Shown one piece after another: positions 1 to 48,337 of a stretch of 48,337 nt of DNA. This stretch comes from a bacterium (lineage in GTDB: Bacteria > Bacteroidota > Rhodothermia > Rhodothermales > UBA10348), in assembly GCA_013204185.1 (NCBI GenBank), contig JABMOI010000108.1, forward strand, positions 1-48,337, read 5' to 3'. Both the position numbers and the translations under genes were made by a program. Within the stretch, counting starts at the first letter, position 1, and every line of letters begins with the position of its first letter. Under the pieces are notes generated by a model, which worked only from the letters and a program-made list of their open reading frames with translations, had not been told where the DNA came from and made no database searches.

Positions 1-28
1 GGGGTGGCCTGCGTATGCAGGCCACCCC
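1..28 (-). terminator. Perfect GC-rich hairpin downstream of the S9B peptidase gene
   Basis: Bases 1-12 and 17-28 are perfect reverse complements (12 bp) around the loop GTAT. It lies about 30 bases beyond the stop of the minus-strand peptidase gene, so it is a likely 3' end. The expected T-tract on the minus-strand side would fall outside the window, so the call is not complete. On the plus strand only a weakly T-rich stretch follows. Confidence 0.6.
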
Positions 29-58
29 TCTGTTGATTTGTAAGAACAGCTGTGCTTC

Positions 59-2419
59 CTAAAGCGCTTCTCGCGGAGGACGCTGTCCAAACGTGTATTC
101 TTTCGGTGGTTCAGCACCAATGAGGTTCTTTACGAAATAGTCCCAGCGACGGCGCATCCAGTAGTCGCCTTGGCGGAAACCATGTCCACTATTTGGAAAC
201 ATGAGGAGGTCAAAGTCCTTATTTGCGTTCATCAGCTTCTCGACCAACACCAGAGTATTGTTTGGTGGGACGTTTGAATCCAATGTGCCATGAGCTATCA
301 ATAGCTTGCCTTTTAGGTTGTCTACCACGAGCTGGGTCGCCTGATTGTCGTAGTTCGTTGAACCATCTTCATTCTCGACCAAAAGACCCTGCCATTTTTC
401 GCCCCAATCGTCCTCATAGGTACGATTATCATGATTTCCAGCTCCAGAAACCGCAACGTCGTAGAAGTCAGGATATCTCATAAGCGCCGCGGCAGAAGCA
501 AATCCGCCACCTGAATGGCCCCAAATTCCAACTCGATCCGTATCGATGTATGGATGACGGCTAGCCAATTCTTTGATGGCAGCAATTTGATCTGGTAACG
601 TGTTGTCTCCCATGTTACCGTAGTAGGTATCATGGAAAGATTTAGAGCGGCCTGGTGTACCCATACCGTCTACTTCAATCACGACGAATCCGAGCTCAGC
701 GACCGCTTGTTTATCACTTCTGGACGGTGTGAACGAGCGGCCCCCAACGCTTCCCGTTTGTGGTCCGGGATAGATATAGTTTAAAACAGGATATTTTTTT
801 GATTCATCTAAATTAGATGGGGTGTACATCAACCCATAAATATCTGTTTTCCCATCGCGACCCTTCACTTTAACTTGCTGTGGCGGTTGCCAGCCCGAAG
901 CAATGAGAGCAGAGATATCTGCTTTTTCAAGCGCTACAATCTCTTTTCCATCGAGCGATCTGAGCACCGAAACGGGTGCTACATCGGGCTGCGAATAGGT
1001 ATCGACGAAAAAGGATCGATCGGGAGAAAATGCATACGAATGGGTGCCATAGTCTGGAGTGAGCAGGGTTAGACCCGTTCCATCAAAATTAATGCGGTAC
1101 AAATAGGTGAAGTACGGGTCGCCATTTTCCCGACCTGAACCAACAAAGTAGATTTCCCGAGTCTCTTCGTCAATAAACTGGATGGTTCGAACATTCCAGT
1201 TTCCTTTCGTTATTTGGTTTTTTAAGGCACCTGTTTTTTGATCGTACAGATATAAATGCCCCCAATTATCTCGCTGAGAAAACCAGATAAACTCGTCGGA
1301 ATCCGACAAGAAACGCCAGTTTAAGCCACCAATGCCCGATTCGAAAAACGTGTCTTGATGTTCGTGCAAAATGTCTTTGACGACTCCAGTTTCTGGATCT
1401 GTGGTTCGCAGCCATGCGTCCTTATGATCTCGGGAGCTAGAAACGAATGACAACTCTTTGCTGTCTTTGCTCCATTCTACATCTGCCCAACCACCTTGAT
1501 AAGCAATGTGGTCGGTAATGGTTGAACGATGAGCATCAGGCGGCATATCAAGCCGAACGACTGTCGCACTTGGGACGTCAATCACGACCCGCTCAATTCT
1601 AAAGATGAGACTGTCACCCGGTAGCGGATATTTCCAAGCTTGAAGTTCTGGGTGTCCGGTAGTTGCCGAAACCAAGTACATTTCGCCTACACCACGTCCG
1701 TCATGCTGAAACGTGGCGATTTTCTTGGAGTCTGGTGACCAAACCAAAACAGGTCCATCGCCCTTAGTCCAGCCTGCATTGTTGGTCGCATACCCAAAAT
1801 CTTCTACCCCATCGGTGGTCAACTGGCGCTCTTCTTTCGTTTGTTTGTCGCGTACCCACAGGTTGTTTCCCCGTATGAAAGCCTCCATTTTGTCGTCAGG
1901 AGAGGCCACCTCGACAGCTCTAAAACGGCGCATCATAGCGGCCATATCGCCCTCGGCCCCACCTCCTCTTCTGCCAGAGATTTCGACTGACTCGCAGCGA
2001 TACCGATTCAATGTGCACGTAAAAAACCGACTATCAGCGGTAAACGAGATACTTTTCCCATCCTCACTGTATTCGAAGGACTGAAAAGGCAACGTCAAGC
2101 CTGTGTAAGTAGAGTCGAGCTGGGAAGAGACGGCCTTCGCTAGGCGGTCGTGATCAAACGCCCTTTCTCGTTTTCCTTTTTCTGCATCGACCTGAATAAA
2201 CTCCATTCCTCCGGGTACAGAGTTTCGATACCACATTTCAGAATTCGACGTCCACACCGGAGAAACCGAATCTTTAAAAACCAAAGGAGCCGTGTAATTC
2301 CGAAGGAAACCCTCGGCTCGGGCATAGTCATCTACCGTAACGACCTGTGCCTTCACAGACAAGGAAGTCATTAAGGCTATTCCAAGGGAAACGAGGAGAA
2401 GTTTAAACGCGCTGCGCAT
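59..2419 (-). CDS. Dipeptidyl peptidase IV-like serine peptidase (family S9B)
   Basis: Secreted prolyl peptidase that would remove dipeptides from peptide N-termini in the periplasm or outside the cell. Taking the ATG at 2419 gives 786 residues with a signal peptide ending near SVKAQ (residues 1-25); a longer reading frame from 2509 would place about 30 non-signal residues in front and is less likely. Residues about 80-540 read as a DPPIV-type beta-propeller domain with repeated W-S-x-D-S-K strands. The C-terminal alpha/beta hydrolase carries Ser636 in GHSGG, Asp714 in GTLDSN and His746 in SGHGF, the full triad in the family order. No peptidase partner lies next to it; the upstream gene (TPM protein) ends about 100 bp away. 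Function as a peptidase is secure; substrate preference is inferred from the family. Confidence 0.93.
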   Translation of the reverse strand: MRSAFKLLLVSLGIALMTSLSVKAQVVTVDDYARAEGFLRNYTAPLVFKDSVSPVWTSNSEMWYRNSVPGGMEFIQVDAEKGKRERAFDHDRLAKAVSSQLDSTYTGLTLPFQSFEYSEDGKSISFTADSRFFTCTLNRYRCESVEISGRRGGGAEGDMAAMMRRFRAVEVASPDDKMEAFIRGNNLWVRDKQTKEERQLTTDGVEDFGYATNNAGWTKGDGPVLVWSPDSKKIATFQHDGRGVGEMYLVSATTGHPELQAWKYPLPGDSLIFRIERVVIDVPSATVVRLDMPPDAHRSTITDHIAYQGGWADVEWSKDSKELSFVSSSRDHKDAWLRTTDPETGVVKDILHEHQDTFFESGIGGLNWRFLSDSDEFIWFSQRDNWGHLYLYDQKTGALKNQITKGNWNVRTIQFIDEETREIYFVGSGRENGDPYFTYLYRINFDGTGLTLLTPDYGTHSYAFSPDRSFFVDTYSQPDVAPVSVLRSLDGKEIVALEKADISALIASGWQPPQQVKVKGRDGKTDIYGLMYTPSNLDESKKYPVLNYIYPGPQTGSVGGRSFTPSRSDKQAVAELGFVVIEVDGMGTPGRSKSFHDTYYGNMGDNTLPDQIAAIKELASRHPYIDTDRVGIWGHSGGGFASAAALMRYPDFYDVAVSGAGNHDNRTYEDDWGEKWQGLLVENEDGSTNYDNQATQLVVDNLKGKLLIAHGTLDSNVPPNNTLVLVEKLMNANKDFDLLMFPNSGHGFRQGDYWMRRRWDYFVKNLIGAEPPKEYTFGQRPPREAL

Positions 2420-2518
2420 ACAAGTGTACTGTTTTTGACCAATCGATAACAAAATACTCGGCGGAAGAGCATCAAGGTCAGTACACAACGGAGCATTGTC
2501 AAGCGGCAAAAGGCCAGT

Positions 2519-3178
2519 CTATTCAATTCGAGGAAGATTTGACAATTCGTTCGTATCGTCGGGGCGAATTTCGAGTCCTAAGCGCTCAAGCAGTTTACCG
2601 CAATGAAGGATTCCCTCGGTGAGCCCATCAACTGTTTTTCCGGACTTGACGGCTCGAATAACCAGTGCAATCACTTCGGACCAGTCGTCTGATTCGACCG
2701 CTTTGTTTATGGCTGAATCCCCGAACACTTCCACTCTTCTTTCGAACATTGAGACCAGTAGCACGATGCCGGTTCTATCTCGAGTCAGAAAGACTTCATG
2801 ATCAACAAAGGCCTTGAGGGCTCGACTGTGCACCTCCGTATCCATGCGGGTATTGGAAATGAAGAGCCGTTGTACCCGGGGAATGGTTACCGAGGCTATC
2901 ATACCCAAGGCTCCGCCCAAGGAAACAAACAACGGAATTCCAACAATTCCAGACCAGAACCCAATGCTCCAGCCTGCGAATAAGAGTAGGTATCCTTCGA
3001 AAAGCACCAAACCAACAGCCATTCCCGCTAACATCGCCTTGAAGTGGCCCTCCGGGTATTGACCCGACGCAGAAACAATGACCGGAACAATCTCTCCAGA
3101 GGTTGCCGATTCAGCAGTTTTTACCGCCTTAGCAATGCGCTCGCGATCTTGATCGGTGAAATTGAGAAAGGCAGACAT
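2519..3178 (-). CDS. TPM-domain (TLP18.3/Psb32/MOLO-1-like) membrane protein
   Basis: The 219-residue protein begins with a helix and the SGEIVPVIV strand typical of TPM domains, then has a hydrophobic pair of membrane segments at about residues 46-66 and 70-95. A second alpha/beta part follows with RTGIVLLVSMFERRVEVFGDSAIN (broken here by position: residues about 138-161), the conserved core of the family. Members often sit beside a LemA protein and a second TPM protein; neither is present here, so this copy is solitary. ATG at 3178 is used; no clear Shine-Dalgarno. The biochemical role of bacterial TPM proteins is poorly defined; a phosphatase-like or chaperone-like role has been suggested for relatives. 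Identification rests on motif reading only. Confidence 0.75.
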   Translation of the reverse strand: MSAFLNFTDQDRERIAKAVKTAESATSGEIVPVIVSASGQYPEGHFKAMLAGMAVGLVLFEGYLLLFAGWSIGFWSGIVGIPLFVSLGGALGMIASVTIPRVQRLFISNTRMDTEVHSRALKAFVDHEVFLTRDRTGIVLLVSMFERRVEVFGDSAINKAVESDDWSEVIALVIRAVKSGKTVDGLTEGILHCGKLLERLGLEIRPDDTNELSNLPRIE

Positions 3179-3363
3179 CGTTTAACCTGAATGTTCGAAG
3201 TGCATACGAAAGCGCGTGCGGTACGTTTCGATCAAAAGGCGGATGAATTTCTCGGATGCGACTTGAGGGCAGATCGGCTTCATCTCTAAAGAGGAAGACC
3301 CTGGAACCAGACAACAGGCACGAAGCATGGAACCAGGATCTTCCGGACCTTAGAAAAGCCTTT

Positions 3364-3807
3364 TTATTTGGCGGCAAAAGCCAAATACCCGTCCTCAGCC
3401 GTGGAAATCGTAAGTTCACGTTCCGTTGCTGAATAACTTGTGGCAGACCTCAGGCTGTTGGTTACCAACTCAACTTGGGCGCTGTCTTGGCACGATGAAG
3501 GCGATTCAATCGAAGAAATAGTTATTCCTCCGTTTTCATTGACTTCGTACTGCCCTGAAAAGACACCGCAAGCTGCCAAACCTGTAACCGTGTTGTCTTC
3601 TGCAAAATCGACCTGAATGGTTCGATCTGCTGCAACGACAGTTTGGGCTCGATAAAACACCACCTCCAACGTCCACTCTGAATCTCGCAGGTAGCGACGA
3701 CGTCGGTCATCATCTTCCTTTACGACTACAATACACCCAGCTAAGAATATGCCGAGCATCAGAAAATTGACGGCGGTAACATATGAAGATCGATTTGTTC
3801 GCTTCAT
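3364..3807 (-). CDS. Lipoprotein with META/HslJ-like domain
   Basis: Small lipoprotein of about 147 residues. The signal sequence ends in the lipobox LAGC; after it comes a charged linker KEDDDRRRRYLRD, then a beta-rich domain starting W-T-L-E. The pattern of an N-terminal WxL strand, a central G-x-x-A-C-G-x-F-S-G-x-Y segment and a later S-C is that of META (HslJ-like) domains. Start: ATG at 3807 (MKRTN) is preferred over ATG at 3816 because an AGG-containing purine run lies at a better distance from it; both are in frame. Monocistronic as far as can be seen: 185 bp separate it from the downstream TPM gene. Function unknown; HslJ relatives are linked to heat or novobiocin resistance, which cannot be assumed here. 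Confidence 0.65.
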   Translation of the reverse strand: MKRTNRSSYVTAVNFLMLGIFLAGCIVVVKEDDDRRRRYLRDSEWTLEVVFYRAQTVVAADRTIQVDFAEDNTVTGLAACGVFSGQYEVNENGGITISSIESPSSCQDSAQVELVTNSLRSATSYSATERELTISTAEDGYLAFAAK

Positions 3808-3963
3808 TTCCCTCATCCTTTTTGTTCGTGATTAGAATCGCGAACCCCTGCACCTAGAGCCGCAAACTAAGGGCATTGAGTAACGCCCTCATTTCAAAGG
3901 CCCTAGAACTAGAGAGGATTTTGTAACTTGCTTCTACACATCCAATTCTATTTTACGGACCCT

Positions 3964-5469
3964 ATGAATTCCACTGATTTGAAGCATCATGCGCAGGCTT
4001 CCGCCTCGCTAGACAAGGCAGATTCGGATCACTTGAGCGATGCCATTTCTTCTATTTTGCCGGCACTAACGGCCTTTTACGAATTTGAAGGGGAAGATTT
4101 GGCAGGACGAAATGTTGAAGAATGGAAGCAACGACTAGGGACTCCCCTGCCTTTAAATGGCGAAGGCCTTGACGCTGTTTTGCAGGAGCTTGTGAACACC
4201 GTAATTCCAAACGGCTTAAGAAACGGTCATCCTGGATTTTCAGGTTGGGTGACCACCTCTCCGACGTCGAGCGGCGCCGCTGCTCATCTCGCCGCATCTA
4301 TCGCAGGGTCGCAGCGGTATTGGATTCAAGCATTTAATTTCCTTGAAACGGTTAGCTTGAATTGGCTCAAAGAGCTCCTAGAATTACCCGCAACCTGGCA
4401 AGGCACGTACACTAGCGGAGGATCTTCTGCTAACCTGGTTGGATTGGGCGCTGCCAGGCAATGGGCTTATGAACAAATAGGGATAGACCCTTCGTCAACC
4501 GGTATTGGCGGAGCACCTCCCTTTCGAATCTATGCCAGTAGTGAAGTTCACCATGTTGTGAATAGAGCGGCGGCCGTTTTGGGAATTGGCAGGCGCAGCG
4601 TGGTGGGTATCCCAACCGATAATGACCACCGGCTTAGTATTACTGAACTTGAGAAACAACTTAAGGCGGATGCGCTCAAAGGCATCCGTCCCATGGCCTT
4701 GGTTGCCACCGCCGGAACAGTAAATATTGGTTCGATTGATCCCATTGAACAGATGGCAGATCTGGCAGAGCAATACGGAGCGTGGCTTCATGTGGACGGG
4801 GCATACGGGCTCTTCGGGAAGCTTGATGAGCGGGTTAAACCACTGTATAAGGGATTAGAACGAGCCGATTCTGCAGCAGCCGACCCTCATAAATGGCTTG
4901 CGGCCCCGCTCGGAAACGGCGTAACATTTGTGAGGGATGCAGCAATCCTTTCCCGCGCATTTACGCTCGAGCCAGCAGCCTATCTCGAAGGCTCGACATT
5001 GCAAGACGGAAACGTCGTTTCGCCATTTGATGATTTTGGCGTGCCTTATTATGACTTCAACCTAGATCAATCGGCACCATCTAGGGGCGTAGCCGTTTGG
5101 GCAATACTCAAAGAAATTGGCGCTAGTGGCTTTAAGGAGCGCGTAGTTCGGCACAATTCGTTTGCTCGGCTCATAGCCGAGCAAGTTGAAAGCAATCCAG
5201 TGTTAGAGGTTGTAGCCGAGCCCGTGCTTTCGATTTGTTGTTTTCGATATAATAACGGCAAGATGAGCGAGGACGAATTAAATCGGCTGAATGCCCTAAT
5301 TGCTGCGCGTCTTCGATCAGAAAGCCAGTTTGTCCCTTCAACGACCGTTGTAAAGGGCCGTTACGCCATTCGTCCCTGCTACATTAATCCACGTGTTAGA
5401 GAAGTAGATGTAACTGGACTCGTAGAACGAGTGTCTGAACTTGGAAACGAAATGTCACGTCAGTTATAG
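3964..5469 (+). CDS. PLP-dependent group II amino-acid decarboxylase
   Basis: Cytoplasmic pyridoxal-phosphate enzyme of the aromatic-amino-acid/glutamate decarboxylase fold (Pfam Pyridoxal_deC). From the ATG at 3964 it is 501 residues, the family's usual length. The Schiff-base lysine is Lys310 in ADPHKWLAAPLGNG; the PLP-binding Asp is in HVDGAYG about 30 residues earlier; and TYTSGGSSANL binds the phosphate side. A TTG at 3928 is preceded by AGAGAGG at 10 nt and would add 12 residues, so the start is not certain. The substrate cannot be read from sequence: the family includes decarboxylases of tyrosine, tryptophan, DOPA, 2,4-diaminobutyrate and aspartate. It stands alone, 63 bp before the M28 peptidase gene. 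Confidence 0.88.
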   Translation: MNSTDLKHHAQASASLDKADSDHLSDAISSILPALTAFYEFEGEDLAGRNVEEWKQRLGTPLPLNGEGLDAVLQELVNTVIPNGLRNGHPGFSGWVTTSPTSSGAAAHLAASIAGSQRYWIQAFNFLETVSLNWLKELLELPATWQGTYTSGGSSANLVGLGAARQWAYEQIGIDPSSTGIGGAPPFRIYASSEVHHVVNRAAAVLGIGRRSVVGIPTDNDHRLSITELEKQLKADALKGIRPMALVATAGTVNIGSIDPIEQMADLAEQYGAWLHVDGAYGLFGKLDERVKPLYKGLERADSAAADPHKWLAAPLGNGVTFVRDAAILSRAFTLEPAAYLEGSTLQDGNVVSPFDDFGVPYYDFNLDQSAPSRGVAVWAILKEIGASGFKERVVRHNSFARLIAEQVESNPVLEVVAEPVLSICCFRYNNGKMSEDELNRLNALIAARLRSESQFVPSTTVVKGRYAIRPCYINPRVREVDVTGLVERVSELGNEMSRQL

Positions 5470-5532
5470 ACGTCAATTAGTCGATATTGAGAGTCCCGAT
5501 TCAAAAGTTTTATCCCAATTAGGTTATTTGGA

Positions 5533-7092
5533 ATGCAAAAATTGTACACATCGCTGTTTGCTGCAGTGCTCGTAGTTATCTCGCTTTCCGCCTCGGCGAC
5601 AGCGCAAACGTTTCCAACCGACGATCCCGTGATCAAAAAAATGTGGGAGTTGGGCGTAGAGAATTCTCAGACCCCTGTTTTGGCCCACGAGTTAATTGAC
5701 GTAATCGGGCCAAGGCTTAGCGGTTCAACAAACCTAGCCGCCGCTCAGGAATGGGTTTTAGGAAAGTATGCAAGTTGGGGTGTGTCTGCTCAAAAAGAGG
5801 AATATGGCACCTGGAATGCATGGGAAGCAGGAATTTTACACGTCGATATGCTTGAACCCAGAGTTTCTACCCTGGAAGCTGAATTATTGGCCTGGAGCCC
5901 AGGCACCGACGGGCCGGTCTCTGGAGAGGTGGTCTTTCCCCCTGCAAATTTGACAGAAGAGAATGCCGCAGCGTGGCTTTCTACGTTGAAAGGTAAATTC
6001 GTCATGATGAATGCACCGGAATCAATGTGCCGTGCTTCGCAGGAATTGGAAAAATACGCAAGACCCGAGACCGTAACCAAACTGGCTGAACAGCGCAGAG
6101 CAGCTGCAATTGACTGGAACACAAGATTGAGCGCAGTTGGTGATTTCAGAACCCGAGATGCAACGATTGAAGAGGCCGGAGTTGCTGGCATGCTAACGTC
6201 TCGTTGGTCTGGGGGCTGGGGCGTGAACAAGGTCTTTTCTACTTCAGCCAAAACGGCCGTTGCCCTTGATATTTCGTGCGAAGATTATGGTTTGTTGTAC
6301 CGCTTAGCCGAAAGTGGCAACACGCCTACTATTCGTGTAAACGCCGAGGCTAGAGCCTTAGGAGTAGTGCCTCAGTTCAACGTGGTTGGACGGATTGAGG
6401 GCAGCGAAAAACCGAACGAATATGTGTTGCTGGGCGCTCACCTTGACTCATGGCACGCTGCAACGGGTGCAACGGATAATGGAACGGGTACTATCACGAT
6501 GCTTGAAGCCATGCGCATCCTAAAAACGGCCTATCCTAACCCCAAGCGGACCATTTTAGTTGGTCATTGGGGTTCTGAAGAGCAAGGCACCATCGGTTCT
6601 AGCGCGTTTAGAGAAGATCACCCTGAAGTTATGGAAGGTCTTCAGGCAGCGTTTAACCAAGACAATGGTACCTGGCGCTTTGAACGGATCGAGGGGCAAG
6701 GATACCTTGGTGCGGCTGCGCACATTCCACAATGGATGAATGTGGTACCAACTGAGATTTCCTCTCACATTACGCTTGAATTGCCAGGCGCCCAAAACAA
6801 CACAGGAAGTGACCATTCTTCCTTTGTCTGTGCACAGGCGCCAAGTTTCAGACTTCAGTCACCTTACGACGAGTATCGTCAATACACGTGGCACACGAAC
6901 AGAGACACGTACGACAAGATCGTTTTCGATGATCTGAGCGAAAATGCTACTCTGGCAGCCATGCTGGCCTACATGGCCTCGGAAGACCCCGTAAAAATGG
7001 ACCGATCTCTGGCGAACCTACCTGGAACTGGAAGAGACGGTCAGCCTCGGACGTGGCCTACCTGCCGTCCTGCCAGACGGTCTGCTCAGTAA
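5533..7092 (+). CDS. Secreted M28-family zinc aminopeptidase
   Basis: Exported metallopeptidase of 519 residues. A signal peptide ends at ATAQ (residue 25). The middle part (about 125-275) is a PA-type insert, as in many M28 enzymes of this group. The dinuclear zinc site is complete: His303 in GAHLDSW, Asp315 in ATDNGTG, Glu349/Glu350 in WGSEEQG, Asp377 in NQDNG and His428 in SDHSSF. The enzyme would remove N-terminal residues from peptides outside the cytoplasm. A perfect hairpin about 24 bases after the stop marks the end of the transcript. The last 20 residues are Pro/Arg rich and outside the catalytic fold. Confidence 0.93.
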   Translation: MQKLYTSLFAAVLVVISLSASATAQTFPTDDPVIKKMWELGVENSQTPVLAHELIDVIGPRLSGSTNLAAAQEWVLGKYASWGVSAQKEEYGTWNAWEAGILHVDMLEPRVSTLEAELLAWSPGTDGPVSGEVVFPPANLTEENAAAWLSTLKGKFVMMNAPESMCRASQELEKYARPETVTKLAEQRRAAAIDWNTRLSAVGDFRTRDATIEEAGVAGMLTSRWSGGWGVNKVFSTSAKTAVALDISCEDYGLLYRLAESGNTPTIRVNAEARALGVVPQFNVVGRIEGSEKPNEYVLLGAHLDSWHAATGATDNGTGTITMLEAMRILKTAYPNPKRTILVGHWGSEEQGTIGSSAFREDHPEVMEGLQAAFNQDNGTWRFERIEGQGYLGAAAHIPQWMNVVPTEISSHITLELPGAQNNTGSDHSSFVCAQAPSFRLQSPYDEYRQYTWHTNRDTYDKIVFDDLSENATLAAMLAYMASEDPVKMDRSLANLPGTGRDGQPRTWPTCRPARRSAQ

Positions 7093-7115
7093 ATATATCA
7101 TCGGATTACACGAGT

Positions 7116-7148
7116 GCGGGGCGCCACATGGTTCATGTGGCGCCCCGC
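7116..7148. terminator. Bidirectional hairpin between convergent genes
   Basis: Bases 7116-7130 and 7134-7148 form a perfect 15-bp stem around a GTT loop. It lies between the M28 peptidase gene (plus) and the DUF302-like gene (minus) and could end both transcripts. The T-tract on either side is poor, so strength is uncertain. Confidence 0.7.
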
Positions 7149-7223
7149 GTGCATTTGAAAGGCTTGTCTAATTGGATTGTGCCCTAGATTTCCAATTCTC
7201 GTGATGTTACTGGTAACCGAAGG

Positions 7224-8198
7224 CTACTTGAGGACCCGTTCTATGCGGTCTTTTATTTCACTGGTAAGGGATCCTGGCATGCCCATATTTTTCATAAAGG
7301 CCCACTTTCCAGCATCCTCGAAGTACATTTTCATCCTAAACATGGCACTGACCAATTGAATGTGAACATCCTCACCCACTTGAAGCGCTACGATTTCCAG
7401 CGGATACGCAGCCGCATAGGCCGTTCCAGGGCACGAAAGCTCTTTCCTGGACTTATCTGATCCAGCTCCAACAATAGAAAACGATTTAGCTTCCATTTCC
7501 CTTCCTGCTATGCCCAAAATGGCGGCATTTTGCTCGTCCAAATCGAATCGGAACGCAACGTCTAATCCCCATTTTCCATCCGCGTCTCCAAATTGTTGCT
7601 GAATCAGATCCGAAACCTGTTTTTGCTGGCTTTTAGGGACTACAAGGAGCGTTTCTATTTTGTCGCTGAAAGTCCCACCTGCCATAACTCCCATCGTTTT
7701 TCCGATATATCCTTTATCTCTGGTTTGGCCGTAGGCATGAGACGAGGAACCTTGAAAAACTTGTTTCATCCGATCCCGATGCCCCTCTGCCAAAACAATG
7801 ACCTCAGGATTATCCTCAAAGACCGTTCGGTAAATTGACTTAGGATTAACAAACGCAATATGTCCCCCGGTTTCATCTTCGAATAAAACGACTCGGTTAA
7901 CCAACGCATATGGAGCCGTTTGGGGATCCATCTCGAGCAGTTTCTGATTCGTCTGAGGATCACGGTAGGCAATAACTGCAACCGGGAAAGTGCACCCATC
8001 AGGCACACCTGCCTTCATGTCGGATAGTATTTCAAACCCACCACTTTCCAAGTGGCTTTTGGCTGAATTGAGCGCCACCTCAAGCGGGCCTTCATAGGTG
8101 GCCAGCGTTTCAAAGACCTGAACGTTTTGGGCGAGGGCCCCCTGAAGAGGGAAAAGACCACAGAGGGTCAAAGCCAGGACGTTTAAAAGCTTTTTCAT
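7224..8198 (-). CDS. Secreted protein with DUF302-like domain
   Basis: Exported protein of 324 residues; the N-terminus MKKLLNVLALTLCGLFPLQG followed by ALAQ is a clear signal peptide. Residues about 35-125 follow the DUF302 pattern: an early A-x-x-x-L-x-x-x-G-F-x-I-L segment, then KLLEMDPQTAPYALVNRVVLFEDETGGHI (given here as residues about 86-114) ending in a D/N-P strand. The C-terminal part has a second, weaker region of the same flavour with VGEDVHIQLVSAMFRMKMYF. Function is unknown. It is the only gene on its transcript, convergent with the peptidase and divergent from rsgA. Confidence 0.6.
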   Translation of the reverse strand: MKKLLNVLALTLCGLFPLQGALAQNVQVFETLATYEGPLEVALNSAKSHLESGGFEILSDMKAGVPDGCTFPVAVIAYRDPQTNQKLLEMDPQTAPYALVNRVVLFEDETGGHIAFVNPKSIYRTVFEDNPEVIVLAEGHRDRMKQVFQGSSSHAYGQTRDKGYIGKTMGVMAGGTFSDKIETLLVVPKSQQKQVSDLIQQQFGDADGKWGLDVAFRFDLDEQNAAILGIAGREMEAKSFSIVGAGSDKSRKELSCPGTAYAAAYPLEIVALQVGEDVHIQLVSAMFRMKMYFEDAGKWAFMKNMGMPGSLTSEIKDRIERVLK

Positions 8199-8332
8199 GG
8201 TATTTCAGTTCAGACAATTAAATCCGTGTTGAGTAATTCATGCTATCAAAGAACCATTTGGCGATTTATCTATTTGACATACCTTCCTAGCAGCGCCTGC
8301 AGTCCATTAGAACTTTGGCCGGTAATGGAACT

Positions 8333-8364
8333 AACCACAAATCTTCGATTGAAGTCGTGTGGTT
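8333..8364. other. Symmetrical stem-loop upstream of rsgA
   Basis: AACCACA at 8333-8339 pairs with TGTGGTT at 8358-8364, and inside it CTTC (8343-8346) pairs with GAAG (8351-8354) around a GATT loop, with 3-nt internal bulges on both sides. It sits about 125 bp before the rsgA start in the divergent promoter region (8199-8487), which otherwise holds nothing I can name. It could be an operator, a leader hairpin or chance. Confidence 0.35.
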
Positions 8365-8487
8365 TAAGGTCTTTTCCTAATTCGTTTCATGGGTCCCTTT
8401 TTACCAGTCAGGGAAACAAGTACATTTTTCCAAAACAGAGTGAAGTAGTTTTGTTTTCTTCACCTCCAACCAATTTTTTTGCTGTTC

Positions 8488-9555
8488 ATGTCGCTACATA
8501 GCATTGGCCTAAGTCTTTGGTCAGAATATCAAATTGAAGATCGAATCCGTGAAGGCTGGACTGCGGCGCGCGTAATCGCGGTGCATCGTACCATGTACGT
8601 GATTCATGACGGGGAAAAAGAGATTAAGGCCGAATTGACCGGCCGGTTGAAGTTTATTGCCGAGACTCCTCGCGACCTTCCTACTGTTGGCGACTGGGTG
8701 GCTGCTCAGGTGTTAGATGATGGAGAGTTTGCCATTATTGACATCGTCATGCCACGGCGAACGGTGATTGCGAGAAAAGCCGCGGGCGACAAAATTGACG
8801 AGCAGCTCATTGCCTCCAATGTCGATGCAGCTTTTATTGTACAGGCGTGTGATCAGGACTTCAATTTGAGAAGGCTGGAGCGATATTTAGTCGCAGTTCG
8901 TAGTGGAAACGTCCATCCGGTAGTCCTTTTGTCTAAAAGTGACTTGGCTACCTCAGATCAGCTAGCCCAGCGGCTCGCTGAAATTCGTCAAATAGAACCA
9001 TTTCTTTCCGTGCTCCCGTTCTCAAATGAAAATGAAAACGACACGGCGCGGGTAGCAAAACTACTTGAACCCGGCAAAACGTACTGCCTTTTAGGCTCAT
9101 CAGGCGTTGGCAAGTCTACCTTGGCAAACCGCCTAATTGGCTCCGAGTTATTAAAAACGAGCTCGATCCGAGAAAACGATGGCAAAGGCAAGCACACGAC
9201 CACTTCTAGGCAGTTGCTAGTCCTCGATCATGGAGCCATTCTAATTGACACTCCAGGAATGAGGGAATTTGGCGCAATCGGAATCGATTCCGGATTACTC
9301 CAAACTTTTTCGGAAATCGAAGAATTAATATCGGGATGTCGTTTCAACGATTGTAGCCATACGGTTGAATCTGGGTGCGCGCTTCGTCAAGCCGTCCAGA
9401 ATGATGAGCTGTCTCAAGACAGACTCGATTCCTACCTCAAATTGTTGAGAGAAGCAGCTCGAAACGATATGTCTCTGGCTGAAAGGCGTGAAAAAGACCG
9501 CAATCAGGCCAAATTCTACAAAAAAGTTATTCAGGCCAAAAAAGACCGACGCTAA
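8488..9555 (+). CDS. rsgA: Ribosome small-subunit-dependent GTPase A
   Basis: Circularly permuted GTPase that acts late in 30S subunit maturation. An N-terminal OB-fold (about 1-95) is followed by the G domain in the permuted order: G4 as SKSD (about residue 150), the P-loop GSSGVGKS at 203-210, and G3 as DTPG (about 254-257). The C-terminal zinc knuckle is complete: Cys284, Cys289, His291, Cys297. The ATG at 8488 (355 residues) is used; the TTG at 8479 would add three residues. No Shine-Dalgarno is seen; the leader is T/C rich. typA follows 115 bp downstream, so both may be expressed as a ribosome-related pair. Confidence 0.95.
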
Positions 9556-9670
9556 TCGAGCGCGCTGGAGAATTACACTTCTTTCACTTCTTCTCACACT
9601 CTTAGCGAGAACGCTGCGACTGAACCGAAACTACAGTGTTCAACGCGCTTCACCATTTTATTTTACGTTC

Positions 9671-11497
9671 ATGTCTCATCAGCTCAGAAATATTGCCATC
9701 GTGGCTCACGTTGACCACGGTAAAACTACACTTGTTGATTCCATGCTTTGGCAGAGTGGGATTTTTCGAGACAATCAAGACGTTGCCGAGCGGGTCATGG
9801 ACTCGATGGACCTCGAACGTGAGAAAGGCATAACCATCATGGCCAAAAACACCGCCGTCCAGTACGGCGATGTGAAAATCAACATCGTTGATACGCCTGG
9901 TCACGCCGATTTTGGCGGTGAGGTAGAACGTACGTTACGAATGGTTGACGGCATTATGCTTCTAGTAGATGCTGCGGAAGGCCCCCTTCCCCAAACCCGC
10001 TTTGTGTTGTCTAAAGCACTAGAATTGAATCTGCCAGCCATTGTGGTCATCAACAAGATTGATCGGGATGACGCGCGTGTAGAAGAGGTATTGAGCGAAG
10101 TATACGACCTGTTTATTGACCTCGATGCGTCTGACGAACAAATTGAATTCCCGGTGATCTTCGCCGTCGCCAAGGATGGTCAGTGCAAGGACACCATCGA
10201 CGGTGAACTGGTTGACCTGAAGCCTTTGTTTGAAACCATTCTAAGTGCGGTTCCTGCACCCGTCGGAGATCCCACTGCTTCTGTTCAGGTGTTGGTTACG
10301 AACGTAGTTCCGGACAACTACCGCGGTCCTTTGGCCATCGGTCGGGTGATCAACGGATCGCTAGTAAACCGTCAGCGTGTCGTTCTTTGCCACAGAGATG
10401 GCACATTTACCCCCGTACAGGTCTCCGCTCTGTTTCAATACTCAGGATTAGGGCGCATTGAAGCCGAATCTGCAGGTCCTGGCGACATTATTGCAATCGG
10501 AGGCATGGTGGGAATCGGCTTGGGCGAAAGCATCGCGGACGCTGAAAATCCAATCCCGTTGGAGCCACTTCACATTGACGAACCTACCATGTCAATGGAA
10601 TTCCGCATCAACGATTCTCCATTTGCGGGACGTGAAGGTAAGTATGTCACCTCTCGTAACCTGAAAGACCGTTTGGCAAAGGAAGGTGAAACGAACCTAT
10701 CCATGCGGATCGAAGCGACGGAATCAGCCGATAGTCACCTCGTTTACGGACGGGGCGAGCTTCAAATGGCTATTCTGATTGAGCAAATGCGTCGAGAAGG
10801 ATTTGAGTTTTCCGTCGGAATGCCCAACGTGATTACGAAGGAAGTCAATGGAAAACGTCACGAGCCGTATGAAATGGCACTGATTGATGTGGCCGAAGAT
10901 TTTATGGGCGCTGTGATTCAGAAGCTTGGCAGCCGTAGAGGCGTGATGACGAAAATGGTGAATCATGGATCGGGTCGGATTCGTCTCGAATTTGAAATCC
11001 CAAGCCGCGGCCTTATCGGCTATAGAAGCGAATTCATGACGGACACAAAAGGAACGGGAATCCTAACCCACCTTTTCGACAAATATGGACCATGGGCTGG
11101 CGACATTGCACACCGTGCCTCTGGAGCCCTCATTGCCGATCGCACAGGAAAGGTTACCGGATACTCAATTGTCAACCTTCAGGAACGCGGTGAGCTGTTC
11201 CTAGGCCCAACGGATGAAGTTTATTGCGGTATGCTTGTTGGCGAAAACAGCCGGGATGTGGACTTAGAAGTGAACATCACCAAAGAAAAGCAGCTTACGA
11301 ACATGCGAGCTTCTTCTTCTGACGCGTTTCAAAAACTCATTCCACCTCGTCGCTTCTCTTTGGAAGAAAGCATCGAATTCATTCGGGAAGACGAACTAAT
11401 CGAAGTCACTCCGATCTCGCTTCGCTTGAGAAAACGCTATTTGGACCCTCATATGCGTAAGCGCGCGGACATGTCCCGCAAAGCAGCGGCTGAATAG
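9671..11497 (+). CDS. typA: Translational GTPase TypA/BipA
   Basis: Ribosome-binding GTPase of the elongation-factor class, involved in 50S assembly and stress or cold adaptation. From the ATG at 9671 it is 608 residues, normal for the family. G1 is AHVDHGKTT, the switch region [12 protein letters not shown]3 [12 protein letters not shown] and G4 NKIDR, all within the first 135 residues; EF-Tu-like domain II and the BipA C-terminal domain with [17 protein letters not shown] follow. A longer reading frame from 9488 begins inside rsgA and adds 61 residues unlike any BipA, so it is rejected. The agmatinase-like gene starts 26 bp after the stop. Confidence 0.96.
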
Positions 11498-11523
11498 TTC
11501 GGTTCTTCGACGTACCTTACAGC

Positions 11524-12321
11524 ATGATATCGCTGCTTGGTATTCCATACGATTCCTCGTCCTCGTTTTTAACGGGAGCCGCACAGGCGCCCGAACGGAT
11601 TCGTGCGGCCTTGCTTAGCCCGTCGAGCAATCTTTCGATTGAAAATGGCACCCTATTTGACTTAGGTGGTGTAATTCGAGATGAAGGAGACCTTACCCTT
11701 TCTGAGGGTCCCGTGCACCGTGACGAAATCACTACCGCAATCAAGGGAATTATTTCAAGCGGAAGAAAGTCGTTGGTACTGGGCGGAGATCACTCTATTT
11801 CATATCCCGTAATTAGAGCCCATGCAGCTGCCAACGAAAAACTCCACGTTGTTCAGTTTGATGCTCATCCAGATTTGTACGATGAGCTAGATGGGGATCG
11901 TTACTCCCATGCCTGCCCCTTTGCGCGGTTACTTGAGGAATTTCCACATATCGAACTGACTCAGATTGGAATACGGACCATGAATCCTCACTGCCAGATG
12001 CAGGCAGACCGGTTCGGTGTGCGTGTATTTGAGATGCGGGACTTGCCCGCTCCTTCCGTTCTGGATATCAAAGGGCCGGTGTACATCAGTTTAGATCTTG
12101 ATGTCTTAGATCCGGCCTTCGCTCCCGGCATCTCTCACTATGAGCCTGGTGGATTCTCTGTCCGAGACGTACTGAGTTTGATACATCAGATCTCAAACCC
12201 GATCGTTGGGGCCGATGTCGTTGAATACAATCCCACGCGGGACCGTCATGACCAAACGGCTATGGTTGCCGCCAAGTTTGTGAAAGAACTGGCCGGACAA
12301 ATAGTTCAGAATGCTGTTTAA
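11524..12321 (+). CDS. speB: Agmatinase/arginase-family ureohydrolase
   Basis: Binuclear manganese enzyme that hydrolyses a guanidino group to urea. The six metal ligands are all present: His90 (GGDHS), Asp113, His115 and Asp117 (DAHPD), and Asp191 and Asp193 (SLDLDVLDP). The DAHPDLYDELDGDRYSHA segment resembles agmatinase (polyamine route) more than arginase, but guanidinobutyrase or proclavaminate-type hydrolases have similar motifs. At 265 residues it is slightly short. It begins 26 bp after typA and may share its transcript. No arginine decarboxylase is visible nearby, although an unassigned PLP decarboxylase of another fold lies at 3964. Confidence 0.87.
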   Translation: MISLLGIPYDSSSSFLTGAAQAPERIRAALLSPSSNLSIENGTLFDLGGVIRDEGDLTLSEGPVHRDEITTAIKGIISSGRKSLVLGGDHSISYPVIRAHAAANEKLHVVQFDAHPDLYDELDGDRYSHACPFARLLEEFPHIELTQIGIRTMNPHCQMQADRFGVRVFEMRDLPAPSVLDIKGPVYISLDLDVLDPAFAPGISHYEPGGFSVRDVLSLIHQISNPIVGADVVEYNPTRDRHDQTAMVAAKFVKELAGQIVQNAV

Positions 12322-12568
12322 ATCGGACGGCCTTAACGCCTCCCCGCTTTACTACCATTTCTGCTCCTATTTACAGATCTCAATTTGAGCATGGCGTCTG
12401 GCTCTTTGGGGTGATAAACACCCGGTTTAACGCAAAACACACGATCTTAGAGCTCATTTCGACCGGCTCCATGGAAAACCGAATCGAACTTGGCGTGTTG
12501 AATTCCACTCCTTCTCTTGCAGGCCATGCATCTCCACGTTGAGGGCTTACACCAATTTTACAACATCG

Positions 12569-13078
12569 ATGAATAAGATTACTGTTCTTGCTTGTGCTCT
12601 GGTTTTAATGTCAACCGTATTTGCCGCTTGTACTAGCGATGCAGAAAAACAGGCTGACCCAGTTGCAGAAACCCCTGATTCCGTTGCGGTACCAAATTTT
12701 GGCCCAATCAACAAATTGAGCCTTAACGACGCCTCGGAAGAAGACTTTGCTCTCATCCCGGGCGTCGGTCGCCGCATGGTGCGCGAATTTATTGAATACC
12801 GCCCGTATATCAGTATCGACCAATTTCGCCGTGAAATGGCTAAATATGTAGATGCTGAAGAAATTACAGGTTACGAAAAATACCTGTATGTGCCGGTCAA
12901 CTACAACGAAGCGGACGCAGCGACCGTTGAGCAAATACCGGGCGTGAATGCGGAAATGGCCGAGCAGTTCATTGACGCACGCCCGTATGAATCACGACAA
13001 GCATTCCTGGCGAAAGTGTTGGAAGTGTCAGGTGGAATAAGTGAGCAGTTTGCCCGCTATTACATAATCCAGGAATAA
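12569..13078 (+). CDS. Lipoprotein with two helix-hairpin-helix units (ComEA-like)
   Basis: The 169-residue product begins with a signal sequence ending in the lipobox VFAAC, so it should be a lipid-anchored exported protein. After an acidic/Pro linker come two helix-hairpin-helix units, one around LIPGVGRRMVREFIEYRP and one around QIPGVNAEMAEQFIDARP, each preceded by L-N-D-A/Y-N-E-A. The I-P-G-V-G pattern is that of ComEA-type DNA-binding domains, which bind double-stranded DNA during uptake. The start is the ATG at 12569 because the upstream TTG would put ten residues before the signal sequence. The next gene starts one base after the stop, indicating an operon. DNA binding is inferred. Confidence 0.72.
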   Translation: MNKITVLACALVLMSTVFAACTSDAEKQADPVAETPDSVAVPNFGPINKLSLNDASEEDFALIPGVGRRMVREFIEYRPYISIDQFRREMAKYVDAEEITGYEKYLYVPVNYNEADAATVEQIPGVNAEMAEQFIDARPYESRQAFLAKVLEVSGGISEQFARYYIIQE

Positions 13079-13079
13079 G

Positions 13080-13496
13080 ATGGAACGCTGGTATCGACAT
13101 TTTTTGTTGGTTCTGGCAATCAGCACATTTTGCTTAATCCCCGCCGAACTAGCGCTAACCGGCCACACTGAAGGGTTTTTTCAGCTTATTCCGTTTGTGG
13201 TTTCGGGCCTGTCTCTGCTAATGATTGGTGTCTGGTGGTTTCGCAAATCGTCTTGGAGCCTTTGGTTGACGCGCGTAGTTATGCTTGTTTCGTGCGCGGC
13301 CAGCTTTCTCGGCGTAATCAAACATTTCCAGCACAATTTAGAATTTGAGCTGGAAATACGGCCGGGAGCAGTTTGGACAAACGTCTTTATGGAAACCATT
13401 TCGGGGGCCAGCCCGCTGCTGGCCCCCGGAATCCTGTTTCTGGCCGGGGTAATGGTACTTGCCGCACTACATAAGTGGCCAAGCGAATTAAACTAG
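13080..13496 (+). CDS. Small four-helix membrane protein of unknown function
   Basis: A 138-residue integral membrane protein with about four hydrophobic segments (roughly residues 7-25, 35-53, 60-78 and 110-130). I do not recognise a family. The ATG begins one base after the stop of the HhH lipoprotein gene, so the two are translated together and may work together. A GC-rich perfect inverted repeat lies inside the coding sequence (13402-13428), coding for the residues ending GASPLLAPG. Confidence 0.65.
   Translation: MERWYRHFLLVLAISTFCLIPAELALTGHTEGFFQLIPFVVSGLSLLMIGVWWFRKSSWSLWLTRVVMLVSCAASFLGVIKHFQHNLEFELEIRPGAVWTNVFMETISGASPLLAPGILFLAGVMVLAALHKWPSELN
13402..13428. other. Perfect hairpin inside a coding sequence
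   Basis: CGGGGGCCAGC (13402-13412) is the exact reverse complement of 13418-13428, with loop CCGCT. It has the same style as the intergenic hairpins of this window but lies 68 bases before the stop of the membrane protein gene. It may act as an intragenic terminator or pause site. Confidence 0.45.
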
Positions 13497-13513
13497 GCTC
13501 TACCGCGCGCTCT

Positions 13514-14113
13514 TTAGCTATCGTAACTGATTCCAAGGTGCGCCATGGCGTCGTGCGAACATCCGTCCCAAGAGGCTTGAGGTGTATTGCCCGTATAGTT
13601 GAGATCGGTCATACCCATTTTGCTCGACCAAAAACCAGAAGCAGTTAGGTCGCGGAGGGCTGAAAAGAACGTAACTCCTTCCAAAACCTCTGGCGACGCC
13701 GTTTCAGGGAAAGCGATCTGATCCAGAAGTACGAAATGCTGTTCTGTTGTGCTCTCAGCAAACGGAACACCACTTATTTGCCTGCTTGTCTCGTCAATCC
13801 AGGCCAAGCCTGCATGAACAGGTTCTTGAAGTTCAGGGGCATCTCCCATCATGAAATCGATGAATAGCGGCACCGCAGCGTCGGTCGCACTGCCCGAGCG
13901 ATCGTCAGCTGGGATGATGTAATTAACCAATAAGCCAAGAGTGGCATATTCGCTGGCAGACAACTGAGTCGGCTGGTAACCCGCAAGTCCTCCATTGGCC
14001 GCCGCATGTTCTGCTTTGAGCGCAGCTTCATCGACCTTGCCAACGGTACAACCTGGGATTGCAGCTGCCAATGACGCCACAGCCATGAGTTTAAGCGATT
14101 CTCTTCTGTTCAT
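13514..14113 (-). CDS. Gluconate 2-dehydrogenase subunit 3-like protein
   Basis: Small subunit partner of the GMC oxidoreductase encoded just upstream. The N-terminus MNRRESLKLMAVASLAAAIPGC looks like a Tat-type export signal with a lipobox-like IPGC, so the subunit is probably exported and anchored. The rest, with LGLLVNYIIPADDRSGSATDAAVPLFIDFM (residues about 60-89 by position), has the I-I-P-x-D-x-x-P/S-G pattern of the subunit-3 family. Start and stop overlap the upstream gene in a TAATG arrangement, so translation is coupled. At 199 residues the length is normal. Such pairs usually pass electrons to a cytochrome c subunit; none is in this window. Confidence 0.83.
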   Translation of the reverse strand: MNRRESLKLMAVASLAAAIPGCTVGKVDEAALKAEHAAANGGLAGYQPTQLSASEYATLGLLVNYIIPADDRSGSATDAAVPLFIDFMMGDAPELQEPVHAGLAWIDETSRQISGVPFAESTTEQHFVLLDQIAFPETASPEVLEGVTFFSALRDLTASGFWSSKMGMTDLNYTGNTPQASWDGCSHDAMAHLGISYDS

Positions 14114-15846
14114 TAGCTTGCCGCTAGGTTTCGTTTTAACACTTCGGTTACAATAAATTCTGATGTCCGCATGGACAAAGCCAGAATAGTCCAGGTTGGA
14201 TTTTTATGGGCCTGAGAGACAAAAGGACCTGCGTCCGCTACAAAAACATTGGCCGCTTCATGGGCTTGGCAATGTTCATTTAAAACCGAATTCTTCGGAT
14301 CCTTGCCCATGCGAGTCGTGCCGACTTCATGTATAATTTGGCCGGGTCGAGTAATACCGTAATTGTCTTCCTTACCGGGGATATCCCAAAGTGGCTCCCC
14401 TCCCATCGATCTAATAATTTCGTTGCCGGTCTCTTGGAAATGCTTCATTTGAAGTAACTCGTCGTCGCTCCATTTGACATTAAATCGAAGAACAGGAATG
14501 CCGTACTTGTCGACCACGCTTGGATCGATCTCGCAGTAATTTTCTTTCCGAGCAATCATTTCCCCGCGCCCTGACATGCCAATGAAAGCGCCCCACAATC
14601 TTCTATAATCGTTTTTCAATTGCAGGCCATATCCTCCACCGCCGCGGCTTCTGTCTCCACTAATTTTACCATTGGTGCGCTGTATTCCACCTCCGAATCC
14701 ATATCCGGGCATCCCCTTTCCGCCCCAAGTTTCGATGTGATACCCCCTGGCAAAAGGAAGTGAACGATCTTTCTCAAGCCACCATGGGATGTAAATATGC
14801 ATGCCGCCTACCCCATCCTCATTATGGGCTGGCGAGTCAACCAATTGAGGAAAGAAGCCCATTACATCACCGCCCGTGGAATCGGTCAGATACTTACCCA
14901 AAATGTCGCTTGAATTACTGAGTCCGTTCGGATGTCTGCTGGATTTAGAGTTCATCATCAACCGGGCCGATTCGCAGGCACTAGCAGCCAGGACTACGAC
15001 CTTTGCCTTGACCTGCACTTCCTCACCTGTTAACGTATTAACATAGGAGACGCCACTGGCTTTGCCCTCCTGGTCAGTTAAGACTTCCCGGGCCATTGCA
15101 TTGGTCACGATAGTCAACTTGCCTGTGGCCAATGCAGGAGGCAATAGAACGGTCTGAGTTGAAAAGTTGGACCGCGTCTTACAACCCCTGTTGCATTGTC
15201 CGCAATAATGACATCCCGGACGGTCGCCTAGTTGTTGTGTTAAAATGGATAACCTGGAAGGAATTACTGGAATTCCCAGCTTACTAGCACCATTCTTGAC
15301 CATTACCTCATAACAACGAGGTTTTGGAGCCGGCATAAAGTGCCCGTCGGGCTCATTATAGACTCCTTCAACGCTACCAAAAATCCCTATGAGCTTATCT
15401 ATCCGGTCGTAGTACGGTTTGAGGTCATCATAACCTATTGGCCAATCGTCTCCTTGTCCATCAATCGATTTGCGACGGAAATCGTCCGGGCCAAACCTGA
15501 GAGAAATACGTCCCCAATGATTCGTCCTTCCTCCCACCATGCGAGCACGCCACCAATCCCATTCAGTCCCCTCAACCTTAGTATAAGGCTCGCCTTCTAT
15601 GTTCCAGCCCCCGTCACAGGCATCAAACTCTCCAAATGGACGATCTTTGGTACCTCTCCCCCTTCTCGGCGACTCGTAGTTATACTTTAGCATATCGCCA
15701 TCACGGACGGTATCCCAGTCGCCTCCAGCCTCCAGCATCAACACATTGGCGCCGGCCTTAGTTAGCACGTAAGCGGCCATTCCGCCTCCTGCGCCCGACC
15801 CAACAATGCACACATCGTACGGAGTATTCGATTGTATATAAGGCAT
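14113..15846 (-). CDS. GMC-family FAD oxidoreductase (large subunit)
   Basis: A 577-residue FAD enzyme expected to oxidise a sugar, sugar acid or alcohol. The Rossmann dinucleotide motif is VGSGAGGGMAAYVL at about residues 15-28. A cysteine cluster C-H-Y-C-G-Q-C-N-R-G-C (about residues 218-228) is a feature of this bacterial GMC group. The C-terminal GMC domain carries HEVGTTRMG and the N-P-T-W motif near the end. No signal peptide is visible; the Tat-type signal on the small subunit would carry the complex out by co-transport. Operon with subunit 3 (TAATG). The substrate is not readable. Confidence 0.86.
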   Translation of the reverse strand: MPYIQSNTPYDVCIVGSGAGGGMAAYVLTKAGANVLMLEAGGDWDTVRDGDMLKYNYESPRRGRGTKDRPFGEFDACDGGWNIEGEPYTKVEGTEWDWWRARMVGGRTNHWGRISLRFGPDDFRRKSIDGQGDDWPIGYDDLKPYYDRIDKLIGIFGSVEGVYNEPDGHFMPAPKPRCYEVMVKNGASKLGIPVIPSRLSILTQQLGDRPGCHYCGQCNRGCKTRSNFSTQTVLLPPALATGKLTIVTNAMAREVLTDQEGKASGVSYVNTLTGEEVQVKAKVVVLAASACESARLMMNSKSSRHPNGLSNSSDILGKYLTDSTGGDVMGFFPQLVDSPAHNEDGVGGMHIYIPWWLEKDRSLPFARGYHIETWGGKGMPGYGFGGGIQRTNGKISGDRSRGGGGYGLQLKNDYRRLWGAFIGMSGRGEMIARKENYCEIDPSVVDKYGIPVLRFNVKWSDDELLQMKHFQETGNEIIRSMGGEPLWDIPGKEDNYGITRPGQIIHEVGTTRMGKDPKNSVLNEHCQAHEAANVFVADAGPFVSQAHKNPTWTILALSMRTSEFIVTEVLKRNLAAS

Positions 15847-15910
15847 ACCTGCTCTTCAATGGTTTATGTAACGAAGATTGTATATAGTAGATTAACTAAA
15901 TGAATGCGAG

Positions 15911-16429
15911 ATGACAACTGCTTTTTATAGACAGCACGACGATATCAGAATCGCAGAGGTGCTTCACCTGTTAAACCCTCCAGAACGGTATGCTTTGTGG
16001 CATGGAGGACCAAGCGTTTTAGCCTGCCTCAATGGGGTCGAGGCCGAGCAAGCGAGGTGGTCCGCTTCTCCTAATACCCGCTCAATCTGGCACTTTGTGC
16101 TGCACATTTCATATTGGAAAAATTATGTGCGACAACAGGTTACAGGGCGCAAGGACATCGTATTCACGAGGGAGCCAGACAACTTTCCGTCCCCTGCGGA
16201 CCCGCCATCCAGCGAGTCCTGGGAACTAGATGTTGCTCTCCTGAGGTTTGAAAATCAGGCGTTGATTGAGGCCATTCGAGAACTTGACCCAAATGAGTTG
16301 AATCGACCCTACCCGAGTGGAAATCGGCTACTAGATCAGATCACAGGAATTGCGATTCACGACACCTACCATGTCGCGCAGATTCAACTCTTAAAACGGC
16401 TATATGAAGACAGAGCTACTAGGAGTTAG
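15911..16429 (+). CDS. DinB-family putative metal-dependent protein
   Basis: The 172-residue protein has the four-helix DinB pattern: an early helix with ARWSASPNTRSIWHFVLHISYW carrying His residues near position 60, and a later helix with HDTYHVAQIQLLKRL. The three-histidine arrangement common to DinB/YfiT-like proteins is compatible with a nickel or zinc site. These enzymes include thiol-dependent S-transferases; the exact reaction here is unknown. It is divergent from the GMC gene (64 bp between starts), and its 3' end overlaps the convergent zinc-ribbon gene by 11 bp. Confidence 0.72.
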   Translation: MTTAFYRQHDDIRIAEVLHLLNPPERYALWHGGPSVLACLNGVEAEQARWSASPNTRSIWHFVLHISYWKNYVRQQVTGRKDIVFTREPDNFPSPADPPSSESWELDVALLRFENQALIEAIRELDPNELNRPYPSGNRLLDQITGIAIHDTYHVAQIQLLKRLYEDRATRS

Positions 16430-17447
16430 TTGCGGCAGCTTCGCTTTTCAAACGATCCGCTAGTTCTTTGGCTCGAATGTAAACGGCATCATCGGGATCG
16501 CCGATTAGCTCCATAACTTTTTGAAATTGCTCAGCAGCTTGAACAGTTCTGTCGATTTGCATGAGCATGATTCCACGATTGAAATTCGCCTGCATATGCA
16601 AAGAGTCCTGCGCTAAAACCGCATTGGTCTCCTGAATGGCCATCATCGAGTTTTGCGGGTCGTACATATAGGCAATGGCCATATCTGTACGCACGTCCAG
16701 ATTAGCTGGATTGATTTTCAGCACTTCTTGGTAGGCAGCTATGGCTTTACGCGCCCATGGAGTCCGTAATGATGGGTCCTGACGTTCCATCCAGTCGTAA
16801 TACAAATTACCTGCAATCGCCCATTCGTTTTCCGAATTGAGGCTTCCAGCCATTACTTCTGTTTCCTCGGCAGCAAGGTCAAATCTGCCTGCAGCAAAAT
16901 AGAGATCCACCAATTCGCGCTGTGCTGCAACCAATTCTTCGCCCGAAAGCCCGGCCATTTTTTCGCGAAGTGCTGGAGGAAGAGAGGTGGCGCTCGATTC
17001 CGTACCTGCTTTACTCATTGTAGTGACTACGTATAGAGCGAGCACAACCAACAACGCAGATGCTACAATGATGCCGATTTGACGACCCACTGCTTTTTGC
17101 GATTCAGGATGTTTGTCCGCCACGCTTTTCTGCGCTACCGGCTCCTTTTTAGCTGCGACAACAGGTTTCGCCTTTGCCTTTGCCCCGCGGGGCTCATCGC
17201 TTGCACTTACGGCCTGAAGCGCAGATCCACATTTACTACAAAAGTTGGATTCCTGCGGATTCTTCCATCCGCAGGTGTTGCAAAACACACCTGTGATCTC
17301 CGAAACCACGGGATCTTGAATCTCAGATTCCTCAGTGCTGTGATCCAATACGGCATCAATCACACCTTCTCTCGGTGTTCCACACAAATCACAGATATCC
17401 AAACCGTCGCTCAACCGAGCGCCGCACGAATCACAAGTTTTTGACAT
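16419..17447 (-). CDS. Zinc-ribbon and TPR membrane protein
   Basis: A 342-residue protein with two zinc ribbons at the N-terminus: Cys5/Cys8 with Cys19/Cys22, and Cys56/Cys59 with Cys70/Cys73. A low-complexity Ala/Lys linker follows, then one membrane helix at about 124-142 and a C-terminal region (about 165-335) built of TPR-like helices with A-x-x-x-Y-x-x-x-L-x-x-x-P-x-N and F-x-x-V-x-x-L. The ribbons face the cytoplasm and the TPRs should be outside if the helix is a simple anchor. It lies 9 bp after the HU gene, with AAGG six bases before its ATG. Role unknown; probably protein interaction. Confidence 0.72.
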   Translation of the reverse strand: MSKTCDSCGARLSDGLDICDLCGTPREGVIDAVLDHSTEESEIQDPVVSEITGVFCNTCGWKNPQESNFCSKCGSALQAVSASDEPRGAKAKAKPVVAAKKEPVAQKSVADKHPESQKAVGRQIGIIVASALLVVLALYVVTTMSKAGTESSATSLPPALREKMAGLSGEELVAAQRELVDLYFAAGRFDLAAEETEVMAGSLNSENEWAIAGNLYYDWMERQDPSLRTPWARKAIAAYQEVLKINPANLDVRTDMAIAYMYDPQNSMMAIQETNAVLAQDSLHMQANFNRGIMLMQIDRTVQAAEQFQKVMELIGDPDDAVYIRAKELADRLKSEAAATNS

Positions 17448-17456
17448 GCTATCCTT

Positions 17457-17741
17457 TTAGCTCATGGAATCATCCACTTCCTTCCGAAACTCTTTAGAAG
17501 GTTTGAATGAAGGTATATTTGAAGCGGCTACTGGAACGGGCGTGTTCGTTCTAGGATTCCTAGCAGTGCGAGCCGCACGATGTTGAACCGAGAACGATCC
17601 AAAGCCGCGAAGGTCTACCCGACCGCCGTTTATAAGTTCAGCTTTGATGACGGTCATGAATCCGTTAACTACGGCTTCGGTTTCCATTTTCGTTAGCCCA
17701 GTGCCAGCTGAAATTTGATCAATGATGTCTGCTTTAGTCAC
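17457..17741 (-). CDS. HU/IHF-family DNA-binding protein
   Basis: Small histone-like nucleoid protein of 94 residues. It begins at a GTG (17741) with V-T-K-A-D-I-I-D; the ORF start at 17798 would add 19 basic residues not found in the family. A strong GGAGG at 17748-17752 lies six bases before this GTG, which decides the start. The core AVVNGFMTVIKAELINGG, the R-G-F-G-S-F turn and the arm segment with R-x-x-R-N-P are intact. As HU/IHF proteins do, it should bend and compact DNA as a dimer. The TPR membrane protein gene follows 9 bp later. HU versus IHF cannot be separated by eye. Confidence 0.93.
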   Translation of the reverse strand: MTKADIIDQISAGTGLTKMETEAVVNGFMTVIKAELINGGRVDLRGFGSFSVQHRAARTARNPRTNTPVPVAASNIPSFKPSKEFRKEVDDSMS

Positions 17742-17760
17742 GATAATCCTCCGCGAGGAG
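17742..17760 (-). promoter_or_regulatory. Strong Shine-Dalgarno before the HU GTG start
   Basis: GGAGG (17748-17752, minus strand) lies six bases before the GTG, with CTCC just upstream that can pair with GGAG around a TCGC loop. Most genes in this window lack any such site, so it stands out and supports the GTG start. The weak CTCC/GGAG pairing could partly hide the site. Confidence 0.6.
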
Positions 17761-17862
17761 CGTATGTGGTTGTGTATCAAGCGATTACGAGATCGCAATC
17801 TGCAAGATGCAAAACGAAGCCTATATTGGCAACGGTGATTTTCAACGATTAAGCCAACTTAC

Positions 17863-19026
17863 ATGTACTTTCACACCCCACTTCGACAGATTGGTTCGGA
17901 AATGGCCTTCCGAAGTACAATTATTCCGTTCAGCAGAGCGTTTTGGGACGTGGAATTGTTGGGCGGAGGTGTACTGCCCGCTGGACCTTGCTTTTTTTAC
18001 GGGAACCACTCCAATAATTACGATCCTTTTATTCTGAATGCATTCACCGAATTGGGTGGTTGCACGGCAGGCGTGATGACGCTGGAGTATCTAAGAAGAG
18101 GTCCCCTAGCGTCTCTTTTTAAGGCTTCCGGAATTGTGGGCACGCAAAAAAGAGTTCCTGAACCTCATTTAATCCGTCAAATCTGGAAAATGGCGAACGA
18201 GGGCCGCCGAATTGTCATTTTCCCAGAGGGTGGTCGTCGCTGGGATGGAAGGCCCGCGCCCTGGATTGAATCCACCGCCAAGCTTTTCATGAAGCTGGGA
18301 ATTCCCGTTTACCCCATTCGGATTCACGGGTCCTACGTTGGCTGGCCTCGATGGGCCACCTACCCTCGCCCTGCTCACATTAAACTTGAAGTATGTCCTG
18401 CAATCGACTTTTCAGGATCGCCCTCGCTCCAGCAAGGGATCAAGCTGTTGAAGGAGCCTATTTCGTTTGATGAAAATGTGGTTGATGACCACATTAAACC
18501 GGGGTGGGCATATAAGCCGGCCCAAGGAATTACCAAGCTCTTGTATCGCGACCTAGAGACAGGCTCTTTTGGCGGATACTCAGAAACAGGCACGCACCTC
18601 ATCCAAAAAAGCCGTCCCCGCAGCTGGAAAGTTCTCCCTGACTCAACGCTGATGGATGAGCAAACTGGCCAAATTAGTCTAACAAGTAACTGGTACGCTC
18701 AGATTAAGAGCCTTCCGTTGCCATCGGAAGCAGACCACATTCTGAGGCATCGCGGGCGGTATCGCTTTGAAAGCCTCGATGGTAACCTAAAGACCTATCG
18801 CCATGTGATTGCAGAACTCGGACGTGATCATATCAAGCTCTTTAATGGAGAGGCTTCTGATGGCGAATCGATCCCATTCGAGCACATTCTCTACACAGGC
18901 CTTGAAAAAAGCAGCATCATTTGGATTATGACTCGCATTGGCACCTTTCACATCGAACTTTTCGATGGAAGTGTTTTGGCGTGGCAGGATGTATTGAATA
19001 CCTTAATTCCTGAACTCAACTGTTAA
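17863..19026 (+). CDS. PlsC-like 1-acylglycerol-3-phosphate acyltransferase with C-terminal extension
   Basis: The N-terminal half is a PlsC-type acyltransferase: the HX4D motif is NHSNNYD (about residue 46), the second motif region has GIVGTQKR and the third has FPEGGRR (about residues 119-125). Such enzymes add the second acyl chain to lysophosphatidic acid or acylate other polar lipids. At 387 residues it is far longer than the common 200-260. The last 140 residues after about 245 have a strand-rich pattern, with I-P-F-E-H-I-L-Y-T-G-L then T-F-H-I-E-L-F-D-G-S, that resembles a PH-like domain; this is my reading, not a search result. The gltS-like gene follows two bases after the stop. Confidence 0.82.
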   Translation: MYFHTPLRQIGSEMAFRSTIIPFSRAFWDVELLGGGVLPAGPCFFYGNHSNNYDPFILNAFTELGGCTAGVMTLEYLRRGPLASLFKASGIVGTQKRVPEPHLIRQIWKMANEGRRIVIFPEGGRRWDGRPAPWIESTAKLFMKLGIPVYPIRIHGSYVGWPRWATYPRPAHIKLEVCPAIDFSGSPSLQQGIKLLKEPISFDENVVDDHIKPGWAYKPAQGITKLLYRDLETGSFGGYSETGTHLIQKSRPRSWKVLPDSTLMDEQTGQISLTSNWYAQIKSLPLPSEADHILRHRGRYRFESLDGNLKTYRHVIAELGRDHIKLFNGEASDGESIPFEHILYTGLEKSSIIWIMTRIGTFHIELFDGSVLAWQDVLNTLIPELNC

Positions 19027-19028
19027 GC

Positions 19029-20429
19029 ATGATGGAAGCCTGGGAGTTACAAATCAGCGTCGGCGATTTACTAATCGATTTCTCAATGATTGGCCTCCTC
19101 CTGCTATGCGGTACAGCTTTTCGGCGGTTTATCCCCTTTTTTCAGCGTTTTCTTATACCTAGCAGCCTCATTGCTGGCTTTATGGGCCTAGTTTTGGGAT
19201 CAGAAGTGTTCGGACTCCTACCCTTCGCTGCAGATCGTATGGGGGCTTATGTATATCATTTACTGGCGCTCACATTTATCTGTGTTGGACTGTTTAAGAC
19301 AGAGCAAAAACACTCATGGGGTGTTGTGAACCTCGGTTTTATGCAGGTTGTAGTCATGCTCATCCAAGGAATTGTTGGGCTGTCAATTGCCCTTATTGTG
19401 GTCATAACGATAGTTCCTGACTTTAACCCTGCCGCTGGAATACTTTTACCCCTTGGATTTGCTATGGGACCGGGTATTGCCTATTCCATTGGGCAGTCAT
19501 GGTCTGCTTTTGGGTTCGAAAATGGAGGGAGCGTGGGCCTAACCTTTGCCGCTGTCGGGTTCCTGGTCGCCTATTTTTTTGGAATGATGTTGGTGAACAA
19601 AGAAGTCGCAAAACATCCCAGACGCGAATTAGCAACCCACATTAGAACGGGTGTACGAGAGGAAGGTGATCGCCCCGTGGGCTCGTTACAAACGTTCTCT
19701 AACGCATCCATAGAGCCATTTGCTGTTCATCTAGCGCTGATTGGGGCGATCTACCTTATGACCTACTGGCTGACAAGCGGCTTAGCCTTTTTGTTAAATC
19801 AAGCCGGCCTTGCAGCTGAAATCCCAGTGCTCTGGTCATTTCATTTTATTTTTGCCAATGTGATTGCGCTTGGTGTCCGAAGAGTCCTGTTGAAGGGTGG
19901 TCGTGGAGCGTGGATTGACAACGGAACCATCCATCGATTGACCGGGTCGTTCGCGGAGTATTTGATTGCAGCCTCTATCATGGCAATCAGCCTCTCCATT
20001 GCGTTGCGTTTTGCCATCCCCATGGCTCTTGTCTGCGTTGTTGGAGCCACATTAACGTATCAGTTTCTAAAATGGGCCTGTTGGAAAGTCTTTGGTGAAC
20101 ATCAATTTGAACGGTTCATCGGCATGTTCGCCCAAATGACGGGCACAATTAGCTCCGGGCTGGCTTTGATTCGAGTTACGGATCCGGACTACCGTTCACC
20201 TGTTGCGCAGGAATTAGTCCTTTCAAGTGGCATGGCACTCAGCTTAGGATTCCCTTTGCTTATTCTGATTAACATGCCGTTTACGGTTTTTGATGGCGAT
20301 TTTGAAGGCTTTCTGATTGTGCTGTGCCTTATGCTTGCCTACTTAGCAGTCTTGCTGGGAGCCTGGTACGGCTATTTTAGGAAAAAGACGGCTCAGCAGC
20401 CTTCTATGCAGGCCGAAAAACAAACTTAG
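19029..20429 (+). CDS. GltS-like sodium:dicarboxylate/glutamate symporter
   Basis: Polytopic membrane protein of 466 residues with about eleven hydrophobic segments. The layout and glycine-rich segments LIPSSLIAGFMGLVLGSEV (about residues 40-58) and PLGFAMGPGIAYSIG (about residues 144-158) are those of the GltS sodium/glutamate symporter family, which has two inverted repeats. The hydrophilic loop around residues 195-220 separates them. Substrate is inferred only from family. It starts two bases after the acyltransferase stop, so both are one transcript. Its 3' end overlaps the convergent ATPase gene by 4 bp. Confidence 0.75.
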   Translation: MMEAWELQISVGDLLIDFSMIGLLLLCGTAFRRFIPFFQRFLIPSSLIAGFMGLVLGSEVFGLLPFAADRMGAYVYHLLALTFICVGLFKTEQKHSWGVVNLGFMQVVVMLIQGIVGLSIALIVVITIVPDFNPAAGILLPLGFAMGPGIAYSIGQSWSAFGFENGGSVGLTFAAVGFLVAYFFGMMLVNKEVAKHPRRELATHIRTGVREEGDRPVGSLQTFSNASIEPFAVHLALIGAIYLMTYWLTSGLAFLLNQAGLAAEIPVLWSFHFIFANVIALGVRRVLLKGGRGAWIDNGTIHRLTGSFAEYLIAASIMAISLSIALRFAIPMALVCVVGATLTYQFLKWACWKVFGEHQFERFIGMFAQMTGTISSGLALIRVTDPDYRSPVAQELVLSSGMALSLGFPLLILINMPFTVFDGDFEGFLIVLCLMLAYLAVLLGAWYGYFRKKTAQQPSMQAEKQT

Positions 20430-22369
20430 GTACCCGTTACGCGGATAGCCTCTTCAATGCTGGTTTCACCAACCAAAACTAGCCGCCTGGCGGCACTTTG
20501 AAGCGTGGTCATACCCTCTTCAACAGCGGTCTCGCGCAATCGAAGTTCGTCAATCGAATCACTTGCCTTTAAGATCAGGGCACGCACTTTGGGAGTGAAG
20601 AGCATGGTTTCCGCAATAGCTCTCCGACCCTTGTAGCCTGAACCACCGCATGTTTTACATTTTTCGTGGCCACCTGCTTGGTAGAATGTGGCTTGATAAA
20701 AGTCCTCGTCCACAAATCCCAAGTGCCGTAGGAAATCAAAATCGGGTTTAGGATCTGGAATTTTGCAACTAAGACAGAGCTTTCTCATCAATCGCTGCGC
20801 GACCACAATGTTGATGGCATACGCAATCAAAAACGGCTCCACCCCCATTTTAAACAGACGGGAAACAGCACTAGGAGCATCGTTCGTATGCAAGGTTGAA
20901 AACGTGAGGTGGCCCGTATTTGCAAGCTTTATTGCAAGATCCGCTGTTTCCTTGTCGCGCATCTCCCCGACCATAACTACATCTGGGTCATGCCTGAGGA
21001 TGGCTCTCAAGGCTCCTTCCAATCCTAAACGCGGACCCAGTTTAATCTGCCGAATGCCTCGCATGAGGTATTCAACCGGGTCCTCGACCGTCAGGACATT
21101 GACTTTTGGGGTCACAACTTGATGCAACGCTGCCACGAGCGTGGTGCTCTTCCCAGATCCAGTTGGGCCGGTCAAAATTATCATTCCATGAGGTTGCCTG
21201 ATGGCCTTCTGAAACCGTGCGTATGCATCTTCTAGCAATCCAATCTGGCGCAAATCGGTCAGTACTTTTCTGTCGTCCAGAACCCTGATTACAACGCTTT
21301 CAGCGTGCATGTCTTGCTGAGGGGATGCGATTGGAAGCACCGATACACGAAATCGAATTAAGACGTCGTCTATCCAACGTTGAATAAATCCATCTTGGGC
21401 GATGTCTCTGTCGAACCGATCGACATTCATCGAATTGTCCTTCACGACAGCGAGGAAGGCTTCTGGCCTAAATCGGTCTTCAATGTGCCATTCAGACAGT
21501 TCACCATCCACCCTAAAGTGAATTTGAATTTTCCCATCGGCATCTGGATAGATGTGCAAGTCCGATGCGCCTAGCTTAACTGCCTCAATTAGAGCTCCTT
21601 CGAAAAGGTTAATGAGGTGAGATCTGCTTATTTCCGCTTCCAGCGCATTTTCATCCACCAGATGGTCTTCTTGATCGTAAGAGAGACCCATGTCGACAGC
21701 GGTCTGCTGTTCGTTCAAACGTTCCAAAAAGGTGTTTCGACCCAGAAACGAACTTGAAATCAAGACTCCAACGAGCGACTCCTTGATGAACTGAAGTTCG
21801 AATCTGCGCACTCGAAGTCGCTGGATAATCTGGTGAACTTCAGGCCGGGTGGGGTCGTGAGTAACGAAAATCCACTTGAGCTCACCGCTAGAAGGGTCTT
21901 TTTCTCGTCGCACGGGAAGGATAAAATGCTCAACCATTTCGGTCCACATTTCCTCTGAGAACGAATTTCGCTGCTGATTGATAAACTCAATTGCAGCACT
22001 TTCTTCGATAACCGATTCAGTAAAGGCATAGAGCCGTGCGGCCTCAATGAAAATACCTTGGGAATCCAATTCTGGATTGATCGCAAGTACGCGCCATAAG
22101 GGCACGCGCAAATCTTGCTTCTTCAGCACCTGCCATTCTTTCCAAGAAGCTTTGACCTGATGCTCTCCAATCACGCCTTTGTCGAGAAGCCTGCTTACAA
22201 CTCGATCACGCCTAGCATCAATTAGATGCTGTTCGAGGCCACGGTTTGATGCAAGAGGGCGTGCGCCGCGGTCCTGATGTACAGAAACAAAATCTACGTC
22301 TTCCACCACCGGCGCCTGTGGCAGTCGGTTTTCCGGTCGATTGGATTCTGTTTCTGGATCAAATTGCAT
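20426..22369 (-). CDS. GspE/PulE/PilB-type secretion or pilus assembly ATPase
   Basis: Hexameric ATPase that powers a type II secretion or type IV pilus machine at the inner membrane. The 647-residue protein has an N-terminal helical region (about 45-230) with the MshEN/GspE-N flavour, then the PilT-type ATPase: Walker A GPTGSGKSTT with Lys407, an Asp box with DPDVVMVGEMRDKETADLA, and a His box HLTFSTLHTNDA. The zinc-binding tetracysteine is C-L-S-C and C-K-T-C-G-G-S-G-Y-K-G-R near residues 550-590. Directly upstream, 21 bp away, is a gene that looks like a copy of its N-terminal half. No secretin, prepilin or GspF is in the window, so the machine is encoded elsewhere. Confidence 0.9.
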   Translation of the reverse strand: MQFDPETESNRPENRLPQAPVVEDVDFVSVHQDRGARPLASNRGLEQHLIDARRDRVVSRLLDKGVIGEHQVKASWKEWQVLKKQDLRVPLWRVLAINPELDSQGIFIEAARLYAFTESVIEESAAIEFINQQRNSFSEEMWTEMVEHFILPVRREKDPSSGELKWIFVTHDPTRPEVHQIIQRLRVRRFELQFIKESLVGVLISSSFLGRNTFLERLNEQQTAVDMGLSYDQEDHLVDENALEAEISRSHLINLFEGALIEAVKLGASDLHIYPDADGKIQIHFRVDGELSEWHIEDRFRPEAFLAVVKDNSMNVDRFDRDIAQDGFIQRWIDDVLIRFRVSVLPIASPQQDMHAESVVIRVLDDRKVLTDLRQIGLLEDAYARFQKAIRQPHGMIILTGPTGSGKSTTLVAALHQVVTPKVNVLTVEDPVEYLMRGIRQIKLGPRLGLEGALRAILRHDPDVVMVGEMRDKETADLAIKLANTGHLTFSTLHTNDAPSAVSRLFKMGVEPFLIAYAINIVVAQRLMRKLCLSCKIPDPKPDFDFLRHLGFVDEDFYQATFYQAGGHEKCKTCGGSGYKGRRAIAETMLFTPKVRALILKASDSIDELRLRETAVEEGMTTLQSAARRLVLVGETSIEEAIRVTGT

Positions 22370-22390
22370 TCAAGTACCAAATGAGATTGT

Positions 22391-23131
22391 TTAGGCAGCC
22401 CTCTTAGTCGGCGCCACTGATACAAGAACCTTTTGAAGTGCAGGACGAGATGTATAGACAGCAGCTCCAATTAGCGGTACATGCTGCGCTACCATTTCCA
22501 AGACTCCCTTTACCACTGGAGCATCTGCGTACGTCAATTCAGCCTTAAACTCTGTAAGTGAGTTCACAAATCCACGTATTTCCCGATTAGACGGATCTTT
22601 AGAAACGCAGACAATGCGCCCGTTTACAACAGGTGGATTCCCATGTTCAACGACTGGAGCCAGACCTTTTTCAAATAATTGATCCCACATCTTGGGGGAT
22701 ACTTTGGGCGCCATCATGTCTGCCAGCACAAGCGTACTCATTTGGCAAATTAAAACGGATCGAAATCCATAAACTCTTGCAGCGACACGTTCCATCTGAA
22801 GTGAGCGCCATGGGTCGCACCGAACTATGTCCCTCCACATCATGAAGCCCGTTTCTTCAAGACGCTCTTTGAGGGAGTCCAACTTGCACCACATTGTTAT
22901 GTCGTCCACCGTAATTAGGCCCTCGTCGAGAGCTTTGCTCAACACCCGGTCTAATTTTAGCCCATCGCCGTCTTTTTCGGCCATCCAATCTTGAACCGTT
23001 TCACGAATCAGTTTCTGGTCAATTAAGCTTTCCGTAGTCCGCCCAGCTTGTCCAGACGCATCCGGACGAATGTGAACGTCCGAGGGCCGGGCTTCTGCCT
23101 TCTTGAAAATGTTGAAGAGTCCGTTCTTCAT
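22391..23131 (-). CDS. Stand-alone protein resembling the N-terminal domain of the adjacent GspE-type ATPase
   Basis: I recognise no named family, but the 246 residues run parallel to the N-terminal 240 of the ATPase encoded 21 bp downstream. Shared points in the same order: L-I-D-x-x-x-x-R, the motif WKEWQVLKK versus WCKLDSLKE, PLWRVLAINP versus MMWRDIVRCD, ARLYAF versus ARVYGF, EMWTEMVE versus KMWDQLFE, and HDPTRPEVHQI versus KDPSNREIRGF. No ATPase motifs are present. It probably binds the same partner or ligand (MshEN domains bind c-di-GMP in relatives) or partners with the ATPase as a regulatory subunit. This comparison is by eye only. Confidence 0.6.
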   Translation of the reverse strand: MKNGLFNIFKKAEARPSDVHIRPDASGQAGRTTESLIDQKLIRETVQDWMAEKDGDGLKLDRVLSKALDEGLITVDDITMWCKLDSLKERLEETGFMMWRDIVRCDPWRSLQMERVAARVYGFRSVLICQMSTLVLADMMAPKVSPKMWDQLFEKGLAPVVEHGNPPVVNGRIVCVSKDPSNREIRGFVNSLTEFKAELTYADAPVVKGVLEMVAQHVPLIGAAVYTSRPALQKVLVSVAPTKRAA

Positions 23132-23331
23132 GATTGCTAAGGTCTAATTCGGTGTAAATAGTTCAATACCGTTCAAGTTGTGGTATCGGTCAACAATATG
23201 ACTTGTTAAGATGAAACCTATGAACCACCTTTCCGTCCAGAATCAAGTTGGAGACTCTTTTTCAAGATGAAGATCAGATTATAGCTACGAGTCCCTAAAT
23301 TGCAGATTAGACGTTAAACCGGAATCGCTTC

Positions 23332-23604
23332 ATGCCTTGTTTTTTCGCACTCGGCGCACTCATTCTTCCAAGACTTACCATCCTTTACCTTTGGTTTTTG
23401 TCAAATTGGTTCGTGGGCGTCTTCAATTCCCTTCTCTGGCCTATTCTGGGGTTATTTTTTGCCCCAACAACGCTTTTGTGGTATAGCGTTGTACAACAGA
23501 TTTATAATGGATCCTGGGGACTATTTCAGATTGTCGTCTTGGTATTGGCCATTATGACGGACGTTTCGCCTTCTACTAGTAAGAAAAAGCGCAGAAAAGA
23601 GTAG
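23332..23604 (+). CDS. Small membrane protein of unknown function
   Basis: Ninety residues with two hydrophobic segments (about 4-28 and 30-52) and a third around 60-75, ending in the basic tail STSKKKRRKE. Similar short proteins with FPRLTILYLWFLSNWF-like segments occur widely in bacteria and have no known function. It has a 200-bp leader after the divergent GspE-N-like gene; that leader holds no feature I can name. The stop lies 5 bp from the convergent YhdH-like gene's stop. Confidence 0.65.
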   Translation: MPCFFALGALILPRLTILYLWFLSNWFVGVFNSLLWPILGLFFAPTTLLWYSVVQQIYNGSWGLFQIVVLVLAIMTDVSPSTSKKKRRKE

Positions 23605-23609
23605 GCTAT

Positions 23610-24599
23610 CTACGATAGGTCGACCAGATATCTGCCCATTACTTCGCCTTTCATGAGGCGCTGACACGATTCCGGCACTTGATCCAGCTTTATTTCGTGC
23701 GCCAATTGATTCAAGTCGACCTTCCGGGCTAGGTCACCCAGTTTATTCCAAGCTTTCGTACGGACATCGTTTGGGCAGGTGTTTGAGTCAATTCCGACCA
23801 GTCTCACACCGCGTAGAATGAATGGGAAAACGCTCGTGTTTAGCGAAGCCCCTCCAGCCAAACCGCATGCCGCAACCGTACCGTGTCTAGCCGTCTGACT
23901 CAGCACGGCTTCGAGCGTGGTTGATCCTACGGAATCGATACACCCAGCCCAGCGAGCAGAGTCCAACGCAGCCGAAGCGCCACCTGAAAAGAGGCCTCGA
24001 TCGACAACTTCAGATGCTCCTAGTCCTAACAAATAGGATTCCGCTTCCTTTTTTCCAGTAACGGCAACCACATCTAATCCCATGTGCGCCAACGCTATAA
24101 CAGAAAAGCTTCCCACGCCTCCTGAAGCGCCCGTAACTACAAACTTCCCCTCTTTCTTGCCTGGTCCACGTGCAATTTCCATGGCCGCAAGCATGGCTGT
24201 GAATCCTGCCGTTCCAATGATCATGGACTCACGAGTAGTCAAATGGTCCGGGATGTGAAGCAGGTTCTGCGCCGGAAGTTGCTGAAACTGGGCATATCCA
24301 CCCCAATGTGACTCTCCCAAGCCCCATCCCGTAGACAAGACTCTATCGCCGGGCTTGAAGGAAGGATTTTCTGATGAATGGACAACCCCTGCTAGGTCAA
24401 TTCCGGGCACGAAAGGAAAGGCCCCTCGGATTATTTTTCCCGAATTGGTAACTGCCAGGCCATCTTTGTAGTTGATACCGCTCCATTCAACACGAACCAC
24501 CACCTCCGACGAATTGGGGTTTTCCTCTAAGGTTATTTCTTCCAGTGAACTTGAAAAGGTGGGCGATTCACGTAGTACAAGAGCATTAAACGATTTCAA
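23610..24599 (-). CDS. YhdH/AcuI-like NADPH-dependent quinone oxidoreductase (MDR family)
   Basis: Zinc-free medium-chain dehydrogenase/reductase of 329 residues; relatives such as AcuI reduce acrylyl-CoA to propionyl-CoA with NADPH. The N-terminus FNALVLRES fits the family, YKDGLAVTNSGKIIRGAFP (residues about 45-63) is a hallmark, and the cofactor site is TGASGGVGSFSVIALAHMG. The start is TTG at 24599: an AGGAG at 24606-24610 lies six bases upstream, and the TTG overlaps the previous stop as TTGA. Substrate is not readable; electron-transfer or acrylyl-CoA roles are both possible. Confidence 0.87.
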   Translation of the reverse strand: MKSFNALVLRESPTFSSSLEEITLEENPNSSEVVVRVEWSGINYKDGLAVTNSGKIIRGAFPFVPGIDLAGVVHSSENPSFKPGDRVLSTGWGLGESHWGGYAQFQQLPAQNLLHIPDHLTTRESMIIGTAGFTAMLAAMEIARGPGKKEGKFVVTGASGGVGSFSVIALAHMGLDVVAVTGKKEAESYLLGLGASEVVDRGLFSGGASAALDSARWAGCIDSVGSTTLEAVLSQTARHGTVAACGLAGGASLNTSVFPFILRGVRLVGIDSNTCPNDVRTKAWNKLGDLARKVDLNQLAHEIKLDQVPESCQRLMKGEVMGRYLVDLS

Positions 24600-25765
24600 T
24601 TGCGTCTCCTAGAATTTCTTCGGCTGGATTCTTCCGACTCTGGGGTTGTTTTAGGGTAAAAAGCCTCGAGCTCAATGGTACTAACACCAATCCGATCGTC
24701 CCACCTACTTTCGGCTCTTTCTGAGCCCCTCAAAAACCGAAACGAGCCATCAGACCCATCTGATTTCACGTATAGCTGACCCGACATGTCTGCCCACTCT
24801 CCTTGAAAAGCGTCTTGCCAATGCAGCTCAAACTCGGTTTTGTAGGCTTTGTCGATCGCCTCAAAGGACCATTCATTAATAAAGACGTAAGCCCGTCTGG
24901 ATCCAAAACGGCTGGCTACTCGCTCCAAAATCTGGGCTGCAGCCTGTTCGACCAATTCCCGGACTTCAGAAGACCTTTCTTCTGTCGATTTTGATCTCAA
25001 AACAATGCGCTGTTGAGCGACTAGAACCGGCGTCGTGGAAGACAACGCGTATAAGTCAAACATGACGACGGCGGAATCTGCATCCATCAGAGAAGACTGA
25101 ATGTGGTAGCGGAAATCCCGGTTGCCGTCATAACGGCTCAAAACAAACGACGTGCGAGACCTGCTTATTGGAATCCGAAGCCGGTCTTCCGGTGCATCTT
25201 CAACATAAGCCAGAATCGAGAGTTCTTTGCCGCTTGGCTGTCGAATTTCCTCCCACTCAGCGGAATCGAACACTTGCCGGTATAACGTGGTAGCTAATTC
25301 CACTTCGCCCTTCTCATAGGATTGACTCCCAACAGGCACCTGATCCTCCACTGGGAAGAACACTTCGTATTCGGCCATCACTTTTTTAGGCGATGCCGAA
25401 AGAACCCTTTGCTCGCAAGCTGAAGAGCTTTGATAAAATCCGCAGACCTCAATAAGTAAGCGCTCTCTATCCAATAGTCGTTTGTCGGGTATAGCAATAT
25501 GCCCATCATCCCCAACGTACAACGTGTCAAATCTGGCGTCAAAGACCGTGTAGACGATAACATCTGGCGCAACACTTGTTGCAGAGCTTAACGACGATTG
25601 ATGCTTAAACGTGGCTTGTACCAAAAGAGAATCCCAACCACTCTGTTCGACCTCAAAAGAATCAATTGCAAAATCAGGTTGTGACGAACAAGCTGAAACC
25701 ACCATCACCACTCCCACAAACATGGATGCGAGTATCAAATAATGTGGTGAACAGGGTCGTTTCAT
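24596..25765 (-). CDS. Uncharacterised lipoprotein
   Basis: A 389-residue protein from the ATG at 25765, with signal sequence ending VVSAC, a lipobox. The rest is beta-rich with many short charged strands and an Arg/Ser-rich C-terminus (SRRNSRRRN). A helical stretch near ERSSEVRELVEQAAAQILERV leads into FEAIDKAYKTEFELHWQDAF. I do not recognise the family. The longer frame from a TTG at 25786 would overlap the Nudix stop and adds no signal features. The stop overlaps the YhdH-like TTG start by 4 bp (TTGA), and the Nudix gene ends 17 bp upstream, so the three form one operon. Surface location is inferred. Confidence 0.55.
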   Translation of the reverse strand: MKRPCSPHYLILASMFVGVVMVVSACSSQPDFAIDSFEVEQSGWDSLLVQATFKHQSSLSSATSVAPDVIVYTVFDARFDTLYVGDDGHIAIPDKRLLDRERLLIEVCGFYQSSSACEQRVLSASPKKVMAEYEVFFPVEDQVPVGSQSYEKGEVELATTLYRQVFDSAEWEEIRQPSGKELSILAYVEDAPEDRLRIPISRSRTSFVLSRYDGNRDFRYHIQSSLMDADSAVVMFDLYALSSTTPVLVAQQRIVLRSKSTEERSSEVRELVEQAAAQILERVASRFGSRRAYVFINEWSFEAIDKAYKTEFELHWQDAFQGEWADMSGQLYVKSDGSDGSFRFLRGSERAESRWDDRIGVSTIELEAFYPKTTPESEESSRRNSRRRN

Positions 25766-25782
25766 ATTTCTAGAGTCGGGGT

Positions 25783-26331
25783 TCAAGGCGAGATTAATCC
25801 CTGATAAAGCGCTCTGTAAAAGGTGCCTATGTGCAAACCATGAACCATCCGTCCTGATTCAATAGCGAGGCAAACATCTGCTACGGACATGCATACGATT
25901 TGAAGGTTTTCAGTTTCATCGAGCTGTTGAATTCCAGATTGAGCGGCTGAGCCACAGAAAAAAGCATGAGCGGTATTATTGTGACGGGACGGATCCTCCA
26001 CCAAACGTCCAATCTCACGTACCTCACCGCATAAATAGCCTGTTTCCTCTTCAAATTCTCTCCGAGCGCCAGTTTCGGGACGCTCCCCTTTTTCCAGCAT
26101 TCCAGAAGGAAACTCAAGACTCAAACGTCCAATACCATGACGATATTGCTCGACCAGCACGAGGAGTCCGGTATCGTTTAGCCCCAGCATCATCGTCCAA
26201 TCAGGGTACTCCAAGACATGGAATTCCGGCATTTCTTTTCCGGAAGGCAAAACGACATGGTCTTCGCGTACTTTCAGCCACCACCGATCAAGGATATACC
26301 GAGAGGTCTTAACCTTCCAATGTTCTATCAT
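25783..26331 (-). CDS. Nudix hydrolase, ADP-ribose pyrophosphatase-like
   Basis: The Nudix box is complete: G-x5-E-x7-R-E-F-x-E-E-x-G-Y as GMLEKGE, seven residues, then REFEEETGY. The ATG at 26331 gives 182 residues (MIEHWKVKTSRYILDRWWLKVREDH), the pattern of the ADP-ribose/NudF-like branch that hydrolyses nucleoside diphosphate derivatives. A longer frame to 26379 adds 16 residues without support. It is first in an operon with a lipoprotein and a YhdH-like enzyme. Divergent from hppD with a 234-bp region that holds nothing else I can name. Confidence 0.88.
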   Translation of the reverse strand: MIEHWKVKTSRYILDRWWLKVREDHVVLPSGKEMPEFHVLEYPDWTMMLGLNDTGLLVLVEQYRHGIGRLSLEFPSGMLEKGERPETGARREFEEETGYLCGEVREIGRLVEDPSRHNNTAHAFFCGSAAQSGIQQLDETENLQIVCMSVADVCLAIESGRMVHGLHIGTFYRALYQGLISP

Positions 26332-26565
26332 ATGGTTAGATCTAAATTGGGCAAGCTTGAAAAATGTCCCTACGGCCATCCCTTACAGCAGATCCCGAAT
26401 AAGATTTGCAAAGGAACCTTGGATTTTGGCCCGACATCGAACTTTATTCCTCTCCAGGATTATGAACCGAATTAACTGCGAAGTTCTTTCAAGTATGCTG
26501 GTTTTGGGGTTTACTTTACCCGAATTCAGGACTCCCGCATCATCACATTTCGTTTTTACATTGCC

Positions 26566-27702
26566 ATGAGTGATCCCAAAACAACTTCAGCGAAGGACCT
26601 TTCCCAGGCTGCAGATTTTTTGCCCATCAACGGAACCGACTACGTTGAATTTTATGTCGGCAACGCCAAACAAGCAGCACATTTCTATAAATCGGCCTTT
26701 GGCTTTCAGCTGGTTGCATATGCGGGCTTAGAAACGGGCATCCGAGATAAAACGAGCTATGTCTTACAGCAGGGCAAAATTCGGTTTGTACTGTCGACGG
26801 CTTTGCACCCAGATAGCGAAATCTCCGAGCATGTAAAGCGCCATGGCGACGGGGTCAAAGATTTGGCCTTGTGGGTCGATGACGCAACGAGCGCATATAA
26901 CGAAACCATGAAACGCGGCGCAGTTTCTGTTATGGAGCCTGTTTCTACTTCTGATTCCAATGGGACGGTTGTTCGCGCTGCCATCAAAACATATGGCGAT
27001 ACCATTCACACATTTGTTGAACGGAAAAACTATACGGGCATCTTTTTGCCAGGGTTTGAACCGGTCGAAAAGCCGGATTACGCCCCAGAGGAAGTTGGTC
27101 TGAAGTACGTAGACCATTGTGTTGGAAATGTGTATCTGGGCGAAATGGATACGTGCGTAAACTTTTACGCAGATGTCATGGGCTTCAGAAATTTGAAGTC
27201 ATTTGACGACAACGACATCTCGACCGAGTACACGGCCCTGATGTCGAAAGTGATGGCAAATGGAAACGATCGGATTAAATTTCCTATTAATGAACCAGCA
27301 CAAGGTCGAAAGAAAAGCCAAATAGAAGAATACCTCGACTTCTATCATGGACAAGGCGTGCAGCATGTGGCCATGGCTACCAACAATATCATTGAAACCG
27401 TGACGGCCTTACAAAAACGTGGTGTCGAATTCTTGTATGTACCTGACGCCTACTATGACTCTGTCTTAGACCGGGTAGGAAAAATTGACGAGGATCTTGC
27501 CCCGCTTCGGGACTTGGGCATTCTTATTGACCGCGACGAAGAAGGGTATTTATTGCAGATTTTCACAAAGCCTGTTCAGGACAGGCCAACCGTTTTCTAC
27601 GAAATTATTCAGCGAAAGGGTGCTCGTTCCTTTGGAAAAGGAAATTTCAAAGCACTCTTTGAATCCATCGAACGCGAGCAAGAACGTAGGGGAAACTTGT
27701 AG
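26566..27702 (+). CDS. hppD: 4-hydroxyphenylpyruvate dioxygenase
   Basis: Iron(II) dioxygenase of tyrosine catabolism that turns 4-hydroxyphenylpyruvate into homogentisate. The 378-residue protein has two glyoxalase-fold halves and the metal triad His184 (YVDHCVGNV), His267 (GVQHVAM) and Glu346 (VFYEIIQR), in family order. Length is normal. ATG at 26566; no Shine-Dalgarno seen. hmgA follows 39 bp later, so the pair is one operon producing and then cleaving homogentisate in the cytoplasm. Confidence 0.96.
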   Translation: MSDPKTTSAKDLSQAADFLPINGTDYVEFYVGNAKQAAHFYKSAFGFQLVAYAGLETGIRDKTSYVLQQGKIRFVLSTALHPDSEISEHVKRHGDGVKDLALWVDDATSAYNETMKRGAVSVMEPVSTSDSNGTVVRAAIKTYGDTIHTFVERKNYTGIFLPGFEPVEKPDYAPEEVGLKYVDHCVGNVYLGEMDTCVNFYADVMGFRNLKSFDDNDISTEYTALMSKVMANGNDRIKFPINEPAQGRKKSQIEEYLDFYHGQGVQHVAMATNNIIETVTALQKRGVEFLYVPDAYYDSVLDRVGKIDEDLAPLRDLGILIDRDEEGYLLQIFTKPVQDRPTVFYEIIQRKGARSFGKGNFKALFESIEREQERRGNL

Positions 27703-27741
27703 TTCGCTATTAACAGACAGAAAAACGATTATCTACTCCGT

Positions 27742-28908
27742 ATGCCACACTACGTTAAAATGGGACAGTTGCCCCACAAACGACACACGCAGTTTCGCAA
27801 ACCCGATGGCTCACTTTACAGCGAGGAAGTGATTGGGGCAGAAGGGTTTAGCGGTATTTCGTCCATCGCTTATCACGTTCACCCACCCACTGTTGTCGAT
27901 AAAGTGCTGGATCCGATTCGTTTCGGCCCGGAGTATGTGGACTTGGATTTCCTGCGTCACAGACACGTAAAAGGAGCCCATGTCCCTTCCAGCGGCGCGT
28001 GGCTGGAGTCTAGACAATACATCATGGGCAATAGCGATGTGCGGCTAGCTCTCAGCTCGCCCACCGAGGAAATGACGTATTTCTATCGCAATGCCGTGGC
28101 CGATGAGATGGTATACATTCATGACGGCGAGGGTGTTTTAGAAAGCCCGTTTGGTGACGTGCCCTTTAGAAAGGGAGATTATGTTCACGTACCAAGAACA
28201 ATAACTCATCGCTGGAAATTCAATGGACCCAAAGCTCGCGTCTTAGTTATTGAATCGTTTTCCGAGATTCATTTTCCGAAGCGATATCGCAACTCGTCGG
28301 GGCAACTCTTGGAGCATTCACCGTATTGTGAACGAGATATCAGGCCCCCAACCGAATTAAAAACACATGATGAACAGGGCGCGTTTGAAGTTCGGATAGC
28401 AAAACATGGGTACCTACACCCCATTATTTTTCGCCATCACCCCTTCGATTTCGTTGGGTGGGACGGATACATGTACCCGTACGCGACTTCAATCCATGAT
28501 TTCGAGCCCATTACAGGCCGAATCCATCAGCCACCTCCTGCACACCAGCACTTCGAGGGGCATAACTTTGTGATTTGCTCTTTTGTACCTCGGATGTACG
28601 ATTACCATCCAGACGCCATTCCTGCGCCGTACAACCATTCGAATATCGACTCGGATGAAGTGTTGTACTACGCCGAGGGTGACTTTATGTCCAGGCGTAA
28701 TATAGACAGGGGCTCATTTACACTGCACCCGGGCGGCATTGCTCACGGTCCTCATCCTGGAACGGTGGAAGCATCCATCGGAAAGACTCGAACCGAGGAA
28801 CTGGCTGTGATGGTCGATACATTTAAACCGTTGCACATGACCAAGACGGCTGTTGCATCCGAGGACCCAGACTACATGCTGTCCTGGCGCCCAGAAATCT
28901 ACGATTAG
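27742..28908 (+). CDS. hmgA: Homogentisate 1,2-dioxygenase (short bacterial type)
   Basis: Opens the homogentisate ring to maleylacetoacetate. The 388-residue protein is of the shorter bacterial type. The conserved cupin core reads HQHFEGHNFVICSF around residue 270-285 and AHGPHPG further on, which carry the likely metal ligands; the classical H-x5-E spacing of the long-type enzyme is not seen, and the first ligands look like H-x3-E. It is second in the hppD-hmgA operon. A perfect hairpin 19 bases after the stop ends it. No maleylacetoacetate isomerase or fumarylacetoacetase is in the window. Confidence 0.93.
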   Translation: MPHYVKMGQLPHKRHTQFRKPDGSLYSEEVIGAEGFSGISSIAYHVHPPTVVDKVLDPIRFGPEYVDLDFLRHRHVKGAHVPSSGAWLESRQYIMGNSDVRLALSSPTEEMTYFYRNAVADEMVYIHDGEGVLESPFGDVPFRKGDYVHVPRTITHRWKFNGPKARVLVIESFSEIHFPKRYRNSSGQLLEHSPYCERDIRPPTELKTHDEQGAFEVRIAKHGYLHPIIFRHHPFDFVGWDGYMYPYATSIHDFEPITGRIHQPPPAHQHFEGHNFVICSFVPRMYDYHPDAIPAPYNHSNIDSDEVLYYAEGDFMSRRNIDRGSFTLHPGGIAHGPHPGTVEASIGKTRTEELAVMVDTFKPLHMTKTAVASEDPDYMLSWRPEIYD

Positions 28909-28926
28909 AATGCCCTGAGTAGGCGT

Positions 28927-28953
28927 TGTGGGGCAATCAAAGATTGCCCCACA
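28927..28953. terminator. Bidirectional hairpin after hmgA
   Basis: Bases 28927-28938 pair perfectly with 28942-28953 (12 bp, loop AAA). The following bases are TTAAACTTA. It sits between hmgA (plus) and the convergent lipoprotein gene (minus). Confidence 0.75.
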
Positions 28954-28999
28954 TTAAACTTACCCAAAACAAGAGATTCAGCCGCAAACGCTTTGGCGC

Positions 29000-30346
29000 C
29001 TAGTTTCGAGTTGAGATGGCGGTAGCTGTGTCATGGCTGATGCAGTACAACTCGCGCCCATGCTTACCATCTTGAGCAGAGAAACAAATCCGATTTTCCA
29101 ACACTGCGAAATCGTTAGGGTTAGATCCGTCGGTTCCAGGCCAAATATCCATTAACAGTTCCGACGTGGTACCGTTTGTTCGCCACAATTCTACTCCATG
29201 TTGCTCTGTTCGTGCAGAGAAATATGTCCATTCGTCGTTTAGGTCGATAAAGGCGTGAGGTTCAGATCCAGTGGCCCCTTCATTCAAATCGGCGACCATG
29301 GTTGCGCCCCCAGCCTCGGTCCACTGCCACAATTCCAATCCGCGCTCCCCATCGTCAGCCCCGAAATACAACTTATTTCCATGGACAAACAACTCTTCTG
29401 GCTCTGAACTGCGTTCTCCAGGCCGGATATCCACTACCAAGGTAGCAGCTTCACCTTCTTTAATTGAAAACAGCTCTATTCCTGTTTCGGCTGTATTAGC
29501 CACAAACATGAGCCGATCGCCAATGACTCGAAGATCTCTCGGAGAAGAACTTTCAGTCCCTTCCATTAAGTCGGCCGCCATTTTAAAAGACGTGCCATCA
29601 AAAGACCACAATTCCATTCCTGATTCAGGCAGATAGGCTGAGAAATAGAGCGAATTACCGAGTCGGGTAATTTCTTGCGGTCTTGAACCAGAAGGACCCG
29701 GGTTCAAGTCCTGAATCATTTGGGCGGATGAGCCATCAAGCTTATGCAACTCTGTTCCGTACCCTTCTTGCTCTGCAGTGAAGTAGAGAACGCCATTCAA
29801 GTCTACAAACTTGCTCGGGTTTGAGCTACCTGATCCTTCCATGATGTCCGCTATTTGAGTTACTTCTTTCCCATCCCACTTCCATAACTCAAATCCCGTG
29901 ACTTGGTCGTTAGCGGAGAAATAGACTTCATCGTTAAAAACAAAAAAACCGCCGGGTCGAGAACTTGTAGCACTGTCGCCGATATCTTTCACTAACCGTA
30001 CCTGCTTTCCGTCTAACTGAAAGAGCTCCCTGCCATATGGTTCTTTTAAAGCAGTAAATAAAAGGTCGTCGTTATAGACGAAAAACCTAGTTGGGAGCGC
30101 ATTACCGACCCCTGGTTCCATGTCTGTGATCCGCTCAAGCTTCTTGCCATCGTACATCCATAATTCCGAACCATACTCAGCATCACTAAGTTGAAGGTAT
30201 ATCTTCCCGTCAAATGTGATCAGCGAATTGGGGTTGCCAGCATCCATACCTGGTAAGGCATCTAAAACCATTCCGTCTGTCGCTGGCTGAGAAGAGCAGC
30301 CGCTGAGGAATCCAAAAATTAATAAGGCGTAAAACGTGTTTTTCAT
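29000..30346 (-). CDS. Lipoprotein of ELWxxDGT-type repeats (probable beta-propeller)
   Basis: A 448-residue protein with a signal sequence ending LSGC (lipobox). The rest is eight full repeats of about 46-47 residues, plus partial ones at each end, each with the pattern G-x-E-L-W/F-x-x-D-G, then D-I/M/L-x-x-G-x-x-S-S-x-P, then L-Y-F-x-A. This is the ELWxxDGT repeat known from large secreted proteins. Eight blades suggest a beta-propeller on the cell surface; binding partner unknown. Convergent with hmgA; no obvious operon. Confidence 0.82.
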   Translation of the reverse strand: MKNTFYALLIFGFLSGCSSQPATDGMVLDALPGMDAGNPNSLITFDGKIYLQLSDAEYGSELWMYDGKKLERITDMEPGVGNALPTRFFVYNDDLLFTALKEPYGRELFQLDGKQVRLVKDIGDSATSSRPGGFFVFNDEVYFSANDQVTGFELWKWDGKEVTQIADIMEGSGSSNPSKFVDLNGVLYFTAEQEGYGTELHKLDGSSAQMIQDLNPGPSGSRPQEITRLGNSLYFSAYLPESGMELWSFDGTSFKMAADLMEGTESSSPRDLRVIGDRLMFVANTAETGIELFSIKEGEAATLVVDIRPGERSSEPEELFVHGNKLYFGADDGERGLELWQWTEAGGATMVADLNEGATGSEPHAFIDLNDEWTYFSARTEQHGVELWRTNGTTSELLMDIWPGTDGSNPNDFAVLENRICFSAQDGKHGRELYCISHDTATAISTRN

Positions 30347-30507
30347 ATTGCTAATTAAGACTCAGAATAGCGGGGATAGGCCGTGTGAACGAATTGATCC
30401 AAATAAGGTTTTTGCAAAAGTAACGTGTGAAAAACAATTCGATTAAGCCTAAAATGTCCAGCGTATCTTCCTAGCTATTCTACACTTCCTGTTCCCTACC
30501 TATTTCA

Positions 30508-32505
30508 ATGATGTCCCCTTCTGAAACCGATTTAAGCTCAGCGCCCCACGCAACCTTTCCATTCGACCAGGAATTCGCATGGGTTCCGGATGAACAGACC
30601 ATCTCGGAATCCAACTTGATGGCCTTTATGAAGGCTCATGACATCACGACCTACGACCATCTTTACGCCAAAAGTATAGACGATGTGGCCTGGTACTGGG
30701 ACGGGGTGATGAAGCAATTGAATATTGAGTTTTATGAGCCCTATCAGGACGTTTTGGTCATGAAGGACGGGCCCCAGTTTCCGGAGTGGTGTGTAGGCGG
30801 AAGAATGAACATTGTCCATAATATGTTGGACAAATGGCTGAAGAACGAAAAAAGCGCTAATCGCATCGCGCTCAAATTCGAATCGGAAGGTGGGCGAGTA
30901 CAGTATTGGACTTATGCTGAACTGTCAGAGGACGTAAGCCGATGCGCGAATGCGCTAAGGGCTTCCGGATTTGGCAAAGGAGATGCAATTGGGCTGTTTA
31001 TGCCCATGACGCCTGAGCTGATATTCGCCTTTCTGGCCATCATTAAAGTTGGTGGAGTGGTGCTACCGTTGTTTTCGGGGTACGGCCCAAGCGCCATCAC
31101 AACAAGGCTGCTAGACGCGAATGCAGTGGCCCTTTTTGCCTCAGATGGGGCATCGAGGCGTGGACGCGTCATCGCCATGAAAGAAATGTCTAATGAGGCC
31201 CTCTACTCCTGCCCTTCCGTTCGTAAAGTTATTGTGTCTCAGCCAATGGGCCGCGAAGATACTCCCATGCTTCAAGGACGTGATGTGACGTACGCAGATT
31301 TTGTCGATGGAATGGCCCCTACCGCGCCCACTGAAAACACATCGGCCGAAGATGTGATGATGATCATTTACACTTCAGGAACGACAGGAAAGCCTAAAGG
31401 AGCCATTCACACGCACTGCGGCTTTCCCATAAAGGGCGCATCAGACATGTACCATGCGATGGACGTCAAGCCTGGTGAAACGATGTATTGGATGAGCGAT
31501 ATGGGCTGGATGATGGGGCCGTGGCTCGTATTTGGGACCCTCACCATTGGCGCCAGCATGTTAATCTATGACGGAGCGCCTGATTTTCCAGAGCCTGACA
31601 GAATATGGCAACTCGTTGACTCGCATGATGTTACCCATCTTGGGCTATCGCCGGTTCTGATTCGGTCGCTGATGCCCAAAGGAGTTGAATGGGTTCAAAA
31701 GCACAATCTAAATAAGCTGAGAGCCATTGGTTCTACAGGTAGTCCCTGGGACCCTGCCTCCTGGTTGTGGGCCTTTGATCATGTCTTAGATAGGAAGCGT
31801 CCCATCTTAAATTACTCTGGCGGAACGGAAATATCTGGAGGCATTGTGTGCGGTAATTTTTTCAAATCGCTAAAGCCCTGCTCCTTCAGCGGCCCCGTTC
31901 CAGGAATGGCGGCTGATGTAATCGACGAAGTAGGTGCCTCGGTCAGAGAGTCCGTCGGGGAGCTCGTCATTCGCAAACCGTGGATCGGAATGACCCGAGG
32001 CTTTTGGAATGACAATCAGCGCTATATCGAATCGTATTGGAGCCGTTTTGACAACGTGTGGGTGCATGGAGATTTTGCAGCAATCGATAAAGATGGGCTC
32101 TGGTTCATACTCGGCCGCAGCGACGATACCATCAAAATTGCCGGTAAACGTTTAGGGCCTGCGGAAATCGAGGCTATCATTAACGCAGATCCAGATGTTG
32201 AGGAGAGCGCGGCTATTGGCATCCCACACGATTTGAAAGGAGAGGAAGTGGGTTTGTATGTCGTGCTAGCCAAACAGGACCTCGCAAGCGAAGAACTTCG
32301 GTCTAGGCTGATTAAGTCTGTGATGGACGAATTGGGCAAACCCCTAAAACCCGGTTTCATTAGGTTTTGCTCATCCTTGCCTAAGACTAGAAATGCCAAA
32401 GTCATGCGCAGAGTGATTCAAGCCATCTATTTGAAAAAGGACCTCGGCGACGTCTCTAGCCTAGAAGACCCGGCTTCAATTGAAGCAATTCGAAATGCAA
32501 ACTAA
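30508..32505 (+). CDS. AMP-dependent acyl-CoA synthetase
   Basis: Adenylate-forming enzyme that couples an acid to CoA using ATP. The 665 residues hold the AMP-binding P-loop IIYTSGTTGKPKG (about 288-300), the A8 region WFILGRSDDTIKIAGKRLGPAEIE, and the C-terminal Lys631 in TRNAKVMRR, where the usual G-K is A-K. The N-terminal 110 residues with MKQLNIEFYEPY resemble acetyl-CoA/acetoacetyl-CoA synthetases. Given the tyrosine-degradation operon 1.6 kb upstream, an acetoacetyl-CoA role fits, but acetate or propionate are equally possible. It stands alone on its strand. ATG at 30508 or 30511. Confidence 0.85.
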   Translation: MMSPSETDLSSAPHATFPFDQEFAWVPDEQTISESNLMAFMKAHDITTYDHLYAKSIDDVAWYWDGVMKQLNIEFYEPYQDVLVMKDGPQFPEWCVGGRMNIVHNMLDKWLKNEKSANRIALKFESEGGRVQYWTYAELSEDVSRCANALRASGFGKGDAIGLFMPMTPELIFAFLAIIKVGGVVLPLFSGYGPSAITTRLLDANAVALFASDGASRRGRVIAMKEMSNEALYSCPSVRKVIVSQPMGREDTPMLQGRDVTYADFVDGMAPTAPTENTSAEDVMMIIYTSGTTGKPKGAIHTHCGFPIKGASDMYHAMDVKPGETMYWMSDMGWMMGPWLVFGTLTIGASMLIYDGAPDFPEPDRIWQLVDSHDVTHLGLSPVLIRSLMPKGVEWVQKHNLNKLRAIGSTGSPWDPASWLWAFDHVLDRKRPILNYSGGTEISGGIVCGNFFKSLKPCSFSGPVPGMAADVIDEVGASVRESVGELVIRKPWIGMTRGFWNDNQRYIESYWSRFDNVWVHGDFAAIDKDGLWFILGRSDDTIKIAGKRLGPAEIEAIINADPDVEESAAIGIPHDLKGEEVGLYVVLAKQDLASEELRSRLIKSVMDELGKPLKPGFIRFCSSLPKTRNAKVMRRVIQAIYLKKDLGDVSSLEDPASIEAIRNAN

Positions 32506-32589
32506 CTGAATAGGGTAAAACCTAGTCTCTTTCCGCGATCGGGACCGATAATTGCTCGATATTGAAAAAGAAGATCACTCATTGGGATT

Positions 32590-33720
32590 ATGACAAATAA
32601 ATCGAGCTCGTTCCTCCTATTCTCGTTCCTTTTGACCTTTGTAGCAATAAGCGCATTGGGTCAAGCCGGCTCCCGTGCCCTCATTAGTGGACGGGTGGTA
32701 GAGGCCGAAACAGGACAGCCTCTACCTGGGGCACATGTGTTCATTGCTAGTTCAATGATTGGAACGGTTACAAACACCGACGGCCAATTCAATTTGCACG
32801 ACGTGCCCGTCGGGGCGCATCGTTTGTATGTGTCGATGCTAGGATTTGAACCTGATTTCCGCGACATCATGCTACGAACCGGCAAGGATTATCAGTTCGA
32901 CTTTGAACTAAAAGAATCCATTTTGGACGTCGGCGAAATTATAGTGGAAGCAGAACGGGACAAGAATTGGAAGAAGAGACTGGAAAAGTTCACCCGCATG
33001 TTCATTGGAGAAACACCAAATGCGCTTGAAACGTCCATTACCAATCCAGAAGTACTAGACTTTGATGAAAAGCGTGGAAGCTTCACTGCAGTTGCTGCCG
33101 CTCCTTTAATCATTGAGAATCGGGCTCTGGGGTATCGTATTCAGTATTTCCTCAAGGATTTCGAATCCACGCCGTCGCGCGTTCGCTATGATGGAGAGGG
33201 ACTCTATGAAGAAATGGACGCTTCATCAGAGGAGGAAGCCACCCGTTGGGAAGAAAAGCGGCGAGCCGCGTTTATTGGATCCTTCAGGCACTTTATGCTC
33301 GCCATTATTGCGGGTCGCAGTGAGGCGCAAGGTTTCAAAACTTATTCCCGGCCGTCAGTAGGCGGAGGTGTTGGAGACACATTTAACCGCAGCGCGGCTA
33401 TGGCCGAACAACGCTTCCCGCTCGATCCGACGTCAATCCTGAAGCCTGGCGAAGCCGAGAATGAGTATTTCCTCGACTTTGAAGGGCATATGGAAATTGT
33501 TTTTATGGGCGAAAAAGAAGACGAGTCGTATTTGGACTGGTCTATGCGTCCTGAACGGTCGAATCCCCGATTCCAGACGTCTTGGACGTTTCTGGACCAC
33601 GGCCCCGCAGTGGTCGACTATAAGGGAGATACGCTAGACCCCTATGGAGTTGTCTTCATGGGGTACTGGGCGTTTGAACGCGTTGCCGACGATCCTCCAA
33701 AAGAATACCGTCCACGCTAG
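32590..33720 (+). CDS. Secreted protein with CarboxypepD_reg-like domain
   Basis: Exported protein of 376 residues: signal peptide to about residue 25 (ISALGQ), then a carboxypeptidase-regulatory-like beta-sandwich at about 30-115 with ISGRVVEAETGQPLPGAHVFI and TDGQFNLHDVPVGAHRL (each 17-20 residues). The remaining 260 residues are not recognised. This domain pair is common in Bacteroidota surface or TonB-linked proteins. No TonB box or receptor barrel is here. Located 84 bp after the acyl-CoA synthetase stop and convergent with YraN. Confidence 0.7.
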   Translation: MTNKSSSFLLFSFLLTFVAISALGQAGSRALISGRVVEAETGQPLPGAHVFIASSMIGTVTNTDGQFNLHDVPVGAHRLYVSMLGFEPDFRDIMLRTGKDYQFDFELKESILDVGEIIVEAERDKNWKKRLEKFTRMFIGETPNALETSITNPEVLDFDEKRGSFTAVAAAPLIIENRALGYRIQYFLKDFESTPSRVRYDGEGLYEEMDASSEEEATRWEEKRRAAFIGSFRHFMLAIIAGRSEAQGFKTYSRPSVGGGVGDTFNRSAAMAEQRFPLDPTSILKPGEAENEYFLDFEGHMEIVFMGEKEDESYLDWSMRPERSNPRFQTSWTFLDHGPAVVDYKGDTLDPYGVVFMGYWAFERVADDPPKEYRPR

Positions 33721-33755
33721 GTGGGCCTGTTTCGTTTTGGCTGTTCTCGTCTGGG

Positions 33756-34139
33756 CTAGGCTATAAAAGCAGACTCGATGTGTTCGTACTTAAGGCTTGG
33801 TGGAGAACCAACCAGGGTCACTACGTCAAACCGACACGGCGTGCCTTCAAGCTTTCGCTCATGCAAAAAAGCTTCAGCGGCTTGAATCATCAATCTTTTT
33901 TTTGTCGATCCAATCGAGGATTCTGCCGTGGCGAAGTCCTCATTTCGGCGCCATTTCACCTCGACAAATACGAGGTCCCCTCCCCGATCGTATTGCTTGG
34001 TAGGCAGAAACGCGATTAAATCGACCTCTGCTTTCATAAATCGATAATTCGCTTCTAGGATAACATATCCCTTTTCTTCCAGCCAAGCGGCGGCCAGTTT
34101 TTCACCTGCAAATCCTTTCATCTGTTTTCCTGACGGCAT
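33756..34139 (-). CDS. YraN/UPF0102-family endonuclease-like protein
   Basis: Small 127-residue protein of the UPF0102 family, which has a restriction-endonuclease-like fold. Visible features are G-E-x-L-A-A-x-W-L near the start, the acidic strand AEVDLIAF (usually GEIDLI), then LVFVEVKWR, giving the D and E-x-K catalytic pattern. It is commonly found beside rnhB or rplS, but not here. Role is unproven. Divergent from the SAM hydrolase gene. Confidence 0.8.
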   Translation of the reverse strand: MPSGKQMKGFAGEKLAAAWLEEKGYVILEANYRFMKAEVDLIAFLPTKQYDRGGDLVFVEVKWRRNEDFATAESSIGSTKKRLMIQAAEAFLHERKLEGTPCRFDVVTLVGSPPSLKYEHIESAFIA

Positions 34140-34197
34140 GTTTGACCTCAGCCCCCAACACGTGCTTAATTAAGGTGTTCCTGATCGAACCTAAACG

Positions 34198-35061
34198 GTG
34201 TATCTTACGAATCGAAACAGCGCTCACCCTTTAAGACACATATTTTCGTTGATCGCAACTCCTGGCATTTTGACAATCACGACGGACTTTGGCACCAAGG
34301 ACGGATATGTGGCTGCAATGAAAGGCGTAATTCTGGGCATAAATCCAGCCGTCCGGATTGTAGACATTTCCAATCACATTACGCCTCAGGATGTCATGGA
34401 AGGTGCGTTTGTGCTCAGGAATGCCGCGCTTACCTTTCCGGAAGGAACCGTTCACTTAGCAGTTGTTGACCCTGGAGTTGGGACTCCACGTAAACCCATC
34501 GCAGTTAGGCACAACAATCAGTTTTTCGTTGGTCCCGATAACGGTCTCTTTACATTGTTGCTATCTGGATCTAAGCCTGAAGCGGCAGTTGAGTTAACCA
34601 GGTCACGTTTTTGGCGATCTGAGACGCCAAGTCCCACGTTTCATGGCCGAGACATATTTGCACCCGTAGCAGCGCACTTGTCCACTGGATTGGCCCTAAA
34701 TGCCGCTGGTGTGCCGCTGAACGAGTTGAAAAGCCTTCACTGGGCTCTGCCCATCACCGACGAACGCGGCGTTCAAGGCTGGGTCGTTCACGTCGATCGG
34801 TTTGGAAATTGCATCACCAATATTACCAAAGCTCAGTTTTTGGCTAATCACCGAGATCGATTGTTCAAGTGCTATGCTGGAAATGCGATCATTGATACGC
34901 TTAGCACCACGTACGGAAATGTAGACATTGGCGATGCGACGCTGTTGCTAAACAGTAATGATTTTCTTGAAATAGCGATTCACCGGGGACCCGCTGCTCA
35001 AATGCTCGATATACGAAAAGGAACGCCCGTAAATCTCGTTTTTTCAGACGAAAGAGGATAA
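34198..35061 (+). CDS. DUF62-type SAM hydrolase (S-adenosyl-L-methionine hydroxide adenosyltransferase)
   Basis: Family that hydrolyses S-adenosylmethionine to adenosine and methionine, related to fluorinase and chlorinase. Key segments are ITTDFGTKDGYVAAMKG (residues about 27-43), VVDPGVGTPRK, FFVGPDNGLF, and DRFGNCITNI near residue 200. The start is unclear: the frame opens with GTG at 34198, but a TTG at 34249 (SLIATPGIL...) gives a length more like the family, about 270 residues. The next gene starts 5 bp after the stop. Why the cell would destroy SAM in this context is not known. Confidence 0.85.
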   Translation: MYLTNRNSAHPLRHIFSLIATPGILTITTDFGTKDGYVAAMKGVILGINPAVRIVDISNHITPQDVMEGAFVLRNAALTFPEGTVHLAVVDPGVGTPRKPIAVRHNNQFFVGPDNGLFTLLLSGSKPEAAVELTRSRFWRSETPSPTFHGRDIFAPVAAHLSTGLALNAAGVPLNELKSLHWALPITDERGVQGWVVHVDRFGNCITNITKAQFLANHRDRLFKCYAGNAIIDTLSTTYGNVDIGDATLLLNSNDFLEIAIHRGPAAQMLDIRKGTPVNLVFSDERG

Positions 35062-35069
35062 TTCGGTTG
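35053..35069 (+). promoter_or_regulatory. Ribosome binding site and TTG start of the membrane protein gene
   Basis: AGAGGA (35053-35058) forms the last two codons of the SAM hydrolase gene and lies eight bases before the TTG at 35067. The next in-frame ATG is about 70 residues in, so this TTG is the best start. Confidence 0.6.
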
Positions 35070-36200
35070 ACAGATATTCAAAAAACAGGCCCTTACAATC
35101 AGCCTGACCCCCATTCTTTGCTCTCGGATCTTGATGAACTGTACCTGATCGCACAGCTACTCGTCAATCGGAATGAGGATGTAAACGAAGTAGTCGAGCG
35201 CGCAATCGAACGGCGTTTCAGGGGTTCTCCACTCCCTGCAGCTGACTTGTTGCGTTCGGTCCTCACGCCCGAACAGATGCAAAGCAACAGCAACCTGATT
35301 AAGGCCAGACAAATTGAAACGGATCTTGCACACATTGTGCCTCGGCTAATTGCACGAACTTCTCCTAGCCGACGCGTCGATATTATTCAAGCTTTTCTGG
35401 GCCACCATTCGAATGGAGTCGAGCGTTCGTCCTTTATGCATCGCATTCGCCGGTCTCTCGAATCACACGGCGACGCTTCTTCTGCAGAAATGGTTACGGA
35501 AGCTCAGGTGTCTAGAAGCATCCAGAATTACGTAGATTCAACGTTCACACCCGTATCTCCTGGTCTGCGAGGGTCATTGGAGTCCAGATATGCTTCGTCC
35601 TCAGAGCCAGCTTCTGCTTTACATTCGCACGCTGCTCCTCCAAAAAAACGTCCTGTCCTATTTCGTCTGGCGGCTGGCTTTCTGCTTATTCTCGCAGCCT
35701 CAGCCATTGGAACTTGGATTGCCAAGCCCAGCCGGCTTCCCGTTGCTCCTGAGGGTCGAAATGACATTTTGACCCAGATTGACACCTATTCACCCGATGG
35801 ATCTCTTGTGTTTCAGGGTTCTGATAGAAGTCAGATTGAACGACTAATCGAAGAGCGCTCGGGGCAACGTGTAGCTCTACCGTTTCTTTCTGGGGGGTCG
35901 GTCACGGGCCTTTCTCTTGAATCCATCACTCCTGATCTTACCGTTCCTACGGTTCACTATTCCCTAAACGATGAAGACGTCCCCGTATTCATCTTGGATT
36001 ACAGAACCATACAACTCGTTTCCGAGTCTCTCGACTTCGATTCGTCCGTACTTAATCAGATCTCTACTTCGGCGGGTCTCGACATTCACGTTTTAGACTC
36101 CAAGTCTCGAATCGTATTTCGAAATCGAGACGACATATTTATTACGTTTGCGGCAGAAAACCCGCAGGATTTTAGGCGCCTGTTTCGATTCGATCAGTAA
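35067..36200 (+). CDS. Membrane protein with anti-sigma-factor-like outer domain
   Basis: A 377-residue protein with one membrane helix at about 197-217 (FRLAAGFLLILAASAIGTWIA). The N-terminal 60 residues contain a helical stretch (LDELYLIAQLLVNRNEDVNEVVERAIERRF) that reminds me of sigma-factor region 2, and a long linker follows. The outer 160 residues have the pattern of transmembrane anti-sigma factors: Q-I-E-R-L-I-E-E-R-S-G-Q-R-V-A-L-P, then G-x-S-L-x-x-x-T, then hydrophobic strands. Homology is by eye and weak. It follows the SAM hydrolase by 5 bp and is convergent with the histidine kinase. Confidence 0.6.
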   Translation: MTDIQKTGPYNQPDPHSLLSDLDELYLIAQLLVNRNEDVNEVVERAIERRFRGSPLPAADLLRSVLTPEQMQSNSNLIKARQIETDLAHIVPRLIARTSPSRRVDIIQAFLGHHSNGVERSSFMHRIRRSLESHGDASSAEMVTEAQVSRSIQNYVDSTFTPVSPGLRGSLESRYASSSEPASALHSHAAPPKKRPVLFRLAAGFLLILAASAIGTWIAKPSRLPVAPEGRNDILTQIDTYSPDGSLVFQGSDRSQIERLIEERSGQRVALPFLSGGSVTGLSLESITPDLTVPTVHYSLNDEDVPVFILDYRTIQLVSESLDFDSSVLNQISTSAGLDIHVLDSKSRIVFRNRDDIFITFAAENPQDFRRLFRFDQ

Positions 36201-36208
36201 ACGGGCGC

Positions 36209-37672
36209 TCAGCCCGCCGGGATTTCTATCCGACCTGCTGGAATTTCTATCCTACCTGCCGGGATTTCGATCCTACCTGCCGGGATTTCGATCCTAAATG
36301 TGGTGCCCTGCCCCAGTTTCGACTGAGCCAGCACGAGCGTACCACCGTGATAGTCCTCCACAATGCGCTTGGCTAAACTTAGCCCAAGTCCCCACCCTCT
36401 TTTTTTAGTGCTATAACCTGGTCGGAACACATTTTTCCAATTGCGTCGGTCAACACCCTTTCCTGTGTCCCGTACATCAATTCGAATCTTCGTGTCTACG
36501 GCCGACGCTAAGACATCGATTCGGCCTCGTTCGGATTCAATTGCGTCCAACGCGTTCTTTAGCAGGTTTTCAATTACCCATTCAAAGAGCTCCGAGTTGA
36601 GCGGAGCCTGTAAACCCGGGTCGGTGACCACATTTAACCTTATAAATGTCCCTCCTTGCGGAAGCCTTCGTCGCATATAATCGGTCGTGCTTTCTATGAC
36701 GGGGCCAATAGGCTGGACTTCAAGTTTGGGCAAGGAGCCAATATCAGAAAAGCGGCTAGCCACTCGAGTCAATCGCTCGATGTCCTTCTCGATCTCAACA
36801 TACGTTTCCTCATGAACCGAGTCTTGGCGTTCTCCATCCCTCATCCTCATGTACTCCAACCAGCCCATTAGACTTGAGATAGGCGTACCAAGCTGATGGG
36901 CTGCTTCTTTGGCCATCCCTACCCAAAGACTAGATTGCTCGCTTCTTCGGATGTAAGAGAAGCCAATATATCCGACCAGTACGAACAGCGACATGAACAA
37001 AAGTTGAACAAGCGGGAAGCTTCGCAGCCCTTGTACCAATTTTGATTCTCCGTAATACAAATACTGTACAAAACGGATTGCAGGGTACTCTGCCGTTCCT
37101 GGAAACGTGACAACGATTGGAATTGGATCGTGCAACAAGGCCATCTCTGGCACCTGCTCAAGTAAATGCTGCGTCTGAATTGCTGCTTCGGCTTCGGTCA
37201 GGTCTGCGAACGTGGTCGCCGCTGAACCAGTATTCCACCACTGCACGGGCTGCCCTGACGCAGAATCAACCACGATGGCAGGAATCTCCCCGACTAAATC
37301 TGGAAACAATATTGCTTCCTGTATAAAGTCGATGACTCTGGGGGCCGGGACATTCCTTGCCCAGCGCAAAGCCTGAGCATATCGTTCGAAATCGTCTGGG
37401 GAGACAGCTGCTTTAACTCCTGGGAGCTGACTTACCCCTTGCAAAACAGAGGCAATCTCGTCCAAGTCTGCCGGGTAGGGTGTACTAGCTCCTGTCTGAG
37501 GTGCCTTAGGGATTTCCTCTAATGCCTTGGCCCATAACCGCACCACAGACGTTTCTCGCTCTTTGAGCCGATCTACAAGCTTTGTGGTGTACCACAGGGA
37601 GGCAACCGCAATCAGAATGGCGAAACTGATCAAGCCCAGTTTCAGATTGACTGATATGCGATATGCTTTCAT
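36209..37672 (-). CDS. Orphan sensor histidine kinase with expanded C-terminus
   Basis: A 487-residue kinase: membrane helix near 14-33, a large extracytoplasmic region, a second helix at about 225-240, and the kinase core. The phosphoacceptor is His259 in AAHQLGTPISSLMGW; the N-box is ENLLKNALDAI, G1 is DTGKGV and G2 is KRGWGLGLSLAK. The normal end F-R-I-E-I-P-A-G is followed by three further copies of R-I-E-I-P-A-G, so the gene ends in four exact 21-bp units (36212-36295). No response regulator is next to it. It begins 18 bp downstream of purA and is probably cotranscribed. Confidence 0.9.
   Translation of the reverse strand: MKAYRISVNLKLGLISFAILIAVASLWYTTKLVDRLKERETSVVRLWAKALEEIPKAPQTGASTPYPADLDEIASVLQGVSQLPGVKAAVSPDDFERYAQALRWARNVPAPRVIDFIQEAILFPDLVGEIPAIVVDSASGQPVQWWNTGSAATTFADLTEAEAAIQTQHLLEQVPEMALLHDPIPIVVTFPGTAEYPAIRFVQYLYYGESKLVQGLRSFPLVQLLFMSLFVLVGYIGFSYIRRSEQSSLWVGMAKEAAHQLGTPISSLMGWLEYMRMRDGERQDSVHEETYVEIEKDIERLTRVASRFSDIGSLPKLEVQPIGPVIESTTDYMRRRLPQGGTFIRLNVVTDPGLQAPLNSELFEWVIENLLKNALDAIESERGRIDVLASAVDTKIRIDVRDTGKGVDRRNWKNVFRPGYSTKKRGWGLGLSLAKRIVEDYHGGTLVLAQSKLGQGTTFRIEIPAGRIEIPAGRIEIPAGRIEIPAG
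36212..36295 (-). repeat. Four 21-bp tandem repeats in the histidine kinase gene
   Basis: Units at 36275-36295, 36254-36274, 36233-36253 and 36212-36232 each encode R-I-E-I-P-A-G. The first two are identical; the third has two changes per codon position (ATA, ATT, CCA, GGT), the last has ATA, GCG, GGC. All changes are synonymous or keep the residue, and reading frame is preserved because 21 is a multiple of three. Confidence 0.95.
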
Positions 37673-37690
37673 ATAAACCTATTGAGGCAA

Positions 37691-38965
37691 TTACAAAACG
37701 ATCGTTTGCTCTCTTTTTGGTCCCGTTGCAATGATATGAGCAGGAACTTCAAGATAGTTTGTAACGAAGTTTAGATAATTTCGTGCCTCAATTGGTAATG
37801 CATCCCAGTCAGTAATACCCGTGATGTCCGTTTTCCACCCAGGCATCGTGATATATTGCGGTTCTACTAACGCCAAGCTAGGAAGATCGCTCGGGAAACG
37901 GCGAATCGTTTTTCCATTGAGCTTATAGTCCGTGCAGATCTTGATCTCTTCCAAATTAGACAGTACGTCTAGTTTTGTAATCGCAAGTTCTGTAAATCCA
38001 TTGATCATGGAAGTATAGTTTAATGCGACGAGGTCGAGCCAACCACAGCGTCGTGGCCGGCCAGTCGTGGCACCAAACTCATGACCTGTTTTTCTCAATT
38101 CCTCCCCTTGTGCATTGTCTAATTCCGTTGGGAAGGGGCCGTTTCCAACGCGGGTGCTGTATGCCTTTACAATGCCGATCACTCGATCAATTGCGGTTGG
38201 TGGCACGCCTAGACCCGTGCAACATCCTCCAACGGTAGGATGGCTACTCGTGACAAACGGATACGTACCGAAGTCTACATCAAGCAAAGATCCTTGTGCG
38301 CCTTCCGCTAAGATGCGCTTTCCTTCTTTCAATGATCTGCACAAAAACTCCGTTGTATCCGTGATATAAGGGTCAATGAGCTTATCAAACTCAACATACT
38401 CTTCGATGAGCGCCTCTACGTCGATCTTCTCGGCGCCATAGATTTTCTCTAAGATGGCGTTTTTCTCTTCCATGGAAGCCAGAATTTTCTTCCTGAGCAC
38501 ATCTCTATCCAACAAGTCTACGACTCGAATACCCGTTCTAGCAAATTTGTCGACGTAGGCCGGACCTATGCCTCGTCCAGTCGTGCCAATTGCGCCGCCG
38601 TCTCTGAATTTTTCCCGTGCCTCTTCGATCCGTTTGTGGTACGGCATAATGAGGTGGGCGTTGTGAGAAATAAAAAGTCGGCCTTCCACATCGTAACCGA
38701 GGTCCCGGACCATTCCAATCTCTTGCATCATGGCAACAGGGTCAATTACAACTCCGTTTCCAATTACACAATCCACGCCTTCCTGAAAAATCCCACTAGG
38801 AATCAGGTGAAGAACAAACGTCTTATCCTCCCAGCAAATGGTGTGACCCGCGTTTGCTCCACCTTGATAGCGAGCTACGATGTCCACATCTTGACTGATG
38901 AGGTCCACAATTTTTCCTTTCCCTTCGTCTCCCCACTGACTCCCAATGACAACTGAAACCGGCAT
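37691..38965 (-). CDS. purA: Adenylosuccinate synthetase
   Basis: GTP-dependent enzyme that joins IMP and aspartate on the path to AMP. The 424-residue protein has the GTP loop GSQWGDEGKGK at residues 8-18, catalytic GGANAGHT, and the IMP-binding TTGRGIGPAY. Length is normal. It is expressed on the minus strand after a terminator (39022-39047) that ends the sec operon; the histidine kinase follows 18 bp downstream. A start at ATG 38965 gives MPVSVVIGSQWG, typical for the family. Confidence 0.97.
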   Translation of the reverse strand: MPVSVVIGSQWGDEGKGKIVDLISQDVDIVARYQGGANAGHTICWEDKTFVLHLIPSGIFQEGVDCVIGNGVVIDPVAMMQEIGMVRDLGYDVEGRLFISHNAHLIMPYHKRIEEAREKFRDGGAIGTTGRGIGPAYVDKFARTGIRVVDLLDRDVLRKKILASMEEKNAILEKIYGAEKIDVEALIEEYVEFDKLIDPYITDTTEFLCRSLKEGKRILAEGAQGSLLDVDFGTYPFVTSSHPTVGGCCTGLGVPPTAIDRVIGIVKAYSTRVGNGPFPTELDNAQGEELRKTGHEFGATTGRPRRCGWLDLVALNYTSMINGFTELAITKLDVLSNLEEIKICTDYKLNGKTIRRFPSDLPSLALVEPQYITMPGWKTDITGITDWDALPIEARNYLNFVTNYLEVPAHIIATGPKREQTIVL

Positions 38966-39021
38966 GCTGAATAGCCTCTTTGATGCGCCTTAATGTGTCC
39001 AAAAAATATAAAACAAGATAA

Positions 39022-39047
39022 AGGCGGCGGGTTTTCACCCGCCGCCT
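39022..39047 (-). terminator. Intrinsic terminator after the STAS gene
   Basis: Bases 39022-39032 pair exactly with 39037-39047 (11 bp, loop 39033-39036). On the minus strand it is followed by a T-rich run (complement of 39001-39021), a good intrinsic terminator for the secD-secF-STAS transcript. It also insulates purA. Confidence 0.85.
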
Positions 39048-39141
39048 CACCTTTCAAACTTTCCAACTTATACTCGTTCTAACGGCCGTGTCCGAAAAGG
39101 ATATACCAATCCAGAGGGCCCGAGAGAACGGTAAAACCGGC

Positions 39142-39483
39142 TTAGTCTTCGTAGCTCTTCGCTGCATCCTCGATGGACTCGAAGTGTTTGAAAACCGTAA
39201 TAAGTTTGGTAATGACCAGCAAAGACTGAATACGGTCAGCGACATTCGCCAGACGCAAATCGCCACCTGCATTGCGCAGTGTGGTCATCGCGCTGATGAG
39301 CATCCCGAGACCGCTCGAGTTCATAAACTTCACTTTAGAAAGATCGCAAACCACATTGGTTTTCCCGCTTTCCTTCAGGTCGTGTAGAGTATCGTGTAGT
39401 TTGGCTCCATCGGGGCCGCCCATGACGTTCCCTTTGAGTGTAATTACGACGCTATTGTAACGTTCGTCTACGTTGTAATTCAT
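39142..39483 (-). CDS. STAS-domain protein (anti-sigma factor antagonist-like)
   Basis: Single-domain 113-residue STAS protein. The phosphorylatable serine of SpoIIAA-like proteins is Ser57 in FMNSSGLGML. Such proteins bind an anti-sigma kinase when unphosphorylated. Here no kinase is in the window. It lies 56 bp downstream of secF and ends at a clear terminator, so it appears to be the last gene of the sec operon. Function in that context is unclear; partner switching is inferred. Confidence 0.85.
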   Translation of the reverse strand: MNYNVDERYNSVVITLKGNVMGGPDGAKLHDTLHDLKESGKTNVVCDLSKVKFMNSSGLGMLISAMTTLRNAGGDLRLANVADRIQSLLVITKLITVFKHFESIEDAAKSYED

Positions 39484-39539
39484 TTTTCCTCGCTTATCGT
39501 AGAAACTGTGGAAGACTTAGTCGACTTTCAAAAACGAAG

Positions 39540-40457
39540 TTATCGCTTTTTTGCTGTCCGTTCTCTGAGCTCCAGCACAATTGGCGAAGCAACAAAGATC
39601 GAAGAATATGTACCGATACCTATACCGACTAGTAGGGCAAACGCAAAACCGCGTAGGACCTCTCCACCGAATATAAATAGGACGGTCACCACGAGCAAGG
39701 TTGTGCCCGAAGTGATAATGGTTCGACTTAGTGTGCTATTAATAGACCGATTAAGGATGGAATCGTAGCTCTCTGACTTAAAAAGCCCCGTAAACTCCCT
39801 AATTCGGTCAAAAACAACCACCGTGTCGTTCAAAGAGTAACCAACAATCGTCAAGAAGGCCGCTACAATTGTTTGATCAATCTGAAGTGAAAACCCGATT
39901 CTTCCTTGAAGCAAGGAAAAAACACCGAGCGTAATGATAACGTCGTGGAACAGGGCTCCAACGGCGCCCACACCAAATCGCCACTCAAAGCGGATCAGGA
40001 TATAGACGAAAATAACAAGGAGGGAACCGATGATGGAATAGATGGCACCGCGTTCCAAATCCTTGGCAAAGCGGGCGCTAACCACATAGGTTTTTTCAAT
40101 CACAGGTTCAGATCCGGGAAATGCATCGGCAAGTCCTCGAATCAATTGACTTTTTACAACATCAATGTCTTCCTCTCCTACCGTCCGAATCAACAACTGA
40201 TCGACTCCGTCGACCACGTAGGTTTTAACTTCTGGCGGAGAGGATAACACAGCGGAAAGTGCCGAACGGACCTCAGTCACATCTAGCACGTCTTTCGTTT
40301 CAATAACGAACTCTCGGCCCCCTTTAAAGTCGATTCCCAGCTCAATGCCGTTAATCGCAAAGGAAATCAGGCTCAACAGAATCAGAGTGCCGGAAACAAT
40401 ATATCCGGTTTTCCGCTTGTCGATGAACCCATAATTTTTGTTTTCAAAAATACGCAT
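39540..40457 (-). CDS. secF: Protein translocase subunit SecF
   Basis: Inner membrane RND-type subunit that with SecD pulls preproteins through using the proton gradient. From ATG 40457 it is 305 residues (MRIFENKNYGFIDKRK); a TTG at 40493 is a less likely start. Visible: first membrane helix at about 19-36, GIDFKGGREFVIE, a periplasmic part, and C-terminal helices with GYSLNDTVVVFDRIRE. SecD lies 58 bp upstream. Confidence 0.96.
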   Translation of the reverse strand: MRIFENKNYGFIDKRKTGYIVSGTLILLSLISFAINGIELGIDFKGGREFVIETKDVLDVTEVRSALSAVLSSPPEVKTYVVDGVDQLLIRTVGEEDIDVVKSQLIRGLADAFPGSEPVIEKTYVVSARFAKDLERGAIYSIIGSLLVIFVYILIRFEWRFGVGAVGALFHDVIITLGVFSLLQGRIGFSLQIDQTIVAAFLTIVGYSLNDTVVVFDRIREFTGLFKSESYDSILNRSINSTLSRTIITSGTTLLVVTVLFIFGGEVLRGFAFALLVGIGIGTYSSIFVASPIVLELRERTAKKR

Positions 40458-40515
40458 TTTTCTCAGTGTATTTGCCTCTTGGAGGCCTTTCAAACTTTTA
40501 GTTCACGAAAAAGAA

Positions 40516-42387
40516 TCAACCGAAGCTGACTGTTTTTTTCTTTTCCACCACCACGTAGTCCATGATGATGCGTGTGAATACAATGGCTGTGAACATCGAC
40601 GATAGGATACCGGCCATCAACGTAACGGCGAAGCCCTGAATAGGCCCGATTCCAAACGAATAAAGAATCACACCAACGAAAAACGTTGTAATGTTCGCGT
40701 CAAAGATGGCAGAAAGAGCTTTACTATAACCACCTTCAATAGAGGCCTTCAGCGTTTTACCGGTAGACTGTTCTTCACGAACACGTTCGAATATCAGTAC
40801 GTTGGCGTCGACCGCCATACCAATGGTTAGAACGATACCAGCGATACCTGGAAGCGTAAGTGTCGCGTGGAATCCAGCCAAAATCCCAAGAATGAAAATC
40901 AGGTTTAGAATCAAAGCCAAATCGGCAACTACACCGCTGCTACGGTAATAAATGATCATAAACACCGCCACGAGCATAAGCCCGAACAACACGGAGTTGA
41001 GACCAGCGCGAATAGAGGCTTGACCAAGGCTCGGACCAACTGTGCTTTCTTGAACGATTTCAACCGGCGCAGGAAGTGCTCCAGATTTCAATACGGTCAC
41101 AATGTCCTGAGCTTCAGCTTGATTTGCCAAGTTTGTGATATTCGAGCGTCCACCTGTAATGCGCTGTAGCACATTAGGATAGGAATACACAACTCCGTCA
41201 AGTACGATGGCCACGTTACTTCCAACGTTTGCTCCCGTTAGACGCGCCCATGTCCGAGAACCTTCTGAGTTCATGGTCATGGTCACTTCAGGAACGTTGG
41301 TAAGCTGCTCGAAATCGACGCGTGCATCTGTGATCACGTCGCCGGTGAGCTCAATTTCGTCGCGAACTCCAAGCAGGTCATAAACTTCATGACCGTCTGT
41401 AGTAGTGGCTACTGCCGAGGACGTGTACATAAACGTAACGCCACGAGGCATTAGCGCTTTGACGCCCGCCTCACTAAGCATTCTGTTTACTTTGGCCGTG
41501 TCCTGCTCAGCTACTCGCCCAAACGTCACGCCTTGCCCTAGCGGCTGCATAACGTCTAACAGTGCGTTGCCTGAGCTCTGCTCTGTAGATGTCAATAAAT
41601 CATTGATATCTAGCGTTGTGTCTGCCGCAGCAGCCATGGTTGAATCCGCCCCAGTTGCCGTTGAATCGACACCCGTTTCGAAGTATTCAATCACGCGCTG
41701 CAATGTCCGGACGTTGTCTGCCGGATCTACCATTAGACGAAATTCCAACCGTGCGGTACCTTTCAAAAGGCCGCGAATACGGTCTGGGTCGTCAATACCG
41801 GGAAGTTCAACGATAACGCGGCGCGTTCCCTGCTTCTGGATACTCGGCTCGGTAACACCATAACGGTCTACGCGGTCTCGAATAATAGAAATGGCGCGCG
41901 TAACGGCTTCGTCGGCTTCGGTTCGCAAATAGGCTGCCACGTCTTCATTTGATGAACGACGTGTAATGCCAGCCGCTTCATTTCTGAAGTAACGAGACAG
42001 ACGAGCGCTTGCATCTTTGCGTTCAAATTCCTGAACAAACAGGTCAATGATTGAAACATCGCTCGTTTCAGCCTGAGAACTAGCCGCATTCAGAATTTCG
42101 GTGAAAGCTGCATCCGTATCAGATGCGAGTTCAGCGATTAGAGCTTCCACTCGAACTTCCAACGTCACGTGCATACCGCCAAGAAGGTCAAGACCCAATT
42201 TGAGTGCTTTCTCCTCCACGTTTCGCATTTTCGTGAAGTTCTCCTGCTCGTAGGTCGCAGCATCTTCTGCGCTGAGGCTACTAATTTCTTTTTTGATAAA
42301 ATAGTTCTGTGCCGATGGGTACAGATAGTATCCGGACAAGGCCAAGAAAAAGACCGTCAGGAATATCTTAAATCCGCTTCCTTGCAT
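40516..42387 (-). CDS. secD: Protein translocase subunit SecD
   Basis: Partner of SecF. The 623-residue protein has an N-terminal helix (about 8-26), LGLDLLGGMHVTLEV, two periplasmic parts, and a C-terminal six-helix domain with GMAVDANVLIFERVREE. Length is usual for secD encoded separately from secF. ATG 42387 follows AAAAACC with no Shine-Dalgarno. Upstream are two hairpins (42422-42439 and 42452-42467). The periplasmic part includes an Ala/Thr/Asp-rich stretch around residues 240-270 that looks like an insertion. Confidence 0.96.
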   Translation of the reverse strand: MQGSGFKIFLTVFFLALSGYYLYPSAQNYFIKKEISSLSAEDAATYEQENFTKMRNVEEKALKLGLDLLGGMHVTLEVRVEALIAELASDTDAAFTEILNAASSQAETSDVSIIDLFVQEFERKDASARLSRYFRNEAAGITRRSSNEDVAAYLRTEADEAVTRAISIIRDRVDRYGVTEPSIQKQGTRRVIVELPGIDDPDRIRGLLKGTARLEFRLMVDPADNVRTLQRVIEYFETGVDSTATGADSTMAAAADTTLDINDLLTSTEQSSGNALLDVMQPLGQGVTFGRVAEQDTAKVNRMLSEAGVKALMPRGVTFMYTSSAVATTTDGHEVYDLLGVRDEIELTGDVITDARVDFEQLTNVPEVTMTMNSEGSRTWARLTGANVGSNVAIVLDGVVYSYPNVLQRITGGRSNITNLANQAEAQDIVTVLKSGALPAPVEIVQESTVGPSLGQASIRAGLNSVLFGLMLVAVFMIIYYRSSGVVADLALILNLIFILGILAGFHATLTLPGIAGIVLTIGMAVDANVLIFERVREEQSTGKTLKASIEGGYSKALSAIFDANITTFFVGVILYSFGIGPIQGFAVTLMAGILSSMFTAIVFTRIIMDYVVVEKKKTVSFG

Positions 42388-42421
42388 GGTTTTTGGATTG
42401 TATTAGATGAGAAAATTAAGT

Positions 42422-42439
42422 GGTTTCCAATTGGAAACC
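42422..42439. other. 18-bp perfect palindrome in the secD leader
   Basis: GGTTTCCAATTGGAAACC is its own reverse complement. It lies 34 bases before the secD ATG and about 66 bases after the stop of the upstream gene. It could be an operator for a dimeric regulator, a leader hairpin or a weak terminator. Another hairpin, TCGGTA/TACCGA at 42452-42467, is 13 bases away. Confidence 0.5.
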
Positions 42440-42505
42440 GGATGCCGTTCTTCGGTACGGATACCGACCAGTACGGAAAAGAGGTTACAGGGGACAGAGA
42501 ATTGG

Positions 42506-42904
42506 CTAGGGACCAAGCGGCTGTAAGCCTGAGGTGCCCGAAGAAAAGATTAGATACTCGGTTCGCTCGTCAAAATCAGCGATTGGCTTTAAGATGGGCC
42601 TTGCTTGGGCGCTCATAAAGTCAACTGAACCGGCAAGAACAAATAACAATCGATCCCCTTCGAACACGCGATTGGGTGATGTTAAACTAAAGTGGGCAAC
42701 GGAAACCGATCTAGAGAGGGCATCCTCGAGGGCGTCACTCAAGAAGTCTTTGACTTTCGAAGACAGCCCCTCTGTTTTCACCACCGTCAACATTTCATCT
42801 TTAGACATGGCAACCGCAGCTGGCGCCAATAATCCTGTCACCAAACTGACCAGCAGCAAAAGTGCGATCAGACGAGCGTATTGGGATGATGAAAAGTGAA
42901 CCAC
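42506..42904 (-). CDS. Small exported protein of unknown function
   Basis: About 132 residues from a GTG at 42904; a longer TTG frame reaches 42970. The N-terminus has a long hydrophobic run (LIALLLLVSLVTGLLAPAAVA), which reads as a signal peptide ending AVA. The mature part is about 100 residues with KDEMLTVVKTEGLSSKVKDF and a GDRLLFVLAGSVDF strand. I do not recognise it. It is divergent from ctaA and precedes secD on the minus strand, 118 bp apart. Confidence 0.5.
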   Translation of the reverse strand: MVHFSSSQYARLIALLLLVSLVTGLLAPAAVAMSKDEMLTVVKTEGLSSKVKDFLSDALEDALSRSVSVAHFSLTSPNRVFEGDRLLFVLAGSVDFMSAQARPILKPIADFDERTEYLIFSSGTSGLQPLGP

Positions 42905-43133
42905 AGGTTTAAAAACTGCTTGTAAACAAGTTGAAGGCTGAGAAAATGATGGGCCCTGAATGCGCCCCAAGTCCAGCTACATAATTTACAATGCAATTGA
43001 GCATGAACCAAGTCCTTTTTCTGATCCCAATCCGATATTTACGCGTTTTTTCGCGTGTATTTTACACGAACCGATATTTCCGATTGCCGCTGGTTCCTAC
43101 TTTTTGACATCTACTATTTTGAGCAAGGACGGC

Positions 43134-44078
43134 ATGGTAACAGCCTACCAAGTGAACGAAAACCGCACGGCCCGCAAACGATTTACGATTGGCACCTTCA
43201 CGGTCGCCATAGGCCTGTTGGCATGGGGAGCTTTTGTGACGTCTATAAACGCTGGTATGGCAGTCCCTGACTGGCCCACTTCGTTCAATTCCTACGATCC
43301 GTTCAACCCTTGGCCAGAATGGTGGAATATCACTCCCGTATTTGCGGAGCACGGCCATCGGTTATTAGGTGCGCTTGTTGGCCTTTTAACACTTTCGCTT
43401 GCCGTTTGGACCTGGGTTACCGAATCGCGTGTCTGGATGAAAAGACTTGGATTGGGTGCTCTCGTCCTTGTCGTGTTGCAGGGAGTCCTTGGAGGGCTCA
43501 GGGTCTTATTCGTTTCAATTGATTTAGCGGTAGTGCACGCTATGGTAGCTCAGCTGTTTTTTGCGCTGCTGGCTTCCATGATTCTATTTACATCGCGGGC
43601 ATGGCTGAATGAGCCTTCCAGTTCAAGGGATTTCATGCCCTTTGCAGCTCTAATGCGCATTTCCCTTTTCGCCCCCGTTATCGTCTATATACAGATCTTC
43701 CTTGGTGCCCTTTTGAGACATCCAGGAACAGGAATCGAGCCGTTTTTTGTTGGCCTACATTTGGGTTGGGCCTTTGTAGCGACTTCTATCGTGGTCGTAT
43801 TTTGGTCCAAACTACGAACTGTTCCAGATTATGCGCATGTAGTAAAAAAACTTTCGAACGTAATGCTCGGCGTATTGAGCGTTCAAATTGCACTGGGCTT
43901 GTTTGCCTATTTGGTTTTGCTTGACGAGTCAGGCCTAGTCAAAGCGAGTAACGTTCAGGTTATAGCCAATACCTCTCACATGGTAATTGGAGCGCTTCTG
44001 TTTGCTAGCACTGTTGCTATAAGTGTCCTGTGCCGGCGTTACCAATATCTTGAGTTAGCATTAGAACCCGACCTGTAG
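43134..44078 (+). CDS. ctaA: Heme A synthase (COX15/CtaA)
   Basis: Oxidises heme O to heme A for aa3-type cytochrome oxidase. From ATG 43134 it has 314 residues and about eight membrane helices. Heme-binding histidines fit the family: His73 (AEHGHRLLG), His135 (VVHAMVAQ), His209 (LHLGWAF) and His282 (SHMVIG). An AAGGA lies about 4-8 bases before the ATG. A frame from 42960 would add 58 residues without any family support. ctaB follows 77 bp later. Confidence 0.94.
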   Translation: MVTAYQVNENRTARKRFTIGTFTVAIGLLAWGAFVTSINAGMAVPDWPTSFNSYDPFNPWPEWWNITPVFAEHGHRLLGALVGLLTLSLAVWTWVTESRVWMKRLGLGALVLVVLQGVLGGLRVLFVSIDLAVVHAMVAQLFFALLASMILFTSRAWLNEPSSSRDFMPFAALMRISLFAPVIVYIQIFLGALLRHPGTGIEPFFVGLHLGWAFVATSIVVVFWSKLRTVPDYAHVVKKLSNVMLGVLSVQIALGLFAYLVLLDESGLVKASNVQVIANTSHMVIGALLFASTVAISVLCRRYQYLELALEPDL

Positions 44079-44155
44079 TTCCTTTTTAACAGCCGAAACA
44101 ACTTTAGTCTAAGTTGTTGGTTAGTCCTCGCGCTGCCATCACTATTTCTTACCAG

Positions 44156-45064
44156 ATGTCCGAATCCATAGCCAAAACCGCTTTGACTCCTGCCGCTTCA
44201 TTGGAAGCGACATGGAGAGATTGGTTTTCACTTATTAAGCCGGAAATCACATTTCTAGTTGCCATTTCGGCCCTTGCTGGATTCGTGTTGGGATCTGTTG
44301 GCGCAATTGACTTGTGGCGCCTGACCTGGGCGATGGTGGGTATTCTATTATCCTCCGCCGGTGGTTGTGCTCTAAACCACTATCTAGAGCGGGATTTCGA
44401 CGCAACCATGAAACGCACGGCGTATCGGCCTATTCCTTCGGGACGCATTGATGCTGAGCACGCGAAATGGTTTGGGATGATCCTTGTTGCTGCTGGTGTT
44501 GGGATTTTGTGCCCCCTAACCAACCCACTTACCGGAGTGTTGGCATTGGCGACCGTTGCCCTCTACCTATTTGTGTACACGCCCATGAAGCGTACAACGG
44601 TTTGGAACACACTTGTGGGCACTATTCCTGGAGCTCTACCTGTTTTGGGCGGCTGGACGGCAGCTTCTGGCTCAATTGGACTTGGCGGATGGGCCATTTT
44701 TGGCGTGTTGCTGTGCTGGCAAATGCCGCATTTCTTTTCCCTGGCTTGGATGTACAAGAAAGACTATGAAAAGGGTGGCTATGTGATGTTGACCCTTAAA
44801 GATCCAAAAGGAGATGCGATATCGCTTCAAATGCTCCTCTTTTCGATTGGAATGATTGTGTTCTCTGTTGCCCCCGTCGCACTTGGCCTTTCGAGTTGGA
44901 TTTACTTGGTTGGAGCCTTAGTTCTGGGTGCTTGGTTCATGGTACCCGTACTCAGGTTTCATTACTCTCGATCCGTTGTTCATGCCAGAGGTGTATTGAA
45001 GGCCTCTGTTATGTACATCCCTCTTCTTCTCCTTGCCATTATTGTGGACCGGCTAGTCGGATAG
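44156..45064 (+). CDS. ctaB: Heme O synthase (protoheme IX farnesyltransferase)
   Basis: UbiA-type prenyltransferase that adds farnesyl to heme B. From ATG 44156 it has 302 residues and about nine helices. The first substrate motif is N74-H-Y-L-E-R-D80-F-D82-x-x-M-K-R-T-x-x-R-P, with Glu at the place where many enzymes have Asp; the second lies at DYEKGGYVML. With ctaA upstream it supplies heme A for cytochrome oxidase, but no oxidase subunit genes are in the window. Confidence 0.95.
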   Translation: MSESIAKTALTPAASLEATWRDWFSLIKPEITFLVAISALAGFVLGSVGAIDLWRLTWAMVGILLSSAGGCALNHYLERDFDATMKRTAYRPIPSGRIDAEHAKWFGMILVAAGVGILCPLTNPLTGVLALATVALYLFVYTPMKRTTVWNTLVGTIPGALPVLGGWTAASGSIGLGGWAIFGVLLCWQMPHFFSLAWMYKKDYEKGGYVMLTLKDPKGDAISLQMLLFSIGMIVFSVAPVALGLSSWIYLVGALVLGAWFMVPVLRFHYSRSVVHARGVLKASVMYIPLLLLAIIVDRLVG

Positions 45065-45119
45065 AAACGACACTGCAACCAACCTAGGCTCAGTTACCAG
45101 CCAATCCCCCGACTCCACC

Positions 45120-46184
45120 ATGCAAACGAAACAGGATCTGTTAGCTCTCTCCAGGCCCGAGCTCCAGACGTGGGTGGAGAAAACCGAGAAAAGGTTTCGA
45201 GCCGATCAGCTTTATCGTTGGTTGTGGAAGCAAGGCGTGCGTTCATTCGATGAAATGACCAACTTACCGGACTCGTTTCGGACCAGACTTCACGCTGAAG
45301 CTGAATTAATAACTCTCAAACCAGCCCAAATCCAAACATCTTCCGACGGAACCGTCAAAATGTTGTTTGAGCTCTCCTCAGGGCGGCATATCGAAACGGT
45401 CCTGATTCCTGATTTTGACGAAGAGGGAGATCCATCCCGCCTCACCGTATGCGTCTCGTCCCAGGTTGGGTGCGCCATGGCCTGTTCTTTCTGCGCCACC
45501 GGAGTCATGGGATTTCAACAGAACCTAAGCGCCGGAGAAATCGTGGACCAGGTTCGGTTGGCTAATGAATTGGCTGAATCGACTTATGGCAGTCGAATAA
45601 CGAACATTGTATACATGGGCATGGGCGAGCCCATGCTTAACTACGAAGCCGTCATCGGATCCATTGAAAAGCTAACCTCTGAGGATGGAATGGGGCTGTC
45701 GGCTAAGCGAATCACCGTGTCAACGGTTGGGTTGGCCATGCGTATTCGTCAACTAGCCGATCAGGACACGCGAGTTAACCTGGCCGTGTCTCTACACTCA
45801 CCGTTCGATGCAAAACGCTCTTCCATTATGCCAGTCAATCGAAAAGCCAAAACCGATCTGGCTGCCCTAATGGATTCCATCGAATACTACACGTCTAAAA
45901 CTGGACGCGGAGTGACCTACGAATATTGCATGTTTGAGGGGTTCAACGACACCATTTCAGATGCTGCCGAGTTGGCTAAACTGGCTCGGAGAGCGCCGAG
46001 TAAAGTCAATTTGATCATGTACAACCCGGTCAGTGGGCTTGGTTTCTCCAAATCAAGTGAAGACAGCCTCAATTCGTTTATTTCGAGACTTGTAGAGGAT
46101 CGTGTGCGCGTAACTGTGCGTAGAAGCAGAGGACAGGATATCGATGCCGCCTGCGGACAATTGGCAACAAAAGTAAACGACTAA
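45120..46184 (+). CDS. rlmN: Dual-specificity RNA methyltransferase RlmN
   Basis: Radical SAM enzyme that methylates C2 of adenine in 23S rRNA and some tRNAs. The 354-residue protein has the iron-sulfur motif Cys118-x3-Cys122-x2-Cys125 (GCAMACSFC), the GMGEPMLNY motif, and the C-terminal catalytic Cys345 (DAACGQL). Start ATG 45120 fits the family. It is 55 bp after ctaB. Confidence 0.97.
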   Translation: MQTKQDLLALSRPELQTWVEKTEKRFRADQLYRWLWKQGVRSFDEMTNLPDSFRTRLHAEAELITLKPAQIQTSSDGTVKMLFELSSGRHIETVLIPDFDEEGDPSRLTVCVSSQVGCAMACSFCATGVMGFQQNLSAGEIVDQVRLANELAESTYGSRITNIVYMGMGEPMLNYEAVIGSIEKLTSEDGMGLSAKRITVSTVGLAMRIRQLADQDTRVNLAVSLHSPFDAKRSSIMPVNRKAKTDLAALMDSIEYYTSKTGRGVTYEYCMFEGFNDTISDAAELAKLARRAPSKVNLIMYNPVSGLGFSKSSEDSLNSFISRLVEDRVRVTVRRSRGQDIDAACGQLATKVND

Positions 46185-46205
46185 GCTCTCGAGCGAGCAA
46201 CAAAA

Positions 46206-46454
46206 ATGGCAACCGAGAAGAAACCACTATCTATGTCACTTCTAAGGACTGATTTCTCAAAGTCTGTAACGGGTTTCATCGTAGCGCTGATCGTGGGCGC
46301 ACTTATTCCTCGAACCGTTCAATTCTTAGTTCGAAGAGTCTTAGTAAAGTCAATCCGAGAGTTCTTGATTTTAGCCCTCGCTGGTTGGCTTACAGACAAA
46401 CTAGCCCGAACCATTGTCGATTCGAAACCATCTGACGTTTCCTTAAAGAAATAG
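46206..46454 (+). CDS. Small membrane protein of unknown function
   Basis: Eighty-two residues: a short charged N-terminus, a hydrophobic helix (about 20-36, VTGFIVALIVGALIPRTV), a basic stretch, and a second helix (about 52-64, FLILALAGWLTDKLA). No family is recognised. It begins 21 bp after rlmN and ends 4 bp before the convergent MFS gene stop. Confidence 0.55.
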   Translation: MATEKKPLSMSLLRTDFSKSVTGFIVALIVGALIPRTVQFLVRRVLVKSIREFLILALAGWLTDKLARTIVDSKPSDVSLKK

Positions 46455-46458
46455 ACTT

Positions 46459-47841
46459 CTAGCGTTCGTCCCGAAAGACCGTTTCTCGCTCATCCAGTTT
46501 ATTCTTCAGAAAAAACGCGCAGGCAGTCATGCCAAACGTAATAACGACGATTACTGAAAACGCCGTTTTGTACCCTTCCAACTCAATTTCGCTAGACGCT
46601 GCGATTGCTCCTACCATTGCAGCGGACAGCAATTGACCAATTGAGATAAACAAGGTTATGGCTCCTTGAGAGACAGCGCGCTCTTGTTTTTTAGCCTCGT
46701 GGATCAGGATATAGCTCAGAGCTGAACCTAGAAGTCCGGCCAAACCAAGTCCTATAAAAACAGAAGCTACGTAAAATACGGGCTTCGCCCCTGGGCTGGT
46801 TGCAATACCAAACATACCGAGTCCTAACAGCACCATACTCAGCAAAACCACTAGTTTCGAGCCGGTTTTATCGAGAAGCCTGCCCGCCAACGGAGACCCG
46901 ATGGCCACAGATATCATAAGGGGCAGTAACATAAATGAGGCTTCGGACATGGTGACCTGATAGGCCAATCGAGCGATTGTGGGGAAAAAAATGAACGCTG
47001 CTTCGCTGATACCTGCCCCGATGGCAATGAGCAATGCAATGGCTACCTGACGATTCCGAAACAAATCAATCCGAATAACAGGATCGACAGCGTGTTTAGC
47101 TGACCGGATGAAAAACGGAATTAGAACTAGAATGACGATTCCAGAATTGATAACTCGCCATCCAAGCAGGCTTTCTAGGAGGTTTGCCGTGTCGAGAACT
47201 GAAATCGCATAAGCAGCTGCCAAGAGGATACCTGCTAGTGACACAAGCCCCATTTTATCGACAGGTTTATCCGTTCGTTGAGTCTGACTGGGTAAAATGA
47301 ACCACCCCAAACCGATAACCAATAAAGATATGGGCACAAAAATCAGATAGAGCCACCTCCATCCGACCATTAAGATAGTACCAGCCAATATGGGGCCGAT
47401 AATAAAAGCTACGCCAAAGACAGATCCCAACACTCCGAACGCCCTCCCCCGCTTTTCGGGTTCAAAGGCATCTCCGATTACCGCTCCTGCAACCGGAAAT
47501 ATTCCAGATGCCGCCGCGCCTTGCATCGCTCTGCCAATGAGGAGCACTTCAAAGCCAGGCGCGGCGGCCACGACCACGCCTCCTGCAGCGAATAAGGCAA
47601 TATCGAAAATATAGATGGCCTTCCGACCAAATCGATCTGCCATTTTAGACATGATTGGTACACTGACTAGGTTGGCAAGAACCCATACGCTAAATACCCA
47701 GGAAACTTGCCGCTCACTCAGTCCAAAAGCATCCCTGATAGCGGGAATAGCTGGTCCAAGTATTGCAATGTCCAAGGCGGCCATGAGCACGCCAAGAAAA
47801 AGAACGATTAAAATCGGTGTCTGCTTATTTGTACCAGCCAC
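46459..47841 (-). CDS. MFS transporter, multidrug-efflux type
   Basis: Integral membrane protein of 460 residues, with at least twelve helices. Motif A is seen as MADRFGRKAIY and the first helix has MAALDIAILGPAIPAIRDAFGLS, as in drug:proton antiporters. The motif-C region with GSVFGVAFIIGPILAG supports an exporter. The start is GTG at 47841; the next ATG is 19 residues in. Substrate is unknown. It has a 276-bp divergent region shared with the next gene, which holds only short GC repeats and no site I can name. Confidence 0.82.
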   Translation of the reverse strand: MAGTNKQTPILIVLFLGVLMAALDIAILGPAIPAIRDAFGLSERQVSWVFSVWVLANLVSVPIMSKMADRFGRKAIYIFDIALFAAGGVVVAAAPGFEVLLIGRAMQGAAASGIFPVAGAVIGDAFEPEKRGRAFGVLGSVFGVAFIIGPILAGTILMVGWRWLYLIFVPISLLVIGLGWFILPSQTQRTDKPVDKMGLVSLAGILLAAAYAISVLDTANLLESLLGWRVINSGIVILVLIPFFIRSAKHAVDPVIRIDLFRNRQVAIALLIAIGAGISEAAFIFFPTIARLAYQVTMSEASFMLLPLMISVAIGSPLAGRLLDKTGSKLVVLLSMVLLGLGMFGIATSPGAKPVFYVASVFIGLGLAGLLGSALSYILIHEAKKQERAVSQGAITLFISIGQLLSAAMVGAIAASSEIELEGYKTAFSVIVVITFGMTACAFFLKNKLDERETVFRDER

Positions 47842-48117
47842 TATAACTTATACTTATTAGATTCAGGGTGTGTCGATCAGGCAGGCGAGCGAGCGCTGCG
47901 CCTGTGAAACAAGCGCCGGCGGTGAACCTTGTGCCGGCAGCCTTGCGTGTGCAAAAACTGCACTTTTTGAAAATGCTACAATTGAAACGATAACAAATGT
48001 GAACAATTCTAAGCAAAGGTACACTCAAATGCTCAGTTTTTTCCACTGATGAACTGTACACACTCTGTCTTAACCGACAATTCTGATTTGAACTGCTGTC
48101 CCCCTTATTCTGAACAA

Positions 48118-48337
48118 ATGCGCGTCTTCACTTATCGAGTGTTTTTAATCTTATTCGTCCCCCTATCGTGGGGCTTATTGTGGGGCTGCACTGATCCCAT
48201 TGCTGAACTTCCGCCACCTGAGCCGTCCTACGTCTGGGCTGATTCTGTTCTGAGCTCACTCAACTTAGAATCGAAAGTCGGCCAAATGATGATGATTGAT
48301 GTGGCTTCGGTCGGAGATATCACCAACCCAGACGACC
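48118..48337 (+). CDS. Glycoside hydrolase family 3-like lipoprotein, 5' end
   Basis: Seventy-three codons are visible before the window ends. The product opens with a hydrophobic stretch and the lipobox LLWGC, then a Pro-rich linker (AELPPPEPS) and SLNLESKVGQMMMIDV, the first motif of GH3 beta-N-acetylhexosaminidase/NagZ-like enzymes (x-L-x-x-K-V-G-Q-M). Because of the cut, catalytic residues cannot be checked. The ATG at 48118 is the likely start. Confidence 0.6.
   Translation, partial: MRVFTYRVFLILFVPLSWGLLWGCTDPIAELPPPEPSYVWADSVLSSLNLESKVGQMMMIDVASVGDITNPDD

Follow-up and report, generated by a model that had tools for sequence, protein, structure and literature searches.

A four-copy in-frame tandem repeat at the C-terminus of a sensor histidine kinase in one Rhodothermales-type bacterium

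Coding minisatellites and in-frame terminal repeats are built from short head-to-tail units whose length is a multiple of three and which lie at a protein end. According to a census, short protein repeats favour protein ends or flanks and disorder (PMC7230257), and a review describes coding repeats as generally lacking isoleucine (PMC3899988). The array described here shares this layout: it has at least three copies arranged head to tail, and its unit exceeds 9 bp, is a multiple of three, is read in a single frame and is free of stops. It differs from the known cases in that its unit copies the domain's own last beta-strand and contains isoleucine, and in that the differences between its copies are all synonymous. 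The composition of the unit peptide, RIEIPAG, is somewhat unusual because the unit copies a beta-strand. Bacterial contingency (phase-variation) repeats are likewise intragenic tandem repeats whose number could change. However, the 21-bp unit lies within a reading frame and shifts neither the frame nor a promoter spacing, so it cannot act as an on/off switch. The third comparison is with orthodox membrane sensor histidine kinases of the ZraS/AtoS and HK853 type, which have the same HisKA-like helices (with H259 here), HATPase_c domain and membrane anchor; the present kinase differs from them only in carrying 21 extra residues beyond the ATPase domain. In the part of the literature that was covered, we found no relevant precedent for histidine or sensor kinases with tandem repeats or such a C-terminal extension.

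The kinase is encoded on the minus strand of a 48,337-nt stretch of DNA from an uncultured bacterium, which was analysed as a whole and is called the window below. The features that the argument uses are as follows.

36209..37672, minus strand: membrane sensor histidine kinase of 487 aa, with HATPase_c and a HisKA-like dimerisation region containing the invariant H259
36212..36295, minus strand: four-copy 21-bp tandem array encoding (RIEIPAG)x4, kinase residues 460-487
36275..36295, minus strand: copy 1, homologous to the relatives' single terminal FRI(E)xP strand and part of the last ATPase-domain beta-strand in the model (456-464)
36212..36274, minus strand: copies 2-4, a lineage-specific insertion, predicted disordered (pLDDT about 50)
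36200..36218, minus strand: GC-rich stem-loop that spans the kinase stop and includes the final two codons of copy 4
35067..36200, plus strand: convergent 377-aa gene of no recognised family, conserved here in most of the order, its stop 8 bp from the kinase stop
37691..38965, minus strand: purA (adenylosuccinate synthetase), conserved upstream neighbour of the kinase

The HATPase_c match (71.3 bits against a cut-off of 26.4) supports the assignment of the protein as a sensor histidine kinase. The HisKA match, at 22.2 bits, falls just below its cut-off of 26.9; the HisKA-like region is nevertheless covered by profile and fold matches, and H259 and its surrounding residues are invariant across 34 aligned sequences. 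By both sequence and fold, the solved relatives include ZraS, HK853 and similar kinases. In the model and the alignment, the protein opens with a long N-terminal helix, followed by an extracytoplasmic part, another long helix, the HisKA-like region and HATPase_c; the two long helices are presumably membrane helices. A gene for S-adenosyl-methionine hydrolase lies beyond the convergent 377-aa gene, whose protein matches no Pfam or NCBIfam family. The order SAM hydrolase, 377-aa gene, (convergent) kinase and purA, at 34198-38965 of the window, is conserved across most Rhodothermales.

The array comprises four head-to-tail 21-bp units, exactly in register, which encode the final 28 aa of the kinase and are followed directly by its TGA stop (36211-36209, minus strand). 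The units read AGGATCGAAATCCCGGCAGGT (two copies), AGGATAGAAATTCCAGCAGGT and CGGATAGAAATCCCGGCGGGC, and each encodes RIEIPAG. Tandem Repeats Finder described the array with period 21, 3.9 copies, 90% match and a score of 127, the highest of the 12 repeats that it returned for the window. The array is well beyond chance. Copies 1 and 2 are identical. Variation among the four copies is confined to six sites: five third codon positions and the first position of one arginine codon (AGG/CGG). All six are synonymous, in agreement with the first-pass annotation, which had called the differences silent. Its remark that 21 bp keeps the frame is also correct, the unit being a multiple of three with no stop in it. 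A dispersed repeat family was ruled out, since the 21-bp unit is present only at this array, and the tandem RIEIPAG peptide pattern has no other occurrence in the 3.44-Mb genome.

Relatives of the kinase were collected by a search of 60 genomes plus the genome collection. Identity is 64-78% within the same genus, with one further fragment at 84%, and falls to about 37% in Ignavibacteria. About 85 of these relatives, from across this range, have a complete 3' end, and all of them carry a single copy: the C-terminus consists of one terminal strand followed by at most about 16 residues, with no repeats. In the 84% fragment, from G005, 170 aa are matched within an open frame of 174 aa, too short to accommodate the array. 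All 113 other genomes from the order lacked the tandem peptide pattern. A tail common to the relatives was thus ruled out by the single-copy ends and the 113 genomes, and the same two observations place the gain of copies 2-4 in this species' lineage. Sequence comparison therefore supports one copy as the ancestral state, and the proposal that the ordinary kinase end RIEIPAG was copied three more times, in frame, is borne out by the array together with this single-copy ancestor.

The copies do not appear to be of one age. Copies 1 and 2, being identical, are by their sequence the newest pair. Any other pairing shows 3-5 differences over about 5.5 synonymous sites and 0 over about 15.5 non-synonymous sites. 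When species of the genus are compared, the synonymous sites of the kinase are saturated, with a proportion of 0.83-0.84 in two full-length comparisons (L004 and L005; the misoriented loci L002, L003 and L009 were left out of this figure), and the divergence among the other copy pairs resembles this saturated divergence. The older copies are thus not very recent. Under random point mutation, the probability that all six changes would be synonymous is 3-7e-4, depending on transition bias. As a control, we took 13 further coding arrays from three sampled genomes; they had 27 variable sites in codons that change only synonymously and 42 in codons that change the amino acid, compared with six of six synonymous in the kinase array (Fisher p = 0.0055). 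These figures are suggestive only, because the control genes are crude ORF calls, often of repeat-rich proteins under other constraints, and because the kinase array was noticed through its identical peptide copies and offers only six sites. Within these bounds, the pattern suggests that purifying selection keeps the copies free of amino-acid change. Nucleotide-level causes may also account for part of the pattern: two of the six changes (GCG and GGC in copy 4) fall in the stem-loop around the stop codon. The first-pass annotation had read the silent differences as either selection on the peptide or recent duplication. Recent duplication applies to copies 1 and 2 only; for the remaining pairs it fails, and selection is the better of the two options because those pairs lie near saturated synonymous divergence, a preference resting on very few sites.

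The position of the array at a stop codon is shared by other tandem arrays. We counted arrays with Tandem Repeats Finder (at least 2.9 copies, period 9-60) in 458 kb, about 13%, of this genome and in parts of four others, taking contact with a stop codon as within 6 bp. Of 13 arrays in this genome, 6 make such contact, the kinase array among them, where random placement would give 0.62. The corresponding figures for 800 kb of G017, a member of the same family assembled into two contigs, are 5 of 18 and 1.39. Start codons were not clearly enriched in these two samples, and the samples of G001, G002 and G028, with few arrays, gave no stop-codon array. The enrichment weakens when placement outside genes is taken as given (p = 0.03 in this genome, 0.32 in G017), which indicates that tolerance around gene ends explains much of the bias. 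The other stop-codon arrays of this genome include L131:9065-9130 (G000 contig C175), L135:3350-3407, L143:15-92, L152:9733-9775 and L147:1534-1565; those of G017 include L212:17253-17332, L203:18424-18485, L196:13892-13927 and L212:9743-9783. They are unrelated in sequence, and those other than L131 start within a few bases of the stop. At L131 a 16-bp unit in 4.1 copies spans the stop of a 405-aa gene whose protein ends LNPIDALRFE, and every unit carries CGTTTCGAATAA. There and at L135, L143 and L152 the stop lies within the unit or ahead of it, and no residues are added to the protein. The kinase array, with a 21-bp unit and no stop, is the in-frame version of these arrays and the only clear protein-lengthening one in this genome's sample.

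Further repeats were recorded. A weak 15-bp tandem repeat (33722-33757 of the window; 2.4 copies, score 40) begins 1 bp past the stop of a 376-aa gene (32590-33720). A 1366-aa gene holds both a 192-bp tandem duplication (87% matches) and, elsewhere, an array of the pentapeptide ELANT (L130:7442-7789 and 9708-9777).

We favour, with a probability of roughly 0.65, a terminal in-frame duplication in a tolerant place, whose tail is probably under weak purifying selection and has a mild effect or none known. An otherwise ordinary sensor kinase gene would have had its final 21 coding bases tandemly duplicated, repeatedly, to give four copies, presumably by replication slippage or unequal recombination. 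The frame would be kept by a unit length divisible by three and the lack of a stop within the unit, and the insertion may be tolerated because it follows the last beta-strand of the ATPase domain. Copies 3 and 4 would be old, having accumulated synonymous changes while amino-acid changes were purged, and the weak selection on the tail may act only against harmful sequences. The effect of the tail on the kinase is perhaps negligible.

A stronger role for the peptide is possible but unlikely. The extra RIEIPAG copies could set activity by binding the kinase, its partner receiver or another protein, with copy number varying in the population as a tuning knob. The all-synonymous differences, unlike those in most other coding arrays of the group, would fit this idea, as would a unit that copies a native beta-strand sequence and contains the isoleucine that coding repeats reportedly lack in general (PMC3899988). 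On the other hand, the tail is missing from every relative, and several 3'-end arrays in the genome alter no protein. The suggestion of the first-pass annotation that repeat number could vary and tune the kinase is thus not supported. An AlphaFold model of the kinase (34 sequences; mean pLDDT 80.6, pTM 0.45) also speaks against it: copy 1 lies in the last beta-strand, and copies 2-4, with pLDDT about 50 and no secondary structure, are predicted disordered. With a pTM of 0.45 the domain placement is unreliable and the tail result is a local one, predicted where the alignment is uninformative because the relatives have no tail. A structured repeat domain was ruled out on this model. The fullest version of the idea, in which a selected heptapeptide array derived from the terminal beta-strand forms a copy-number-adjustable regulatory tail and makes the kinase of this one species length-tunable, is improbable.

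Somewhat less likely than a functional tail in general is a neutral accident, in which a 3'-end tandem duplication left an unselected peptide and the silent pattern reflects luck and ascertainment. The excess of stop-codon arrays in this genome and G017 and the small number of informative sites are both what such an accident would give, but six synonymous changes out of six are expected at only about 5e-4 by chance under random mutation. Far less probable is a role as nucleic acid, as a barrier to convergent transcription or an RNA structure between genes ending 8 bp apart. The array does sit between convergent genes and a 7-pair stem-loop does span the stop codon; yet the stem-loop is no better than shuffles (z = -0.79) and has no T-run terminator, the 131-nt array region also folds no better than shuffles (z = 0.37), no terminator-like site was found at the array, and the units at other stop codons have no common sequence. 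An RNA element or terminator was accordingly rejected as unsupported. An assembly error is scarcely credible even in a draft of 271 contigs, because the four units fall into three distinct sequences, the array's 84 bp fit within ordinary read lengths, and similar 3' arrays occur in the two-contig assembly of G017.

Taken alone, and under the favoured reading of a tolerated terminal duplication, the array makes one kinase slightly longer in a single species. Arrays at stop codons above chance in this genome and a relative suggest that gene ends are sites for adding coding sequence, and the kinase shows the outcome when the unit of such an array is in frame and stop-free. Should the tail prove functional, it would offer a simple example from nature of a signalling protein tuned through its number of repeats.
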